Assembly (NCBI GenBank): GCA_947498625.1
Contig: CANMKR010000003.1
Location: 434,001-498,000, forward strand
Reading direction: 5' to 3'
Origin: an uncultured Kangiella sp.
GTDB taxonomy: Bacteria; Pseudomonadota; Gammaproteobacteria; Enterobacterales; Kangiellaceae
Length of the DNA: 64,000 nt
Below are positions 1-64,000 of the stretch, in pieces. The stretch's first letter is position 1. Each line of letters opens with the position of its first letter. The translations under genes were made by a program, and so were the position numbers. The notes beneath the pieces are model-generated. The model did no database searches. It was given only the letters and a program-made list of their open reading frames with translations, and was not told where the DNA came from.

Positions 1-312
1 ATTTGTTTTGGCTACCCTTTTCACCCTCCGGCTAAACCAGATAAGCTACGCACAGAACATTTACAGCATCTACAAAAGCCCACTTTGATTATTCAAGGAA
101 CTCGAGATACCTTTGGTAAACCTCAAGAAGTTGCCAGTTATCAGCTTTCCAAATCAATAGATATACGCTGGATTGAAGATGGTAATCATAGTCTTGAAAC
201 CTTAAAGCGCTCTACCCTTACCAGCCAAGCAGCATGGCAACTTTCAGCACAATACGCTCAAGACTTTATACGAGCGCGAGCAAAGTTATGTAAAAGCTCG
301 CAAAAAGATTGA
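1..312 (+). CDS. Alpha/beta hydrolase (KANL3/Tex30-like), C-terminal part only
   Basis: The reading frame is open from the first base, so the gene starts upstream of the window and only about 103 C-terminal residues are visible. They contain GYPFHPP, a LIIQGTRD strand-turn that carries the likely catalytic aspartate, and WIEDGNHS with the likely catalytic histidine. This arrangement is typical of the small predicted hydrolases of the KANL3/Tex30 (COG3571) type. The substrate cannot be told. The nucleophile serine would lie in the missing part. An internal TTG at 85 is not a credible start because homology-like sequence continues upstream of it. Confidence 0.75.
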   Translation: MCFGYPFHPPAKPDKLRTEHLQHLQKPTLIIQGTRDTFGKPQEVASYQLSKSIDIRWIEDGNHSLETLKRSTLTSQAAWQLSAQYAQDFIRARAKLCKSSQKD

Positions 313-391
313 AGTTTGTGGCAAACTGTTCCACAGTTAAATCCGTATTAGAAAACAATAAATTTACGCGTTTATTATAAAAAGGTTGATT

Positions 392-835
392 ATGAAAAAA
401 TCTATTATGAAAAGAATGCTCACCATTTTAAATATCTCAACCATCAGTCTACTGTTAGTTGCTTGTCCAAGCGAAAGCAACTCGGATAAGTCTGACAAAG
501 CAGCAAGCTATGCAGCCACCGAAGATGGTTTAAAGTCGATGCATAATGAAATATACGAATTGATTAAAGATAAGAGCTGTCAGCAAGATTCTGATTGTGC
601 GATTGTTGGGCTAGGCGCGCGCGCTTGCGGCGGACCAGATAGTTATGCGGTTTACTCGAAAGCGAACATAGACGCAGAGCAACTTGAGAGCATGACCAAA
701 CAACTAGAAAGCCTGCATAAAACTTATAACCAAGAAAATCAAATCATGAGCATTTGTATGATGGAACCAAAGCCAGGCTTTGCTTGCATTAACAATCAGT
801 GTAAGACCAAAGCGGTATCTAACTTAATTCAATAG
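392..835 (+). CDS. Small cysteine-containing lipoprotein, function unknown
   Basis: A protein of about 147 residues. It starts with a lysine-rich stretch and a hydrophobic segment ending in LLLVAC, a lipobox that predicts a lipid-anchored envelope protein. I chose the ATG at 392 because AAAGG lies six bases upstream; an in-frame TTG at 386 is too close to that site. The mature part carries a CQQDSDC motif, a CGG and two further C-terminal cysteines (CMMEPKPGFAC and CKTK), which suggests disulfides. I do not recognise a named family. The last 12 bases overlap the end of convergent bioD. Confidence 0.75.
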   Translation: MKKSIMKRMLTILNISTISLLLVACPSESNSDKSDKAASYAATEDGLKSMHNEIYELIKDKSCQQDSDCAIVGLGARACGGPDSYAVYSKANIDAEQLESMTKQLESLHKTYNQENQIMSICMMEPKPGFACINNQCKTKAVSNLIQ

Positions 836-1501
836 CCAGCCTAGCTGCTGAATTTTTGGGTTCTCACTATCAGCTTGAAATTCGATTTCAGCTAATAATG
901 GCTCAGAAAAATAGTTTTTAAGCCAATCTAAATTCTCGCGATAAACTTGCATATCGCTAGTTAACTGATTGGCAATCCAACCTTTAATCGATAAACCTTT
1001 GGCTTTTATTGACTCGGCAGTTAATTGAGCATGATTCAAACAACCTAATTTCATACCCACCACCAGTATGACTTCATAATCATTTTGCCCCACCCAGTCG
1101 GCATAAGTTTCAGACTCATTAAGCGGTGTTAACCAGCCACCGGCACCTTCAATCAATACTAGCTCTGCATCTGGCACAATGACACTGTTCGTTAATGAAG
1201 CGCAGTTTAAGTCGACACCCGCCTGTTTGGCGGCAATATGCGGTGCAATAGGGTCTGCAAAAACCCAAGGATTAACCTGCGGGTATTTTAAACTCAAACT
1301 TGAGGCTTTCATTAGTTGCCTAGCATCTGAGTTCACCAAGCCGCTATAGGAGCCCATTATTCCAAACTGACTGTCTGAAGCTATCGGCTTTAAGCCTGCA
1401 ACTGAATGACCTTTATCAGCTAAGGCTTTTAAGATGTAGTGGGTCACAAAGGTTTTACCAACCTCAGTATCAGTCCCAGTTACGAAATAAGTCTTTGTCA
1501 T
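824..1501 (-). CDS. bioD: Dethiobiotin synthetase BioD
   Basis: ATP-dependent dethiobiotin synthase, the penultimate step of biotin synthesis: it closes the ureido ring of 7,8-diaminopelargonate with CO2. The 225-residue length is normal. The P-loop GTDTEVGKT sits at residues 9-17, and the EGAGGWLTPL motif follows at about 116-125. The gene points the same way as bioBFHC but is separated from bioC by a plus-strand coiled-coil gene, so it must have its own promoter in the 116-base gap before that gene. I see no BirA-type box in that gap. Identification is firm; independent regulation is inferred. Confidence 0.95.
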   Translation of the reverse strand: MTKTYFVTGTDTEVGKTFVTHYILKALADKGHSVAGLKPIASDSQFGIMGSYSGLVNSDARQLMKASSLSLKYPQVNPWVFADPIAPHIAAKQAGVDLNCASLTNSVIVPDAELVLIEGAGGWLTPLNESETYADWVGQNDYEVILVVGMKLGCLNHAQLTAESIKAKGLSIKGWIANQLTSDMQVYRENLDWLKNYFSEPLLAEIEFQADSENPKIQQLGWLLN

Positions 1502-1617
1502 TTTGTGCTCTAATTGGTAAATTTAAATTATTGTGTCAATTTGTAGCCCAGTAGCTATTGAATTTTAACATAAGGATATACACTTAATAACAGTTGCACA
1601 GGTAATTTGAGAACAAT

Positions 1618-2343
1618 ATGGAAACCGCTTCAAACTTTTTAGCCGATAACGTTTTATTACTCGGCATTCTTATCGTCACTGGATTAGTGATCGCAGTAGT
1701 ATATGCTGCATTAAAACATGCTGTAGTAAGGCAGCTAGAATCTAAAGTTTCAGAACTAAACACCGTATTAGAAACAAACACCAAAAATATTGCCAAGAAA
1801 CAACAATTGCTAGATGCAAAGTCAGAAGCACATGATGAGCTTAAAAGCTCCTTACAAGATTTATCTAATCGTCATACTGATTTAAGGCATCAATTTAATG
1901 AATCTCAAAAAAGCCTACAAAAGACTCAGGAAAGTTTTGATAACACCCATCAAGACTATTTGAACTCCATGCAAACTATCGCCAGTAATAACAAAGAGCA
2001 TGAGCTCGAATTACAAGCATTGAGAAATAGTTTAGAGAAGAAAGTTATCGACACTCAAAAAGAAGCGGATAAAAAAATCGATAATTTCCAAGAAAATTAT
2101 CGAGCTGAATTTGAACATTTAAAAAAGAGTCATAAGAGACTGGTTCAAGCTAACCAAACGATGAGTAAAACCGCTGATAATCTGCGAAATGAACGCGATT
2201 TTTATCGCACAGAATTTCAAACCTTACGTAATTTCCTGCATAATTCGCAAATGGATAAGGCCAAAGAACTAGTGAATCAACATGCGGATAAACTAGCTGA
2301 AAATAATAAAGTTATTAAGCTAACCAGTAATAAGAAAGATTAA
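1618..2343 (+). CDS. Membrane-anchored coiled-coil protein, unknown function
   Basis: A 241-residue protein with one N-terminal transmembrane helix (about residues 11-34, LLLGILIVTGLVIAVVYAAL). A long, highly charged helical region rich in Glu, Lys, Gln and Asn follows to near the C-terminus. The heptad-like pattern suggests a coiled coil projecting from the inner membrane. It recalls RmuC- or YhcB-like architecture, but I see no diagnostic motif of either family. It is divergent from bioD and its last four bases overlap the end of bioC, so it lies within the biotin gene cluster without an evident link to biotin. Confidence 0.8.
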   Translation: METASNFLADNVLLLGILIVTGLVIAVVYAALKHAVVRQLESKVSELNTVLETNTKNIAKKQQLLDAKSEAHDELKSSLQDLSNRHTDLRHQFNESQKSLQKTQESFDNTHQDYLNSMQTIASNNKEHELELQALRNSLEKKVIDTQKEADKKIDNFQENYRAEFEHLKKSHKRLVQANQTMSKTADNLRNERDFYRTEFQTLRNFLHNSQMDKAKELVNQHADKLAENNKVIKLTSNKKD

Positions 2344-3170
2344 AGCTCAATACCATATTCATGGTAGTCCATCGGTATTTCCTTTCGCCCAAAAGCGTGG
2401 CCATATACCAATTCGTAAGTTGCTGGTAACTCTCCATTGGCGAGCTTAAATTGTTGGTATTCCTTTTCCAAGTTGCGGATAACCGCTGGGCTGGTTAACC
2501 CTTTCCTTCGCTGCTGATCAATATTATGCGCACCTATATTTTTTAAATCTCGCATTAGTTCTAGCGCTTTATCATAACCAATCACCACTGCTTCATTGTC
2601 TACCACCGGATCTAACATAGCGGCATTGAGCATCGCATCCCCCAAATGGTGCATATCCATAAAATCATTCACATGCTTATGCTCATCTATACTTTTCCAA
2701 GAGGCTTTTAACTCAAATAAAGTATCAGGACCTAAGCTGGTAAAGAGTAATAAGCCATTTGGCTTTAACACTCGATGCAATTCTTTGAACAGTAAATCTA
2801 GTTGATCAATCCATTGAAACGTTAAATTAGAAAATATCAAGTCTTGGCTATTGGATTCTAAGGGGATCTCTAGCGCATCGGCACAAATATAGTTTTCACT
2901 AGTCGATTGTTGTCGACAATAATCAACCATACCCTGCGCTATATCCAATCCCATGACTTCTGCATTAGGATATTTCTGTTTTAAGGCTCGGGTGCAATGA
3001 CCGGTGCCACTGCCGATATCTAAAATGCTTTTTGGCTTTAGCTTAAAATAATCCAAACGTTCGAAAAGTCTGTCGCCAGCTATTCGCTGAAAAAAGGCAG
3101 CGTCATCATAAGTTTTTGCAGCATCGCTAAAAGAGTTGGCAACATCTTTATGATCAATTTGATTAACCAT
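2340..3170 (-). CDS. bioC: Malonyl-ACP O-methyltransferase BioC
   Basis: SAM-dependent methyltransferase that methylates the free carboxyl of malonyl-ACP, so that the fatty-acid machinery can elongate it to a pimeloyl ester. The 276 residues include SAM motif I ILDIGSGTGH at about 49-58, then GLDIAQGM, and a post-motif FSNLTFQWIDQ segment typical of BioC. Its start overlaps the end of bioH by eight bases, so the two are probably translated together. BioH, immediately upstream, removes the methyl group later, so this is a functional pair. Confidence 0.94.
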   Translation of the reverse strand: MVNQIDHKDVANSFSDAAKTYDDAAFFQRIAGDRLFERLDYFKLKPKSILDIGSGTGHCTRALKQKYPNAEVMGLDIAQGMVDYCRQQSTSENYICADALEIPLESNSQDLIFSNLTFQWIDQLDLLFKELHRVLKPNGLLLFTSLGPDTLFELKASWKSIDEHKHVNDFMDMHHLGDAMLNAAMLDPVVDNEAVVIGYDKALELMRDLKNIGAHNIDQQRRKGLTSPAVIRNLEKEYQQFKLANGELPATYELVYGHAFGRKEIPMDYHEYGIEL

Positions 3171-3951
3171 GGTGCTTCGCCTGTAAAAAGTTAATCACGT
3201 CTTGGGTAAATTCAGCTCGATTGGTTAAAAATGGCGCATGACTGGCTTTGGAATAAATTTTGTACTCTGCTATTGGATCGAGCTCATTAATGGTTTGTGC
3301 AACCTTATTGGGGATCAACGAATCCAGTCTTCCATAAAGCCTTAATCTGGGCATGCTCAAATCTTTTAGAAGCTGGCGTAAGTCAACTTGATTTAACATC
3401 TGTAACCCATGACGTAATGCTTTAGTAGCTGGTGTTCCATGAATAAATACCGTTTCACGGAGAAATTTTATATCCTCTTTTTGTGTAGCGCTACCCATAG
3501 CTTGAATTGCCAAGAAGCGAATAATAGTCCCTTGGTAATCCTCTTCTAAAAAACGGCAGAAAGAATCCATGATGTTTGCTTTCATCGCATGTGGCCAATC
3601 TTCTGATTGAACAAACTTTGGACTAGAGGCAACCGTTATTAATTTACTTACTTTTGTAGGATGATTGATTGCAATATTGGTTGCTACTAAACCACCAAGT
3701 GACCAACCTAAATAGTGTGCTTTTTCAGGCGCAACTTTTAAGACTTGCTCAGTCAATAAAGATAAATCGTAGTCAGCGCTTGGAATTGGCGAGCGGCCAA
3801 ATCCTGGTAAATCAATTAAGTGCACCCGAAAGTGTTGAGTTAACTCTTCTAGCAATAATTGCCAAATACCTGAGTGCAAACCCCAACCATGCAACAGGAC
3901 TAGATCTTCACCTTGACCATGGGATTCTATGTATGGTTTTAATTGTGACAC
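3163..3951 (-). CDS. bioH: Pimeloyl-ACP methyl ester carboxylesterase BioH
   Basis: Alpha/beta hydrolase that cleaves pimeloyl-ACP methyl ester to free pimeloyl-ACP, ending the BioC-dependent chain-elongation phase. It has 262 residues. Visible motifs are the oxyanion-region HGWG at 21-24, the nucleophile elbow GWSLGG with Ser84, an acidic residue in LYGRLDSLIP and the catalytic histidine in KASHAPFL. The start is GTG, one base after the bioF stop codon, which fits tight coupling in the bioB-bioF-bioH-bioC operon. Confidence 0.94.
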   Translation of the reverse strand: MSQLKPYIESHGQGEDLVLLHGWGLHSGIWQLLLEELTQHFRVHLIDLPGFGRSPIPSADYDLSLLTEQVLKVAPEKAHYLGWSLGGLVATNIAINHPTKVSKLITVASSPKFVQSEDWPHAMKANIMDSFCRFLEEDYQGTIIRFLAIQAMGSATQKEDIKFLRETVFIHGTPATKALRHGLQMLNQVDLRQLLKDLSMPRLRLYGRLDSLIPNKVAQTINELDPIAEYKIYSKASHAPFLTNRAEFTQDVINFLQAKHHG

Positions 3952-5109
3952 TTAAGCAACCTTTAAACTTTTAGATAAATTATCGACTAGTTGTTCGATA
4001 TGAGATTTATTGTGCGCAGCGCTTAATGTAATACGTAAACGCGCGGTATTGATTGGCACTGTTGGAGGTCTTATCGCAAGCGCTAAAATACCTTTATCTT
4101 TTAATTCCTGACTGACTCTTAAGGCTTTATCATTATGTTTTAACAACAAAGGTTGAATCGCAGTTTCAGAATCCATTAGAGGTAGATCTTGTTCAAATGC
4201 CAAAGCTCGAAAGTAACGAATATTCTTTATTAATTGCTCTCTTCGTTCCGATTCCGATTGAATAAGCGCTAAACCAGCACGGTTAGCGGCGGCAATAGCG
4301 GCCGGCATAGCTGTGGTATAAATATAACTTCGAGCAAATTGAATAAGGCTCTCAATAAGATCTTTTCCGCCTGCCACAAAAGCACCAAAGCCACCAACGG
4401 CTTTGCCTAAAGTAGCCATATAAATTTCTGCTTCAGGTTGCTCTAAAGCAAAATGCTCTAAGCTACCTTTACCTTTATTTCCTAATACTCCAAAGCCATG
4501 AGCATCATCAATCATTAAGCTGGCTTTATGCTTTTGCTTTATTTTGAGCAGCTCAATGATTGGCGCTATATCACCATCCATACTAAAAACGCCGTCACTC
4601 ACAATCAGCTTAGTTTCCGCGGCATGTTGCAACTGTCTTTCTAGAGAGGCCATATCCTTATGTGCAAAACGACTATTTTTAGCTTCACTAGCGATCCCGC
4701 CATCAATTAAAGAAGCATGATTTAACTTGTCTTGTACGATTAAATCCCGTTTATCCAGCAATGAGGTTAACACACCTAAATTAGCCATAAACCCAGTGGA
4801 AAATAATAAAGCTTTTTCCGTCCCTAGAAACTCTGCTAACTCTTCTTCGAGCTGGTGATGCTCTTGGGTATGACCGACGATTAAATGGGAAGCGCCACTT
4901 CCAGCACCAGTATTTTTAGCGCTAGTTCGAATCGCCTCAATCAGTTTTGGGTGATTAGCTAAACCAAGGTAATCATTACTACTAAAATTCAGCAGGGCTT
5001 GCCCATTTACGGTTACTTTAGCGCCTTGGGGGCTATCTAAAGTTAACCGCTGACGGATTAAATCCTGCGCTTGGCGAGCTTGTAAGCGCCTTTGTAATTT
5101 ATTCAACAT
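3952..5109 (-). CDS. bioF: 8-amino-7-oxononanoate synthase BioF
   Basis: PLP-dependent alpha-oxoamine synthase that condenses pimeloyl-ACP with L-alanine to form 8-amino-7-oxononanoate. The 385-residue length is normal for BioF. Landmarks are NFSSNDYLGL at about 41-50, the PLP-ring DDAHGFG at 201-207 and the Schiff-base lysine Lys236 in TLGKAVGG. It lies 26 bases downstream of bioB and one base from bioH. The related glycine C-acetyltransferase Kbl is excluded mainly by the biotin operon context. Confidence 0.95.
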   Translation of the reverse strand: MLNKLQRRLQARQAQDLIRQRLTLDSPQGAKVTVNGQALLNFSSNDYLGLANHPKLIEAIRTSAKNTGAGSGASHLIVGHTQEHHQLEEELAEFLGTEKALLFSTGFMANLGVLTSLLDKRDLIVQDKLNHASLIDGGIASEAKNSRFAHKDMASLERQLQHAAETKLIVSDGVFSMDGDIAPIIELLKIKQKHKASLMIDDAHGFGVLGNKGKGSLEHFALEQPEAEIYMATLGKAVGGFGAFVAGGKDLIESLIQFARSYIYTTAMPAAIAAANRAGLALIQSESERREQLIKNIRYFRALAFEQDLPLMDSETAIQPLLLKHNDKALRVSQELKDKGILALAIRPPTVPINTARLRITLSAAHNKSHIEQLVDNLSKSLKVA

Positions 5110-5135
5110 CGGTATGTTTCAATAAATTTTAGTCA

Positions 5136-6191
5136 TTAAACTTGAGATGCGTCGTAAAACAATTCTTTCTTTTTGGGTGCCGGAACTTTGATTTCATCAT
5201 TAGTCACTTCTGCGCCTTCAGGTTGAATGCCCAGCTGCTTAAAAAGTTGCATATCGGCTTCCGCTTCAGGGTTCGCAGTCGTTAATAATTTTTCACCATA
5301 GAAAATTGAATTAGCACCAGCGGCGAAACAAAGGGTTTGCGTTTCTTTATTCATATCTTCACGACCAGCGGAGAGACGAACGTAAGATTTTGGCATAACA
5401 ATTCTCGCCGTTGCGATCATGCGTATAAAATCAATTGAGTCTAACTTTTCAACTTTGCCTAAAGGCGTCCCTTCTACCGCCACTAACATATTGATAGGGA
5501 CTGACTGTGGATGCTCTGGCATATTTGCTAACTGTTGGATCAGACCATAGCGATCTTTAATTTGCTCGCCCATGCCAATAATTCCACCTGAGCAAACGTT
5601 AATGCCAGCATCACGGACATTTTGTAGCGTATCTAAACGATTTTCATAGGTTCGAGTTGAAATGATTTGCTCATAATACTCAGGCGAAGTATCTAAATTA
5701 TGATTGTAATAATCCAAACCAGCTTCAGCCAATTGATCCGCCTGCTCATCAGTTAACATTCCCAAAGTCACACAAGTTTCTAAGCCAAGTGATTTAACTT
5801 GCTTAACCATTTCTAAAACCACGGTTAAATCTTTTTCCCGCGGCGAACGCCAAGCAGCCCCCATACAAAAACGAGTAGCGCCATTTTTCTTCGCTTGCTG
5901 GGCTTTAGTAATAACTTCTTCAACCGCCATTAATTGCTCTTTCGACAGCCCAGTATTGTAATGGCCCGACTGAGGACAATAAGCACAATCTTCAGGACAA
6001 GCACCGGTTTTAATACTCAGCAAAGTACTCGTTTGTACTTCATTGGGGTTAAAGTGTTGGCGATGGATGCTTTGCGCTGCAAACAATAAGTCGTTAAAAG
6101 GCTGATTATAGATAGCGCCAATTTCATCTAATGACCAATCGTTGCGTAATTGACCACTGTTCAAAATATCTAGATTTACCGGTTTGCTCAT
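5136..6191 (-). CDS. bioB: Biotin synthase BioB
   Basis: Radical-SAM enzyme that inserts sulfur into dethiobiotin, the last step of biotin synthesis. The 351-residue protein carries the radical-SAM cluster motif with Cys65, Cys69 and Cys72 (CPEDCAYC), followed by PQSGHY. The downstream [12 protein letters not shown] and RLSAGREDM segments are classic BioB signatures for the second cluster and for substrate binding. It is the first gene of the minus-strand biotin operon. A TATAAT hexamer lies about 20 bases upstream of its start on the minus strand, and a BirA operator lies farther upstream, next to divergent comF. Confidence 0.97.
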
Positions 6192-6201
6192 CGCTGTTTA
6201 T

Positions 6202-6213
6202 ACCTTATTATAA
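6202..6213 (-). promoter_or_regulatory. Possible -10 element for the bioB operon
   Basis: On the minus strand a perfect TATAAT hexamer lies about 15 bases before the bioB ATG, followed by AAGG, a weak ribosome-binding site. No good -35 hexamer is seen at the usual distance; the best is a poor CGACAA. The alternative is a longer leader starting near a minus-strand TTGACA that lies inside the BirA box around 6397-6402. I cannot decide between them. Confidence 0.35.
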
Positions 6214-6397
6214 TGATTGCTTAGTTACTTTTTGTCGGTCGTTACAATATGACGACTAACCAAAATAACTCTTTCAGAACGGATATCTGAATTGTCAATA
6301 ACTAGCTAAGCAATTGAATTTAAATGACTTTATGTTTTAATTCGTTAACTTTTTTATCATTTAGATAGCGATTTAATCACCATTCATTGATAAGAAG

Positions 6398-6431
6398 TTG
6401 TCAACCAAATAAAAGGATTTATGGTTTACAA
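6398..6431. promoter_or_regulatory. BirA (biotin repressor) operator
   Basis: Two nine-base arms, TTGTCAACC (6398-6406) and GGTTTACAA (6423-6431), are separated by exactly 16 bases. This is the arm sequence and spacing I recall for the E. coli bio operator (TTGTAAACC-N16-GGTTTACAA), with one arm substitution. The right arm covers codons 1-4 of comF, and the spacer contains its ribosome-binding site. The minus-strand complement of the left arm contains a TTGACA hexamer that could be the -35 of a bio promoter. Binding by BirA is inferred; the match is seen directly. Confidence 0.82.
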
Positions 6432-7149
6432 GCGATTTTACCCTGTTTTACTCGATGCAGCCAATAGAATTCTGGCTGGTCATTCCTGCGTGCTCTGCGG
6501 TCTTAGAGCTAAATCTCTGACAAGCCCTAAAGCTATCTGCCAAGTCTGCCTAGCAGCCATTCAACTGAATGGAAACGGCTGTTATCAATGCGGTATATCG
6601 ATCAAAAGTACTGACGGCCAACAAAAGTGTGGCGAATGTTTGAAACATCCAAAACCCTATCACCGATTAATAGCATCCTGTCATTATGACTTTCCTGTCA
6701 ATCAAGCCATTAGTCGCTTCAAATTCAATCAGCAGCTACACCTTGGTAAGGCTTTTGCACAAGAGTTGAGTCAACGTATCTTAGCAGCCTATCAAGATGA
6801 TCAGCTACCACAGTTGCTTATTCCAATACCGCTGCATCACAAAAGGTTGGCCGAGCGCGGATTTAATCAATCACTACTGATTGGCAAAACTATTAGCCAT
6901 AAAATATCCATATCAATCGCCGCTAATAAATTGATTAGAGTCAAAAACACCCCACATCAAATTGGTTTGAAAGCGACTCAACGGAAACAAAATCTAAGGA
7001 ACGCCTTTGCAGTTAAATCACAACTGCCAAGGCATATCGCCTTGATTGATGATGTCGTGACTACCGGAAGCACCATCACGGAAGCCACCAAACAATGCAT
7101 TAAGCATGGAGCTGAAAGGATTGATATTTGGTGTCTAGCTAAAACTTAG
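6421..7149 (+). CDS. comF: ComF family protein (GntX-like phosphoribosyltransferase fold)
   Basis: The 242-residue protein has a cysteine-rich N-terminus with four CxxC pairs (Cys23/26, 40/43, 54/57, 70/73), a probable zinc-binding region. A C-terminal type I phosphoribosyltransferase domain ends in the PRPP loop IDDVVTTGST near residues 203-212. ComF/GntX proteins are linked to uptake or use of external DNA; the exact activity is not settled. The ATG at 6421 has AAAAGG seven bases upstream. A BirA box overlaps the start, so expression may respond to biotin along with the divergent bioB operon. Confidence 0.9.
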   Translation: MVYKRFYPVLLDAANRILAGHSCVLCGLRAKSLTSPKAICQVCLAAIQLNGNGCYQCGISIKSTDGQQKCGECLKHPKPYHRLIASCHYDFPVNQAISRFKFNQQLHLGKAFAQELSQRILAAYQDDQLPQLLIPIPLHHKRLAERGFNQSLLIGKTISHKISISIAANKLIRVKNTPHQIGLKATQRKQNLRNAFAVKSQLPRHIALIDDVVTTGSTITEATKQCIKHGAERIDIWCLAKT

Positions 7150-7184
7150 GTATATTACGAAATATACAATTGTCATTATAATCT

Positions 7185-7574
7185 ATGCGCATAACTTTTT
7201 TATTTTTTTTGTTTCTTGCGACACTCCCTATAGCTGCTAAAGACTCCAATGAAATATGCATTGAACCTTATGAGCTACTTTCTGGAGATGTTGCTGGTGG
7301 GCGAAACTGGAAAAATGACACTAACTTTTCTTTTACGATTGGTGAAACTGAAGTTTCATTATCAGAGTCTGAAAGCGTATTGCTAAGTTATCTATCTAAT
7401 GCAAAAAGTAAATATCTTGTTATTAAGAAAGATCTTAAACCTTATTCAGCAATCTATTTATCTAGTGATATAAAAAAACAACCCAAAAGTTGCCTTTGGT
7501 TGTCATGGCCTCATGCAACTTGGCAAATCAGTCCATTGAATGAACGAACCACAACCTGTGAATGTTTTAAATAA
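7185..7574 (+). CDS. Small exported protein, unknown function
   Basis: A 129-residue protein with a clear signal peptide (MRITFLFFLFLATLPIAAKD, cleavage probably after AA near residue 18). The mature part has cysteines in NEICIEP, KSCLWLSW and TTCECF. I recognise no family. It follows comF by 35 bases on the same strand, and its stop codon lies one base before the ATG of the serine hydrolase, so the two are probably co-transcribed. The region is more AT-rich than comF. Confidence 0.65.
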   Translation: MRITFLFFLFLATLPIAAKDSNEICIEPYELLSGDVAGGRNWKNDTNFSFTIGETEVSLSESESVLLSYLSNAKSKYLVIKKDLKPYSAIYLSSDIKKQPKSCLWLSWPHATWQISPLNERTTTCECFK

Positions 7575-7575
7575 T

Positions 7576-8712
7576 ATGAAAAAAATCCTAATCTCTATTT
7601 TAGCTATTCTTGTTTTACTTATTATAGGTCTATTGGTTACCGGCCATGGTTATATTCTTACCGCCATTTCCCGCACCTATTTGGTCGGTAACACGACAGC
7701 CAATATTAATGATTATCAGCAGTTTGATACTCGCGTTATTGAATCAGGAAAGACCCAAGCTTGGATTGAATCGCCTGATTACCCAAAACCAATTTCTGAT
7801 GCTTTAAATGATCATTTGACCAAGCATAATGCGGCCGCATTTTTAGTGATCTACAAAGGGCAGCTGATTAGTGAAAACTACTTCAAGAATTATAACCGCG
7901 ATAGCAAAACCAATTCTTTTTCTATGGCAAAATCGATTTTAACGATGATGTTAGGAAAGGCGATTGAAGAAGGTTACATTGAAAATTTACAGCAACCATT
8001 GACTGAGTTTTTACCCGAATTTAAAAATGATCCGCTAGGTCAATCTGCAACCGTTGGTTCACTTTCCACCATGACCTCGGGTTATGATTGGGATGAGCAT
8101 TATTACAGCCCATTCAGTCCTACCGTAGAATTATTGTACGGTGATGATGTAGAGAATTTTGTACTTTCCAGAAGCTTTAGTTCAGAACCAGAACAAACAT
8201 TTTATTATTCCAGTGCTTCTACTCAACTACTGGCCATCGTTTTAGACAGAGCTTTGAAAGCCAAAAACCCTGAGTGGACTCTTGCAGACTATTTAAGCCA
8301 AAAATTTTGGCAGCCACTAGGCATGAATGACTCAGCACTATGGCATCTGGATGGCGAAGGTATGGAGCTTGCTTACTGTTGTATTAGTAGTAATGCGCGT
8401 AATTTTGGTAAGTTCGGCCAATTAATGTTGCAAGATGGTTTTTGGAATAATCAGCAACTACTTGACCCTTACTTTATTCAATTAATGAGTGAGCCTTTTA
8501 AAGTCGCCAACTACGGCTATTCCACCTGGATTAATCAGGACAATGAAGCGCCTTACTATGCTCTAAGAGGCCATTTGGGGCAAAGAGTGATTATTGTTCC
8601 AGAGCATCAGCTAGTGGTGGTTCGATTGGGCGAAACCGATGGCAATGGCATCGTGGTTTCTGAGCAGTTTTATATTAAAGAAGCACTCTCAATGATTGAG
8701 GCAACAAACTGA
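7576..8712 (+). CDS. Serine hydrolase of the beta-lactamase/DD-peptidase (NylB-like) family
   Basis: A 378-residue protein with an N-terminal membrane anchor or uncleaved signal (about residues 4-25), so the catalytic domain faces the periplasm. The SxxK nucleophile motif is SMAK at 116-119, a tyrosine motif YSS lies in FYYSSASTQ, and GHLGQ near the end fits the HxG position. FSMAKS resembles esterase-like and 6-aminohexanoate-dimer hydrolase-like members more than true class C beta-lactamases. The substrate is unknown. I chose the ATG at 7576 rather than an in-frame ATG at 7540 because it begins with a normal lysine-plus-hydrophobic signal sequence. Confidence 0.85.
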   Translation: MKKILISILAILVLLIIGLLVTGHGYILTAISRTYLVGNTTANINDYQQFDTRVIESGKTQAWIESPDYPKPISDALNDHLTKHNAAAFLVIYKGQLISENYFKNYNRDSKTNSFSMAKSILTMMLGKAIEEGYIENLQQPLTEFLPEFKNDPLGQSATVGSLSTMTSGYDWDEHYYSPFSPTVELLYGDDVENFVLSRSFSSEPEQTFYYSSASTQLLAIVLDRALKAKNPEWTLADYLSQKFWQPLGMNDSALWHLDGEGMELAYCCISSNARNFGKFGQLMLQDGFWNNQQLLDPYFIQLMSEPFKVANYGYSTWINQDNEAPYYALRGHLGQRVIIVPEHQLVVVRLGETDGNGIVVSEQFYIKEALSMIEATN

Positions 8713-8803
8713 AACAGTTAAATCTCGGCGCTGACAAACTATTACTCGCGCTCCGAACAATTACTGCTACAATGCTTGCACTTTCATTGCCTAGATTAGT
8801 CGC

Positions 8804-10132
8804 TTGTTAAATAAAGACCGTTCGAGCCAAGTTCTGCAGATATCGCTGCCAATAGTGGGTGGCATGATATCGCAAAACATCCTAAATCTAGTCGATGCGG
8901 CTATGGTTGGCTCACAAGGCTCTGCGGCAATCGCTGCTATTGGTATTGCCGGCTTTATCAACTTTATGGCAGTTGCCTTTTTTATGGGTTTTGCCTCAGG
9001 CGTGCAAGCCATGGTCGCTCGCCGCATGGGCGAGGGACGCAAATCTGAGTCCGCCTACCCTTTGAACGGCGCCTTGATGCTGATCACCATTGCAGCAATT
9101 CCCACCAGTATTGTTTTATTTTTTCTAGCTCCTGAAATTTTAAATTTTCTCAATGACGATCCTGAGTTACTGCAAGAAGGCATTCCATATTTGCAAGCCC
9201 GCTTTGTTGGTATCTGGGCAATTGGCTTAAACTTTAGTTACCGCGGTTATTGGAGTTCCATCAATAAAACTCAATATTATTTACGTACTTTACTGGTGAT
9301 GCATGCGCTTAATATTTTCCTGAATTACTGTTTGATTTTTGGTAATTTTGGTTTCCCAGAACTGGGAACCTTAGGCGCAGGTATTGGCACTACCGTTTCT
9401 TTAACTCTGGGTACTTTTTATTATCATTATCTGGCAAAAAAGCATACTTCAGAGTTTGGCTACTTTAAGCAAATCGCTAGCTGGGCGACACAACAAGATA
9501 TTATAAAAATTTCACTGCCGTCTTCGGTCCAGCAACTTTTTTTCGCCGCTGGTTTTACTGCTTTATTTTGGATCATCGGTGAAGTTGGAACTAATGAGCT
9601 AGCAGCAGCAAATGCGATCACTAACGTTATGCTAGTTGGCATTCTACCCTGTATCGCTTTAGGTATCGGAGCCGCTACTTTAGTGGGACAAGCTTTGGGA
9701 CGCAAAGATCCGAAAGACGCCTATTTATGGGGTTGGGATGTTTCGAAAATGGCATTAATATTTTCGATTGGGTTGGGAATAATATTTTATCTATTTACTG
9801 ATCCAATAATGAGTATTTTCTTACGTGAACAAGCTGCTTTAGAAGCTGCCCATTGGCCGTTTAAACTATCGGCTTTAATCATTATTATCGATGCGGTTGG
9901 TTTAGTATTTTTAAATGCGCTCAGTGGCGCTGGCTATACCAAGCCACCAATGTATGTTTCGCTAATCACTCAATGGTTAATGTTCTTACCGATTGCCTAT
10001 TTCATGCAGCAAAATGGTGCCAGCTTTACTCTTATCTGGACTGCTTACGCTATCTACCGCGTGATCCAAACGATTGCCTTTATTTGGCTATGGCAAAAAA
10101 GAAACTGGATGCAAGTTGAAATGAACTCTTAA
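8804..10132 (+). CDS. MATE family multidrug/Na+ antiporter
   Basis: A 442-residue integral membrane protein with about twelve hydrophobic helices. The N-terminal LQISLPIVGGMISQNILNLVDAA pattern is characteristic of the MATE (NorM/DinF/YdhE) family, and ALGIGAATLVGQALGR at mid-protein is the repeat counterpart. Such proteins export cationic drugs or metabolites using Na+ or H+ gradients. The only plausible start in this frame is TTG at 8804, since a stop lies 12 bases upstream. No strong ribosome-binding site is visible, so initiation may be weak. Confidence 0.9.
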   Translation: MLNKDRSSQVLQISLPIVGGMISQNILNLVDAAMVGSQGSAAIAAIGIAGFINFMAVAFFMGFASGVQAMVARRMGEGRKSESAYPLNGALMLITIAAIPTSIVLFFLAPEILNFLNDDPELLQEGIPYLQARFVGIWAIGLNFSYRGYWSSINKTQYYLRTLLVMHALNIFLNYCLIFGNFGFPELGTLGAGIGTTVSLTLGTFYYHYLAKKHTSEFGYFKQIASWATQQDIIKISLPSSVQQLFFAAGFTALFWIIGEVGTNELAAANAITNVMLVGILPCIALGIGAATLVGQALGRKDPKDAYLWGWDVSKMALIFSIGLGIIFYLFTDPIMSIFLREQAALEAAHWPFKLSALIIIIDAVGLVFLNALSGAGYTKPPMYVSLITQWLMFLPIAYFMQQNGASFTLIWTAYAIYRVIQTIAFIWLWQKRNWMQVEMNS

Positions 10133-10133
10133 T

Positions 10134-10604
10134 TTATTTCAGCATGTCCGAAGCCACTGCTTTAGTTAACTGCAAGAAATAATAGTCGTACTTATAATCT
10201 TTTTCAAAACCGTATTCTTTATATAGTTTATGCAACTTGTGGTTTTCTTTGCGAGTGGTCACTTCAATTCTGATCCCGCCGGCATCGTGACAATCTAGGC
10301 GGATTTGATCTAATAAAGCTTTCGCCATTAAGCGTTTTTGATTACCTGACTTAAGATAAAAATCGTTTAATATCCAAATCGGTGCTAAGCCGATACTCGA
10401 AAATGATGGATACAATAAAACAAAGCCATGCAGCTCTTCGCCTGTTTGCACCAGATATATTTTAGTTTCATTGGCTTCTAGTCGTTGCTGCAAGTAGTTA
10501 CGCACAGATTCAAGATCAGAAGCCTGCTTGAAGTGCTGACGATAATCATCAAACAGTGGAGCTAAGCGCTCTAAGTCATTAATTTCACAGAGTTTTATTT
10601 CCAT
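10134..10604 (-). CDS. GNAT family N-acetyltransferase
   Basis: A 156-residue protein with the GCN5-related acetyltransferase layout: MEIKLCEINDLERLAPLFDDYR at the N-terminus, a central strand ending in ILNDFYL, a pyrophosphate-binding stretch around residues 100-110 (SGNQKRLMAKALL) and a C-terminal NHKLHKLYKEYGFE, the usual GNAT tail. The substrate is unknown. I chose the ATG at 10604, preceded by GGGGA at good distance, rather than the upstream ATG at 10619, which has no ribosome-binding site. It converges with the MATE gene, with one base between the two. Confidence 0.85.
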   Translation of the reverse strand: MEIKLCEINDLERLAPLFDDYRQHFKQASDLESVRNYLQQRLEANETKIYLVQTGEELHGFVLLYPSFSSIGLAPIWILNDFYLKSGNQKRLMAKALLDQIRLDCHDAGGIRIEVTTRKENHKLHKLYKEYGFEKDYKYDYYFLQLTKAVASDMLK

Positions 10605-10679
10605 TAACATCCCCATCAACGGTTTTTTATCATTATTCAGGAAGAATTCAGCTTATTTCGACTAAAGTATGAACCATAG

Positions 10680-10733
10680 TTAGCAAAAGCCATTTTACAT
10701 GGATTTGCTAAGACTGTTTAGTTTCATAGGAGA
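10680..10733 (+). promoter_or_regulatory. Promoter with inverted repeat before the His-rich gene
   Basis: Arms TTAGCAAA (10680-10687) and TTTGCTAA (10704-10711) form an inverted repeat with a 16-base spacer. A possible sigma-70 promoter overlaps it: TTTACA at 10694-10699, a 17-base spacer and TTTAGT at 10717-10722. AGGAGA at 10728-10733 is a strong ribosome-binding site for the gene at 10739. The repeat looks like an operator for a dimeric regulator, but the regulator is unknown. Confidence 0.5.
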
Positions 10734-10738
10734 AAGCC

Positions 10739-11341
10739 ATGAAAAAAATGATTACCCCACTACTATTTGCTGCGCTAAGCTTGGGATTGTCTCAAGCAGT
10801 TGATGCAAAAGAGCATCATGGCTCTAAAAAGCATCAAGTTCAAAAGCATAAGCATTCAAGTAGTAGTTCAAACTATCGTTCATCGCAACCGCGCTCATCG
10901 AATCGTGCAAGCAATCACTCTTCTCGCTCCAATGCGCGAACGCATGATGCTTACCGAGACAGTAATCGCCACAGTAATCGATACGATAATAGACATTCAA
11001 ACCGTCATAGCGATAGGCACAGTAATCGACATAGTAATCGACACAGCAACCGTCATTACGATCGTCGTCATGACCATAGACATAGCGATCGCTATTATCA
11101 TGATCGTCATTACCGTGATCGTTATAAGCCGCGTCATAGACACCATTATAGCTATAACAATTATTACCCACGTTATGACTATTACCCAACGTCGGTTTAT
11201 TACTTAGGTCAAGATTGGTACTACTATGGTAATGCTTATCATCCGTTCCCACGCGGCCATGTTCACAGAAGTCATTGTAGACACCGTTATTGGGAGCCAT
11301 TAGCCGTCGGCATTATCTTAGGCTCAGTGCTTGGCTGGTAA
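10739..11341 (+). CDS. Exported His/Arg/Ser/Tyr-rich low-complexity protein
   Basis: A 200-residue protein with a signal peptide of about 23 residues (LLFAALSLGLSQAVDA, cleavage before KEHHG). The middle, about residues 25-125, is almost entirely His, Arg, Ser, Asn and Asp with imperfect tandem HSNR units. A Tyr-rich stretch follows. The C-terminus PLAVGIILGSVLGW is hydrophobic and glycine-rich, like the ends of some outer-membrane or RcnB-like proteins. Metal (Ni, Co, Cu, Zn) binding in the periplasm is plausible from composition but not shown. The start has a clear AGGAGA site. Other-frame ORFs here arise from the repeats. Confidence 0.8.
   Translation: MKKMITPLLFAALSLGLSQAVDAKEHHGSKKHQVQKHKHSSSSSNYRSSQPRSSNRASNHSSRSNARTHDAYRDSNRHSNRYDNRHSNRHSDRHSNRHSNRHSNRHYDRRHDHRHSDRYYHDRHYRDRYKPRHRHHYSYNNYYPRYDYYPTSVYYLGQDWYYYGNAYHPFPRGHVHRSHCRHRYWEPLAVGIILGSVLGW
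10961..11110 (+). repeat. Imperfect short tandem repeats coding for HSNR units
   Basis: DNA built from degenerate 12-base units of the type CAYAGTAATCGA lies inside the His-rich gene. Copies differ by silent and conservative changes. This region keeps several frames open, which explains the overlapping false ORFs. Such repeats can change in copy number by slippage. Confidence 0.7.
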
Positions 11342-11456
11342 TAAACATCCATGACAGTTTTGCTAGTAGGGGCGCCAATGTCCCCCAGTTGATACCCAAG
11401 ACCTCTATCAACAAAGTTTGCCTCTACTAGCTTTTTATTTTGATAGTTTTATAAAC

Positions 11457-11487
11457 AAAAAAGCCCTGAATCTTCAGGGCTTTTTTT
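11457..11487. terminator. Bidirectional rho-independent terminator
   Basis: Stem GCCCTGAA/TTCAGGGC (11463-11470 and 11473-11480) with a two-base TC centre. It is preceded by six A and followed by seven T, so it can work on both strands. It serves the His-rich gene on the plus strand and the zinc-peptidase pair on the minus strand. Confidence 0.9.
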
Positions 11488-11512
11488 GTGGGTTTAATTA
11501 ATCCCCATTTAA

Positions 11513-13924
11513 TTAGCCAATCGGCGAGCCGGGGGGCATTTTTAATTCTTGCAAGGATTCCAATTCCAGCTGCCCACCAAGATACTGCTCTAGCATTTGT
11601 TTCAATCTCAAGTAACGCTGAGGATTCCTTTTTGCTTTTGACTGCAAGCTGCGACTTAGTTGACTCAATTCAGAATATAAAAATGACTTCACTTCAGGTG
11701 AGGACTGATTCGATTCAGCCACTTTCATCATTTGAGCTAACGTTAAATAGTCCACTCTTTGTTGAATCAGAGCATTCAAACCTTTTTGCGGTTTTGCCAA
11801 TATCGTGACATCCATCAATTGCTCAAGAACATCAGATAAACTCAACTGCTTATTATCCCTAGAAGATTGTTGTAATAAACGCGCGAGTCTTTGCGGATTA
11901 AGCAATAACTTTAAACTGTGTTGTGCAGAAGTTCCAGCCATTGCCACAGGATCTAAAGTTAAACCCGTATTACTTGGGAAACTTTCACGATTACGATAAT
12001 AGCCGTAGGCCTTTGGCGGGATCAGTGACAATATAGAATCTGGAACCGCTAACTGTTCTACCTCTAAAGTGGAGAGTAAGGCTTTTAAGGCCATTCGCTG
12101 CTCTGTTCCATCGACCGCAGCAACTGGCTTAAAGCTATCGCCTTTAACACTGTATTCATAATCTACTCCAGCAATCAATTTTACCGCCGCTTCGGTTTGA
12201 TAACGATGGAACAAATAGAGTGGGACCAAAGTTTCTGCCAGTTCAGAATACGGCGTGCCATTAGCTAAATTATCATGACCAAATTTATCCAAAGCTATAG
12301 CTCGGATCTCAAGTAAACGATTCAGTTCCTGCGCTGCATTTTCACCATTATCCCAAAGGTGCCCAGTAGGATGAACACCGCCTTGTGGACGGGCATCGGG
12401 ATCTGAGATGAAGTTCATTTTCTTTGCTTGCATGCCTTTTAAAATTTGCTGCAAACCTTTTGCTTCAGCAGCAGAATCCGCAAACTCACTATAACCATAG
12501 CGTACCGCTTCAATATCCCATTGACCGATATCGGTAGCGTAAGCATTCTCAAGGGTCACTTCGCCATCTTTGAGTTGCACTAGCGGATGCGGATAATCCA
12601 TAACTGAAGCACGGTTATCAGGGCTGGCTGCAAAATTATGCGCGATACCTATGGTGTGTCCCACTTCGTGGGCGGATAATTGGCGGATGCGTGCTAGCGC
12701 CATCTCTTCTGCTGCCTTGGCTTTTCCATCAGAGCCTTCACCATAAATTGCCGTTAAGGCGTTAGCCAAGAGCAAATCTTGGCGCACTCTTAAGGAACCT
12801 AAAGTTACGTGCCCTTTTAAAATTTCACCTGTTCTTGGATCAGAAACAGAAAAGCCATACGACCAACCACGAGTAGCACGATGAACCCATTGAATAACGT
12901 TGTAACGCACATCTAATGGATCTGCGTCTTCAGGTAAAATTCTTACTTCGTACGCGCCTTTTAAACCAATCGCCTCAAATGCCTGTTCCCACCAGCGAGC
13001 ACCATCTAGTAATGCTCCTCTTACTGGCTCCGGAACACCTGGGTCAAGATAGTAAACAATCGGTTTTATTTGTCCTTTCGGATCACGCTCAATTCTATGG
13101 CGATAAATCAATTTTTTATCGATAGGTTCGGTTATTGGCGTGGCATAATCTTTATAACTCAGCTCAAAATAACCTGAATGTGGATGGAAAACTCTCGGTT
13201 TATATTTATCATCAGGCAGTTGTACAAAAGATAAATGTTGCTGCACTGTAATTTCATTCGGCGATGGCGTGACTTGTCGGACAAAGTTTCCAGCATTAGA
13301 ACCTTTGAAGGTCAGTATCGACTCAAAAATAGTATTTTGCGGAAAGTTCTTTAATTTGTTTGCGATCAAAGCTGAACGTGAACCATCAACCGAGTAACTG
13401 CCTTGACTGCGAGCTTTTAAGCGGGCTGAAACGCCATGCAAATCTTTCAGCAAATAAGGCGTTAACTCAATTAACACTTTTTCACCACGAGTCGCTTCCA
13501 CTTTAAAGCCGGCTAATACTGAGCTAGCGAAAGCTTGGGCAATAGAATTTTTTTCTGCTTGATTATCCGTATCTGCTCGGTAATCTGTATTGAGTTGCTT
13601 TAACAACACTTTATCGCCATAGCGCTCAAACTGCACCAAGCGGCTTTGCCCAAGTTGCCCGCGATCTAAGCCTATATCATTAGAACCCACGCCATAAGGC
13701 AGGCCTGTATAGTAAATAAAAGGCTGATTAAAGTTGCTGACTTCTAACCAAACTTTACCTTTTGATTCGCTAACATAATAAGGAATAAAGCCATTAACTT
13801 TTTGACTGCCCTTTTCTATTTCAGACCAAGTTTTCGCTTTGGCTGTTGATGAAAAAGTTACGGAAAAAACTATAACAAAAGTTAGGGTAATCGCTAATAA
13901 AATATATTGCTTTATTATCCTCAT
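11513..13924 (-). CDS. Exported zinc-dependent metalloprotease (DUF5117/DUF4953 type)
   Basis: An 803-residue protein with an N-terminal signal peptide (ITLTFVIVFSVTFSSTAKA). Near residue 416 it has SAHEVGHTIGIAHNFAAS, an HExxHxxGxxHN metzincin-like zinc site. The flanking architecture matches bacterial proteins annotated as zinc-dependent metalloproteases with DUF5117 upstream and DUF4953 around the catalytic site. It probably acts in the periplasm or outside the cell. Its ATG overlaps the stop of the upstream M14 peptidase gene (TAATG), so translation is coupled. The physiological substrate is unknown. Confidence 0.88.
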   Translation of the reverse strand: MRIIKQYILLAITLTFVIVFSVTFSSTAKAKTWSEIEKGSQKVNGFIPYYVSESKGKVWLEVSNFNQPFIYYTGLPYGVGSNDIGLDRGQLGQSRLVQFERYGDKVLLKQLNTDYRADTDNQAEKNSIAQAFASSVLAGFKVEATRGEKVLIELTPYLLKDLHGVSARLKARSQGSYSVDGSRSALIANKLKNFPQNTIFESILTFKGSNAGNFVRQVTPSPNEITVQQHLSFVQLPDDKYKPRVFHPHSGYFELSYKDYATPITEPIDKKLIYRHRIERDPKGQIKPIVYYLDPGVPEPVRGALLDGARWWEQAFEAIGLKGAYEVRILPEDADPLDVRYNVIQWVHRATRGWSYGFSVSDPRTGEILKGHVTLGSLRVRQDLLLANALTAIYGEGSDGKAKAAEEMALARIRQLSAHEVGHTIGIAHNFAASPDNRASVMDYPHPLVQLKDGEVTLENAYATDIGQWDIEAVRYGYSEFADSAAEAKGLQQILKGMQAKKMNFISDPDARPQGGVHPTGHLWDNGENAAQELNRLLEIRAIALDKFGHDNLANGTPYSELAETLVPLYLFHRYQTEAAVKLIAGVDYEYSVKGDSFKPVAAVDGTEQRMALKALLSTLEVEQLAVPDSILSLIPPKAYGYYRNRESFPSNTGLTLDPVAMAGTSAQHSLKLLLNPQRLARLLQQSSRDNKQLSLSDVLEQLMDVTILAKPQKGLNALIQQRVDYLTLAQMMKVAESNQSSPEVKSFLYSELSQLSRSLQSKAKRNPQRYLRLKQMLEQYLGGQLELESLQELKMPPGSPIG

Positions 13925-16443
13925 TAGAAAGCTCCACTAAAAAATAAAGTATTGGCAAATAAACGAGCACTACCTAACCAGTAGCCTCTGAAATTTGGAT
14001 TATCGTTAAATACAACCACAGAACCTCGACCTTTACGCAGCGCTACCACCGCAGCGGTGTTTTTTATGGCATCAATATTTTCCTGAGATGCATAGCCTGC
14101 TAATAAAGGTTTATCTGAATATTCTGCGACAGTAATAAAATCCCGTTTAGCGGGTTGGATAATCTGACTAGAAGCTTTGGTATAAGGAAGGTTTTTCTTA
14201 TGAATACCAAAAGTTAGCGGGTGAGATAAATCCAGCTGGGTTTCAAAAATTGCACCGCCAATTAATTGCTCGGTAAAAGCGGCTTGTCGCTCTGAATAAG
14301 GACGGCCTTCAGGAGCTTTCGCATCTCTTTTGACTAATTCTAAAGGTGCTAGTTTATGCTCAATTACCCAACGTACTGCGCTGCGACTGGCAACTAAAGT
14401 TCCGCCTTGATTTAACCACTGCTCAATCTTTTTCTTCGCGTCATCATCCAGCTTAGGGTAGCGGCCATTCACCATAATCAAATGGCTGTATTCAGATAAA
14501 TCAATATTAGCTAGATCTGATGCTGCCTGCATCGACGTCTGTATTTCTAAGCGTTTATCCAATAAAAACCAAGCTTCGCCGGCTTCATTAGAAGAAACAC
14601 CATTACCAATTAACAATAATGGTTTAGGTGCTTTTAGATTCACCATATTTGGAGAACCTAAATCAATTCCCGACTCGCTAAAGCCAGTATTAAAGCCAGT
14701 TAAATCTATCCCTCTTGCTTGAGCATAAGACTGCCAAAGGTTTTTTAATATTGCTTTGTCTTCAGCATTATCCACCTGAACCACAAGACTGCCTTTAGAA
14801 AAAATTTTATTGCCTGCTGACACAGGGAGTTCAAACGATTTGCGGCTTAAGCGTATGGTTAAACCTTTCGCTAACAATTTATTGGTAAATGCTAAGCTGT
14901 AAAAATTGTTCGCCGAGTAACTGTAAGCTACCGCATTTTCAGTATCCGTTAGTTGCCCTAGTTTTAGCTCTACTTTTTCAGTAAACAATGAAGCCGTTTT
15001 GCGGCTATCTAAGATCTGGTAATGCAAATTAAATGCATGTGGCATAGTCCAAGCGGAAACGTCATAGAAAGTATTATCTTCAAACTCAGTACGCGACTCA
15101 AAAATAGTTTTGACCAAGCTGTACTGTGTTTGGTTATATTTAACTAGATAACTGCCTTTAGCTGGATAGCTTTTTCCTTCTACGGTCGTTTCGGTTTTTA
15201 ATTGCGACACTTCAATTTGATGTTGCTTTAATATTGATAAAAATTCTTGCAGTCGACCATTGTCCTTCGAAGTGAAAATCACGCCCTGCTCAGAATCTTT
15301 GCTCGCTTTAATTCGCTGCTCTTTGAAAAAATCTGCTTGGTAATTCTTTAAATCGCCGCCTAATGCTTTAGCTGCTTTTAAAGTCGAGAAGGACGTGGCT
15401 ACTTGATTTCGTACTGCAAAAGGAAAAGTTACTTCTCCGTTGATAGACTCTTGAGTATGACCGCGGGCGCTGGCTTGTTCGAATAAGATCCCAATACCGC
15501 CATTAATATCTGGGAATGTTGATCCTTTGCCATAATAAAAGTCATCAAAGCTTTCTTTGCTGTAATAAGGCACATTCAGCTTATCTAAAGCCTTGGCATG
15601 ATATTTTGCTATTTCATTGGTTAACTCAAAGTTTAGATCGGAAGTCAGAGGGTTTTGCCTTGAAGGCACACCCGGCTGAAAGAAATAGGTGCTGTTGGTG
15701 CCCATCTCATGGAAATCGCCCACAATAGTCGGTCGCCAGTTATAAAATAATTCAACCCGAGCACGACTCTCAGGATGTTGCAGTAATAACCAGTCACGAT
15801 TTAAATCAAACCAATAATGGTTGGTTCTGCCATTAGGCCAGGCTTCATTAAGCTCAATGGAATCTGAATCCGATACGAGTTGAGCCCCTTTATAGCGATT
15901 CACCCAATTCGCAAAACGATCCAACCCATCAGGGTTTAACATAGGATCAATGATCACAATATTGTTAGCCAATAACTCTTGAACCCATGTTTCTTGCGAA
16001 GCCGCCAAACGATAGGCCACTAGGGGCGCTGCGTTAGCCCCACTCGCTTCATTGCCATGCACTGAATAGCCTAAATAGACAACATTGGGTGTGTTTTGGA
16101 AATTTAAGTTTTTGCGATCAACGCTAAAACTCTCAAGCTTGGCGAGATTTTCTGGTGAAGAAATAAATGCTGCGATTAAAGGACGTTGCTCATGGGAAAG
16201 CCCGGTTTGGGTCACCTTAACTTTATCGGAGCTGTTATCTAATGCCTTAAAGAACGCTAGGCTTTGGTCTGGGCGAATGTGCCAATCAGCAATGGCATAG
16301 CCCAAAGTATCGCTAGGCTTATGGATACTGGAATCGAATTGAATAGTTTCGGCAAAAAAATACTCAAACTTATCTTTCGCAGCCACAGCGCTGGAGACCG
16401 TTAGCGATAGGACAAATAACCCTAGTTTCTTTATGGTTTTCAT
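13924..16443 (-). CDS. Exported M14-family zinc carboxypeptidase
   Basis: An 839-residue protein with a signal peptide (LGLFVLSLTVSSAVAA). The M14 zinc motif HGNE at His129-Glu132 lies in GYSVHGNEASG. MLNPDGLDRF, a typical substrate-pocket segment, and VGDFHEMG, with the third zinc-ligand histidine near 243, follow. The second half resembles the glutamine-amidotransferase-like extension found in large M14 family members. The product probably trims peptides in the periplasm. It is first in a two-gene operon with a second zinc peptidase. Confidence 0.9.
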   Translation of the reverse strand: MKTIKKLGLFVLSLTVSSAVAAKDKFEYFFAETIQFDSSIHKPSDTLGYAIADWHIRPDQSLAFFKALDNSSDKVKVTQTGLSHEQRPLIAAFISSPENLAKLESFSVDRKNLNFQNTPNVVYLGYSVHGNEASGANAAPLVAYRLAASQETWVQELLANNIVIIDPMLNPDGLDRFANWVNRYKGAQLVSDSDSIELNEAWPNGRTNHYWFDLNRDWLLLQHPESRARVELFYNWRPTIVGDFHEMGTNSTYFFQPGVPSRQNPLTSDLNFELTNEIAKYHAKALDKLNVPYYSKESFDDFYYGKGSTFPDINGGIGILFEQASARGHTQESINGEVTFPFAVRNQVATSFSTLKAAKALGGDLKNYQADFFKEQRIKASKDSEQGVIFTSKDNGRLQEFLSILKQHQIEVSQLKTETTVEGKSYPAKGSYLVKYNQTQYSLVKTIFESRTEFEDNTFYDVSAWTMPHAFNLHYQILDSRKTASLFTEKVELKLGQLTDTENAVAYSYSANNFYSLAFTNKLLAKGLTIRLSRKSFELPVSAGNKIFSKGSLVVQVDNAEDKAILKNLWQSYAQARGIDLTGFNTGFSESGIDLGSPNMVNLKAPKPLLLIGNGVSSNEAGEAWFLLDKRLEIQTSMQAASDLANIDLSEYSHLIMVNGRYPKLDDDAKKKIEQWLNQGGTLVASRSAVRWVIEHKLAPLELVKRDAKAPEGRPYSERQAAFTEQLIGGAIFETQLDLSHPLTFGIHKKNLPYTKASSQIIQPAKRDFITVAEYSDKPLLAGYASQENIDAIKNTAAVVALRKGRGSVVVFNDNPNFRGYWLGSARLFANTLFFSGAF

Positions 16444-16490
16444 ATATTTATCATATTATTGGCGATTAACTCATTCTAACGCTTGCAAAC

Positions 16491-16520
16491 TTCACCGCAA
16501 GCCCAAAGATAGAGTATAAT
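16491..16520 (+). promoter_or_regulatory. Probable nfuA promoter
   Basis: TTCACC (16491-16496) and a perfect TATAAT (16515-16520) are separated by 18 bases, and the nfuA ATG lies 30 bases downstream. I looked for an IscR type 2 motif here and did not see one. Confidence 0.5.
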
Positions 16521-16550
16521 CACAGCATATTGTAACAATGAGTTTTATAC

Positions 16551-17129
16551 ATGATTAACATCTCTGAAGGCGCACAAGAGCATTTTCGCCGTTTACTTGC
16601 AGGACAAGAAGAAGTCGATACCGGCATTCGCGTTTTTGTAGTTAACCCTGGAACCTCCCATGCCGAGTGTGGCGTTTCTTATTGTCCGCCAGATGCGGTA
16701 GAAGAAAATGACACCGAACTCAAGTTTGAAGGTTTTTCTGCTTTTGTTGACGCTGATAGCGCGCCTTACTTGGAAGATGCGCAAATTGATTACCAAAAAG
16801 AACAAACCGGCGGCCAATTAACTTTAAAAGCACCTAATGCTAAAGCGCGTAAAGTGGATGACGATGCGCCAGCCGAAGATCGAATCAAATATATTTTAGA
16901 GTCAGAAATCAATCCTGAATTAGCCAATCATGGCGGCCAAGTCAGCTTAATGGAACTAACTAAAGATGGCATAGCCGTGCTGCAATTCGGCGGTGGCTGC
17001 CAAGGCTGTGGCATGGTGGATGTGACTTTAAAAGAAGGTATTGAAAAAACCTTAGTCGAAAAAGTTCCTGAAGTGTCCGGCGTTCAAGACGTCACCGAGC
17101 ATGCGGCTGGCGAAAACCCTTATTACTAA
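16551..17129 (+). CDS. nfuA: Fe-S cluster biogenesis protein NfuA
   Basis: Iron-sulfur carrier that delivers 4Fe-4S clusters to target enzymes. The 192 residues comprise an N-terminal degenerate A-type domain (about 1-95) and a C-terminal NifU-like domain with [14 protein letters not shown], in which Cys150 and Cys153 bind the cluster. Length and both domains match E. coli NfuA. It stands alone on the plus strand, divergent from the M14 peptidase gene. BioB and other radical-SAM enzymes are among likely clients, though that is general knowledge and not local evidence. Confidence 0.96.
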
Positions 17130-17150
17130 TATCTTCACCTAACAAGAGCT

Positions 17151-17175
17151 CGTCATTCCCGTGTAAACGGGAATC
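17151..17175. repeat. ATTCCCG hairpin repeat, copy 1
   Basis: A 25-base element whose ATTCCCG (17155-17161) and CGGGAAT (17168-17174) arms form a hairpin. It matches 24 of 25 bases with 51224-51248 near tsaD. It sits just after nfuA and may end its transcript. It resembles dispersed extragenic repeats that carry CGTCATTCCCG ends. Confidence 0.75.
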
Positions 17176-17195
17176 AAACTAACTCGAGTATTTCT

Positions 17196-17528
17196 ATGTC
17201 CATAAAAACGATACTAGCTTTGTTTCTGTTTGCCATGCTAACCGCTTGCGCTAGCCAACCAATCCGAGTAGAAGCGGCCAAAATCACATTGCTCGATAAA
17301 GAACCAAGCAACTGCAAGTTTCTCGGCGAAGTTTATGGCACTCAAGGTAATATCGTCACAGGCTTATTCACAACCGACGAAGAGTTAATTGCCGGTGCCC
17401 GCAATGACATCCGCAATAACGCCTTAGCACTCGGCGCCAACGCGCTCCTCATCACCAAGACTAACCCCAATCGAACTGAACGACTCGACTTTTATAGCTT
17501 TTATGGTAAAGCTTATCAGTGCCTTTGA
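17196..17528 (+). CDS. DUF4156 lipoprotein
   Basis: A 110-residue protein with a lipoprotein signal (FLFAMLTACAS, lipidated Cys about 18). The mature domain carries NCKFLGEVYG and DIRNNALALGANALLITKT, which match the DUF4156 family of small envelope proteins of unknown function. It may be co-transcribed with nfuA, 66 bases upstream, although a hairpin lies in the gap. It is the last ordinary gene before an AT-rich island. Confidence 0.85.
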   Translation: MSIKTILALFLFAMLTACASQPIRVEAAKITLLDKEPSNCKFLGEVYGTQGNIVTGLFTTDEELIAGARNDIRNNALALGANALLITKTNPNRTERLDFYSFYGKAYQCL

Positions 17529-17762
17529 CTTCATATAAAGCATCTACTATTCTTAATTCAAATAAAAATTAATACTGGAAACGATGTAAGCCATTCGCCA
17601 TAAAGTACCCAAAAGATCGGTATTCCGAGCGATAATGTACTTTATAGCGGCCTTTACTATGGTATTGGTGACATTTTCAACACTTTGATTTTTTAACAAA
17701 CAGATCAATAGCTTACAATCGAATATCGATGTCCTTATGTTATAAGTAAAAGAAATTAAAAT

Positions 17763-17945
17763 ATGAGTAAATATAAAGGTCCAACGGAAGGTGGTAGTGG
17801 CGGAAAGCGAGGGCATTCAAATATGGAGCACTGGATAACAACTGAAGAAATCAAAGAATCTAGTAAGTCACGTCGCAGAAATAAAGAGAAGAATGAAATA
17901 CGTCGCGAAATTCAAGAAATTAAACAAAATGAAAGTATTAAGTAA
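17763..17945 (+). CDS. Small basic protein with GGSGGKRGHSNMEHW motif
   Basis: A 60-residue protein. The N-terminal half is glycine-rich (KGPTEGGSGGKRGHSNMEHW) and the C-terminal half is a charged Lys/Glu/Arg helix. I recall similar small RGHSNM(D/E)HW proteins as conserved hypotheticals in many bacteria; no function is known to me. It precedes and overlaps the next gene by 17 bases. The ribosome-binding site is weak (AAAGAAA). It lies in the cassette-like island. Confidence 0.6.
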   Translation: MSKYKGPTEGGSGGKRGHSNMEHWITTEEIKESSKSRRRNKEKNEIRREIQEIKQNESIK

Positions 17946-18210
17946 AGCACTTCTATGGGCATTAATAAGCATTCCTATTTCATGGTTTGGGCTAGAGGCG
18001 GGATATGCACTTGCACATGGCTCACTGCTAATACTGGTTCCGTTTGTGATAACTGGATATTTGATCACGGTTAGCATGTTTGAAGAGGGGCAACCTGAGT
18101 ACGTTTTTGAAATTATATTCTATATATCTCAGTATCTTTCTTACTTCCTTATAATTTATGCAGGGATGAAGCTGAAAAATCACTTTAGTGGTAAACATGA
18201 AAACACATAA
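17929..18210 (+). CDS. Small membrane protein in cassette-like island
   Basis: A protein of about 93 residues with three predicted membrane segments (roughly residues 5-22, 27-46 and 61-82). No family is recognised. I start it at the ATG at 17929, which opens directly into a lysine-plus-hydrophobic leader; an in-frame ATG at 17893 would overlap the previous gene more. Its TAA stop lies inside CATAACAAGGCG, a layout typical of genes in integron cassettes. Confidence 0.6.
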   Translation: MKVLSKALLWALISIPISWFGLEAGYALAHGSLLILVPFVITGYLITVSMFEEGQPEYVFEIIFYISQYLSYFLIIYAGMKLKNHFSGKHENT

Positions 18211-18236
18211 CAAGGCGCAACAATCACGGCGTTATG
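18206..18236 (+). repeat. attC-like cassette boundary (short, possibly deleted)
   Basis: CATAACAAGGCG at the start and GGCGTTATG at the end look like the outer edges of an integron attC site. The outer arms CATAAC and GTTATG are perfectly complementary. At 31 bases it is much shorter than known functional attC sites (about 57 or more), so it may be a deletion derivative. The upstream gene's stop codon lies inside it. Confidence 0.45.
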
Positions 18237-18261
18237 TTTCTATACTAATGAATAAAAGACT

Positions 18262-18702
18262 ATGTCACTACCAGCATCGATAAAAGAATACCTAAAAAAT
18301 CATATTCAGTTTTGCTATAGCGAAAAACTCGATGAAACAGCAGAAGACGTAAAATGGTTTCAGGAAAACCTTGGCATAAAGAAATCTGACTCTGCATTTA
18401 TAACGTTCTTTTCTGCTGTTGCATTCCCTCCATGTGGTAATGGTGCTGAACTTCTACCGCTCGAAAACATTTTAGAGAATGCCGCTATCGATCAAGAAGA
18501 CGAAGAGCTTCCAGAATCAATAGGAAAAAAATTCCTTCGACTCACATCATTTGAAGGCGAAGGCGCTTATTATATAAATTCCGAAACTGATCAAGTCTAC
18601 GATGTGCCTTGGGGAGCAGAAGTAGATTTAGTTAAGAATCAACACCCTGAGCTTGCCTCAAACTTCGGAGAGTTTCTTGAAAAATACTATGCACAAACAT
18701 AA
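18262..18702 (+). CDS. SMI1/KNR4 (SUKH)-like protein
   Basis: A 146-residue acidic protein. LPASIKEYLKN at the start, GNGAELLPLENILEN in the middle, and FEGEGAYYINSETDQVYDVPWGAE followed by FGEFLEKYY at the end follow the SUKH (SMI1/KNR4) pattern known from toxin-immunity proteins. The assignment is by pattern and not by search. No toxin gene lies next to it. Its TAA stop is part of CATAACAAGACG, another attC-like left edge. Confidence 0.6.
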   Translation: MSLPASIKEYLKNHIQFCYSEKLDETAEDVKWFQENLGIKKSDSAFITFFSAVAFPPCGNGAELLPLENILENAAIDQEDEELPESIGKKFLRLTSFEGEGAYYINSETDQVYDVPWGAEVDLVKNQHPELASNFGEFLEKYYAQT

Positions 18703-18755
18703 CAAGACGAATCTACATCGACTCGCTAACACGCTACGTTCGCAGGGTTCAACTC
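18698..18755 (+). repeat. Truncated attC-like sequence after the SUKH-like gene
   Basis: It begins CATAACAAGACG, as at the end of the previous small gene, and continues with AACACGCTACGTTCGCAGGG, which has the look of an attC interior. No matching GTTATG right edge follows before the end of lysC, so the site would be truncated. Confidence 0.35.
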
Positions 18756-20174
18756 CTAAACTTTAATCAGATCCTGATGCAATACTCCTAAAATCGTTTC
18801 TGCCTGCTCATCATTCACTAAAAAGGATAAATGGTGATCGCTAGAAGTATGGCTCAATAATAGCCACTGTTCAGGTAAGTGCCCTTCTTCAATTTGTAAC
18901 AGATGCCATAAGGCTTGACTTGCTTGGCAGCCTACCAAAGTAATAATAGCGCTATGGGACAATAAAACACTTAAGCAAACTTCCGCTAGCTTACCGGATA
19001 GTTCATCTAGAATTTCTGCGGTATAAACGCTATTACTATGATCGATTTCTAACACTAATGACTCTTTGGTCGAAGCTAAAAGCTCACTGGTTAGGCCAAA
19101 TTCATTAATGATGGCAAAAACCTTTTGCAGCGTATCTGGCTGCTGCCCTCTTCTTCCTAACAGCAGAGTAATCACAGGAATATTCTGCCTGATAGCTAAG
19201 GCTTTTACCCACTTGGACTCATCATAGCTGTCATTAACTAGAGTGCCCTCCTCGCTAGGCTTTTTTGTGCTGCGAACTTCTATTGAAATTCGCTGTGGGG
19301 CGACAGCGCTTAAGCAACGCGGGTGCAAGACTTTGGCGCCTGATTGGGCTAAATCAAACGCTTCGTTATAACTGAGTTGTTTGAGTTTAACCGCTGCTTT
19401 CACTTTACGCGGATCACAAGAATAGATGCCATCAACATCGGTCCAGATTTGCAGTAGTTGCGCAGATAACAAGCTCGAAAAATAGGCAGCAGAAGTATCA
19501 GAGCCTTCGCGTCCTAATAATACCGTCTGCCCATTGGCATTGCTGGCGATAAAACCCTGACTTAAAATTACATCCGCTTCATTCGCCCATTGCTCGCTTA
19601 GTTGATGGTTGGCTCGCGAGCGACAAACCGCATTTAAAAAATATTCATTCACATTCTTCGGCTCATCGTCTACTGCCGTCAAATGTTCTCTCGCATCGAC
19701 CCACTGAGTTTTAACTTTAAGATTTTCAGCAAGGTAAGCTTCACCAAGAGTCGATGATAATAACTCACCATGAGCTACCAGCTCAGCTCTATCACAAGGC
19801 GAAACCGTTTGTTTTTCTTTGATGTTAGCCACTGTGTTTTGCAAACTTTCAAACCACGGCTTGAGCAGCTCACTTGAAATTGAAAGTTCTGTCGCTAACT
19901 GCTTATGTCGCGCCATCACCGATTGTAAAAGTTCGCTTTCTTGTCCCGCAGCCGCATCTTGAGCAAGTTGCTCTAATTGGTTAGTGACATCTTTAAATGC
20001 TGAATGGATAACGGCAACCTTAAAACCTTGATCGAGATGGGTTAAGACTATCGACTGAATATTTTTCCAATCATCAATACTCGATACACTCGAGCCACCA
20101 AACTTTAATACCCGCCATTGCGGAGTGACATTTGATTCTAAACCGGCTGTTTCTGACATAGGCTTCTCAACCAT
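18756..20174 (-). CDS. lysC: Aspartate kinase
   Basis: Catalyses ATP-dependent phosphorylation of aspartate, the entry to lysine, threonine, methionine and diaminopimelate synthesis. The 472-residue protein has a kinase domain starting LKFGGSSVSS at about 23-32, an ADVILSQGFIAS segment, LLGREGSDTSAAY and the WTDVDGIYSCDPRK substrate-binding motif. A C-terminal ACT-like regulatory region (about 300-472) follows. About 18 residues precede the usual start; AAAGGA supports the ATG at 20174. Its start lies two bases after the stop of the zinc-finger gene, suggesting coupling. It resembles the kinase half of aspartokinase/DAP-decarboxylase fusions, but no decarboxylase is attached. Confidence 0.88.
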   Translation of the reverse strand: MVEKPMSETAGLESNVTPQWRVLKFGGSSVSSIDDWKNIQSIVLTHLDQGFKVAVIHSAFKDVTNQLEQLAQDAAAGQESELLQSVMARHKQLATELSISSELLKPWFESLQNTVANIKEKQTVSPCDRAELVAHGELLSSTLGEAYLAENLKVKTQWVDAREHLTAVDDEPKNVNEYFLNAVCRSRANHQLSEQWANEADVILSQGFIASNANGQTVLLGREGSDTSAAYFSSLLSAQLLQIWTDVDGIYSCDPRKVKAAVKLKQLSYNEAFDLAQSGAKVLHPRCLSAVAPQRISIEVRSTKKPSEEGTLVNDSYDESKWVKALAIRQNIPVITLLLGRRGQQPDTLQKVFAIINEFGLTSELLASTKESLVLEIDHSNSVYTAEILDELSGKLAEVCLSVLLSHSAIITLVGCQASQALWHLLQIEEGHLPEQWLLLSHTSSDHHLSFLVNDEQAETILGVLHQDLIKV

Positions 20175-20176
20175 GA

Positions 20177-20353
20177 TTAATCCTTTGCGGGGTCAGCTAA
20201 TTGAAATTGATTGCCACAATAAGGACAAGCCCCTTTGCCCTCATCGTCTAGGGGAATATAAACTCTAGGGTGCTGATCCCAAAGCGGATCATCCGGCATT
20301 GGGCAACTCAATGGTAAGTCTTTTTGGCTTATAGTTTTAACTGACTTTGTCAT
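20177..20353 (-). CDS. Zinc-finger domain protein (zf-CHCC type), 58 residues
   Basis: A small ORF read on the minus strand between glnE and lysC. It encodes 58 residues, ending GKGACPYCGNQFQLADPAKD. Cys17, His28, Cys43 and Cys46 form the Cys-His-Cys-Cys set of zf-CHCC proteins, which are related to the zinc-binding subunit of mitochondrial complex I. CPMPDDPLWDQHPRVYIPL is the usual central stretch. The stop codon lies two bases before the lysC start, and AAAGGA inside its 3' end would serve lysC. The function is unknown. Confidence 0.85.
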   Translation of the reverse strand: MTKSVKTISQKDLPLSCPMPDDPLWDQHPRVYIPLDDEGKGACPYCGNQFQLADPAKD

Positions 20354-20385
20354 AGATTATCCTCTTAATGATAAAGCTATTGTAC

Positions 20386-23295
20386 CTATTGCGAAGCAAA
20401 TGTCGAAGCCCACAATTCAGTGACCAATCGAATCGAAGTTTCAACTTTTTTAGGTTCAATCAAACCTGGCTCTGTGTCTAATCTTTTCTGATTAATCAAG
20501 GTTTGATACTGCTCATAGATCTGACTCAATTGTAGAGCTATTTCATGTTCAAGGCATTGTTGCTGTTGTAACCATTTGAGCCAAAAAGCATTACTATAAA
20601 TATTCGGTAGCTCAGTGATTTTTCTGCTTTGCTTTAATACCCAATACTGAACTAAGAACTCAATATCGACAAGGCCGCCATGACCTTGCTTTATATCCCA
20701 ATGCTGTTCAGTGCTACGATCAAGATTGGTCCGCATCTTTTGACGCATTTCAACAACGTCTTGCTTTAACTTTTCATCCGTTGACAACAAATCTAACCTT
20801 GTCGCTTTATATCTCTCGGCAAATGCCTTATCCCCAGCTACCGAGCGCGCCCGTGTTAAGGCTTGCTTTTCCCAAGTCCAAGCTTGTTCTTTTTGATAAC
20901 TGACAAAAGCCTCAAACTCACTCACCAATAAGCCTGAACGACCCGATGGCCTTAGTCTGGTATCCACTTCGTACAAGATCCCTTCGGCAGTACGCGTATT
21001 TAAATAATGCACTAAGCGCTGAGTTAAGCGAGTATAAAACTGAGAAGTTTCTATCGGTTTTTTGCCATTGGTCATCGCATCGGAATGGGCTTGATACAAA
21101 AAAACCAAATCCAGATCTGAGCCAAAACCAAGTTCATGGCTCCCCAGTTTGCCATAACCTAAAATCAGAAAGTCACTGACTTTATCCATTTTTGCATTTC
21201 CCGGCACACCATGTTTTTGCGCTATTTCATACCAACACAATTCCAATAACGCATCTAATACTAGCTCGGCGATGTCCGTTAATTGTCGAGTCACGTCTAA
21301 TATATTGAAGCGGTGATTTAAAAAGCCGGCGGCAACTTTAAACTGACTAGCCACTTTAAATCGGCCAATCGCTAATAGCCGCTCTTCAATATTATCATGC
21401 TCGACTCTCAGCAGACTCTGCCTGAGTAAGTCAGCTAAATCTTCTATGGATAGAATTTTCCCAAAGTTTGCTGGAAATAATAACTCATCCAGTAATGATG
21501 GAGATTGTTTGAGCTGTTCAACCAACCAATTAGAACGGCTGACTAGAATCATCAGATGCTCAAGCAGTGGCAAATTTTCAGCGAGCAATTCAAAGTAAGC
21601 AGTTCTTTTTCCTATCGCCTGTATCAGCGATAGTCCGCGCTCCAAAGTGACATTAGGGTTTGAACCTTTTTGCGTATATAAAACCAGATACGGTAATAAC
21701 TGGTTTAGTTTTTTCTGCCCCCGCTGACCTAACTTGTCATTAACGAAGTCTCTTTTAAATTTAATGGCCCGTTCTAGCAGTGTTTGATCAAAATCAGTCG
21801 GCGTATTAAAAGTAAATTCCTGACTGCTAGATAAGCTTAGGTATTTACTCAGGCGCTCTGCTTCGTCGTCTTGCTTGTCTGCATTGTTGCCATCGTGGAA
21901 CATTTGCTGGAAAAACTCTGCGACCTTATCTCTATGCACGTTTATTTCATTATGGAAGCTTTGCCAATCAGGAAAGTCCATCAGCAGTGCTAACTGTTGC
22001 TGTTCTTTTGGCTCGCTAGGCAAGTCTTGCGTTTGTTTATCTTTCCTAAACTGTAAAATATTTTCTACTGCTCTTAAAAATTCATAGGCTTTCGATAATT
22101 GCTCTGAATCTTCGTTAGTAATCAAACCTTTTTGGGTTAACACTCGAAGGCTTTGCCACCAGTTTTTAAGCTGTAATTCTGGATGTCGACCGCCACTAAT
22201 AAGCTGTAAACTTTGCACAATGAACTCTAATTCTCGAATGCCGCCATGACCAAGTTTGATGTTTTGATCTAAATTACGGTACTGTAGTTCAGTCGTGATT
22301 TTTTGTTTCAACTGCCTAATAGCATCCAGCACACTAAAGTCGATATAACGCCTAAAACTAAAAGGTTTAATAATAGTTTCGATATGTTTTTTTGCCTTAA
22401 TGTCTAGGCAAAAATAATCAGCTTTAATCATGGCGAACCGTTCCCACTCACGTCCCTGCTCAAGATAATAATCGGCCATCGCATCGAAGTTTAAGGTTAG
22501 CGCGCCACTTTCTCCATATGGTCTTAAGCGCATATCGACTCGATAGACAAAGCCGTCAGCGGTATTTTCATGCAGCAACGCAATCAGTTTTTGCGCCAAT
22601 CGTCGGAAGTACTTTTGATTATCAATGGAGCGAGTGGATTGGCTAGAGTCAGTAGATTGGTTGGGATCAGCATCAGTAGCCAGCGACGCCGTTTCGCCCT
22701 CTTCTGGATAACAAAAAATTAAATCAATATCCGAAGAGAAATTGAGCTCGCCGCCCCCCAGCTTACCCATCAACATAATGACTAGATCTTGATGAGGATA
22801 ATTAGCTGAGCTTGCTACGCCATATTGTTGACTCAAGCTATGCTTTACCCAGCGATAGGCACTACTAATTAACTGTCTTGCCAATAACGACTGCAAGGCG
22901 GTAATGTTTTGTATCGATAATGTTTTAGTAATTTGTAACGCTATACAGCAAATCGAATAGAAATGGCGTTGTTTTCTCAACCACTGTTTTAATTCAAACT
23001 CACTGAAGTCTTGCACGGGACTTTCTGAGATCGACTCAAAGATTTTTGTTAACTCTGAAAAATCTTTTTTAAGCAAAGCATCTATCTTTATAAGCCAGTC
23101 AGGCTCTTTAAGTGCCCATTCAAAAGCATAATCACTAGCAAACAGTAAATCTTTGCTCCAAAGCAAATTGCTCAAGGCTTGTTCTAGCGTAGCCGCTTCC
23201 GAGCTATTGTCTAATTTACTGCACCATTGAGCATAGCGATTTTCAGCTATTGTTTTAAACTCAGTTGGCAAAGTTTGAACTAGATGATTGTGCAA
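20386..23295 (-). CDS. glnE: Bifunctional glutamine synthetase adenylyltransferase/deadenylase GlnE
   Basis: Controls glutamine synthetase by attaching and removing AMP, in response to PII and glutamine. The 969-residue length matches E. coli GlnE. Two nucleotidyltransferase domains are visible. The N-terminal one has GKLGGGELNFSSDIDLIF near residues 177-195 and performs deadenylylation. The C-terminal one has GYGKLGSHELGFGSDLDLVF near 710-730 and performs adenylylation. The start is TTG with AGGATAGG a suitable distance upstream. glnE marks the start of a gene order shared with E. coli. Confidence 0.97.
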   Translation of the reverse strand: MHNHLVQTLPTEFKTIAENRYAQWCSKLDNSSEAATLEQALSNLLWSKDLLFASDYAFEWALKEPDWLIKIDALLKKDFSELTKIFESISESPVQDFSEFELKQWLRKQRHFYSICCIALQITKTLSIQNITALQSLLARQLISSAYRWVKHSLSQQYGVASSANYPHQDLVIMLMGKLGGGELNFSSDIDLIFCYPEEGETASLATDADPNQSTDSSQSTRSIDNQKYFRRLAQKLIALLHENTADGFVYRVDMRLRPYGESGALTLNFDAMADYYLEQGREWERFAMIKADYFCLDIKAKKHIETIIKPFSFRRYIDFSVLDAIRQLKQKITTELQYRNLDQNIKLGHGGIRELEFIVQSLQLISGGRHPELQLKNWWQSLRVLTQKGLITNEDSEQLSKAYEFLRAVENILQFRKDKQTQDLPSEPKEQQQLALLMDFPDWQSFHNEINVHRDKVAEFFQQMFHDGNNADKQDDEAERLSKYLSLSSSQEFTFNTPTDFDQTLLERAIKFKRDFVNDKLGQRGQKKLNQLLPYLVLYTQKGSNPNVTLERGLSLIQAIGKRTAYFELLAENLPLLEHLMILVSRSNWLVEQLKQSPSLLDELLFPANFGKILSIEDLADLLRQSLLRVEHDNIEERLLAIGRFKVASQFKVAAGFLNHRFNILDVTRQLTDIAELVLDALLELCWYEIAQKHGVPGNAKMDKVSDFLILGYGKLGSHELGFGSDLDLVFLYQAHSDAMTNGKKPIETSQFYTRLTQRLVHYLNTRTAEGILYEVDTRLRPSGRSGLLVSEFEAFVSYQKEQAWTWEKQALTRARSVAGDKAFAERYKATRLDLLSTDEKLKQDVVEMRQKMRTNLDRSTEQHWDIKQGHGGLVDIEFLVQYWVLKQSRKITELPNIYSNAFWLKWLQQQQCLEHEIALQLSQIYEQYQTLINQKRLDTEPGLIEPKKVETSIRLVTELWASTFASQ

Positions 23296-23464
23296 AGAAA
23301 GACCTATCCTTCTTACCTGCTTTTTTATGGATTATGACACAGCTTTAACCAAGACCAAATAATGAAACGAGATATTGTTCAATTACACATATTTACAATT
23401 TGTATTTGTATCAACTGCCAGTTCATTGATAGGATAATTTCATCTCAAAAGAAGGAGTATCATT

Positions 23465-24058
23465 ATGGGATTTCTAGTTTTCTTGGGCATTCTAGTCGCA
23501 ATAGCCCTTTTCTTTGTTGCTATATACAACAAATTAATCGCTTTAAAAGAACGAGTGGCAAATGCATGGGCGCAAATTGATGTGCAACTGCAACGTCGTT
23601 ATGACCTGATTCCAAATCTGGTTGAAACCGCCAAAGGCTATATGGCACATGAAAAAGATACCTTAGAAGCAGTTATCAATGCTAGAAATAGCGCTGTCTC
23701 CGCAGGACAAGCCGCTGCCAGCGATCCTTCAGATCCAGACGCGATTAAAAACGTCATGGCCGCCGAGGGACAACTGACTGGTGCACTAGGTCGTCTTTTT
23801 GCTTTAGCGGAAGCCTACCCCGATTTAAAAGCGAATCAAACTATGGAACAGCTAATGGAAGAGCTAGCGACTACGGAAAATAAAATTTCTTTTGCGCGCC
23901 AAGCCTACAATGATGCGGTTATGCAATATAACGTCTATCAAGAACAATTCCCTAACAATCTTGTCGTTAACTTCTTCGGCGGTCATGCCAAAGCTGAAAT
24001 GTATGAAGTGGAAGATGAGGAAGCTAAAAAAGCAGTTAAGGTTTCATTCGATAATTAA
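23465..24058 (+). CDS. lemA: LemA family protein
   Basis: A 197-residue protein with one N-terminal transmembrane helix (about residues 3-20) followed by the LemA helical-bundle domain: NAWAQIDVQLQRRYDLIPNLVETAKGY is the family hallmark. LemA proteins often sit beside M48 peptidase genes, as here, and are thought to work with them at the envelope; the exact role is unknown. The start at 23465 is preceded by AAGGAG. The next gene starts 19 bases after its stop, so the two form an operon. Confidence 0.93.
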   Translation: MGFLVFLGILVAIALFFVAIYNKLIALKERVANAWAQIDVQLQRRYDLIPNLVETAKGYMAHEKDTLEAVINARNSAVSAGQAAASDPSDPDAIKNVMAAEGQLTGALGRLFALAEAYPDLKANQTMEQLMEELATTENKISFARQAYNDAVMQYNVYQEQFPNNLVVNFFGGHAKAEMYEVEDEEAKKAVKVSFDN

Positions 24059-24077
24059 TCAACTCTTATAATTCTAG

Positions 24078-26063
24078 ATGGACTTTTTTGAACACCAAGA
24101 AGCAGCTCGGAAAAAAACCAAGCTGCTTATTTTTTATTTTGTCTTAGCCGTTATCTTAATCGTGACGGCTTTAAATCTTATCGCCTATTTTGCATTAAGT
24201 GGTTTTAACGCTTCACAGGGGGGTAACGAAGCCTTATCACTTGCTCAATGGCCACAACAGCCCGGCTTTTTCTTTACCTCTGGCGCTGCACTTGGGTTAA
24301 TCGGGCTTGGCAGCTTATTTCGTTGGTTCCAACTTCGAGGCGGTGGCAAGTCTTTAGCAAAAATGGTCGGTGCAAGAGAAGTATTACCCGACTCCAATGA
24401 TCGATTAGAGCGTCGCCTTATCAATGTGGTCGAAGAAATGTCCATTGCTTCAGGCATGCCAGTGCCAACGCTTTATGTGATGGATGAAGAAGAAGCCATC
24501 AATGCCTTTGTCGCGGGACAAGAATCTTCTGATACCATCATGGTAGTTACTCGCGGAGCTCTAGAACAGCTATCTAGACAAGAGTTACAAGGTGTCGTAG
24601 CTCATGAATTCAGTCATATCTTTAATGGTGATATGAAAATTAATGTCCGCTTGATCAGCGTTCTTGCTGGGATTTTAATTTTGGGCCAAGCCGGTTATTA
24701 CGTCATGCGCAGCCTGCGTTATTCAGGCAGTCGTTCTAGCAATAAGGATAGCGGGAATTTAATAGCAGTCGTTATGGTAGTGGGTATTTCCATGTATATC
24801 ATAGGCTCTATTGGCTTGTTTTTTGGTCGTATGATTAAAGCTGCTGTTTCGCGCCAGCGGGAGTTTTTAGCGGATGCTTCGGCGGTACAATATGCTAGAG
24901 ACAATCAAGGTTTAGCCGGAGCCTTTATCAAAATTGCTCAGCAGTCTTCTTTACTAGAGAGTCGTTACGCAGAAGAAACCAGTCACATGTGTATTGCTGA
25001 GCCTATTAAACTCAATTTTTCCAGTTTAGCCACTCATCCGCCCATCGATAAACGCTTGGATGCCATCATGCCCGATTGGCAAGACTTTCAGCGTCAGCAA
25101 TTAAATAAAGCTAAACGTAAAGCAGAAAGAAGCGCTGATGAGCAAGCTCGCAAGGAAAAAGCTAAACAGAAAAAAGGGTTTGAGGCCTTTGGTGGCGAAG
25201 CGGTATTAGCCGGTATGGGTGGTTTAATTGAAACGGTTGGCAGTCCAACCACCTTGCACTTACATGCCGCTAACGCATTGCTATTGGCGATGCCTGAAGT
25301 GTTGCGAACAGCGGCGCATAACCATCACGCATCAAGCCATGCTATGCATTTGGTGTTTGCTTTATTAGTCAGCGACGATGGCCAAGTCGAGGAGTCAGCC
25401 TTAAACTTAATTGCCAAACAATATGGTGAATCCAGCAAAGAAGAAGTGTTAAAACTGGCAAGCCATATGACTTCTAATAAGCGCTATTTGCGCCTAGCGA
25501 TACTCGATATGGCAATACCCAGTATTCGCCGACTCTCAAAAACTGAGCGTAAGCACTTTTTAGCCTTACTAAAAGAATTAATCCACATGGATAAACAGGT
25601 TAGTCAGTTCGAATATATTTTGTATTCACTGGTTAGAAAAAGCCTGACCGCTCCAAATGCTAGCAGTAAGAGCTATATAAAACGCTTTAGCAAGGCGCAA
25701 ACTGAAATTCAGTTGATATTGTCTGCGGTTGTTCATGCCAGTCAAAATAATGAAGCTGAAAAACAACAATTATTTAACACACTGATCGTCGGTTTTTCTG
25801 ATAAAACAATGGAGTTGCTGCCGAATAATTTTGAAGCAGAATCTTTTCATAAGGCACTTTTAGTCCTTAATAAACTAACTCCGCTATTAAAGAAAGCGCT
25901 ACTCAATGCTTTTGAAGAAGCCATCCAAGCCGACGGTATCGCACAAGTTGAAGAGATTGAGTTGTTCCGTGCGATCTGCGAGTTTCTGGATTGTCCGCTG
26001 CCGAGAATTTTAGAAAATTACAGTCAAGACGTTGCCCATAAAATTCATGGCTCAAAGCTTTAG
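24078..26063 (+). CDS. M48 family membrane zinc metallopeptidase (HtpX-like) with long C-terminal domain
   Basis: A 661-residue protein. Two N-terminal membrane helices (about 17-40 and 60-80) are followed by the peptidase domain with HEFSH near residues 175-179 as the HExxH zinc site. Two more helices (about 195-212 and 228-255) precede REFLADASAVQYAR, which carries the third zinc ligand. From about residue 345 a cytosolic helical region of some 300 residues follows, much longer than in HtpX (about 290 residues in total). ADGIAQVEEIELFRAICEFLDC near the end resembles a tellurite-resistance TerB-like tail. It is paired with lemA. Confidence 0.9.
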   Translation: MDFFEHQEAARKKTKLLIFYFVLAVILIVTALNLIAYFALSGFNASQGGNEALSLAQWPQQPGFFFTSGAALGLIGLGSLFRWFQLRGGGKSLAKMVGAREVLPDSNDRLERRLINVVEEMSIASGMPVPTLYVMDEEEAINAFVAGQESSDTIMVVTRGALEQLSRQELQGVVAHEFSHIFNGDMKINVRLISVLAGILILGQAGYYVMRSLRYSGSRSSNKDSGNLIAVVMVVGISMYIIGSIGLFFGRMIKAAVSRQREFLADASAVQYARDNQGLAGAFIKIAQQSSLLESRYAEETSHMCIAEPIKLNFSSLATHPPIDKRLDAIMPDWQDFQRQQLNKAKRKAERSADEQARKEKAKQKKGFEAFGGEAVLAGMGGLIETVGSPTTLHLHAANALLLAMPEVLRTAAHNHHASSHAMHLVFALLVSDDGQVEESALNLIAKQYGESSKEEVLKLASHMTSNKRYLRLAILDMAIPSIRRLSKTERKHFLALLKELIHMDKQVSQFEYILYSLVRKSLTAPNASSKSYIKRFSKAQTEIQLILSAVVHASQNNEAEKQQLFNTLIVGFSDKTMELLPNNFEAESFHKALLVLNKLTPLLKKALLNAFEEAIQADGIAQVEEIELFRAICEFLDCPLPRILENYSQDVAHKIHGSKL

Positions 26064-26085
26064 GTTTGAGCCACTTTCTTTCAGA
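26049..26085. terminator. Hairpin spanning the M48 gene stop codon
   Basis: GGCTCAAA (26049-26056) and TTTGAGCC (26065-26072) form a perfect eight-base stem whose loop holds the TAG stop codon of the peptidase gene. A pyrimidine-rich run, ACTTTCTTTC, follows. It is probably a terminator for lemA-M48; it could also slow the convergent GGDEF-EAL transcript. Confidence 0.5.
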
Positions 26086-26086
26086 T

Positions 26087-27940
26087 TTAATTTTTCCCCA
26101 AAGTACTAGTAAACACTTCAGAAGCTAACAACGGTTTAGAAAAATAGTAACCTTGAATCACATCACAGCCCAATTTGCGCAATAACTGCAGTTGTTCATC
26201 GTTTTCAACACCCTCTGCAATTATTTCTAATCCCAATTTATGTGCTAAAGCAATAGTGGACCCTACAATTTTTTGGTCTTGCTCACTGTCTAAGATATCA
26301 TCGATAAAGCTTTTATCAATTTTCATACCAGTAACGGGGAAACGCTTTAAATAGCCTAATGATGCATAACCCGTTCCATAGTCATCTATTACTAAACTAA
26401 AGCCCAAATCGCTTAGACGATTTAATTTATTTAATGTTGCAGAAGCTGACTCTATAAACACACTTTCTGTGAGCTCAAGTTCTATTAAGTCTGGTGAAAT
26501 ATTATAATAATTAGTGATCCTTACCAGCTCTGTAACAAAGTCAGCTCTTAATAACTGGTGTGCTGATATATTGATGGCAATTGGCTTTATTAGTAACTCT
26601 TTTCTTTTCCACTCGGCAATTTGTTTAGCAATAGAAATAAATAACCATTCACCAAATTTATGAACTAAAGAAAACTCTTCAGCGATGGCAATAATAACAC
26701 TAGGTTCTATAGACTGCCCTTTCGAATTGGTCCAACGGACTAACGCTTCGTACCCTACGATCGTCTTATGAGAAAGACAGACTTTAGGTTGATAGACGAG
26801 GAAAAGCTCATCTGTATCAATCGCTCTACGCAGTTCAATGGCCAGTTGATTTTTATTTTGAATTTCCTGAGCAAGACCTTGATTGTAGACCTGAAACTGT
26901 TCCTTGCCTTGTGATTTAGAGCGATACATAGCAATATCAGCTGCTCTGAGTAATTCATTATAGTTTTGACCATGATCAGGATAGTGAGCAACACCAATAC
27001 TACAACCAATATGTAACTGATCATCATTAATAGTAAAGGGTTGTTTTAGAACGCTAATTAAATTGATGCAGATGTTTTCTATATCGGACTTGCTGTAATT
27101 ACTTTTTGGCATGATTAAAAACTCATCACCACCATGTCTGCATATGACATCCTGACCGGTTAGTTGAGTTTTAAACCTAGCAGCAACCACCTTCAATAAT
27201 TCGTCACCAACGTTATGACCAAAACTATCGTTAATCAACTTAAATGAATCTAAATCAATAAATAATAATGCTTGTTGTTCAGTATCGTCATCATTAATTC
27301 TATCATCAAAATTTTGTGCGAAAAAACCTCGGTTACTTAAGGATGTCAAAGCATCATAATTAGCCAGCTGAAATAATTTCGTCTCATTCTCAATAACGTC
27401 TTGCTCTCTTTGGCTTCGCTCATAACGAAAAAGAATGATTAAAAACACCGTGGTTAAAATTGAGCCTAATCGATTCGTTAGATTTAACAAATCCACTTTT
27501 TCGGAGCTTAGAGTTTTGGGAAACTCCATACCATTCATTTTTAAGAGATAAAAAGTAATGCTGACCGAAAGCGCGACAAATGCATAAAACCAAACATAGT
27601 GCTTGGCTAGCAACAATCCGCTAATTAAAACCACCACCATAAACCAGGCATCATTACGATTATCGAAGCCCCCATATTCAATGTTGGCGATAATGATAAT
27701 AAATAAGAAAAAGAATAATGCGATATGGGCTGGGATTTCACTGCGGCGTTTATTTTTCAACCACCATAAACATACAAGACCGGAAAACAGACTCACTATC
27801 AGGCTCAGCATAGTAGCGTACATTTCAAGATAATAGTAGATGATGGAAAAGGTTATCGACAAGCTCATTCCAGCTAGAATAAACAAATAAACAACTTGCA
27901 CCTGTAAAATCTCAGAGAAACTGTATTGCTCTCTGCTCAT
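26087..27940 (-). CDS. Membrane GGDEF-EAL protein (cyclic di-GMP turnover)
   Basis: A protein of about 617 residues. The first 180 contain about six hydrophobic helices forming a membrane sensor. A diguanylate cyclase domain follows with an intact GGDEF (about residue 267, in RHGGDEFLIMP), then an EAL phosphodiesterase domain (YEALVRW near 398) with ELTESVF, DDYGTGYASL, IDKSFI and AEGVEN all present. The inhibitory RxxD site is changed to TGQD. Both activities look possible. I start at the ATG at 27940; an in-frame TTG 21 bases upstream has no better ribosome-binding site. Confidence 0.9.
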   Translation of the reverse strand: MSREQYSFSEILQVQVVYLFILAGMSLSITFSIIYYYLEMYATMLSLIVSLFSGLVCLWWLKNKRRSEIPAHIALFFFLFIIIIANIEYGGFDNRNDAWFMVVVLISGLLLAKHYVWFYAFVALSVSITFYLLKMNGMEFPKTLSSEKVDLLNLTNRLGSILTTVFLIILFRYERSQREQDVIENETKLFQLANYDALTSLSNRGFFAQNFDDRINDDDTEQQALLFIDLDSFKLINDSFGHNVGDELLKVVAARFKTQLTGQDVICRHGGDEFLIMPKSNYSKSDIENICINLISVLKQPFTINDDQLHIGCSIGVAHYPDHGQNYNELLRAADIAMYRSKSQGKEQFQVYNQGLAQEIQNKNQLAIELRRAIDTDELFLVYQPKVCLSHKTIVGYEALVRWTNSKGQSIEPSVIIAIAEEFSLVHKFGEWLFISIAKQIAEWKRKELLIKPIAINISAHQLLRADFVTELVRITNYYNISPDLIELELTESVFIESASATLNKLNRLSDLGFSLVIDDYGTGYASLGYLKRFPVTGMKIDKSFIDDILDSEQDQKIVGSTIALAHKLGLEIIAEGVENDEQLQLLRKLGCDVIQGYYFSKPLLASEVFTSTLGKN

Positions 27941-28017
27941 ATTACAACGAGCCGATTCCAACAGTGCCGCTTTATGACGTTTGAGCGAGTCTAGTATTTT
28001 ACTACCCTACTATTTAG

Positions 28018-29514
28018 TTAATTCCAATAAGGGTTTTGTTCAAATGCTTCCACCCTTAGTGTTTTTAAGGTTTGCAAGATTTCCTGTTCAGTGCTTTCTA
28101 AAACTTCATCCTGCTGCTCAATGCTGGCCAGTGTTTCTCTGACAAAATCCAACTGTTTAAACAGCTCGATATTTGCCACTAAATCTACCCAGTTCTGGCG
28201 AAATTTGACGCGCTTTTTACTGTCAAACAAACTGCCAAAAAACAAACCAATATCCAATGTTCTATAAAGTTTTGGCAAATAGCTAACATAAACTTCGTCA
28301 ACTAACTCTTCTTTCGGTTTTAAAAGACGGGTGATATCCAGCATCTGATGTTGTAACTGCTTAATCGCAAATGGAAAGATTTCTCTTTCCAGTTTATTTT
28401 TAAGCGGTTCTTTAATCTCTTCGCGCCATTCTTTTAGATATAACCAGCGACTAAAATGTAACAGCTTTAAATTGTAACTCGAAGTAGCCAAGTAATTTCT
28501 AAATTCGCTAGATTCTCTATCGAATTGCTCTTGCAGCTCTTGCTCTTTTGATTCTAGCGAGTCATAGGCAAAGCCGTAGATTTTAGCATTTGCCAACCAA
28601 TTTAAACGCAATGCTATCGATTGAACTTTACTGAAATTCTGAGTAACTTCCCGCCAATCAGCCCTAACTTCCGCTAAAGAATGTCTGGGTATCAAAGGCG
28701 CAAATACGGAATACATATGCTGCATATACATGAGGGCGCGATTGAGTTGTAAAAAGTACTCGATATTCGATTCGCGCTTAATCATTTTGATGTAGTGCTG
28801 CCAATGGGCGAAACCGTAGTGAGCAATAGTTTCAAAAGCACCCTCAGCAGGAGATTTTGCCGTTAAAGGCACTACATCCAGCCGGTTCAAGAAAGGCGTT
28901 TTTTCAGAGCTTAAGCGATAGCCGCGTTCAGCTTTACTTTCAGCAGACAAAACTAACTCAAAATTTTCAATGAGCTTTTTACTCAATGCAAATAGATCTT
29001 TCGCCTGACCAGACTTAAGCTCTAACTCAACCTCACAAATAGTGTTGGATTCCGACTTGTGGCTAATCTCACCTGAATCTAATGCAATTTCAATTTGAGA
29101 ATCAGCTAATTCAACCAGCGCAAACTCGCGACTAAAGTCGGTTCTAAACAAAGGTCTTAAATTACCATCTTCATCCTGTGCTTCTTCAAGCAGTATCTGT
29201 AAATAGGGATCTTCAACTTTACTGAGATCAAGATTAGCATTGGAGATCTCAGTTTCAGACTCATTGCGCTGATAAAGCCCCCCGACTACTCGACCTTCAG
29301 ACTTAACTGATTGAATATATGTTTCGCCAGCACGGCGAATTCTTAAACCTATTTTTAATTCTCTAAGCTTATGGCTTTCAGTATCATAATAAGTATTTAC
29401 TAAATCACTTTGCTGCCATTCCACGGTTTTCCCAAGCTCGTCACTAAACCATTGTTTTATAACACTTAGCTGCTCAGATTTTGCCGCTAGCTTCATTTCT
29501 AATTCTACTGACAT
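28018..29514 (-). CDS. CYTH-CHAD domain protein (YgiF-like inorganic triphosphatase)
   Basis: A 498-residue protein. The N-terminal CYTH domain (about 1-200) begins with the ExExK signature ELEMK at residues 4-8 and continues with YYDTESHKLRE and GLRIRRAG, the triphosphate-tunnel strands. The C-terminal half (about 215-490) is a CHAD helical domain rich in basic residues, thought to bind polyphosphate. The architecture matches E. coli YgiF, an inorganic triphosphatase, and as in E. coli it lies in the glnE-to-cca neighbourhood. DUF47 and Pit phosphate genes diverge from it, a fitting phosphate context. Confidence 0.9.
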   Translation of the reverse strand: MSVELEMKLAAKSEQLSVIKQWFSDELGKTVEWQQSDLVNTYYDTESHKLRELKIGLRIRRAGETYIQSVKSEGRVVGGLYQRNESETEISNANLDLSKVEDPYLQILLEEAQDEDGNLRPLFRTDFSREFALVELADSQIEIALDSGEISHKSESNTICEVELELKSGQAKDLFALSKKLIENFELVLSAESKAERGYRLSSEKTPFLNRLDVVPLTAKSPAEGAFETIAHYGFAHWQHYIKMIKRESNIEYFLQLNRALMYMQHMYSVFAPLIPRHSLAEVRADWREVTQNFSKVQSIALRLNWLANAKIYGFAYDSLESKEQELQEQFDRESSEFRNYLATSSYNLKLLHFSRWLYLKEWREEIKEPLKNKLEREIFPFAIKQLQHQMLDITRLLKPKEELVDEVYVSYLPKLYRTLDIGLFFGSLFDSKKRVKFRQNWVDLVANIELFKQLDFVRETLASIEQQDEVLESTEQEILQTLKTLRVEAFEQNPYWN

Positions 29515-29694
29515 TGATTACCTGAAACTGATATCAAAGACTGTCTTTTCAGCAGTTTACCCTGCAAATCAATAAGTTACCAATTTAATTAGTCCCAAAA
29601 ACAGTAGCTTAAATATCACTGGCTCGATAGAATATGCGCTTTAATTTACAACCTTAATTGGTTGGTTTGTTTACTTTTATACCTTGGGGATATT

Positions 29695-30369
29695 ATGGCT
29701 AATTCTATTTTAGATTTATTTGCTTCCTCGCCTATTGCTCCTATGCAGGATCATATGGCTAAAGTTCATGAAAGTGCTTCCTTACTCAACGAATTTTTCA
29801 CTGCATTGCTCAAGCAAGATTGGCAAGCAGCAGAAATCACCAGAGAAGCCATTCGTAAGCTTGAAAATGAAGCCGATGAGCTAAAGCACCAGCTCAGAAC
29901 ACATTTACCAAAAGGCTTATTTTTGCCTGTAGCTCGTACCGATTTATTGGCACTACTGAGCAAGCAAGACAAGATTGCAAATATTGCTAGAGATATATCA
30001 GGCCTGGCTTTTGCCAGAAAAATGCAGTTCCCAGAAAATGTTCACAAGCCTTTATTAGAACTAGTTGATCGTTGTATCGCCGCCTCGAAACAAGCCTTTA
30101 AAGCGATTAGTGAATTAGATGAGCTATTAGCCACCGGCTTTGGTGGACGCGAAGCAACTCTAGTCTCAGAAATGATCGAAAAACTCGACCAAATTGAAAA
30201 TGATACTGATGACTTACAAAGAGCCGTCCTTAATCTAATTTTTGAACAAGAAGATGACTTGCCTCCGGTAAAAGTTATGTTTATGTACAAAGTCGTCCAA
30301 AAAATTGGTGACCTAGCTGACTGCGCACAGCAAGTTGGTTCTCGCCTTGAAATGACCATTGCTCGCTAG
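29695..30369 (+). CDS. DUF47 (TIGR00153) PhoU-like protein
   Basis: A 224-residue all-helical protein of the TIGR00153/UPF0111 family, distant relatives of PhoU. It starts MANSILDLFASSPIAPMQDHM and contains LFLPVARTDLLALLSKQDKIAN, family hallmarks. Such proteins are usually encoded immediately before a Pit phosphate transporter and are thought to regulate it, as here. I start at the ATG at 29695 with GGGGAT upstream; an earlier in-frame start at 29662 would add 11 atypical residues. Pit begins 9 bases after the stop. Confidence 0.92.
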   Translation: MANSILDLFASSPIAPMQDHMAKVHESASLLNEFFTALLKQDWQAAEITREAIRKLENEADELKHQLRTHLPKGLFLPVARTDLLALLSKQDKIANIARDISGLAFARKMQFPENVHKPLLELVDRCIAASKQAFKAISELDELLATGFGGREATLVSEMIEKLDQIENDTDDLQRAVLNLIFEQEDDLPPVKVMFMYKVVQKIGDLADCAQQVGSRLEMTIAR

Positions 30370-30378
30370 GAGAAGATC

Positions 30379-31656
30379 ATGGATTTTTTAATTCAAAATG
30401 CAGATACCATTATATGGCTAGCCGTAGCTTTTGGCTTTTTAATGGCTTTCGGTATTGGTGCAAATGACGTTGCCAACGCCATGGGAACTTCTGTTGGTGC
30501 TAAAGCGCTAACTTTAAAGCAGGCAATTATTGTTGCTGCTATCTTCGAATTTGCCGGTGCTTATTTAGCAGGTGGCGAAGTCACTAAAACCGTTCGTAAA
30601 GGTATTATTGACCCGGACTTTTTTGCTGGAACGCCCGAGCTGATGGTCTACGGTATGATGGCTGCGCTGTTAGCTGCTGGTATCTGGTTATTAATCGCGT
30701 CGCGCATGGGTTGGCCGGTATCAACCACTCACTCTATTGTTGGTGCCATCGTTGGTTTCGCGGCAGTAGGTGTCAGCGTTGATGCGGTAAGCTGGGGCAA
30801 AGTAGGCTCTATCGTTGGTTCTTGGGTAGTCACGCCAATGTTAGCAGGTGTCATTTCTTTCTTATTAGTCTTGAGCGTTCAAAAGCTCATATTGAATACC
30901 GATGATCCTTTCAAAAATGCTAAGCGCTATGTGCCATTTTATATGTTCCTAGCCGGTTTTGTAATTTCGTTAGTTACCATCATGAAAGGCTTAAAACACT
31001 TATTCAAAGACGAAGGCATCAAACTGTCTATGGCTGAAACCTATGGCTACGCAGTATTAGTTGGGATGATCATTGCTGTCATTGGCGCGGCAGTTATCAG
31101 CAGGATTAAGCTGGATGTCTCTGGAGATAAAGATTACAACTTTGCTTCAGTAGAAAAAGTATTTGCCGTATTAATGATCGTTACTGCTTGTGGCATGGCA
31201 TTTGCTCACGGTTCGAATGATGTTGCCAATGCGATTGGACCTTTAGCCGCAGTTGTCAGCATTATTCAAAATGAAGGTGCTATTACTGCTAAGTCTGGTG
31301 TACCCAATTATGTACTATTAATCGGTGCTATCGGTATCGTTATCGGTTTGATTGTATTGGGTAGCCGAGTGATGAAAACTATTGGTACTAAAATCACTCA
31401 CCTGACGCCTAGCCGTGGTTTCGCGGCAGAGTTAGCTGCAGCTTCGACAGTAATTATCGCCTCTGGTGCTGGCTTACCTATTTCCACTACCCAAACTCTT
31501 GTGGGTGCGGTTTTAGGTGTCGGTATTGCTCGTGGTATCGCAGCTCTTAACCTTAATGTGGTAAGAAATATCTTCGTATCTTGGGTCGTAACGCTTCCAG
31601 CGGGCGCCTTCTTGTCGATTATTTTCTTCTACCTATTCAAAGCTATCTTTAGTTAA
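30379..31656 (+). CDS. pit: Inorganic phosphate transporter, Pit family
   Basis: A 425-residue membrane protein that imports phosphate (as metal-phosphate or with H+/Na+). The duplicated Pit signature is present: GIGANDVANAMGTSVG near residue 25 and AHGSNDVANAIGPLAAV near 280. About ten hydrophobic helices surround a central cytosolic loop. AGGAG precedes the start. It forms an operon with the DUF47 gene. The transported ion pair cannot be read from sequence. Confidence 0.95.
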   Translation: MDFLIQNADTIIWLAVAFGFLMAFGIGANDVANAMGTSVGAKALTLKQAIIVAAIFEFAGAYLAGGEVTKTVRKGIIDPDFFAGTPELMVYGMMAALLAAGIWLLIASRMGWPVSTTHSIVGAIVGFAAVGVSVDAVSWGKVGSIVGSWVVTPMLAGVISFLLVLSVQKLILNTDDPFKNAKRYVPFYMFLAGFVISLVTIMKGLKHLFKDEGIKLSMAETYGYAVLVGMIIAVIGAAVISRIKLDVSGDKDYNFASVEKVFAVLMIVTACGMAFAHGSNDVANAIGPLAAVVSIIQNEGAITAKSGVPNYVLLIGAIGIVIGLIVLGSRVMKTIGTKITHLTPSRGFAAELAAASTVIIASGAGLPISTTQTLVGAVLGVGIARGIAALNLNVVRNIFVSWVVTLPAGAFLSIIFFYLFKAIFS

Positions 31657-31798
31657 GGTAAGAGTTAAACGAATAATTATTCGTCAACTGGTTCAAAAGG
31701 TGGTCAGTCTAGTCTGATCACCTCTTCCCCCCACTTACGAGCTGCACTATAATCTAGCCCTTATTTATATTTGAGTTATCTCAACAAGGTACTTCTTT

Positions 31799-32389
31799 AT
31801 GCCTCGTTTTTTACTATTTTTTATCGTCACCAGTTCGCTTTTATTGAGTAGCAATATCAGCCTAGCGGCGGCTAACGAAACTACAGGCACTTTTGTATCA
31901 GATGAAATCGGCGTTACCATGCGTAGCGGCCCAACTAATCGCTATCGAGTGGTTGGCAGCTTACGCGCTGGCACCCCTATTACCGTACTACAGCAAGATG
32001 CTGACAATGATTCAACACAAGTAAGAACACTTGATGGCACAAGTACCGGCTGGATAAAAACAGAATACGTCAGCAATAAAGCCACCGTACTTGCTCAATA
32101 CCAAAATTTGCAAACTGAAACATCTAAATTACAAAGCCAAGTGGTGCGCTTAAAGCAAGATTTAAACGATAAAAATGCCATCACCAAACAAAACGAAGAG
32201 TTACAACTAAAAGTGTCAGAACTTGAAAACCAAGTAGATCAGCTGTCACAAAAAGCCGGCTTGCAAAAATCTCGTTTCCGCAAAGATGTTTTTTATGCCG
32301 GTGCCTTAACCGTATTCATCAGCATGTTGATTGCTTGGTTAATTACCCGAACTATTTATAGCCGTCGCCAAAGTTCTGGCTGGCGTTAA
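31799..32389 (+). CDS. SH3-domain membrane protein (TIGR04211, YgiM-like)
   Basis: A 196-residue protein. A signal peptide (about 1-24, ending ISLAAA) is followed by a bacterial SH3 domain (about 32-92, with MRSGPTNRYRVVGSLRAGTPI and GWIKTEYV). A coiled coil runs from about 100 to 155, and a C-terminal transmembrane helix (DVFYAGALTVFISMLIAWLI) ends in a short basic tail. This is the layout of E. coli YgiM, which also sits just before cca. The SH3 domain would be periplasmic, perhaps touching peptidoglycan. Confidence 0.9.
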   Translation: MPRFLLFFIVTSSLLLSSNISLAAANETTGTFVSDEIGVTMRSGPTNRYRVVGSLRAGTPITVLQQDADNDSTQVRTLDGTSTGWIKTEYVSNKATVLAQYQNLQTETSKLQSQVVRLKQDLNDKNAITKQNEELQLKVSELENQVDQLSQKAGLQKSRFRKDVFYAGALTVFISMLIAWLITRTIYSRRQSSGWR

Positions 32390-32415
32390 TACGCATTTAC
32401 TAAAGAGTTTTATTT

Positions 32416-35400
32416 ATGTTTAAAGCGAGTCAAATTCTTAATCAAGAAGCTCTAAGCTTGGAGCAATGGAACAGCATCATTACCGACAACTATCAGGTTG
32501 ATGAGTCGAGCTATTTAGAAGAATTACTAGAATTAGCCACCCCGGATCAAAACACCATTAACCAGATTACAGCCAAGGCTTCAAAACTGGTTGAAGAAAT
32601 TCGCGCCAGTGGTCGCTCTAAAGAAGGGGTTGAAGCTTTTTTACAACAATACAGCTTAAGCACCAAAGAAGGCGTTATTCTGATGTGTTTGGCAGAAGCT
32701 TTATTACGCATTCCTGATTCAAAAGTCGCCAACTCTTTAATTCGAGACAAACTGAGCGAAGCTGATTGGAAAAAACATTCTGGCGAAAGCGAATCGATGC
32801 TGGTAAACGCTTCTACTTGGGGCTTGATGCTTACCGGTAAAATTGTTGATGTAGATCAGGATGGTGATGGCAAACCCGACACCATGCTTGGCGGTTTGGT
32901 GGCAAAATTTGGTGAGCCCGTTATTCGCAATGCGATGAATCAAGCCATGAAAATCATGGGGCGTCAGTTTGTATTGGGACGTACCATTGAAGAAGCGATG
33001 AAGCGCGGCAGTAAAAGTGTGGCCAAAGGCTACACCCACTCATTTGATATGTTGGGTGAAGCAGCCTTCACAGCTGAAGATGCGCGTAAATATTTTGAAG
33101 CTTATTCAAAGGCCATTAGCGAGATTGGCGCAGCAAAAACACAAGATGGTCAATTAGCTCCAAGTATTTCAATTAAGCTCTCTGCATTACACCCTCGTTA
33201 TGAAGTGGCGCAAAAAGAACGTGTGCTGACCGAGATGGTTTCCACCGTAAAAACTCTAGCTAAGCAAGCTCGTGATTTAGATGTAGCCATTACCATTGAT
33301 GCTGAAGAAGCCGATCGCTTAGAACTATCTTTAGAAATTTTTGAAGCGGTTTTTGATTCTGATATCTGCCGAGGCTGGGATGGTTTTGGCATGGTGGTAC
33401 AAGCGTATTCAAAGCGCGCTTTACCAGTCTTAGGTTGGCTTGATGCTTTATCCCAAAAGCACAGTCGTCGTATCCCGCTTCGCCTAGTAAAAGGCGCTTA
33501 TTGGGATTCTGAAGTCAAATGGTCGCAACAAGGCGGCTTTAGCAACTATCCAGTTTACACACGTAAAGCGGCAACGGATGTTTCTTATCTGGCTTGCGCT
33601 AAGTTTATTTTAAGTGCTGAGTCTAGCTTTTATCCTCAGTTTGCAACCCACAACGCCCAGACTGTATTTAGTATTATGGATATGGCTGGTGACCGGCGTG
33701 ACTTTGAGTTCCAACGTCTACACGGCATGGGCGAAGTTTTATACGATCTAATTTTAGAACAGTATGAGGGGCTTCGTTGTAGAATTTATGCGCCTGTCGG
33801 CAACCATAAAGATCTACTCCCTTACTTGGTTCGTCGCTTATTAGAAAATGGTGCTAACACTTCATTTGTACATCAGCTGGTGGATAAAAATACTCCTGTT
33901 ATAGATCTAGTGGAGCACCCTTCGGTTATCTTAAAAGCCTACCCGACATTGCATAATAATCGTATTCCATTGCCCCCAGAAATTTATGCCAAAGAAGGTC
34001 AAAGAGCTCGCACAAACTCTGCCGGAACCAACTTACATATTAATAGCGAAATTGAACCCTTTATGGCTAAAGTTGCTTCCCATCTTGATAAGCAGTGGCA
34101 TGCTAAGCCATTAGTTGGTGGTAAAGCTATCAGCAGCAGCGAAGAGAAAGTTTTTTGCCCTTATGACCAATCTCACTTGATTGGCACTAAGCATGGTTGT
34201 GATGCTGAGCAAGCATTAAAGGCTCTAACGATTGCAAAAGAAAATTTTATCGCTTGGGATATGACCCCAGCTGAAAAGCGCGCTGATATTCTTGATACCA
34301 TTGCTGATTTGTTTGAGCAAAACAAACACGAGTTGATAGCGCTTTGTAGTCGTGACGGCGGTAAGACTATGCAAGATGGTATTGACGAAGTGCGTGAAGC
34401 CGTCGATTTCTGCCGTTACTATGCGAATCGAGCGCGCCAAGACTTTGGCCAAGAAACCTCTTTGCCAGGACCTACTGGCGAGTCAAACGATCTGTATTTA
34501 CAGGGTCGTGGTGTATTTGCTTGTATTAGTCCTTGGAATTTCCCGCTAGCTATTTTCACTGGCCAAGTGGTTGCTGCTCTAGTGGCGGGTAATACGGTAT
34601 TAGCAAAACCTGCAGATCAAACCTCCATAGTGGCGCACCGCGCCATTGAGTTGATGCACGAAGCAGGTATTCCAAAAAATGTTTTACACTTTGTGCCTTG
34701 TCGTGGTTCAACTTTCGGCAAAACCGTATTGTCGGATCCAAGAATTGCAGGCGTGGCCTTTACCGGTTCAACTGATACTGCGCACGTCATTAATCGAACT
34801 TTAGCAGCGCGAGATAGTGTTATTGCGCCATTGATTGCAGAAACAGGCGGTCAAAATGCCATGATAGTCGATAGCTCAGCCTTACCTGAGCAAGTGATTG
34901 CGGATGTGGTTCAATCGGCCTTTACCAGTGCTGGTCAACGTTGCTCGGCTTTGCGTTTGTTATACGTCCAAGAAGAAATAGCACCAAGAATTATAGAAGT
35001 CTTATCAGGCGCTATGCAGGAATTAAAAGTCGGTGATCCCACCTTATTGAAAACTGACTTAGGCCCTGTCATTGACCAAGCAGCGCAAGAAGAATTAATG
35101 AGCCATGTGGATGAATTAAAAGCTGCTGGTAAGTTAATCGCAGAAACTCCAATGCCAGAAGGTTTAGCCGACGGTCACTTTATTGCACCAAGCGCTTTTA
35201 AAATCGACTCTATCAATGATCTGACTCAAGAATGGTTCGGCCCAGTACTGCACCTTGTGACCTACAAAGCCAAAGAGCTTGATAAGGTGATTGCTGAAAT
35301 CAACGACTACGGTTATGGCTTAACATTGGGTATCCATTCGCGTAATGAAAAAACTGCCACCTATATCGATAAGCGAGTGCGTGTTGGTAACGTTTATATT

Positions 35401-35586
35401 AATCGCAACATGATTGGTGCGACGGTTGGTGTGCAACCATTTGGTGGTCAAGGCTTGTCCGGTACCGGCCCTAAAGCTGGTGGTCCGCACTACTTGCATC
35501 GTTTTGCGACCGAGCATACTCGTACCAACAATACTGCCGCCATTGGCGGTAATGCGACCCTGTTATCTTTAGGCGATGACGAATAA
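32416..35586 (+). CDS. putA: Bifunctional proline dehydrogenase / glutamate-semialdehyde dehydrogenase PutA
   Basis: Oxidises proline to glutamate in two steps with substrate channelling. The 1056 residues hold a proline dehydrogenase barrel (about 150-480, with LVKGAYWDSEVK) and a P5C dehydrogenase domain (about 530-1040) with SPWNFPLAIFTGQ, AETGGQN and a catalytic cysteine near 843 in SAGQRCSALR. It lacks the N-terminal ribbon-helix-helix DNA-binding domain of the about 1320-residue E. coli enzyme, so it should not repress its own gene. No putP lies nearby. It starts 26 bases after the SH3 protein gene. Confidence 0.96.
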   Translation: MFKASQILNQEALSLEQWNSIITDNYQVDESSYLEELLELATPDQNTINQITAKASKLVEEIRASGRSKEGVEAFLQQYSLSTKEGVILMCLAEALLRIPDSKVANSLIRDKLSEADWKKHSGESESMLVNASTWGLMLTGKIVDVDQDGDGKPDTMLGGLVAKFGEPVIRNAMNQAMKIMGRQFVLGRTIEEAMKRGSKSVAKGYTHSFDMLGEAAFTAEDARKYFEAYSKAISEIGAAKTQDGQLAPSISIKLSALHPRYEVAQKERVLTEMVSTVKTLAKQARDLDVAITIDAEEADRLELSLEIFEAVFDSDICRGWDGFGMVVQAYSKRALPVLGWLDALSQKHSRRIPLRLVKGAYWDSEVKWSQQGGFSNYPVYTRKAATDVSYLACAKFILSAESSFYPQFATHNAQTVFSIMDMAGDRRDFEFQRLHGMGEVLYDLILEQYEGLRCRIYAPVGNHKDLLPYLVRRLLENGANTSFVHQLVDKNTPVIDLVEHPSVILKAYPTLHNNRIPLPPEIYAKEGQRARTNSAGTNLHINSEIEPFMAKVASHLDKQWHAKPLVGGKAISSSEEKVFCPYDQSHLIGTKHGCDAEQALKALTIAKENFIAWDMTPAEKRADILDTIADLFEQNKHELIALCSRDGGKTMQDGIDEVREAVDFCRYYANRARQDFGQETSLPGPTGESNDLYLQGRGVFACISPWNFPLAIFTGQVVAALVAGNTVLAKPADQTSIVAHRAIELMHEAGIPKNVLHFVPCRGSTFGKTVLSDPRIAGVAFTGSTDTAHVINRTLAARDSVIAPLIAETGGQNAMIVDSSALPEQVIADVVQSAFTSAGQRCSALRLLYVQEEIAPRIIEVLSGAMQELKVGDPTLLKTDLGPVIDQAAQEELMSHVDELKAAGKLIAETPMPEGLADGHFIAPSAFKIDSINDLTQEWFGPVLHLVTYKAKELDKVIAEINDYGYGLTLGIHSRNEKTATYIDKRVRVGNVYINRNMIGATVGVQPFGGQGLSGTGPKAGGPHYLHRFATEHTRTNNTAAIGGNATLLSLGDDE

Positions 35587-35625
35587 CGATAATTAAAGCT
35601 CATTAACTAAGAAACAATCTATACT

Positions 35626-35656
35626 GGCGTTAGTGGTAACACTAGCGCCTTTTTTA
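35626..35656 (+). terminator. Rho-independent terminator after putA
   Basis: A ten-base stem, GGCGTTAGTG (35626-35635) with CACTAGCGCC (35640-35649), has one G-U pair, a GTAA tetraloop and six T after it. A strong intrinsic terminator on the plus strand. Confidence 0.92.
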
Positions 35657-35687
35657 TAGAATCATCCAAAGACTAATACTTTTAATT

Positions 35688-37121
35688 ATGACTAAGATTT
35701 CCGAGAACTTTATTCAACACATTTCGCAACAGGGGTTAGCTCCTGATGAATTGGAATCTTTTCTTAGCTACTGTAAAAAGCCTTTGCGTCGTAGTTTTCG
35801 AGTCAATAGTCTTCATTTTGAAACCTCATCAATAACACAAGATTGGCAAAACCAAGGCTATCAACTTAATTCCATACCATGGGCAAAAGATGGCTTTTGG
35901 ATCGACGAAGATCATAAAGCACTGCCCGCAGGGTTAGGCAATTACATTGGTCATCAACAAGGACAGATTTATATCCAAGAAGCCAGCTCAATGCTGCCAG
36001 TTACCGCCTTATTTGCGGCGAACCCTAAGCCAATAAAGGTTTTAGATATGGCGGCAGCTCCCGGCTCTAAAACCACACAAATAGCGGCTATGATGGATAA
36101 CCAGGGTTTAATCATCGCCAATGAATTATCTTCATCACGGTTAAAGGGTTTATTTTCCAATGTACAGCGCTGCGGTGTTTCCAATGTTTGCTTAACCCAT
36201 GCTGACGGTCGGGTGTTTGGCGATAAAACTCCTGAACAGTTTGATGCGATTTTATTGGATGCACCATGCGGCGGCGAAGGCACAGTGCGTAAAGATCCTG
36301 ATGCGCTTGAAACTTGGTCGTTAGACTCAGTTTTAGCCATGTCAGAGTTACAGAAGGAATTGATCTGCTCGGCTTTTAAAGCTCTAAAACCTGGCGGTAC
36401 TTTAGTCTATTCCACTTGTACTTTATCGCAGGAAGAAAACCAAAAGGTTTGCCAACACTTACTCCAGCAGTTCCCAGAGCAAGTTAAGATATTTAATTTA
36501 GAAAACCTTTTTGAAGGCACCAGTAAAGCATCCACTAAGGAAGGCTATCTGCATATTTTCCCTCATATCTTTGATAGCGAAGGTTTTTTTGTTGCCTGTT
36601 TTACCAAAGCAGTGACTGAGCCGTTAGAAAACGAAAATGTCTCAAAACGAAAGTTTCCTTTCTCTCCAATTTCGGTTAAAGAGCTAACTAACTTTAAAAG
36701 CTATTGCGAGCATTTTGCTTGGAATATTTCTGATATAGAAAATAATATATGGCAGCGCAGTAATGAGATCTGGTATTTCCCCGACGGCATTGAAGATTTA
36801 ATTGGCAGAATTAAAATGGATAGAATGGGGGTTAAGTTAGCCGAGTCGCACAAAAAAGGGTATCGCCTAGAACATCAAGCTGCCATCGCTTTTGGGAAGC
36901 AATTTAAAACTGCGCAATTTGAATTAAATGCACAAGAAACTTGCGATTTTTTCTTAGGCAGAGATATTTATCCTGATGCTTCATTGGACAATTATCAAGC
37001 TGAGATCCTAGTGACCTTTAATCAGCAACCCATCGGTTTGGGAAAGAAAGTTTCAAACCGAATTAAAAATAATTTACCTCGTGACCTAGTTAGAGATGGC
37101 TCTTTTTCGGCTCTAGCTTAG
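35688..37121 (+). CDS. rsmF: 16S rRNA m5C1407 methyltransferase RsmF
   Basis: SAM-dependent cytosine-5 methyltransferase of the NOL1/NOP2/sun family. The 477 residues contain LDMAAAPGSKTTQIA (SAM motif I, about 118-132) and two catalytic cysteines, in DAPCGGEGT (about 193) and in YSTCTLS (about 244). A C-terminal PUA-like region (about 330-477) is characteristic of the longer RsmF/YebU. RsmB is excluded by length and by the absence of the NusB-like N-terminus. It lies alone between the putA terminator and the convergent gspB-like gene. Confidence 0.9.
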   Translation: MTKISENFIQHISQQGLAPDELESFLSYCKKPLRRSFRVNSLHFETSSITQDWQNQGYQLNSIPWAKDGFWIDEDHKALPAGLGNYIGHQQGQIYIQEASSMLPVTALFAANPKPIKVLDMAAAPGSKTTQIAAMMDNQGLIIANELSSSRLKGLFSNVQRCGVSNVCLTHADGRVFGDKTPEQFDAILLDAPCGGEGTVRKDPDALETWSLDSVLAMSELQKELICSAFKALKPGGTLVYSTCTLSQEENQKVCQHLLQQFPEQVKIFNLENLFEGTSKASTKEGYLHIFPHIFDSEGFFVACFTKAVTEPLENENVSKRKFPFSPISVKELTNFKSYCEHFAWNISDIENNIWQRSNEIWYFPDGIEDLIGRIKMDRMGVKLAESHKKGYRLEHQAAIAFGKQFKTAQFELNAQETCDFFLGRDIYPDASLDNYQAEILVTFNQQPIGLGKKVSNRIKNNLPRDLVRDGSFSALA

Positions 37122-37213
37122 TTAAAGTTTTCACTTGTTTCAGATCTGGCTCGCCACTTAAACTAGAATCAAGAATAACGAAACAGTCATTTAAGTCGGT
37201 TCACAAGTAGATA

Positions 37214-37957
37214 TTATTTCGGGTTCACATCGGTAAGGGAAGCGACTTCATATTGCTTTCCCTGATACGTTATTAGCAAGCTATTTTCTAAGATATCGAT
37301 CACTCTGACTCCATTCGATAACCTCTCGCCTATGCCTAATGCTTTACCGTTTAACATGACAAACCTATCATCAGGTTTATCAGCATAGACATGCGAACTG
37401 TAACGCAATGTTGGCAAGTTAGAATAGTTATCCTTTTCAACGGCTAATGGATCGAATGTGGAGTTAGGCCTCGTGTTTGATGGTGTACTTTCAGTCTTGT
37501 CGGTTAAGCCACTTCCTTGATTAGCAACTGTCCTTGATGAATTTGTTTGAGTACTTCTGACAACTTTAGCCACGACTGGCTCTTTTAATTGTATAGGCTT
37601 TGTCTCAACGGTTAGTCCACTAGTAGAACTCGAGGAGATAGTGTTAGCAATTTCATTGGTCGTTTGATCAATGCTTATTTGAGAACTAGGAGACTCTTGA
37701 TTAACCGATAGTGGTTGTTTCGTATTAGCTGAAACCTGGACTCTAGTTTCGATAGCATTAGCATCTTGCTGAGTGGAGCTATAAACAAAGTAGCCAATAA
37801 TGGCCAACACAACAACACTCAAAATCAGTACAGCTAATTTCCAATAATTAAAACTATCCTGCTCAAAATCTACTTGATAATGCTGGCTTTGTAAATCAGG
37901 AACCGTGCTATCACTTTCAGATTCTTTTTTCTTTAAGGCATCCAATAAATAAGACAT
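37214..37957 (-). CDS. GspB-like general secretion pathway protein
   Basis: A 247-residue protein starting MSYLLDALKKKE, the characteristic GspB/ExeB opening. One transmembrane helix lies at about 37-57 (YWKLAVLILSVVVLAIIGYFV). A Ser/Thr/Asn-rich linker follows, and then a C-terminal GspB domain (LPTLRYSSHVYADKPDDRFVM and VMLNGKALGIGERL). It works with GspA/ExeA to place the type II secretion secretin in the outer membrane. The start overlaps the upstream gspA-like stop codon (TAATG). No other type II secretion genes are visible in the window. Confidence 0.88.
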   Translation of the reverse strand: MSYLLDALKKKESESDSTVPDLQSQHYQVDFEQDSFNYWKLAVLILSVVVLAIIGYFVYSSTQQDANAIETRVQVSANTKQPLSVNQESPSSQISIDQTTNEIANTISSSSTSGLTVETKPIQLKEPVVAKVVRSTQTNSSRTVANQGSGLTDKTESTPSNTRPNSTFDPLAVEKDNYSNLPTLRYSSHVYADKPDDRFVMLNGKALGIGERLSNGVRVIDILENSLLITYQGKQYEVASLTDVNPK

Positions 37958-39651
37958 TAGCGCCCTCCTAACTCATCAATTGGCAACTGCAGCATAGGAA
38001 TATTATCTACGGTTAAATTATTGATCATCATGACAGTATGCTTGCCAACAACACCATCGCTAACTAAACCGTTTTGCTTTTGGAACTGCTCAACCCAGTC
38101 CTGCACCCTGACATTGTAACTGCGTGTTAAAGGTGAAGAGCCCTCAATTTCCTTAATAGCATCTAGCAACCAATTTAGTGCAGTTCCTCTTGCTCCAAAC
38201 GCAATAGCCTCATTCATACCATTTGGTTTTTTCCAAAACAATTGATATTCACCGGTCCAAATGGGGTTCAACTTAGCTCTATCAATAGTGACCTGATTAG
38301 TACCAAATTGTAACTGAGCCTCTGTTTTATTAAGCGCTGTCAAAACTCCCCAATAGGTTCCAGTGTTTCCGGATTGAAATTTCAAATTGACTGGGCGGTT
38401 TAATTTTTCTAAAAAATTCCATCCAGTAAACCCTTGATCACATTCAAGGGTATAATTCTTTACAAATTCACACGCCTCGCCGGATTGAAAAGGAATATAT
38501 TCAATTCCCCATAATGCCAATAAATTTTGCGTCGCTAGTGACCCAGTTCGATCCCAGCTTTGTTGGTTCCAAAAATCATTGGCTAATTTTTCAGGTGCAG
38601 ATTTGGTAAGCTGCGCTTGCAATGCTTGTTCTTTTTCCGCCAGCTGTTGCTCTAATCGTTGCTTTTCAACTGCTTGCTTTGCCACCAACTCTGCTTTTTC
38701 GATCTCTTGGTTGAGTTGATAATATCGAAAATTAAACCAAGCCAATGCTATGACTGGAACTAACGCCAACCAACGCAACCGATACCATTTTGGTTCTGAC
38801 TTATTAGAAGAAGCTCTTGAGGATTTCTCAGCACTCTTAATTTTTTGACCTAAAACTTCTTGTGAAGCTTTCTGAACAATTTTGTCGCTCACCTGATGTT
38901 GATTTTCTGAAAAAGCGCCGAGCATTGCTCTATCACTAATGACATTAATTAAACGTGGCACACCTTGACTATTTTTATGAATCGCCTGCACAGATTTTTT
39001 GGTGAACACTGGGCGATTTACTCCAGCAATTCGCAAGCGATGTTCTACATAGGCTTTGGTTTCAGTTAAGGATAAAGGCCGCAAGTGATAACGCGCAGTA
39101 ATTCTTTGTGCAAGCTGGCGCAATTCTTTTTTTGCTAACAGCTCTTGCAATTCTGGCTGGCCAATTAAAATGATTTGTAAGAATTTTTTCTTATTCGTTT
39201 CCAAGTTAGTTAATAAACGAATCTGCTCTAGCACGTCCACACTTAGGTTTTGCGCCTCATCGATCATTAATACCGTATTGAGACCTTTGGCTTCCGACTT
39301 AATTAAATAGTTAGTCAATAAATCCGTAAAGACCTTAAGGCTATCTTCATTATTGTCATATAGAATACCCAGCTCATCGCACATGGTTGCCATCAGCTCT
39401 ATGGCATTCAGCTTTGGATTTAAGATATAAGCAAGACGAACGTCATCTGGAAGCTGCTCTAATAAACAGCGACACACGGTCGTTTTACCTGTTCCCACTT
39501 CTCCAGTGAGCAAAACAAAACCACCACCTTTGCCTATTCCATAGAGCAAATGCGCTAAGGCGTCACGATGCCTCTCGCTCATAAATAGATAGCGCGGATC
39601 AGGAGAAATGGTGAACGGGTTCTCTTTTAACCCAAAAAAATCGTTATACAT
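37957..39651 (-). CDS. GspA/ExeA-like AAA ATPase with peptidoglycan-binding domain
   Basis: A 564-residue protein. It begins MYNDFFGLKENPFTISPDPRYLF, the ExeA family hallmark. The P-loop GEVGTGKT is at residues 50-57 and Walker B VLMIDEAQNL near 132-141. A transmembrane helix (about 292-308, WLALVPVIALAWF) and a periplasmic coiled coil follow. Toward the C-terminus lie a peptidase C39-like stretch and a putative peptidoglycan-binding domain (VQDWVEQFQKQNGLVSDGVVG). It is thought to remodel peptidoglycan to allow secretin assembly, together with GspB encoded next. Confidence 0.88.
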   Translation of the reverse strand: MYNDFFGLKENPFTISPDPRYLFMSERHRDALAHLLYGIGKGGGFVLLTGEVGTGKTTVCRCLLEQLPDDVRLAYILNPKLNAIELMATMCDELGILYDNNEDSLKVFTDLLTNYLIKSEAKGLNTVLMIDEAQNLSVDVLEQIRLLTNLETNKKKFLQIILIGQPELQELLAKKELRQLAQRITARYHLRPLSLTETKAYVEHRLRIAGVNRPVFTKKSVQAIHKNSQGVPRLINVISDRAMLGAFSENQHQVSDKIVQKASQEVLGQKIKSAEKSSRASSNKSEPKWYRLRWLALVPVIALAWFNFRYYQLNQEIEKAELVAKQAVEKQRLEQQLAEKEQALQAQLTKSAPEKLANDFWNQQSWDRTGSLATQNLLALWGIEYIPFQSGEACEFVKNYTLECDQGFTGWNFLEKLNRPVNLKFQSGNTGTYWGVLTALNKTEAQLQFGTNQVTIDRAKLNPIWTGEYQLFWKKPNGMNEAIAFGARGTALNWLLDAIKEIEGSSPLTRSYNVRVQDWVEQFQKQNGLVSDGVVGKHTVMMINNLTVDNIPMLQLPIDELGGR

Positions 39652-39732
39652 GCAACCTCATATCTTGATCATCAATTGTTGTTTTGTTTATTCAAGATGC
39701 TTTGATAATATACTTATACAAGCAAGACTATA

Positions 39733-39747
39733 TAGAGTTTAACTCTA
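39733..39747. promoter_or_regulatory. Small palindrome upstream of DUF4124 gene
   Basis: TAGAGTT-T-AACTCTA is a perfect 15-base palindrome with a one-base centre, 34 bases before the start of the DUF4124 gene and in the intergenic space it shares with the divergent gspA-like gene. It may be an operator; no regulator is known. Confidence 0.3.
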
Positions 39748-39781
39748 GATTAAAACCCTAAAACATGGAGCTCTGCCTAGC

Positions 39782-40324
39782 ATGAAACACTTTTGGTTAA
39801 TTTTATCGATTCTTAGCATCAGCTTTCTATCGACTTCTATTGAAGCGGGTAAAATTTATAAGTGGAAAGACAAGAATGGTAAAATACACTTTTCAGATAA
39901 ACCGCCAAGGGACGAGTCGGTAAAAACTGAATCTAAAACCGTTGAAGAGCTCAATACAATTGTCGGCAAACCTCGCTCAAATGATTCAAGCAGCAACAAT
40001 TCCACTACAAATGAGCCAACTGCTCAGGCTATATCTAATAGTCGAATCAGCACTCAACAGCAACCAAAAAATGGACTGTCTGAAGCTGACTGTAAGCGTT
40101 CTGTAGCTAATACTCGCAACGCGATTCCACAACTGAAACAAGAGCTGCTAGCAACTGCCGGCAATAACCCAATGACCCAAGCCTTGTTGGAAGAGTTAGA
40201 TAGTCAAATGGCCACCGAGCTCACAGTAGAAAAATGTTTAACCAGTACTGGTAACGATGCCAAGAGTTATAAATGTATGGTCACCACCACCAATATCATG
40301 CGCTGCATAGATAAGATGATGTAA
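39782..40324 (+). CDS. DUF4124 domain exported protein
   Basis: A 180-residue protein with a signal peptide (about 1-22, ending TSIEA) followed directly by the DUF4124 domain, GKIYKWKDKNGKIHFSDKPP, which is the diagnostic start of this family. A low-complexity Ser/Asn linker leads to a C-terminal region with four cysteines (CKRS, CLTS, CMVT, CIDK) likely to form disulfides. The function is unknown. It ends two bases before the cca start. Confidence 0.85.
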   Translation: MKHFWLILSILSISFLSTSIEAGKIYKWKDKNGKIHFSDKPPRDESVKTESKTVEELNTIVGKPRSNDSSSNNSTTNEPTAQAISNSRISTQQQPKNGLSEADCKRSVANTRNAIPQLKQELLATAGNNPMTQALLEELDSQMATELTVEKCLTSTGNDAKSYKCMVTTTNIMRCIDKMM

Positions 40325-40326
40325 CT

Positions 40327-41562
40327 GTGGAGTTTTACTTAGTTGGTGGAGCTGTTCGTGATGAGCTATTAGGCATAGCGGTCAAAGATAAAGATTATCT
40401 GGTAGTCGGCTCTAATCCGAAGGAAATGCTTGCCAAAGGTTTTAGAGAAGTCGGTAAAGATTTCCCGGTTTTTCTTCATCCAAAAACTGGCGAAGAATAT
40501 GCGTTAGCCAGAACCGAGCGAAAGTCTGGCAAAGGCTATAAAGGCTTTAGCGTTGATTTTTCGCCAGAAATTACCATCGAACAAGATCTTATTCGCCGGG
40601 ATTTAACCATTAATGCCATTGCTAAATCTGACGATGGCACTCTAATTGATCCTTTTAACGGTCAACAAGACATTCAATCTAAAACACTGAGGCATGTCTC
40701 TCCTGCCTTTGCTGAAGATCCTTTAAGAGTGTTAAGAGTGGCTCGTTTTGCCGCCCGCTTTCATCATTTAGGTTTTAGTGTCGCGAGCGAAACGTTAGAT
40801 CTCATGGCGCAACTAGCAAAATCAGAAGTGTCTGAGCTCACTCCAGAAAGAGTCTGGCAGGAAACTCAAAGAGCCTTAGAAACTAACTCACCTTGGATTT
40901 ACTTTGAAGTATTACGCGAGTGTGGCGCTTTAAAAGTGTTAATACCAGAATTGGATAAATTATGGGGGATTCCCAACCCTGAAAAGTGGCACCCCGAAAT
41001 TGATACAGGGATCCACACTATGATGGTGCTTGAGCAAGCCGCGAAAAAAACTCAAGATCCAGTGGTTCGTTTTGCCGCCCTATTTCATGACTTAGGAAAA
41101 GGTGAAACGCCACCTGCTGAGTGGCCGCATCATAAAGGCCATGAAGCTTCTGGCGTGCCAGTGATTGAAAACGTCTGTAAACGGTTAAAAATACCGAAAG
41201 AGTATCAAAAGCTCGCGGCGCAAGTTTCTCGCTATCACCTGCATTGTCATAAGATGTTTGAACTGCGACCAAATACCGTTTTGAAAGTCTTAAAAGGACT
41301 GAAGGCTTACCGCAATCCTGACTTCTTAAAACAATTTATTACCAGTTGCGAAGCTGATTTTAATGGTCGTCTTTACAACGAAGAAAAGCCTTACCCGCAA
41401 GGCGATTTTTTATGGCAGTGTTATCAAGTCACTAAAAGTCTAAACACTCAAGCGTTAATCGATAAAGGCTATACTGGCAAGCAACTTGGGGAAGAGATTG
41501 ATAAAGAGAGAGTTACTCAAATTAAAAGTATAAAATTGAACCTCAAGGTTTTTGAAGTATGA
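40327..41562 (+). CDS. cca: CCA tRNA nucleotidyltransferase / phosphohydrolase
   Basis: Adds or repairs the CCA end of tRNAs. The 411-residue protein has the class II nucleotidyltransferase head: LVGGAVRD at 5-12, then the catalytic aspartates Asp21 and Asp23 in KDKDYLVVG. RRDLTINAIA and RVLRVARFAARF follow. A C-terminal HD domain (AALFHDLGKG near 253) supplies phosphatase and phosphodiesterase activity, as in E. coli Cca. The start is GTG, two bases after the previous gene. It ends in an ATGA overlap with the next gene. Confidence 0.96.
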   Translation: MEFYLVGGAVRDELLGIAVKDKDYLVVGSNPKEMLAKGFREVGKDFPVFLHPKTGEEYALARTERKSGKGYKGFSVDFSPEITIEQDLIRRDLTINAIAKSDDGTLIDPFNGQQDIQSKTLRHVSPAFAEDPLRVLRVARFAARFHHLGFSVASETLDLMAQLAKSEVSELTPERVWQETQRALETNSPWIYFEVLRECGALKVLIPELDKLWGIPNPEKWHPEIDTGIHTMMVLEQAAKKTQDPVVRFAALFHDLGKGETPPAEWPHHKGHEASGVPVIENVCKRLKIPKEYQKLAAQVSRYHLHCHKMFELRPNTVLKVLKGLKAYRNPDFLKQFITSCEADFNGRLYNEEKPYPQGDFLWQCYQVTKSLNTQALIDKGYTGKQLGEEIDKERVTQIKSIKLNLKVFEV

Positions 41563-42068
41563 AGTTTTGCATCATATTATTCACTCTCGTGGTATCTAAT
41601 AATTTAAATGCTTTAGAAAGAGGTTGGTATGTTCATACTCATAATAATGAGTATGCGGTAATCATCGAATCCAATCAAACTTTCTCGATGAACATAAAAG
41701 ATGCTTTAATATCAATTTCTCCTAAAGTTTGCTTAAAACACTTTCGCATAGGCTATCAATTAGATAAAGATATTGAATTACAAAGTGAACTGCATGCCTT
41801 TTTATTAAAAAATCATTCAAAGCTGTATTCAGAAGCATTAGATTCTACAGGTAATATGCATAACCCCAAAGTAATAGCTCTCCACCAAGCATTTAATAAA
41901 GCTCTATTATCTACGTCTTTAGTCAGCAAATTAAACTCAGCTCTTAGCGCACGAAACGAGCAAATATTATCTGTGAGCTTTGAGAAATTCACTGTCAATA
42001 AAAGTGCGGCTAATACTCAATTTAATGCAATTGTTTGGCTTTCAACAGATGCTTGTAGTGAACACTAA
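41559..42068 (+). CDS. Small exported protein coupled to cca, unknown function
   Basis: A 169-residue protein with a signal peptide (MKFCIILFTLVVSNNLNA, 18 residues). Its ATG overlaps the cca stop as ATGA, so it depends on cca translation. The mature region has two cysteines (SPKVCLKHF and TDACSEH) and no family that I recognise. It converges with uppP, from which it is separated by 11 bases. Confidence 0.65.
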   Translation: MKFCIILFTLVVSNNLNALERGWYVHTHNNEYAVIIESNQTFSMNIKDALISISPKVCLKHFRIGYQLDKDIELQSELHAFLLKNHSKLYSEALDSTGNMHNPKVIALHQAFNKALLSTSLVSKLNSALSARNEQILSVSFEKFTVNKSAANTQFNAIVWLSTDACSEH

Positions 42069-42079
42069 TATTAATAGCC

Positions 42080-42904
42080 CTAAGACAAGAAAAACAATGC
42101 AAACAAGCCAACCCCTAAAGCTATTCGATACCAAACAAATGGCATAAAGCCGATTCGTTCAAGCCACTTTAAGAATAGGTGAATACAGGCAAAAGCGCTG
42201 ACAGCTGAAACCACAACGCCTAAAATTAAAAAGCTCCAATCAAAGTGAGCACCTTCGCTTACCAATTGATAGCCTTTTAAACCACCAGGTAAAACAATGG
42301 CGGGAATGGATAAAAGAAAAGAATAGCGAGCGGCGGCAGTTCTTGTAAAACCTAATAAAGCTGCAGCGGTCATGGTGACACCAGAGCGTGAAGTACCAGG
42401 GATAAGCGCTAAAGCTTGCGCACCACCAATCACAAAAACGTCTTTCCATGATAATTGGTATTCATCTTTTAACTCTTCTGCTTTAGCACTTTTATATCTT
42501 TTGTCTGCAACCGCTAATAGCAAACCAAAGACTATTGTGGTGGTAGCAATTACTGGTATCGCGCGTAAATAATTGTCCACTATATCAAAAGCTTCTAAAA
42601 ACAAACCAAATAAGCCCACGGGTATAGTGCCTAGAATTACTGCCCAAGCTAAACGCGAGTTAGGCGTATGGTTGCCTTTAAAGGTTGAACCAAACCATGC
42701 ACTAATCATGGCGGCCACTTCTTTCCTAAAGTAAACCAATACCGCAGTCAAAGTACCCACATGCACTGCCACATCGAAGGCCAATCCTTGATCTTGCCAA
42801 CCCAAAATTTTCGAGGTCAAAATTAAATGGGCTGAACTTGAAACTGGTAAAAATTCAGTTAAGCCTTGAACTAATGCTAAAAATATTGCTTGCAGCCAAT
42901 CCAT
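42080..42904 (-). CDS. uppP: Undecaprenyl-diphosphatase UppP (BacA)
   Basis: Membrane phosphatase that recycles the undecaprenyl lipid carrier for cell-wall synthesis; overproduction gives bacitracin resistance. The 274-residue length is usual. The two conserved active-site segments are [15 protein letters not shown] at 13-27 and [13 protein letters not shown] near 174-186. About eight hydrophobic helices are present. As in E. coli it lies between cca and folB. Confidence 0.96.
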
Positions 42905-42928
42905 ACATATTCTCGATTGTTGTTAGTA

Positions 42929-43201
42929 TTAATTTAGATACTTTTCTATCCCAATGTAAAAGCCATAGACCATAACTTGCAAAAAGATAATAAACCAAAA
43001 CCAAGCACCAAAACCCATAGCTTTTTCAGTGAAAGTCTCTAGCTTTTTATTACGCCAAACTAGCACTACAGAAATAGCTGTAGATATCGATGAAACCAAT
43101 AACAAGATCCCCCACCAAGGCAAGTCATCTTTTGCTGCAAAGGCTGTATCAGGGGTAAGCGTGATACAAAGGATTAATAATATCCAGCTAAGTTTTTTCA
43201 T
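42929..43201 (-). CDS. Small two-helix membrane protein, unknown function
   Basis: A 90-residue protein with an N-terminal signal-like segment (ILLILCITLTPDTAFAA) and two further hydrophobic stretches (WWGILLLVSSISTAISVVLVW and WFWFIIFLQVMVYGFYIGI). Its ATG overlaps the end of the midA-like gene by four bases, so it is translationally coupled. No family is recognised. It lies 24 bases upstream of uppP on the same strand and is probably in the same transcript. Confidence 0.65.
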   Translation of the reverse strand: MKKLSWILLILCITLTPDTAFAAKDDLPWWGILLLVSSISTAISVVLVWRNKKLETFTEKAMGFGAWFWFIIFLQVMVYGFYIGIEKYLN

Positions 43202-44442
43202 AATCGGTATAATTGGTTGTCTAGAGAAAAACCTTTCAAGTCAATATCAAGATCGGCATCAATCGCTTTTGAGAAGGCTAAGACTTTGCAAGTTTCGCCC
43301 ATTTCTTCCGGCAGTAACAATTGCTTTAGTTGCTGCCCTATTTTTATGCTCGCCATTGTATCAGAAGTAACTTCTGACTCCATCATTTGTTGTGCTAAAC
43401 CCTCAATTCCAGCCGCTAATAAATACATCGATTGGGTGCTATAGCCCAGCAGGTTAGCTTTTACTCCATCGGCGGCCAAGGCTGCTTGAGTAAAATTAAC
43501 CGAGCTAGTAATGTCTTGCAAACCCAGCAAATGCAATGGATTATCGGTTTTATGATGGCGATAATATTGCTGCAATGTACCGCCAGCACGTGAGCTATTG
43601 AATAACTCATCTTCAGAATGACCATAATCCACAATAAAGATAACCGCTCGCTGACAAGCTTCTACTAACGATTTAATCCAGCCTGAAAGCTGTCCTCGAT
43701 GCTCAAATTTATGTCCGTGCTCACAAACCTTCGGTAATGAGTATGTATCATCCTGCCATTCAAAAGCAAAGCCATCGTCAGTTACCGTTACTTGCGCTTT
43801 TTCTACACTAGAGTTCTTATCTGAGCCATTATTAATCATTAAATCAACAGGAATGGCATCTGCAACTTCGTTTGCAAAAATCACTCCCTCAAAATTTCTA
43901 GGTAATGTTTCTAGCCAAGTGACTCTATCAATTAAATGCGGCAACTTTTCTTGAATAAGCGCAACTTGTCTAGCTCTTAATTCCGCAGAAACTTCGAGAA
44001 TATAATAGTTTTGCGGTAATTGATTTTCCTTTTCAAGTTGCTGCAAACAATCCACACAAAAAATACCGCTACCCGCGCCCAATTCTAAAATGTTTGATTG
44101 AGTTTGCTGAAAAACTTGCATGAATTCTTGAGCAAAGGATTGAGCAAATAATGCAGAGATTTCTGGAGCTGTGACAAAATCACCGCCGGAGCCAAATTTC
44201 TGGTTACCTGAAGCATAGTAGCCCAACCCGGTTTGATATAACGCCATCTGCATAAAATCTTGAAAATCAATTGAGCCCGACTTGATGATGTTACTGGCAA
44301 TCGTTTTTGCCAATTCAAAACTAGCCTTTATCGCTAATGGCACTGCTTGTGGTAATTGTTGTCGAGCTAGCTCTTGCTGAATATAGCTTTGATAATTCTC
44401 TAGGGACTGACAAAAAGTTGGCAAGATTTTCGTTTCAAGCAT
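43198..44442 (-). CDS. SAM-dependent methyltransferase, MidA/NDUFAF7 family (COG1565)
   Basis: A 414-residue protein with FQDFMQMALYQTGLGYYA near the start, FGSGGDFVTAPEISALFAQ, SAM motif ILELGAGSGIF near 118-128, and VIFANEVADAIPVDLM. These are hallmarks of the COG1565 family, whose mitochondrial member NDUFAF7 methylates an arginine of complex I. The bacterial substrate is not known to me. Its start overlaps the stop of the pteridine reductase gene (TAATG). Confidence 0.88.
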   Translation of the reverse strand: MLETKILPTFCQSLENYQSYIQQELARQQLPQAVPLAIKASFELAKTIASNIIKSGSIDFQDFMQMALYQTGLGYYASGNQKFGSGGDFVTAPEISALFAQSFAQEFMQVFQQTQSNILELGAGSGIFCVDCLQQLEKENQLPQNYYILEVSAELRARQVALIQEKLPHLIDRVTWLETLPRNFEGVIFANEVADAIPVDLMINNGSDKNSSVEKAQVTVTDDGFAFEWQDDTYSLPKVCEHGHKFEHRGQLSGWIKSLVEACQRAVIFIVDYGHSEDELFNSSRAGGTLQQYYRHHKTDNPLHLLGLQDITSSVNFTQAALAADGVKANLLGYSTQSMYLLAAGIEGLAQQMMESEVTSDTMASIKIGQQLKQLLLPEEMGETCKVLAFSKAIDADLDIDLKGFSLDNQLYRL

Positions 44443-45149
44443 TAAAGAAACTCACCACCATCCACAGGAATAATAGCGCCAGTAATAAAGCTTTGTGCTA
44501 CTAAAAAAGCTACCGCATCCGCAATGGCTTCCGGCGAGCCAGTTCTGTTCAAAGGGATCTGGTTTGCCATCCGCATAAAATGATCTTCTGATGCTCCCGG
44601 CGGGGCCATAATTGCGCCAAGCCCCAAACCATTGACTTGGATCTTCGGAGCCAGCTCTTTGGCTAAGCACTCGGTTAAATGCCATAAAGCTGCTTTGGAT
44701 AATCGATACACTAAATGATCGCCAGCAGGGTTTTTAATACGATTATCTAAAATATTAATGATGTGGCCGTTGCTGGGTTTTGATTGAGCAAAAGCTTGCG
44801 CTAAGAGAAGAGGAGCTTTTAAATTGATATCCATTACTCGGTTAAAACCATTTAATGGCTGCTCAATGCTATCATTTTCAGGAAAAATGGCAGCGCTATT
44901 GACCAACACTTGTAACTCACCCAACTCACTAGCCAAATTTATGATCTCTTTGGGATTCGCAAGCTGCTGTAAATCCGACTGAATTAACAACGAATTACCA
45001 CCAAGCGCTTCAATCTCTAACTGGGCACTTTTAGCGGCGGCCTCAGAGCCATTATAGTGTAACGCTATATCATAGCCTTCTTTAGCTAATTTCAATGCAA
45101 TTGCTCGCCCTACTCTAATGGCGCCGCCAGTCACTAGTGCTACAGTCAC
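44442..45149 (-). CDS. Pteridine reductase (FolM-like short-chain dehydrogenase)
   Basis: A 235-residue NAD(P)H-dependent SDR. The cofactor motif TGGAIRVGRAIA at 7-18 contains the TGxxxRxG form that marks pteridine reductases (PTR1/FolM), and catalytic Tyr and Lys are in YRLSKAAL near 150-157. VNSAAIFP replaces the usual NNAG. It lies directly after folB and folK, supporting a role in reducing dihydrofolate or dihydromonapterin. Whether it acts on folate or monapterin cannot be told. Confidence 0.88.
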   Translation of the reverse strand: MTVALVTGGAIRVGRAIALKLAKEGYDIALHYNGSEAAAKSAQLEIEALGGNSLLIQSDLQQLANPKEIINLASELGELQVLVNSAAIFPENDSIEQPLNGFNRVMDINLKAPLLLAQAFAQSKPSNGHIINILDNRIKNPAGDHLVYRLSKAALWHLTECLAKELAPKIQVNGLGLGAIMAPPGASEDHFMRMANQIPLNRTGSPEAIADAVAFLVAQSFITGAIIPVDGGEFL

Positions 45150-45164
45150 TGAATACTCCCCTTA

Positions 45165-45665
45165 TTAAATCAATGATTGCCAATCAAACTCGATCGGCCA
45201 TAACTTTTGTTGTTCTTTTTTATCAAATGCTTGCCAAAGTTCTAAATAGTTTTTTTGGCTTACCGGATGTCTCAACTCTGGAGCTATTTCAGCTAAAGGC
45301 AATAGAACAAATGCATGCTTGTTCACTTCAAACCTTGGTAATTGAACTGGTTTTTCACACACTAAATCATCGTATAGCAACAGATCAATATCCAAAGTTC
45401 TATCGCTAAATTTAGGTACATCTCGTCGACGACCAGCCGAGGCTTCAATTCTTTTGAAAGCTTGATCAACTTGCGATATCGTTAGCTGGGTATTTGCTTT
45501 TGCCACTAAATTTAAAAAGTTATCACCGTCAAAACCCACCGCTTCTGATTCGTAGACGCTGGATAGCTGCAACTTGGAAAATTTTTCTTGCAGTCTTTTA
45601 ATGCCATATCGGATCTGATTTTCAGCATTCTGATTAGAGCCAATACTAATATAAATAGTTGCCAT
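45165..45665 (-). CDS. folK: 2-amino-4-hydroxy-6-hydroxymethyldihydropteridine pyrophosphokinase FolK
   Basis: Transfers pyrophosphate from ATP to 6-hydroxymethyl-7,8-dihydropterin in folate synthesis. The 166-residue protein starts IYISIGSN and carries the signature RDVPKFSDRTLDIDLLLYDD near 84-103, with catalytic acidic residues, and the later LPRFEVNKHAFVLLPLAEI. It is between folB (17 bases upstream) and the pteridine reductase gene. Confidence 0.95.
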   Translation of the reverse strand: MATIYISIGSNQNAENQIRYGIKRLQEKFSKLQLSSVYESEAVGFDGDNFLNLVAKANTQLTISQVDQAFKRIEASAGRRRDVPKFSDRTLDIDLLLYDDLVCEKPVQLPRFEVNKHAFVLLPLAEIAPELRHPVSQKNYLELWQAFDKKEQQKLWPIEFDWQSLI

Positions 45666-45682
45666 TGAAACTAACGCTCGAC

Positions 45683-46042
45683 TTAAGCAGCTTTTTGTCC
45701 GCGTTCAATTAAAACGCCAACATTTTTTGAACCACGAACCGCACCAGGTTTGCTTAACTTTAATCGTAGCCACGGCACCTGAAATTCATCGCGTATAATC
45801 GCCGCAATTTTTTCTGCTAACGTCTCGACGGTTTGGTACTCAGCAGCTTCAACAAACCCAATAACCCTTTTCGCCACTGACTTGTAATCAAGACAATGAT
45901 CAATCGTATCTTCGCTAGCCGCCTGCGAGATGTCACAACCCATTTCCAAATCAATGCTAATGGTTTGACGGATTTGGCGTTCCCAATCATAAATTCCAAT
46001 CACCGTATCGACTTTTAGATCTTCTATAAAAGTAATATCCAC
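45683..46042 (-). CDS. folB: Dihydroneopterin aldolase FolB
   Basis: Cleaves dihydroneopterin to hydroxymethyldihydropterin and glycolaldehyde, the step before FolK. The 119 residues include the opening IFIEDLKVDTVIGIYDWER-like segment, with the conserved Glu and Tyr, ETLAEKIAAII in the middle and LKLSKPGAVRGSKNVGV at the end with the catalytic lysine. It is the first gene of the minus-strand folB-folK-pteridine reductase-midA-like cluster, divergent from plsY as in many gammaproteobacteria. Confidence 0.95.
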   Translation of the reverse strand: MDITFIEDLKVDTVIGIYDWERQIRQTISIDLEMGCDISQAASEDTIDHCLDYKSVAKRVIGFVEAAEYQTVETLAEKIAAIIRDEFQVPWLRLKLSKPGAVRGSKNVGVLIERGQKAA

Positions 46043-46150
46043 TTATTTCTCGTTATTTTCCTAAAACTTGCTGAATAGGATAGCAAATCCTGGTGAATTT
46101 GTTATAAAGAGATTTCAAATATTTATCCTTTCGGCGGCAGACGGCTCTTG

Positions 46151-46756
46151 GTGGATATCCCAGTTATTTCACTTTGGTTATTAGCATATTTAACAGGCTC
46201 AATTTCTAGCGCTGTTATAGTTTGCCGCATCATGAAATTACCCGATCCGCGCGAAGTGGGCTCTCATAACCCAGGCGCCACCAATGTCTTGCGCCTCGGT
46301 GGCAAAAAAGCCGCAACTTTGACTTTGCTCGGCGACATCATAAAGGCCATTATCCCTATCCTCATTGGCTACGCTTTAGAGTTACATACCCGTGATCTGG
46401 GCTGGGTGGGCTTTATGGCTTTTATTGGTCACCTGTATCCATTGTATTTCAATTTCAAAGGTGGCAAAGGTATGGCCACTTACTTTGGAGTGCTGGTCGC
46501 CTTATCTCCTATATTACTACTCTACGGTTTTATCACTTGGGCAATAACCGCTTTTTTCACCCGCTACTCGTCTTTAGCATCTCTGGTCACTAGCATCGCA
46601 GTATCTGCATTTGGCTTTTATATCGATAAAAAATACTTCTTCCCTTTGTTTGCTATGTCACTGATACTGATTTGGAGACATCGAAGCAATATCAAAAACC
46701 TGTGGCAAGGTACTGAAAAAAAACTAACCGATAAAGCCCCAATTAATGACCAATAA
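46151..46756 (+). CDS. plsY: Glycerol-3-phosphate acyltransferase PlsY
   Basis: Membrane enzyme that acylates glycerol-3-phosphate with acyl-phosphate, the first step of phospholipid synthesis. About 201 residues with five helices. The three PlsY motifs are visible: GSISSAVIVCR near 16, SHNPGATNVLRLGGKKAA near 38 and FKGGKGMAT near 100. There is no ATG; I chose GTG at 46151 over the adjacent TTG at 46148. The end overlaps the next gene by 11 bases. Confidence 0.94.
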   Translation: MDIPVISLWLLAYLTGSISSAVIVCRIMKLPDPREVGSHNPGATNVLRLGGKKAATLTLLGDIIKAIIPILIGYALELHTRDLGWVGFMAFIGHLYPLYFNFKGGKGMATYFGVLVALSPILLLYGFITWAITAFFTRYSSLASLVTSIAVSAFGFYIDKKYFFPLFAMSLILIWRHRSNIKNLWQGTEKKLTDKAPINDQ

Positions 46757-47930
46757 CAGTCGCTCTCTTAATCCGCTGAAGTTATTGCCGCTATTAGCAT
46801 CGATGGTGGCCATTACTCCATTAGCGATTGATATGTATTTACCCGCTATGCCAGTCATAGCCAAAGATCTTAATAGTTCCAATAATGCTATCCAAATTTC
46901 ACTAAGCCTTTACCTAGCTGGCTACGCTTTGGGAATGTTAGTGTTTGGCCCCATGGCGGATCGCATAGGTCGAAGAAAAGTAGTCATCTCTGGACTAATC
47001 GGGTTTATTATTTGTTCAATACTGTTAGCTAGCACCGAGCAAGAACATAGCTTTCTAAGTTTAAGGTTTGCCCAGGCCGTTTTTGGTAGTGGTGCAACGG
47101 TAGTCGTTGCCGGAATTATTCGTGATCTCTATGGTGAACATACTTCTAAAGGCTTATCTTACGTCAGCATGATCATGATGGTGGCGCCATTAGTGGCTCC
47201 AGCCATTGGCAGTTTAATCTTAGAAGTTTCCGTTTGGCCTACTATATTCTACAGCTTAGCGGCTTACGCCCTACTAATCCTAATACTTGTGATCTGGAAA
47301 CTTCCAGTCAGCATTCCTTTAAAAAGCGATCGTAACTGGCTGCATGAGTTCTTTAGTAATTACCATTTGGTTTTTAGTCATAAAAAATCATTGGTCAATA
47401 TCATCAGTTCGATGCTTTGTTCATTTGCTTTTTTCTGTTACATCACGTCAATAGCCTTTGTCTATATCGAATACTTCAAAGTCAGCGAAGGCCATTTTAG
47501 TGTCTTGTTTGGAGTGAATGTTTTAGCTTTAATGCTAGCAAACATCACTAACACTCGGCTAGTGGTGAAAAAAGGAAGTCAATTCATGCTTAAAATAGGC
47601 ATGACGATTGCGGTTATCAGCGCTGGGGCTTTTTTATTGATAACCAAACTTGAACTCAGCTTGTATTACTCGGTTGCTATCTTATTCCCTATTATTTTTG
47701 GAATAGCGCTGATTGCTGTTAATTCCGACGCTCTCATACTCATGCAATTCCCGCAACAAACAGGCACAGCTACCGCTGTTATAGGCACTTTGCGCTTTGG
47801 AAGCGGCGCATTTGCAGGAGTACTTTTGGGATTATTAAACGATGGAACACCATTAAATTTAGCTATCTTAATGTTTATACCTTTGTTGGTCGTGGTCATT
47901 GTGCAAGCTTTAAACTTAGGGCAAGAATGA
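46746..47930 (+). CDS. Bcr/CflA family MFS drug exporter
   Basis: A 394-residue protein with 12 hydrophobic helices. ITPLAIDMYLPAMPVIAKDL at the N-terminus is the hallmark of the Bcr/CflA (DHA1) subfamily, and GPMADRIGRRKVVISG at about 67-82 is the MFS loop 2-3 motif. Such proteins export bicyclomycin, chloramphenicol, cysteine or similar compounds. It overlaps plsY by 11 bases and is therefore probably co-transcribed with it. Confidence 0.9.
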   Translation: MTNNSRSLNPLKLLPLLASMVAITPLAIDMYLPAMPVIAKDLNSSNNAIQISLSLYLAGYALGMLVFGPMADRIGRRKVVISGLIGFIICSILLASTEQEHSFLSLRFAQAVFGSGATVVVAGIIRDLYGEHTSKGLSYVSMIMMVAPLVAPAIGSLILEVSVWPTIFYSLAAYALLILILVIWKLPVSIPLKSDRNWLHEFFSNYHLVFSHKKSLVNIISSMLCSFAFFCYITSIAFVYIEYFKVSEGHFSVLFGVNVLALMLANITNTRLVVKKGSQFMLKIGMTIAVISAGAFLLITKLELSLYYSVAILFPIIFGIALIAVNSDALILMQFPQQTGTATAVIGTLRFGSGAFAGVLLGLLNDGTPLNLAILMFIPLLVVVIVQALNLGQE

Positions 47931-48004
47931 TCCACCTATTTTTTATTCACTCTGTTTTCACTTTTTAAAACTATAATTAGATTAGGAAACTCAATAATAA
48001 ATTT

Positions 48005-49183
48005 ATGACTAATCAACAATCTTATATCACCCAGTTCCTGAAACTAGAATCTGCAGGCGGCATTCTATTATTCATAGCTGCCATTTTGGCGATAATCTTT
48101 GCTAACACGCCGCTCAACAACTATTACGAACTACTGCTTTCTACCCCAGTTGAGGTTCGAGTTGGAGCATTAGAAATCGCTAAGCCGCTACTGCTTTGGA
48201 TTAATGATGGCTTAATGGCCATATTTTTCTTTATGGTCGGTTTAGAACTTAAGCGCGAATTGATTGAAGGTGAGTTATCCAATAAAGAAAATATCATGCT
48301 TCCAGCTGTTGGTGCTATAGGCGGCATGTTGGTGCCCGCTTTAATTTATGCCTACTTTAATTATGATGACCCAGTTGCCATTAAAGGTTGGGCAATCCCT
48401 GCGGCAACGGATATTGCTTTCGCTTTAGGCGTTCTATCTTTATTAGGCTCGCGGGTTCCTGTCACCATTAAAATCTTTCTAACTTCATTAGCCATTTTCG
48501 ATGATATCGGCGCCATACTCATTATTGCCATATTCTACACTTCAAATATTTCAATCGCCGCATTAATATTTGTTGCAGCTTGCGTCCCCATTTTGATCCT
48601 AATGAACAAGTTCAATGTGGTGCAGAAAAGTCCCTATATATTGATTGGGATCATTGTTTGGGTTGCCACATTAAAGTCAGGCGTGCACGCAACTTTAGCA
48701 GGAGTGTTAGTTTCTATATTCATTCCCATGGGAGATAAGAAAAATCCCAGTTTATCTCCTTTAAAAAGCTTAGAAAAAGATTTACACCATATTGTAGCCT
48801 TCGCTATTTTACCAATTTTTGCCTTTGCGAATGCTGGTGTAAACTTAACCGGCGTTGGCTTAGAACAGGTTACGCATAGCGTCCCTGTTGGTATTATCCT
48901 TGGACTCTTTCTCGGTAAAATTGTTGGTATTTATGGACTATGCTGGTTAGCAATAAAAGCTAAAATAATCACCTTACCCGACTCAATTCAATTACACCAT
49001 CTATTAGGAACTTCAGCGCTTTGTGGTATTGGCTTTACCATGAGCTTATTTATTGGCTCGCTTGCTTTTGAGGAAACGGGCGTCAACCTGCTATTTGATG
49101 AACGATTAGGGATTATTATCGGATCGCTATTATCTGGAATTACAGGATATTTAATCTTAAAATTTACGCTTAACAAAAACTAA
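48005..49183 (+). CDS. nhaA: Na+/H+ antiporter NhaA
   Basis: Electrogenic Na+/H+ antiporter for sodium and alkaline pH tolerance. The 392-residue length is standard. The opening LESAGGILLFIAAILAIIFANTP, ATDIAFALGVLSLLG and the ion-binding aspartate pair in IFDDIGAIL near 166-167 are all present. FAFANAGV and LCGIGFTMSLFI follow in the later helices. A TATAAT at about 47971 is a possible -10. No nhaR regulator is adjacent. Confidence 0.95.
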   Translation: MTNQQSYITQFLKLESAGGILLFIAAILAIIFANTPLNNYYELLLSTPVEVRVGALEIAKPLLLWINDGLMAIFFFMVGLELKRELIEGELSNKENIMLPAVGAIGGMLVPALIYAYFNYDDPVAIKGWAIPAATDIAFALGVLSLLGSRVPVTIKIFLTSLAIFDDIGAILIIAIFYTSNISIAALIFVAACVPILILMNKFNVVQKSPYILIGIIVWVATLKSGVHATLAGVLVSIFIPMGDKKNPSLSPLKSLEKDLHHIVAFAILPIFAFANAGVNLTGVGLEQVTHSVPVGIILGLFLGKIVGIYGLCWLAIKAKIITLPDSIQLHHLLGTSALCGIGFTMSLFIGSLAFEETGVNLLFDERLGIIIGSLLSGITGYLILKFTLNKN

Positions 49184-49261
49184 CTGATTAAAAGAGTAGC
49201 AATAAAAGGTGAGCGCCTCTTCTATTCCTGAGCTAGCATATCTAGCAGGAGGTTTAGCCCA

Positions 49262-50137
49262 ATGAACTGGCGTGAACGAATACAGTTAGCAATTGATCAC
49301 ATCGAAGCTAATTTACAAAATGAAATACACATTGAAAAAATAGCGAAACTTGTTTGCTCATCTAAGTTTCATTTTCATCGTATGTTTTATAGTTATTGTA
49401 ATGTTACTTTTGCTGAATATGTCAGACGCCGGAGATTAACTCTTGCTGCAAGTGAGGTTATTTCTGGTGATAGTAAGATTATCGACATTGCAACTGCTTA
49501 TGGATATGACTCGCCAAATGCTTTTACTCGAGCTTTTAAAAAAATTCATGGACTAAACCCAAGCGAAGCTCGCACGGAAGGCCGAAGGCTATCCGCCTAC
49601 CCCCGAGCATCTATTAATAATTTCCACTCTGGAGAATGTAAAATGGAGTACACGTTAATATCAGTTCCTGAATTTACTATCTTAGGCAAAAGCAAAGAGT
49701 TTGAATTCGAGCAGTTTGTTAAGGAAGGTCCTAGTTTCTGGAAGCAGTATGTGAGCACCGATGAATATATCAAGCTTTTAGACATCACTAATGGTCGCTT
49801 TGGCAAACATTCAAAATCACCGCTAATGTCAGCTTACTTTCCTCAGGAAAATGGTTCCAGAGATCAGTTTTCTGATGTTTTGGGATTAGAAAGCTCATCA
49901 GATATAAAAACTGAAGGTTTTGAAAAGTTCACTATCCCAGCAGCTACTTACGCAGAGTTTAACTGCACCTACAAAACCTCGATGAAGACTAATCGTAAAA
50001 TCTATGGCGAATGGTTTTCTGCAACTGGCTACGAACGTGATAAAAACAAACCAGATGTTGCTGCTTATTTCCCGAAAGCTTTTAGACCCATTGGCGAAAT
50101 GGGGATTAGATGGTGGATACCAGTTGTAGCAAGCTAA
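49262..50137 (+). CDS. AraC-family regulator with GyrI-like effector-binding domain
   Basis: A 291-residue protein. The N-terminal part (about 1-105) is a double helix-turn-helix AraC domain: KIAKLVCSSKFHFHRMFYSY and DIATAYGYDSPNAFTRAFKK. The C-terminal part (about 125-290) is a GyrI-like/SOUL effector-binding domain, starting MEYTLISVPEFTILG and ending FRPIGEMGIRWWIPV. The order matches Rob and SoxS-like multidrug sensors. AGGAGG lies ten bases before the ATG. It may control the nearby exporter genes, though they are 1.3 kb or more away and have no visible shared operator. Confidence 0.88.
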   Translation: MNWRERIQLAIDHIEANLQNEIHIEKIAKLVCSSKFHFHRMFYSYCNVTFAEYVRRRRLTLAASEVISGDSKIIDIATAYGYDSPNAFTRAFKKIHGLNPSEARTEGRRLSAYPRASINNFHSGECKMEYTLISVPEFTILGKSKEFEFEQFVKEGPSFWKQYVSTDEYIKLLDITNGRFGKHSKSPLMSAYFPQENGSRDQFSDVLGLESSSDIKTEGFEKFTIPAATYAEFNCTYKTSMKTNRKIYGEWFSATGYERDKNKPDVAAYFPKAFRPIGEMGIRWWIPVVAS

Positions 50138-50142
50138 CTTTC

Positions 50143-51213
50143 CTATAACTCTTCTATCGGCCATCTGGGCTTTGCCCGGATGGCTGGCTCTTCAAACTCA
50201 CCGATCCCTTCTAACACTGCTTGATAGCGAGCAAAGCCAGCATATGCAATCATAGCGCCATTATCCGTGCAGAATTTTGGTCTTGGGTAGTAGGCTTTAC
50301 CCCCTTTAGATTCGAGTAACTCAGAAAGCTTTTCCCGTAAAGAAATATTAGCGCTAACGCCGCCGGCGACGACCAGGGATGGTCGAAGTGCAGAAATTGC
50401 AGGACGCAAATTTCTGCCCACTTGTTGGTTCTGCTCAAAAACTTGTTCAATAGCACGACGACATTTTATAAAAATAGTATCGACTACAGCTTCTTGGAAC
50501 GCATAGGCAATATCGGCTAGCGCTTGTTCTGACTTGTCGGATTTCATGTAAAGGTTAGCTACCGCGGTTTTTAAACCTGAAAAGCTAAATTCAAGCCCTG
50601 GTCTATCGGTCATAGGACGCGGAAGTTTATAAATTCCTGGGCGACCTTTTAAAGCTAACTTCGCGATGGCAGGCCCACCTGGATAACCCAAACCCATAAT
50701 TTTTGCGGTTTTATCAAATGCCTCACCTGCGGCATCATCGATCGACTCTCCAAGAATAGTGTATTGACCTAAATCTTGCACATCCACCAATAAAGTATGT
50801 CCACCCGAAACTAACAAAGCGACAAATGGGTACTCGGGCTTATCATCTTCGAGCAAAGGCGCTAACAAGTGCCCTTCCATGTGATGCACACCAATAGCTG
50901 GAATATCCCAAGCGTAAGCAAGGCTGCGGCCGACGCCGACGCCCACAAACAAGGCGCCGATTAAGCCTGGGCCTTTGGTATAGGCTATAGCATCGATATC
51001 CTCTTTACTACAATTTGCTTCGGCTAACACTTGCTTAATCAAGGGTATGGCTTTACGCACATGATCGCGCGAGGCTAATTCTGGAACTACCCCGCCATAT
51101 TCTTCATGTAATTCTATTTGAGAATAAAGCGCATCCGCAATAATACCTTTCTCACTATCATAAATAGCGATTCCAGTTTCATCACAAGAGGTTTCAATGC
51201 CAAGGATTTTCAT
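50143..51213 (-). CDS. tsaD: tRNA N6-threonylcarbamoyladenosine transferase TsaD
   Basis: Transfers the threonylcarbamoyl group to A37 of ANN-decoding tRNAs, with TsaB and TsaE. The 356-residue length is slightly longer than E. coli (337). [19 protein letters not shown] opens the ASKHA fold, metal-binding His111 and His115 lie in HHMEGH, and [11 protein letters not shown] and [10 protein letters not shown] are both present. It converges with the AraC gene with five bases between, and diverges from rpsU. Confidence 0.96.
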
Positions 51214-51223
51214 TAATTCATTC

Positions 51224-51351
51224 CGCCATTCCCGTGTAAACGGGAATCTAATAAAAGAACACCACTGAAGTTAAATGGATTCCCGCACGATAATTGCTCC
51301 TGCACTATTCTAACTCTCACCATCCATGGTGGTCGTCCGCGAGAATGACGC
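51224..51351. repeat. MITE-like element, containing copy 2 of the ATTCCCG hairpin
   Basis: The left 25 bases match 17151-17175 at 24 of 25 positions. A reverse-complement GATTCCCG lies at 51278-51285. The right end, reverse-complemented, reads CGTCATTCTCGCGGA and matches 11 of 15 bases of the left end. This gives a roughly 128-base element with terminal inverted repeats and no coding capacity, like a small non-autonomous mobile or REP-type element. Confidence 0.6.
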
Positions 51352-51443
51352 TTAAGGATTTTAATAGAGAACGACTTATTTAGCGAGTATTTAGCGCTAT
51401 ATGAAATTTATAGCAATTTCAGTGACTTTTAATGCTAGATCCT

Positions 51444-51472
51444 TTGCTTTTTGATCGAAAAATAGCTAAAAT
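51444..51472 (+). promoter_or_regulatory. Probable promoter of the rpsU-yqeY-dnaG cluster
   Basis: TTGCTT (51444-51449), a 17-base spacer and TAAAAT (51467-51472). The expected start is about 110 bases before the rpsU ATG, leaving a leader. This is the best sigma-70-like match in the gap. Confidence 0.45.
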
Positions 51473-51590
51473 TCCCGCCCTCTTGTTGTCAGGAGTACTA
51501 TTTTAGTGCCTGCAGCCACGAAGGCTCAAGAGTTAACATATTGATTTAATTAATATTTATTTTAAACATTTTAAGGTTAGGTGATTTTTA

Positions 51591-51806
51591 ATGCCAAGCG
51601 TAAGAGTAAAAGACAACGAGCCATTTGACGTTGCATTGCGTCGCTTCAAGCGTTCATGTGAAAAAGCAGGTATTTTGGCGGAAGTTCGTAAGCGTGAATA
51701 CTACGAGAAGCCAACATCTGTTCGTAAGCGTGAAAAAGCTGCTGCGGTTAAGCGTGCTGCGAAAAAAGTTGCTCGCGAAAACGCTCGTCGCATTCGCTTG
51801 TACTAA
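51591..51806 (+). CDS. rpsU: 30S ribosomal protein S21
   Basis: The 71-residue basic protein bS21 of the small subunit, needed for translation initiation on natural mRNAs. The sequence from [20 protein letters not shown] to the Arg/Lys-rich tail [14 protein letters not shown] matches E. coli S21 almost residue for residue in layout. It is first in the macromolecular synthesis cluster with dnaG and rpoD. Confidence 0.98.
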
Positions 51807-51844
51807 TAGCTAAGTTTTTATAAACCTAGTTAGCAGGAATTGCC

Positions 51845-52291
51845 GTGTCAGATCTAAAAGCGTCTATTAACAATGCCATGAAAGAGGCTATGCGTGCGAA
51901 AGATAAAGCGCGTTTAACCACTATTCGTTTGGCATTAGCTGCGATTAAGCAGATCGAAGTTGATAAGCGCATTGAACTGGATGATACGGCGATTCTAGCC
52001 ATTTTAGATAAAATGGTGAAACAGCGCCGCGAGTCAATAAAAATGTATGAAGAAGCAGGTCGTCAAGAATTGGCGGATGTGGAGCATGCAGAAATTGCAG
52101 TAATTCAGGATTTTCTTCCTCAACCATTAACTGATGCCGAAATTGATCAATTGATTGATGATGCCGTAGCCAAGTCGGGTGCAGAATCGATTCGTGATAT
52201 GGGTAAAGTTATGGGTATCCTTAAACCACAGCTACAAGGTCGCGCCGACATGGGCCCGGTTAGTGGTAAAATCAAAGCTCGTCTTTCTTAA
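51845..52291 (+). CDS. GatB/YqeY domain protein
   Basis: A 148-residue helical protein of the YqeY family, which resembles the tail domain of the GatB amidotransferase subunit and may bind tRNA; its exact role is unsettled. RLALAAIKQIEVDKR, DMVKQRRESIKMYEEAGR-like and GKVMGILKPQLQGRADMG segments are family hallmarks. It starts with GTG, preceded by AGGAA. Its place between rpsU and dnaG is common outside the enterics. Confidence 0.93.
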   Translation: MSDLKASINNAMKEAMRAKDKARLTTIRLALAAIKQIEVDKRIELDDTAILAILDKMVKQRRESIKMYEEAGRQELADVEHAEIAVIQDFLPQPLTDAEIDQLIDDAVAKSGAESIRDMGKVMGILKPQLQGRADMGPVSGKIKARLS

Positions 52292-52413
52292 GACTTCCCC
52301 AGCAAAATTTATCTATAGATTAGTTGCTTAACTTTATAAGCATTTTTTCTAATTGCACACTCTGCTATGATAGCTTCAACTCGCAAGTTGTTGGCATTTG
52401 ATAGGCTTTATTC

Positions 52414-54222
52414 ATGGGGTTAATCCCGCAGCATTTTATTCAGGATTTACTTAATCGAATCGATATTATTGATTTGATTGATTCGCGTGTGCCGCTAAAA
52501 AAAGCCGGCGCAAATTATAAGGCTTGCTGCCCTTTTCATGGTGAAAAAACGCCTTCATTTAATGTCAGTCAAACTAAACAATTTTATCATTGCTTTGGGT
52601 GTGGCATGAATGGCAACGCCATTAGTTTTTTGATGGAATATGATCGCTTAGAATTTCCAGATGCAGTAGAAGAATTAGCCTCAAGTATAGGGCTAGAAGT
52701 GCCTCGTGAAGAAGGCAATGATAATAGGCCAAAAATTGATAACTCGCTATATGACTTAATGTCTAAAATAGCCGGTTTTTACCAGCAACAACTCAGATCA
52801 GCAAATGGCAAAGCTGCTGTAAACTACTTAAAAAACAGGGGCTTGAGCGGTGAAGTTGCTAAGCACTTTGGCTTAGGATTTGTCCCTGACGCTTGGGATT
52901 CTTTAGAGAAATTATTCGGTAGTTTTGCTAAAAATCCAAAGCTAAAGCAACAACTTATTGATTGTGGCATGTTGATCCAAAAAGATGGTGATAGCAGCCG
53001 AGTTTATGATCGTTTTCGCGACCGAATTATGTTTCCAATTAAGGACAAGCGCGGACGTGTTATCGCCTTTGGTGGTAGAGTCATGGGCGATGGTGGACCC
53101 AAATATTTAAACTCTCCTGAAACTCCTATTTTTCATAAATCCAATGAACTCTATGGGTTACATCAAGCCCGTCAAGCAAACAGAAATTTAGCCAGAATTT
53201 TAATTGTTGAAGGCTATATGGATGTGGTTGCATTAGCGCAGTTTGAAATCACTAACGCAGTCGCTACTTTAGGAACCGCTACCACTGCTACTCACATTCA
53301 GCAATTGTTTCGAACCAGTCGTGAACTCGTCTTATGTTTCGATGGAGATAAAGCTGGCCGTAGCGCAGCCTTAAAAGCTTTAGAGCATGGTTTACCGCAA
53401 CTACGGGAAGGGCGTGAAATCAAACTGATGTTCTTACCTGATGGCGAAGATCCTGATTCCATGGTTAGAAAAGTTGGTAAAGAAAAATTTGAACAATTAG
53501 TAGAACGCTCACACTCTACTTTTGATTTTTTACTCAAATATCTTAGCTCACAAGTGGATCTGGAGTCAGTCGCAGGGCGAGGTCAATTGGTTCATTTAGC
53601 CAAAGACTATATTGAAAAAATTACCGATCCGGTCTATAGAGATTTATTTACTCAATCGATTGCTGAAACCAGTGGTTTAGCTACTGATAAAATTGAATCA
53701 TTGCTTTCAAATCCAACCAATAATACTGCTGGCAAACAGACCACCACTAAGACTGCTTATCAGGCTAATCAAAACTCTGGCAACCCCCAAGATACTAATA
53801 AGCCAAATAAAGCGTCAAACAAAAGCGTTCAATTAGCAATCACCTTACTCTTACAACAACCAACCCTAGGGCTTTCAATCAATGGCTATGATTGGCTGTT
53901 AAGTTTGAATCATTCAGGCCCAAAAATACTACACGAAATACTTGAAATCATTCATAAAAATCCCAATTTAAGTAGCGGCGCTTTGTTAGAGTATTGGCGT
54001 GAAAAGCCTTTGTATGCACGTATGAGCCAACTGGCGATTGCCGAACGCGAAGAAAAAATTCGCGGAAATGAAGCCCAAGAACTACAAGACTGCATACAAA
54101 CCTTGCTTAAAGAGGCTAGAAATCATCGCCTTTCAACATTACAAAACAAGGCAGTGGAACAAGGTTTAAGTTCGTCAGAAAAAGCTGAATATCAGCAATT
54201 ACTGCTGTTATCTAAGCAATGA
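52414..54222 (+). CDS. dnaG: DNA primase DnaG
   Basis: Makes RNA primers for replication. The 602-residue protein has an N-terminal CHC2 zinc finger (Cys39, His42, Cys60, Cys63). A catalytic core with FPIKDKRGRVIAFGGR follows, then a TOPRIM domain (ILIVEGYMDVVALAQ near 264-278, then LCFDGDKAGRSAA). A Asn/Thr-rich linker at about 430-470 joins a C-terminal DnaB-binding helical domain (about 475-602). Length and order match E. coli DnaG. Confidence 0.97.
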   Translation: MGLIPQHFIQDLLNRIDIIDLIDSRVPLKKAGANYKACCPFHGEKTPSFNVSQTKQFYHCFGCGMNGNAISFLMEYDRLEFPDAVEELASSIGLEVPREEGNDNRPKIDNSLYDLMSKIAGFYQQQLRSANGKAAVNYLKNRGLSGEVAKHFGLGFVPDAWDSLEKLFGSFAKNPKLKQQLIDCGMLIQKDGDSSRVYDRFRDRIMFPIKDKRGRVIAFGGRVMGDGGPKYLNSPETPIFHKSNELYGLHQARQANRNLARILIVEGYMDVVALAQFEITNAVATLGTATTATHIQQLFRTSRELVLCFDGDKAGRSAALKALEHGLPQLREGREIKLMFLPDGEDPDSMVRKVGKEKFEQLVERSHSTFDFLLKYLSSQVDLESVAGRGQLVHLAKDYIEKITDPVYRDLFTQSIAETSGLATDKIESLLSNPTNNTAGKQTTTKTAYQANQNSGNPQDTNKPNKASNKSVQLAITLLLQQPTLGLSINGYDWLLSLNHSGPKILHEILEIIHKNPNLSSGALLEYWREKPLYARMSQLAIAEREEKIRGNEAQELQDCIQTLLKEARNHRLSTLQNKAVEQGLSSSEKAEYQQLLLLSKQ

Positions 54223-54250
54223 AATTAGCGCTTAGCGCCAAAACTATCGC

Positions 54251-54280
54251 TTGTAGAATAACTGTGCACACCTGTATAAT
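54251..54280 (+). promoter_or_regulatory. Probable rpoD promoter
   Basis: TTGTAG (54251-54256), an 18-base spacer and a perfect TATAAT (54275-54280). A second TATAAT at 54294-54299 lacks a good -35. Both are upstream of the rpoD ATG, suggesting rpoD is also transcribed apart from rpsU-dnaG, as known in E. coli. Confidence 0.55.
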
Positions 54281-54350
54281 TAGGGGTTTGCGCTATAATT
54301 ATTTTTTACAATAATTATCCCACAACTATAGGATTATCGTAGGTACCTCA

Positions 54351-56189
54351 ATGGCAGAAAATTCGACTCAATCACAGCAATCGCAACTGAAGTTGCTGAT
54401 CGCTCGCGGTAAAGAGCAAGGTTATTTAACCTATGCTGAAGTAAACGATCACTTACCGCCAGACATTGTCGATCCAGAACAAATTGAAGGTATCATCCGT
54501 ATGATCAACGATATGGGCATACAGGTTTTTGAGTCAACACCTGATGCTGATGAGTTGGTATTAAACGATGATTCTGTCACTGATGAAGATGCGGCCGAAG
54601 AAGCTGCGGCGGCTTTAGCGAGTGTTGATAGTGAATTTGGTCGCACCACCGATCCTGTGCGTATGTATATGCGTGAAATGGGCACTGTAGAGCTATTGAC
54701 GCGCGAAGGCGAAATCGATATTGCAAAACGTATTGAAGAAGGCTTAAAACAGGTTCTAACGGCCATTGGTAAATACCCAGATACTATCCGTATTTTACTG
54801 GAAGAGTACGATGCTTATTTAGCAGAAGAAGGTCGATTAACGGATATCATTACTGGCTTTAGTGATGGCGAAGAAGAAGAGTTCGTTCAAGAAGAGTCAG
54901 AAGCAGCTAAGCTCGCAGAAGCTGAGAACTCAGATGACGATGACGACGAAGATGAAGAAGAGGCTGAAGTAGATACTGGTCCAGATCCTGAAGAAGCGGC
55001 AGCACGCTTTAAGGAATTAAAGAAGCAGTATAATAAAACCGTTAAAGCTGTCGCTAAATACGGTCGTAGCCATCAGTCAGGTATAAAACAAATCGATGTA
55101 ATGAATGAGCACTTTATGCAAATTCGTCTTGCCCCGCGTATGTTTGATTTCTTAGTTGTTAATCTTCGCTTAAAAATGGAAGGTATTCGCGAGCAAGAGC
55201 GAGCCATCATGAAAATGGCGGTCAATCGCTCGAAGATGCCGCGTAAAACCTTTATCACAACCTTCTCAGGTGCTGAAACTAACCCGGAATGGTTGCAAGG
55301 TCATTTAAAGAAAAAATCAAAATTTTCTGAAGCATTAAAAGAATACGAAGAAGATATTGAAAAAGCTCAACGTAAATTACAACTGATTGAGAATAGCTGT
55401 AACTTAACAGTGGTTGAAATTAAAGAAGCCAACCGTGAAATGTCGATTGGTGAAGCTAAAGCTCGTCGCGCTAAAAAAGAAATGGTTGAGGCGAACTTAA
55501 GATTAGTGATTTCGATTGCAAAAAAATACACTAACCGCGGTTTACAATTCTTAGACTTAATCCAAGAAGGTAATATTGGTTTGATGAAAGCCGTGGATAA
55601 GTTCGAATATCGTCGTGGTTACAAGTTCTCAACCTATGCAACTTGGTGGATCCGTCAGGCGATAACTCGCTCCATCGCTGACCAAGCGCGTACCATTCGT
55701 ATTCCTGTGCACATGATAGAAACTATCAACAAGTTAAATCGTATTTCGCGTCAAATGCTACAAGAAATGGGCCGTGAAGCGCAGCCTGAAGAATTGGCAG
55801 AGCGTATGGAAATGCCAGAAGATAAAATTCGTAAAGTCTTAAAAATCGCTAAAGAACCTATTTCTATGGAAACGCCGATTGGTGATGATGAAGATTCGCA
55901 TTTAGGTGACTTTATTGAAGATACTACTATCGACTCTCCGGTAGATGCCGCGACAGGCGAAAGCTTAAGAGAAGTCACCGGTGAAATCTTAGGTGGCCTA
56001 ACCGCACGTGAAGCGAAAGTATTGCGGATGCGCTTTGGTATCGACATGAACACCGATCATACCTTAGAAGAAGTAGGCAAGCAGTTTGATGTCACTCGTG
56101 AGCGTATTCGTCAGATTGAAGCAAAAGCTTTACGCAAACTGCGTCACCCTAGTCGCTCTGAAAAATTGCGTACTTACTTAGACGAGTAA
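54351..56189 (+). CDS. rpoD: RNA polymerase primary sigma factor RpoD (sigma-70)
   Basis: Housekeeping sigma factor. The 612 residues contain region 1.1 (about 1-80), region 1.2 ([21 protein letters not shown]) and a strongly acidic stretch near 180-205 in the non-conserved region. Region 2 ([28 protein letters not shown], with the -10 contacts [15 protein letters not shown]), region 3, and region 4 with the -35 helix-turn-helix ([27 protein letters not shown]) follow. A strong terminator follows the gene. Confidence 0.98.
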
Positions 56190-56221
56190 TTCAATTCGCG
56201 ATTTTAATTAAGATCTGATGT

Positions 56222-56255
56222 AAAAAGGCTTCCAATTGGAAGCCTTTTTATTTTA
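56222..56255. terminator. Bidirectional terminator after rpoD
   Basis: A perfect 28-base palindrome at 56222-56249: AAAAAGGCTTCCAA and its reverse complement. It has A and T tracts on both sides, so it ends rpoD on the plus strand and the convergent DUF4097 gene on the minus strand. Confidence 0.93.
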
Positions 56256-56275
56256 TTTGGGAAGTAATTTTTGAA

Positions 56276-57040
56276 TTAGTCTTTCCTGACTTCAATATCG
56301 CCATTGACCGTATCGAATAATAAGCGAGCATTACCGCTTTTATAGCGCCCTTCCATATCAGCACCAACATACTTACCTTCTTCAACTTCTATACCAAAGT
56401 CATTGGATAAGTCGCCATTCAAGGTTTCAGCATCCAATCTAAAACCTTCATTTTCAGGCAAGTAGACTTCGATATCACCGTTAACACTCTCAGATTTAAT
56501 ACGTTGATCGCCTTTAAATTGTTGCATGACAATTTTAACATCGCCATTGACAGTATCGACAGAAACATCTGAACCTGCATTTTCAATTTTGACTTTTCCA
56601 TTAACCGTTTCTACTTTCATGTCACCATACACATCACTGATAGCGACATTGCCGTTAACTGAGTCAATCATCTTTAAAACAACCTTATGAGGTACTTTCA
56701 AACGGAATTCGACTTCGCCCGAAGAGCCATTCCATCCACCAAACCAACTCGACTTTTTCTTAAACTCTACATCCACTGAAAAATGATTCGATGAGGCATC
56801 AATTTCGACTTCTATACGCTCTAAATCATCCTTATCATCTGCACTGACGGTATATTCCAATTGGATTTGATCACGATCCCAGCCTTCGAGTTTAATGTTG
56901 CCGTTAATGTTTTCCACTCGAACGGTACCGTTACTGCTAAAGCTGTAAGTTTCTGAAAACTCACGCTCAACATCGGCGATTACACCAAATGATAAAGTAG
57001 TTGCTGCTAGTGCCAATACTGACTTCGTTAATATGTTCAT
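56276..57040 (-). CDS. DUF4097-type exported beta-repeat protein
   Basis: A 254-residue protein with a signal peptide (LALAATTLSFGVIADVE, cleavage near residue 22). Several VNGNIK-, VNGKVK-, VNGDVK- and VNGDIE-type repeats spaced about 20 residues apart indicate a beta-helix-like fold, as in the DUF4097 adhesin-like family. The function is unknown; similar proteins are often linked to envelope stress systems. It converges with rpoD and is followed on its own strand by the shared terminator. Confidence 0.85.
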   Translation of the reverse strand: MNILTKSVLALAATTLSFGVIADVEREFSETYSFSSNGTVRVENINGNIKLEGWDRDQIQLEYTVSADDKDDLERIEVEIDASSNHFSVDVEFKKKSSWFGGWNGSSGEVEFRLKVPHKVVLKMIDSVNGNVAISDVYGDMKVETVNGKVKIENAGSDVSVDTVNGDVKIVMQQFKGDQRIKSESVNGDIEVYLPENEGFRLDAETLNGDLSNDFGIEVEEGKYVGADMEGRYKSGNARLLFDTVNGDIEVRKD

Positions 57041-57097
57041 TGTAAATCTCTCACTTTTGTTTCGTTTCTTATTAGATGTGGTGATTTGAAAAAGGGT

Positions 57098-58930
57098 TTA
57101 GTCGAATTTCAATTTATCCAATAATTTCTTTTTTAGCTCATCTTCAAGCTCTTTCTTTTTATCATCAATTTCTTTATCAATTTGCGATTTATACTTGGCT
57201 TTCAAGATACTTTCAAAATCTATACTAGGCTTAGGTTCTGTCCAGGTACCTTTCAACTCAAATGGTAAATTAACTCCGGTCAATTGCGGGTATTTTTTCT
57301 CTAGCTGCTCTTTAAGTGCACCTTTTAATACCAGTTGAAAATTGCCAGCCAAGCTTTCTTTATTAGCATTTGTGCTTGCAGCTCCCAGCAAATCAAATAA
57401 TGGCGTAACTAAAGCGATATTATTAAGTTGAATCAGGCCCTTATCCGCTTTCAAATCGCTTTTTAAACCGGCAAAACTAGTTTTCCCTTTAAAAGAATCC
57501 GCGGTGGTAAGAGTTTGTAGATTGATACCCGACTCAATGATTTTATTCAAATCCCAGCCACTCAAAGCACCATTGGATAAATTAATAGCGCCAGTGCCTG
57601 ATAAGTTCTGCAGCATTTGTTTTACTTCTGTTCCGCGCGTCGACAAATTTAAATCCAAATCGCCCAAACCCGATAATTTATCCAGTTCAAACATTTCACT
57701 GATTAAATCACCCACTTGAATTTTTTGCATCCGAGGAGAGACACTTAAGGCTAATGGAGAGCTAGCAAAATTAATACTAGCGTCACTGCTGATGTCACCT
57801 TGAAAAGCGCTCGCTTTAAAGGGTTTTAACCATAAAGTAGTCCCTTTATTGGAAAGGTCGGCTTGTACGTTACTAAGTTTTGTCTTATTAAGGGTAATTG
57901 AGTCCGCAGCAAAAGTCCCTTTGACCCTAGCGCGCTTTAAAAAGTCGGCAATGGGTTTACCATCAAATGGCGCAGAAGCTTGTCCTGCGCCTTTAGTATC
58001 TGAAGCTAGCAAAGGGGTTAAATTTAGATCTTCAGCCTTAAGATTAAGCTGGATATCTTTGAAGGTACTAAAAGTCGCATTCAGGTCTATATCAAACTTT
58101 TGATTATCCGCCAGCAGGCTACCTAAATGACTTATTATACTGTTTTGATTGTTTAGGCTGACCTTTGAATCACCCGAAAGCTCTAAACGGTCCAACTTAT
58201 TACCCATGTTATCCATCACCGCGCTAGTCTTGCGCAAGGAAATTTCTCGTCCTCCAGTAGCCACATTTAATTCACTGTTCAACTGCCAGTCAGCTTCTGT
58301 TTTACCGCTGCCACTGATAAATTCGCCACTAGCACTGATTGGAGTCCATTGATCAAAAGCAAATTGATTGAGTTCAAACTGATTCAAACTGAAGCTTTGA
58401 GTCAGTTTGCCGTTAGGGTTGTATTGATTCAGTACAAAATCGTCTAAAGCAACACGGCTTACGCTTAAACTAGTTTCAGACTCAGCTGCTTCATTTTGAG
58501 AAAAGGGTTGAGCTTTTTGACTATTGGTTATTAATACATCAAGGTTAGAGCGGCCCTGTTTATCCCTTAACAAATTTAGCTCAGAGCCCGTTAGTTCGAT
58601 CGCCCCTATTTCTATCTGTCCTTTTAATAAAGGCATTAATTTAATACTGGCTTTTAATTCATTTACCGAGAGTAAATTTCGTTCGCGTTTAAAACCATCT
58701 GGGTTGGATAATTTGATTTTCCCTGTCTGCACCTCTAACCATGGAAAGAAATTCAAGGATAGATCTTCTTCAATGGTTAAATCGGCGCTCGTTTGCTCTT
58801 TAACCATGCTAATGGCACGGGATTTCAAGTTATCGCTATCAAATACATAAAAAGCGATGCCAACAAATAGTGCCAATATGATAAATAAACTGGTGATTAA
58901 CCAAAAAATCCCTTTTAGGAGCGATTTCAT
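57098..58930 (-). CDS. AsmA family protein
   Basis: A 610-residue protein with one N-terminal inner-membrane helix (about 7-30, IFWLITSLFIILALFVGIAFYVF). A large periplasmic region follows, with the AsmA pattern: LKLSNPDGF-like segment near 75, LMPLLKGQIEIGAIELTGSEL, and a C-terminal DLNLSTRGTEVKQMLQNLSGTGAINLSNGAL. AsmA relatives are thought to be bridge-like proteins that move phospholipids to the outer membrane. A Lys/Glu/Asp-rich charged tail ends the protein. It starts 58 bases upstream of the DUF4097 gene and may be co-transcribed with it. Confidence 0.9.
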   Translation of the reverse strand: MKSLLKGIFWLITSLFIILALFVGIAFYVFDSDNLKSRAISMVKEQTSADLTIEEDLSLNFFPWLEVQTGKIKLSNPDGFKRERNLLSVNELKASIKLMPLLKGQIEIGAIELTGSELNLLRDKQGRSNLDVLITNSQKAQPFSQNEAAESETSLSVSRVALDDFVLNQYNPNGKLTQSFSLNQFELNQFAFDQWTPISASGEFISGSGKTEADWQLNSELNVATGGREISLRKTSAVMDNMGNKLDRLELSGDSKVSLNNQNSIISHLGSLLADNQKFDIDLNATFSTFKDIQLNLKAEDLNLTPLLASDTKGAGQASAPFDGKPIADFLKRARVKGTFAADSITLNKTKLSNVQADLSNKGTTLWLKPFKASAFQGDISSDASINFASSPLALSVSPRMQKIQVGDLISEMFELDKLSGLGDLDLNLSTRGTEVKQMLQNLSGTGAINLSNGALSGWDLNKIIESGINLQTLTTADSFKGKTSFAGLKSDLKADKGLIQLNNIALVTPLFDLLGAASTNANKESLAGNFQLVLKGALKEQLEKKYPQLTGVNLPFELKGTWTEPKPSIDFESILKAKYKSQIDKEIDDKKKELEDELKKKLLDKLKFD

Positions 58931-59100
58931 AATAATGTCCGATGTTTAGCTTGTTTTTCTGATATAGACTTAGAGTAGCTGACAAATGTTAAGTTTCAAA
59001 CGTATCAGTGCAAATAATTAATAAAAGAATGAACTTTCTGCAACTTTAGCTCACTAAGTTAGTAGATATCTTGTCATAATATCTTATTTAGTAGACATTT

Positions 59101-59132
59101 AAAAAAGCCAATCAATTGATTGGCTTCTTTTT
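59101..59132 (-). terminator. Terminator after glnS
   Basis: AGCCAATCAATTGATTGGCT at 59106-59125 is a perfect palindrome. On the minus strand it is followed by six T, just downstream of glnS; on the plus strand CTTTTTT follows. Confidence 0.88.
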
Positions 59133-59166
59133 TCTGAGTGTTAAGGCGTCTACGCTTAAAGCTGCT

Positions 59167-60828
59167 TTAACCTTGCCAGGCGTTTCGTAGCGTCACGGTA
59201 CGGTTAAATACTAACTTCTCACCATAATCGAAACGATCTGCCGTAAAATAACCTTCTCTTTCAAACTGAAACCTATCTTCTGGTTTAGCATCCGCTAAGC
59301 TAGCTTCAACCATTGCCGTTTGTTCGCTGTAAGAATTTTCATTTAAAGCTTCTAAGAAGTTATCCATAGCGCCTGGATTATCAACTTTAAATAAACGATC
59401 ATACTGTCTAATTAAAGCTGGCTTAGCGTGCTTAGCTGAAACCCAATGAATCACTCCACGCACTTTGCGTCCTTCTGGATTTTTACCCAAAGTGTCAGGA
59501 TCGTAACTACAATGTAGTTCTGTGATGTCACCATTTGCATCATAAATTGCTTCATCGGCACGAATCACATAAGCATTGCGCAAACGCACTTCACCACCTT
59601 TAACCATGCGCTTATACTTCTTATTGGCTTCTTCGCGATAATCCGCGCGATCAATATAAAGCTCACGACTAAATGCTAGGGTACGAGTTCCCATCTCATC
59701 ATTTTTCGGATGATTTTTCCCCGTCAGCATTTCTTCTTTATCTTCAGGATAATTAGTAATGATTACTTTGATAGGATCCATTACTGCCATACGACGCTCG
59801 ACCGTTGCATCCAAATCATGCCGAACATTATCTTCCAGCAAAGTCATATCAGTCACACTATTTACTTTCGAGATACCAACAGCTTTACAGAAATTGCGAA
59901 TAGACATAGGGGTATAACCGCGACGGCGCATACCAGAAATAGTTGGCATTCGAGGATCATCCCAGCCATGGACCAAATTCTGCTCGACCAACTGGGTCAA
60001 TTTGCGCTTAGAAGTAATGGTGTAAGCTAGGTTTAATCGTGAAAATTCATACTGATAAGGTCTTGCAGGAATATCCAAGTTATCTAAAACCCAATCATAC
60101 AAAGGACGATTAACCTCAAACTCAAGGGTACAGAGTGAATGAGTAATTTCCTCTAAAGCATCAGAAATACAGTGAGTAAAATCGTACATTGGGTAAATGC
60201 ACCACTTATCGCCAGTTTTAATATGGTGCATACGTTTAATGCGATACAAAACAGGATCACGCATCAACATATTGGGATGACTCATGTCTATTTTCCCACG
60301 CAAGACCATTTTGCCGTCTTCAAACTCTCCTGCGCGCATCCGCTCAAACAAGTCTAAACTTTCTGCTACAGGTCTATTTCGATAAGGACTTTCTGTTCCT
60401 GCAACTTGGAAGTTACCACGCGCTTCTTTCATGGCTTCCGGCGAAGACTCGTCTATGTAAGCCAAGCCTTTTTCAATCAGTTGCTTAGCAAAGCCATACA
60501 AGTCTTCGAAATAATCCGATGCGTTATGAACCTCTTGATGCCACTCAAAACCCAACCATTTCACGTCTTCTTGAATAGCTTTAGCAAATTCTTCTGACTC
60601 TTTTTCTGGATTGGTATCATCAAAGCGCAAATTACATACTGCGCCATGTTCTTGATAAGCTTCAGCAATACCAAAATTTAGGCAAATCGACTTAGCATGG
60701 CCCACATGTAAATAACCATTTGGCTCAGGCGGAAAACGGGTATGGACACGGCCATCGTTTTTTCCTTCGGCTAAGTCTTTATCAATAATATTTCTAATAA
60801 AATCAGTATATTTTACGGTTTCGCTCAT
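59167..60828 (-). CDS. glnS: Glutamine-tRNA ligase
   Basis: Class I aminoacyl-tRNA synthetase that charges tRNA-Gln. About 553 residues. The HIGH-type motif HVGH lies at 41-44 in [15 protein letters not shown], and the KMSKS-type site is in TITSKRKL near 260. [15 protein letters not shown] supports glutamine over glutamate specificity. The anticodon-binding beta-barrels make up the last 200 residues. I use the ATG at 60828; a GTG nine bases upstream is the other option. Confidence 0.97.
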
Positions 60829-61004
60829 GCTGCTCACTTCAAGGAGTAATCACACTCATTAGTATGAATAAGTGGGGATTTTAGCGGTATTTACAAGCCA
60901 GTGCGAATGCTTTTAGCAAATTTATCAAAGCATACTCAATTTCTTCCTTTTTAGGTTTGAATAAGCGACAATATAGTCATTAAGAGTAATTTTGAGGCCT
61001 TATT

Positions 61005-61226
61005 TTGGCTGCAGCAAAGAAAAACAATTTTGAAAATCAACTGGAAGAATTAGAAGCCATTGTTGATCAGTTAGAAGATGGTGATTTGCCATTAGATGAA
61101 GCCTTAAAGATATTTGAAAAAGGGGTAAAACTGTCACGTCAATGCCAAAAGCATTTAGCCGAAGCAGAACAAAAAGTTACTATTTTAATGAATGGTAAAG
61201 AAGAAATATTTGATGCCGAAGAATAA
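61005..61226 (+). CDS. xseB: Exodeoxyribonuclease VII small subunit
   Basis: The 73-residue small subunit that joins XseA to degrade single-stranded DNA. FENQLEELEAIVDQLEDGDLPLDEALKIFEKGVKLSRQC is a full match to the family pattern. The start is TTG at 61005, with GAGG about nine bases upstream. It is immediately followed by ispA, as is usual in gammaproteobacteria. Confidence 0.95.
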   Translation: MAAAKKNNFENQLEELEAIVDQLEDGDLPLDEALKIFEKGVKLSRQCQKHLAEAEQKVTILMNGKEEIFDAEE

Positions 61227-62171
61227 ATGCACGCCATAAAAACTCCAGCCATGCCTATAAATACTTCCACTCTTACTATCGATGGCTTTGCAGCTGAAAT
61301 CAATCAATGGCAACAAAGGATTGAGCGCATTATTGCTAATTCCTTACCAAGCGACAGTATAGAGCCGCATAATTTACACCAAGCCATGCGCTACTCAGCA
61401 TTGAATGGTGGTAAGCGGGTTAGACCCTTATTGGTTTACTTAACCGGCTTAGCATTTAATGCCAAATTAGAAGATCTCGATCAAGCTGCTTTAGCCGTAG
61501 AGTTAATTCACTGCTATTCATTGGTACATGATGACCTACCAGCGATGGATGATGATGATTTAAGGCGAGGTAAAGCGACTTGTCATATCGAGTTTGACGA
61601 AGCCACTGCTATTTTAGCTGGCGATGCTTTGCATACTCTAGCCTTTGAAATTTTATCGGCCTCAAAATTCAGCAACTTGGCTCAACCGCAACAACTCAGC
61701 ATGTTGTCTTTATTAGCCCAAGCAAGTGGCTCCTTAGGTATGGGCGGCGGTCAAGCTATTGATTTAGCGTCCACCAATAAAACCATCGATTTGCCGATGT
61801 TAGAGAATATGCATCGCATGAAAACAGGAGCCTTGATAAAAGCCAGCGTCTTACTTGGAGCCCTTTGTGCTGGCTCAATCGAGCCTTCTGAACAGGCTCT
61901 ACTAGAAGAGTATGCCGACACCATTGGCTTAGCTTTTCAAGTACAAGACGATATTCTAGATATAGAATCTGACACAGAAACTTTAGGTAAACCACAAGGC
62001 TCCGATCAAGAAAAAGATAAAAACACTTATCCGGCATTAATTGGAATTGATGGTTCTAAGCAAAAATTACAAGATTTATTAAGCTTGGCGCTACAAGCCT
62101 TGGACAAGTTGCCGTACAATACCGCCAACCTCGCGCAGCTAGCGCACTTTATTACCCAGCGACGCCACTAA
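61227..62171 (+). CDS. ispA: Farnesyl diphosphate synthase IspA
   Basis: Polyprenyl synthase that builds C15 farnesyl diphosphate from IPP and DMAPP. The 314 residues include GGKRVRPLLVY near 61-71, the first aspartate-rich motif DDLPAMDDDD at 102-111 and the second DDILD near 239-243. A Phe/Tyr near 95-97 (HCYSLVHDD) at the chain-length position fits a short-chain product. The ATG follows the xseB stop directly. A second ATG eight codons in is a less likely start. dxs follows in the same operon. Confidence 0.94.
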   Translation: MHAIKTPAMPINTSTLTIDGFAAEINQWQQRIERIIANSLPSDSIEPHNLHQAMRYSALNGGKRVRPLLVYLTGLAFNAKLEDLDQAALAVELIHCYSLVHDDLPAMDDDDLRRGKATCHIEFDEATAILAGDALHTLAFEILSASKFSNLAQPQQLSMLSLLAQASGSLGMGGGQAIDLASTNKTIDLPMLENMHRMKTGALIKASVLLGALCAGSIEPSEQALLEEYADTIGLAFQVQDDILDIESDTETLGKPQGSDQEKDKNTYPALIGIDGSKQKLQDLLSLALQALDKLPYNTANLAQLAHFITQRRH

Positions 62172-62191
62172 ACGGTATTATTAGTTAGATT

Positions 62192-64000
62192 ATGAGCGAT
62201 AACTCTTATTCAATTTTGCAAACTATTGATTCTCCCATTCAACTTAGAGAACTGGAGAAAGATCAGTTATTGCTTTTAGCCGACGAGTTACGTCAATACT
62301 TGATTGATACCATCAGCGGTTGCGGTGGTCACTTCGCTGCCGGTTTAGGTACCGTTGAGTTAACTGTCGCTTTACACTATATATTTAATACCCCGGACGA
62401 CAGAATCGTTTGGGACGTCGGCCATCAAGCTTATCCGCACAAGGTACTTACAGGACGCCGTGATCAATTAGCGACCATCCGTCAAACTGATGGTTTGCAC
62501 CCCTTCCCTGTTAGAACTGAATCCGAATACGATACTTTTGCTGTTGGCCACTCCAGCACCTCCATTAGTGCAGCTCTTGGCATGGCCATGGCTGCTAAAC
62601 AAAAAGGCGAAGAACGTCATTGCGTCGCGGTGATTGGTGATGGAGCATTAACTGGCGGCATGGCATTTGAAGCCATGAATCACGCTGCAGATACCGACAC
62701 CAACATGTTAGTGATTTTGAATGACAATGAAATGTCGATTTCAGAAAACGTTGGCGCCTTAAATAAATACTTAGCAAAGCTATTAGCTGGGCGCTTTTAT
62801 CAACGCGTTCGTGAAACTGGCAAAAAAGCACTGCATGGCATGAAGCCATTATCTGACTTTGTGGGTCGTGCTGAAGAGCATATGCGCGGTATGCTGCTGC
62901 CTGGCACTTTATTTGAAGAGTTAGGTTTTCATTATATTGGCCCAATCGACGGTCATGATTTGCCTACACTCTTAAGTACCTTAGAAACAATAAAAACACT
63001 TAAAGGCCCTCAGTTTCTACACATTGTTACGCGAAAAGGCAAAGGCTATGAGCCAGCGGAAAATGACCCTATTGCATATCATGGCGTGCCTATTTTCGAT
63101 CCTAAAGTGACTGACTTGCCTAAAGGTGTAAAACCAAAAACCTATTCAAATATCTTTGGCGATTTCTTATGTGATATGGCTGCGCAAGACGAACGCTTGG
63201 TAGGCATTACACCAGCAATGCGTGAAGGCTCGGATATGATCCGTTTTTCACGTGAATTTCCTGAGCGATATTTTGACGTAGGGATCGCCGAGCAGCATGC
63301 GGTGACTGTTTCTGCAGGATTAGCGTGCGAAGGGTTAAAACCCGTTTGTGCCATCTACTCAACATTCTTACAACGTGGTTACGATCAATTAATACACGAT
63401 GTTGCCTTACAAGAGCTCGATGTTCTATTCGCCATTGACCGTGCAGGTTTAGTTGGCGGCGATGGCGCGACGCATAATGGGGCATTCGACATTAGCTTCT
63501 TACGCTGTATCCCGAACATGGTCATTATGGCACCTAGCGATGAAAACGAATGTCGTCAATGCCTATATACTGGCTATATGTATGAAGGGCCTGCAGCGGT
63601 TCGGTACCCTCGCGGAATGGGAAGCGGCGTTGTACCTCAAGAAATTTTTACCCCTTACCCGCTAGGCAAAGGTGAGATGAAACGTACCGGTGCAAAAGTG
63701 GCGATCCTTTCTTTTGGATCTATGTTGCCACTAGCGATGGAAACGGCGGAAGAAATCGATGCCAGCGTTGCTGATATGCGTTTTGTAAAACCGCTGGATG
63801 AAACTTTGATAAAAGAGTTAGCAGACTCTCATGATTTATTTATTACTCTAGAAGAGAATGCCATCATGGGTGGCGCCGGTAGTGCGGTGAATGAATTTAT
63901 TCTAGAAAATAATATTCAAATTAGAGTGAGAAACTTAGGCTTACCCGATCGCTTTATTGAACATGGTGATACTAAAGATTTATTCGAACGAATTGAGCTG
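62192..64000 (+). CDS. dxs: 1-deoxy-D-xylulose-5-phosphate synthase Dxs, cut at window edge
   Basis: TPP-dependent enzyme for the first step of the MEP isoprenoid pathway. The frame is open from the ATG at 62192 to the last base, 603 codons, so about 20-40 C-terminal residues are missing compared with E. coli Dxs (620). Landmarks are GGHFAAGLG with His47, the TPP motif GDG at 149-151 through Asn177, MSISENVG, and the catalytic glutamate near 370 in VGIAEQHAV. It is third in xseB-ispA-dxs, placing two isoprenoid genes together. Confidence 0.97.

Follow-up and report, generated by a model that had tools for sequence, protein, structure and literature searches.

According to the main text of Leyn et al. 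2016 (PMC5343134), BirA sites in the Proteobacteria are found at biotin genes, and such a regulon is apparently missing from alpha- and betaproteobacteria whose BirA no longer has its DNA-binding domain. Neither comF nor bioB is mentioned there. A comF gene is reported next to a biotin gene in E. coli and Serratia, where comFC (gntX/yhgH) and bioH form a divergent pair, and E. coli bioH is stated to be outside BirA regulation (biotin-gene passages of PMC5438404). P. aeruginosa has a bioBFHCD operon; BirA also represses biotin synthesis in this organism, with bioA exempt (corresponding passages of PMC9894557). A whole-word literature search for BirA together with comF returned only PMC9302846, a figure legend of which names ComF and BirA-recognised motifs in biotin gene neighbourhoods. 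PMC10963909 refers to a start-site map of the whole P. putida genome (D'Arrigo 2016). The passages searched in this literature, including those of PMC5343134, PMC5438404, PMC9894557, PMC9302846 and PMC10963909, give no comF start sites or biotin response. These searched passages likewise contain no statement of an operator overlapping or controlling comF.

The locus analyzed here is the bioB-comF region of an uncultured Kangiella sp. It lies in a stretch of 64,000 nucleotides (GCA_947498625.1, contig CANMKR010000003.1, positions 434,001 to 498,000), referred to as the window. An initial annotation of these letters placed a BirA operator on the comF start codon.

An inverted repeat covers the comF start

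The repeat TTGTCAACC-N16-GGTTTACAA lies where bioB, on the minus strand from its ATG at 6191, and comF, on the plus strand from its ATG at 6421, diverge, and it does cover the comF start (Table 1). The right arm (6423-6431) is made up of the G of the comF ATG followed by codons 2-4 (GTT TAC and the AA of AAG). The coordinates bear out the annotated position of the right arm on comF codons 1-4 and of the ribosome-binding site (AAGGA) in the spacer. The E. coli K-12 operator bioO was taken from NC_000913 and reads TTGTAAACC-N16-GGTTTACAA. The window box differs from it at one base (A to C, position 5) and has equal spacing, which confirms the annotated distance of one substitution from the E. 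coli bio operator. The box has the 9-base inverted arms of the TTGTAAACC/GGTTTACAA kind separated by a spacer in the 14-16 range, and it stands in front of a biotin gene, as it also does in relatives.

Table 1. Coordinates of the operator, genes and promoter candidates in the window.
Feature	Position	Strand	Remarks
BirA operator (bio box)	6398-6431	strand-neutral	arms 6398-6406 and 6423-6431, 16-nt spacer; TTGTCAACC-N16-GGTTTACAA
comF/gntX-like gene	6421..7149	+	codons 1-4 within right arm; ATG 6421-6423
AAGGA, likely comF ribosome-binding site	6413..6417	+	inside operator spacer
bioB	5136..6191	-	first gene of the putatively controlled operon; NCBIfam model
bioF	3952..5109	-	NCBIfam model
bioH	3163..3951	-	NCBIfam model
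bioC	2340..3170	-	NCBIfam model
TTGACA, -35 of usual bioB promoter	6399..6404	-	overlaps left arm; -10 not recognizable in this genome
Candidate bioB -35, TTGGCT	6459..6464	-	comF codons 13-15; same place and invariant in 6/6 group genomes
Candidate bioB -10, TAAAAT	6435..6440	-	comF codons 5-7; conserved in 6/6 group genomes
Candidate comF promoter, TTGCTC-N19-TATAAT	6184..6214	+	begins in bioB codons 1-3; weak evidence
Alternative candidate comF promoter, TTGAAT-N16-TTTAAT	6314..6341	+	among top three only in G000, G012

The pattern TTGTCAACC-N16-GGTTTACAA occurred 0 times in 100 shuffles of the window (expected by chance, 0), and the window box is the single strict match to TTGTNAACC-N14..18-GGTTNACAA in the 2.32-Mb genome. 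A relaxed search for more boxes (16-nt spacer, ≤3 mismatches) gave 4 sites, namely the box and 3 sites with 2-3 mismatches, against 3 for a reversed-pattern control, and the additional sites were rejected. By the same relaxed rule there is no box near bioD in the window. The bioA gene is located elsewhere in the genome and has no box, its best match having 6 mismatches.

Among NCBIfam models, the comF product matches GntX best (E = 1.3e-51, 175.3 bits, cut-off 304), followed by comF (E = 3e-41, 141.5 bits, cut-off 233.55). The double zinc ribbon DZR_2 (23, cut-off 27) and the phosphoribosyltransferase domain Pribosyltran (20.2, cut-off 26.3) of Pfam are also under their cut-offs. By similarity the protein is clearly a GntX/ComF relative, though below the curated thresholds. 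NCBIfam models confirm the identity of bioD in the window as they do for the other bio genes. In the window and in K. aquimarina, bioD is separated from the bioBFHC genes because an ORF of opposite direction stands between bioC and bioD. This ORF is at 1618-2343 (+) in the window, where it is without a Pfam match, and at 8922-9626 (-) in the K. aquimarina locus; the ORFs have 234-241 aa. Farther along the window, the ORF at 10739-11341 (+) has a high content of His, Arg and Ser and contains short repeats.

BirA of the window genome

The HTH_11, BPL_LplA_LipB and BPL_C domains of the window-genome BirA all score above Pfam cut-offs, and the N-terminal HTH is fused to the biotin ligase. The protein passes NF008847, the NCBIfam model of the bifunctional ligase/repressor (318.4 bits, cut-off 293). 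TIGR00122, the model of the repressor HTH, matches at 61.6 and 58.5 bits in two scans, both under its cut-off of 70; most TIGR00122 matches sit below the curated cut-off, in all groups of genomes. The model matches BirA in 19/19 Kangiella with comF and exceeds the cut-off in 2 (G008 and G009). Judged by these domain matches, the window-genome BirA is of the repressor type.

The box is conserved throughout Kangiella

The initial annotation had proposed aligning the bioB-comF gap across relatives, and had named loss of the box in close relatives with an HTH-type BirA as the outcome that would speak against an operator. The box is on the comF start in 19/19 Kangiella genomes with comF, a set that leaves out G002 (55% complete, no comF match), and its spacer is 16 nt every time. 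All 19 combine the box with a TIGR00122 match, and the named loss does not occur within the genus. The comF ATG has an offset of +23 in 12 genomes, where the right arm begins with its G, and of +33 in 7, where the right arm ends with its A. The +23 of one locus (L007), which the comF pattern missed, was taken from its box sequence. Between the box and bioB there are 62 to 207 nt, depending on the genome. All 19 genomes have C or T, never the pairing A, at position 5 of the left arm.

In other genera of the family the boxes have diverged, around a core of TGTCAA...TTNACA. This comparison covers 10 loci, nine of the family and one of the order (L031), with the BirA HTH scanned in G020 and G022. 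In five loci of these genera (L023, L024, L026, L027 and L029) the inner CC/GG of the box is replaced, as in CTGTCAAGN...AGTTNACAN, and this replacement suggests a changed BirA preference. In three genomes of one sister genus (G022, G026 and G032) the diverged box stands 73-143 nt before the first listed comF start.

The box accompanies bioB and a recognized BirA HTH

A wider census was made of 80 comF upstream regions from gammaproteobacteria, 75 being every second of the 150 matches listed and 5 being hand-picked. Divergent bioB was present in 57/80 regions within a search span of only ~900 nt, which was shorter in three loci at contig ends. Starting from bioB, divergent comF was found at 64/80 loci (named records). 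Box mismatches were counted against a pattern that accepts the alternative bases found in Kangiella and Pseudomonas.

Box presence follows the DNA-binding domain of BirA. The HTH is fused to the ligase in 39 comF|bioB genomes from 32 families, and the comF start region has the box in 36/39 at ≤3 mismatches and 39/39 at ≤4. The ligase has no adjoining TIGR00122 match in 12 comF|bioB genomes from 11 other families, and the box is found in 0/12 at ≤4. The ligase was not found in 6 more, 3 of which have the box. Fisher tests of box versus BirA HTH give 2.9e-9 and 6.3e-12, for genomes that are not independent. Six of the 12 proteins have an N-terminus too short for an HTH. In the other 6 an unrecognized N-terminal stretch remains, possibly a diverged HTH; it measures 79-99 aa in five and is longer, with some uncertainty, in G188. 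HTH_11 passes in none of the 10/12 scanned (best 14 bits, cut-off 25). The contrast persists with the short-N-terminus genomes alone (box in 0/6; Fisher 1.0e-5 and 1.2e-7). The stretches that take the place of the HTH in five box-less genomes (L219, L220, L221, L226 and L230) are unrecognized by Pfam and TIGR00122 and are possibly decaying DNA-binding domains.

The 23 census comF genes without bioB found alongside have the box in 0/23 at ≤3 mismatches, and four reach 4. A TIGR00122 match is present in 14 of these 23 genomes. Since the box accompanies bioB and a recognized BirA HTH and is absent at comF alone, it is best read as the BirA operator of bioB. The repressor-type BirA of the window genome and this co-occurrence support the annotated identity of the site.

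Three loci stand apart. L138 (G204) combines a perfect box on comF with no match to a biotin ligase or repressor HTH, in a genome rated 100% complete. The comF gene of L207 (G154) has a right half-box and ATG only, with no bioB in ~600 nt upstream; the half-box may be a relic. In L061, recorded as Pantoea sp. Cy-639, the comF|bioB arrangement and the start offset match those of Pseudomonas; the record is possibly misnamed.

The position of the comF start relative to the box was scored at 116 loci, which are those of 140 that have a box with ≤3 mismatches and a start that was found. They include many Pseudomonas and count two species twice (L053/G006 and L054/G001). The predicted start is in the right arm at 50 loci, the spacer at 9 and the left arm at 1 (60 inside the box), upstream at 35 and downstream at 21. 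An upstream start puts the box inside the gene, as in most Pseudomonas, where the start is at -5. For G010 the scoring rule placed the start at -39, although there is an ATG at +33.

The bioB promoter

A minus-strand TTGACA overlapping the left arm had been put forward as part of a possible bioB promoter. The overlap holds, and TTGACA is within the bioB-side arm at 103/109 loci (those of 122 with a box at ≤2 mismatches). TAnnnT occurs exactly 16 nt beyond it at 52/103 loci outside the window group, which comprises the window genome and five close relatives; the chance level is 8% for any of 5 spacings. The usual promoter, TTGACA-N16-TAAACT or TACACT, is the best-scoring one in 13/19 Kangiella with comF. 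The window genome has no TAnnnT 15-19 nt from TTGACA, so a promoter using this hexamer is unsupported here. The usual -10 is not recognizable at its place in any of the six Kangiella of the window group.

TTGGCT-N18-TAAAAT, spanning comF codons 5-15, has the top promoter score on the bioB strand in 6/6 window-group genomes under a matrix of E. coli promoter frequencies. Its predicted start is near 6428, ~3 nt inside the box in the right arm. The hexamer bases are invariant in 12/12 positions among the six genomes, compared to 8/18 in the spacer and 249/663 in the rest of comF (p = 1e-5), and 0/598 other hexamer pairs are as conserved. The hexamers stay the same even though the spacer varies and the codon preceding GCC does not always encode the same amino acid. 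Four codons of comF codons 5-16 were usable for synonymous conservation and three are identical (p = 0.015). These figures come from six related genomes and an overlapping coding sequence. A plain consensus scan of 6000-7000 gave 3 promoter-like sites including the embedded one, and the shuffled mean was 3.0; the strength of the site alone is therefore no evidence, and the weight rests on its conservation. The tree is compatible with a single promoter switch, with support of only 70/62. The operator clearly overlaps the predicted bio promoter in 13/19 Kangiella, and in the window group the conserved candidate start is inside the box. Most likely, to go by this conservation, the bioB promoter of the window genome and its five relatives moved into comF codons 5-15. 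The conserved embedded candidate is new here.

The comF promoter and leader folding

Promoter scoring of the 19 Kangiella found no convincing comF promoter. A counterpart of TTGCTC-N19-TATAAT is among the top three scores in 18/19. Its conservation has another possible cause because it overlaps the start codon and ribosome-binding site of bioB. Because the comF ribosome-binding site is inside the box, comF would be transcribed through the box and any promoter would lie upstream of it. The comF leader has an ordinary folding energy (z = -0.32 and -0.39). For the predicted bioB leader, the initial 122 nt (6310-6431, -) give z = -1.90, and 7/200 shuffles fold as well.

Discussion

Computation establishes the box, its conservation, its tie to a recognized BirA HTH and to bioB, and the conserved promoter hexamers. 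The explanation that we favor, at a probability of roughly three in four, is that the box is the BirA operator of bioB-bioF-bioH-bioC in an old overlap with divergent comF, and that the bioB promoter likely moved in the window group. That BirA binds, where exactly transcription starts and whether comF is repressed at all are matters of inference. With ample biotin, BirA loaded with biotinyl-AMP would dimerize on the two arms and stop bioB transcription, as such dimers do in E. coli (repression passages of PMC5438404); when biotin is scarce, BirA would leave the operator. The comF gene is the divergent neighbor, in the place held by bioA in E. coli, and the operator overlaps its first codons owing to the close packing of the two 5' ends. 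In the window group, RNA polymerase would bind TTGGCT-N18-TAAAAT within comF and start bioB inside the operator arm rather than use the far-arm TTGACA. Bound BirA would thus cover the bioB -35 in most species and the bioB start site in the window group. The same dimer could block or hinder transcription into comF.

Repression of comF by BirA is plausible, and the explanations differ in what they make of it. Co-repression of comF as a true second target, with the operator kept there since biotin control of ComF is useful, would fit the steric overlap with the ribosome-binding site and start codon and the predicted starts inside the box (60/116) or upstream of it (35/116). It is rather unlikely, because comF without bioB lacks the box at ≤3 mismatches even in genomes with a TIGR00122 match, the 12 genomes without a recognized BirA HTH have lost the box though comF still adjoins bioB, and the boxes of G022, G032 and G026 stand well upstream of comF. 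The box thus appears to be maintained for bioB, which its ties to bioB and the recognized HTH mark as the selected target; an effect on comF would be collateral. The likelier possibility, at somewhat under even odds, is that the operator acts on bioB alone and leaves the expression of comF, a bystander, without measurable change. The box does accompany bioB and the HTH and not comF alone, but where a gene is transcribed, BirA bound over its start codon should interfere with transcription at least in part.

Two other explanations were weighed. The arms could pair as RNA around the ribosome-binding site and control comF translation with no protein site at all. This is highly improbable: the ordinary folding energy of the leader and the constant arm mismatch at position 5 led to its rejection as the cause of the palindrome, and box presence follows the BirA HTH. 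Least probable is a recent rearrangement that trapped the box at comF in this genome; the initial annotation had raised trapping by gene rearrangement as a possibility. Nothing was found in its favor, and the identical layout recurs in 19/19 Kangiella and in many other gammaproteobacterial families. On this distribution, the overlap with comF is an old and widely shared arrangement and not an accident of this genome. It is common, and the sister-genus boxes distant from comF show that it is not obligatory.

The box is a BirA operator in a variant layout. Its function is ordinary, and the interest is in the gene overlap and the apparent promoter move. In many bacterial families the same bases serve as repressor site and protein start, the start codon being variously placed in the site. 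One arm could be disrupted by synonymous changes in comF codons 2-3 with the protein left as it is. Within one genus the bioB promoter seems to have crossed to the other side of a fixed operator. A bolder and doubtful generalization, less probable than co-repression itself, is that in gammaproteobacterial comF|bioB pairs a single BirA dimer holds down biotin synthesis and ComF alike, such that biotin shortage raises a DNA-handling protein, and that in the window group the two genes carry each other's promoters in their first codons, the bioB promoter having switched sides around a shared operator that did not move.

Comparison with known BirA systems

The BirA regulons in the main text of PMC5343134 share with this locus BirA sites at biotin genes and the apparent absence of a regulon where the DNA-binding domain is lost. 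The targets named there are biotin genes, plus fatty-acid genes in Desulfovibrionales. The comFC-bioH pair in the passages of PMC5438404 likewise sets comF divergent to a biotin gene; there, however, the partner is bioH, which is described as outside BirA control in E. coli. The closest system is bioA-bioO-bioBFCD of E. coli, with a near-identical operator and spacing, a repressor-type BirA, and an operator between divergent genes that include bioB. The present locus differs in that the divergent gene is comF and not bioA, which lies elsewhere without a box, and in that the operator overlaps a start codon and coding sequence. It also differs in that the bioB promoter of the window group appears to lie inside comF.
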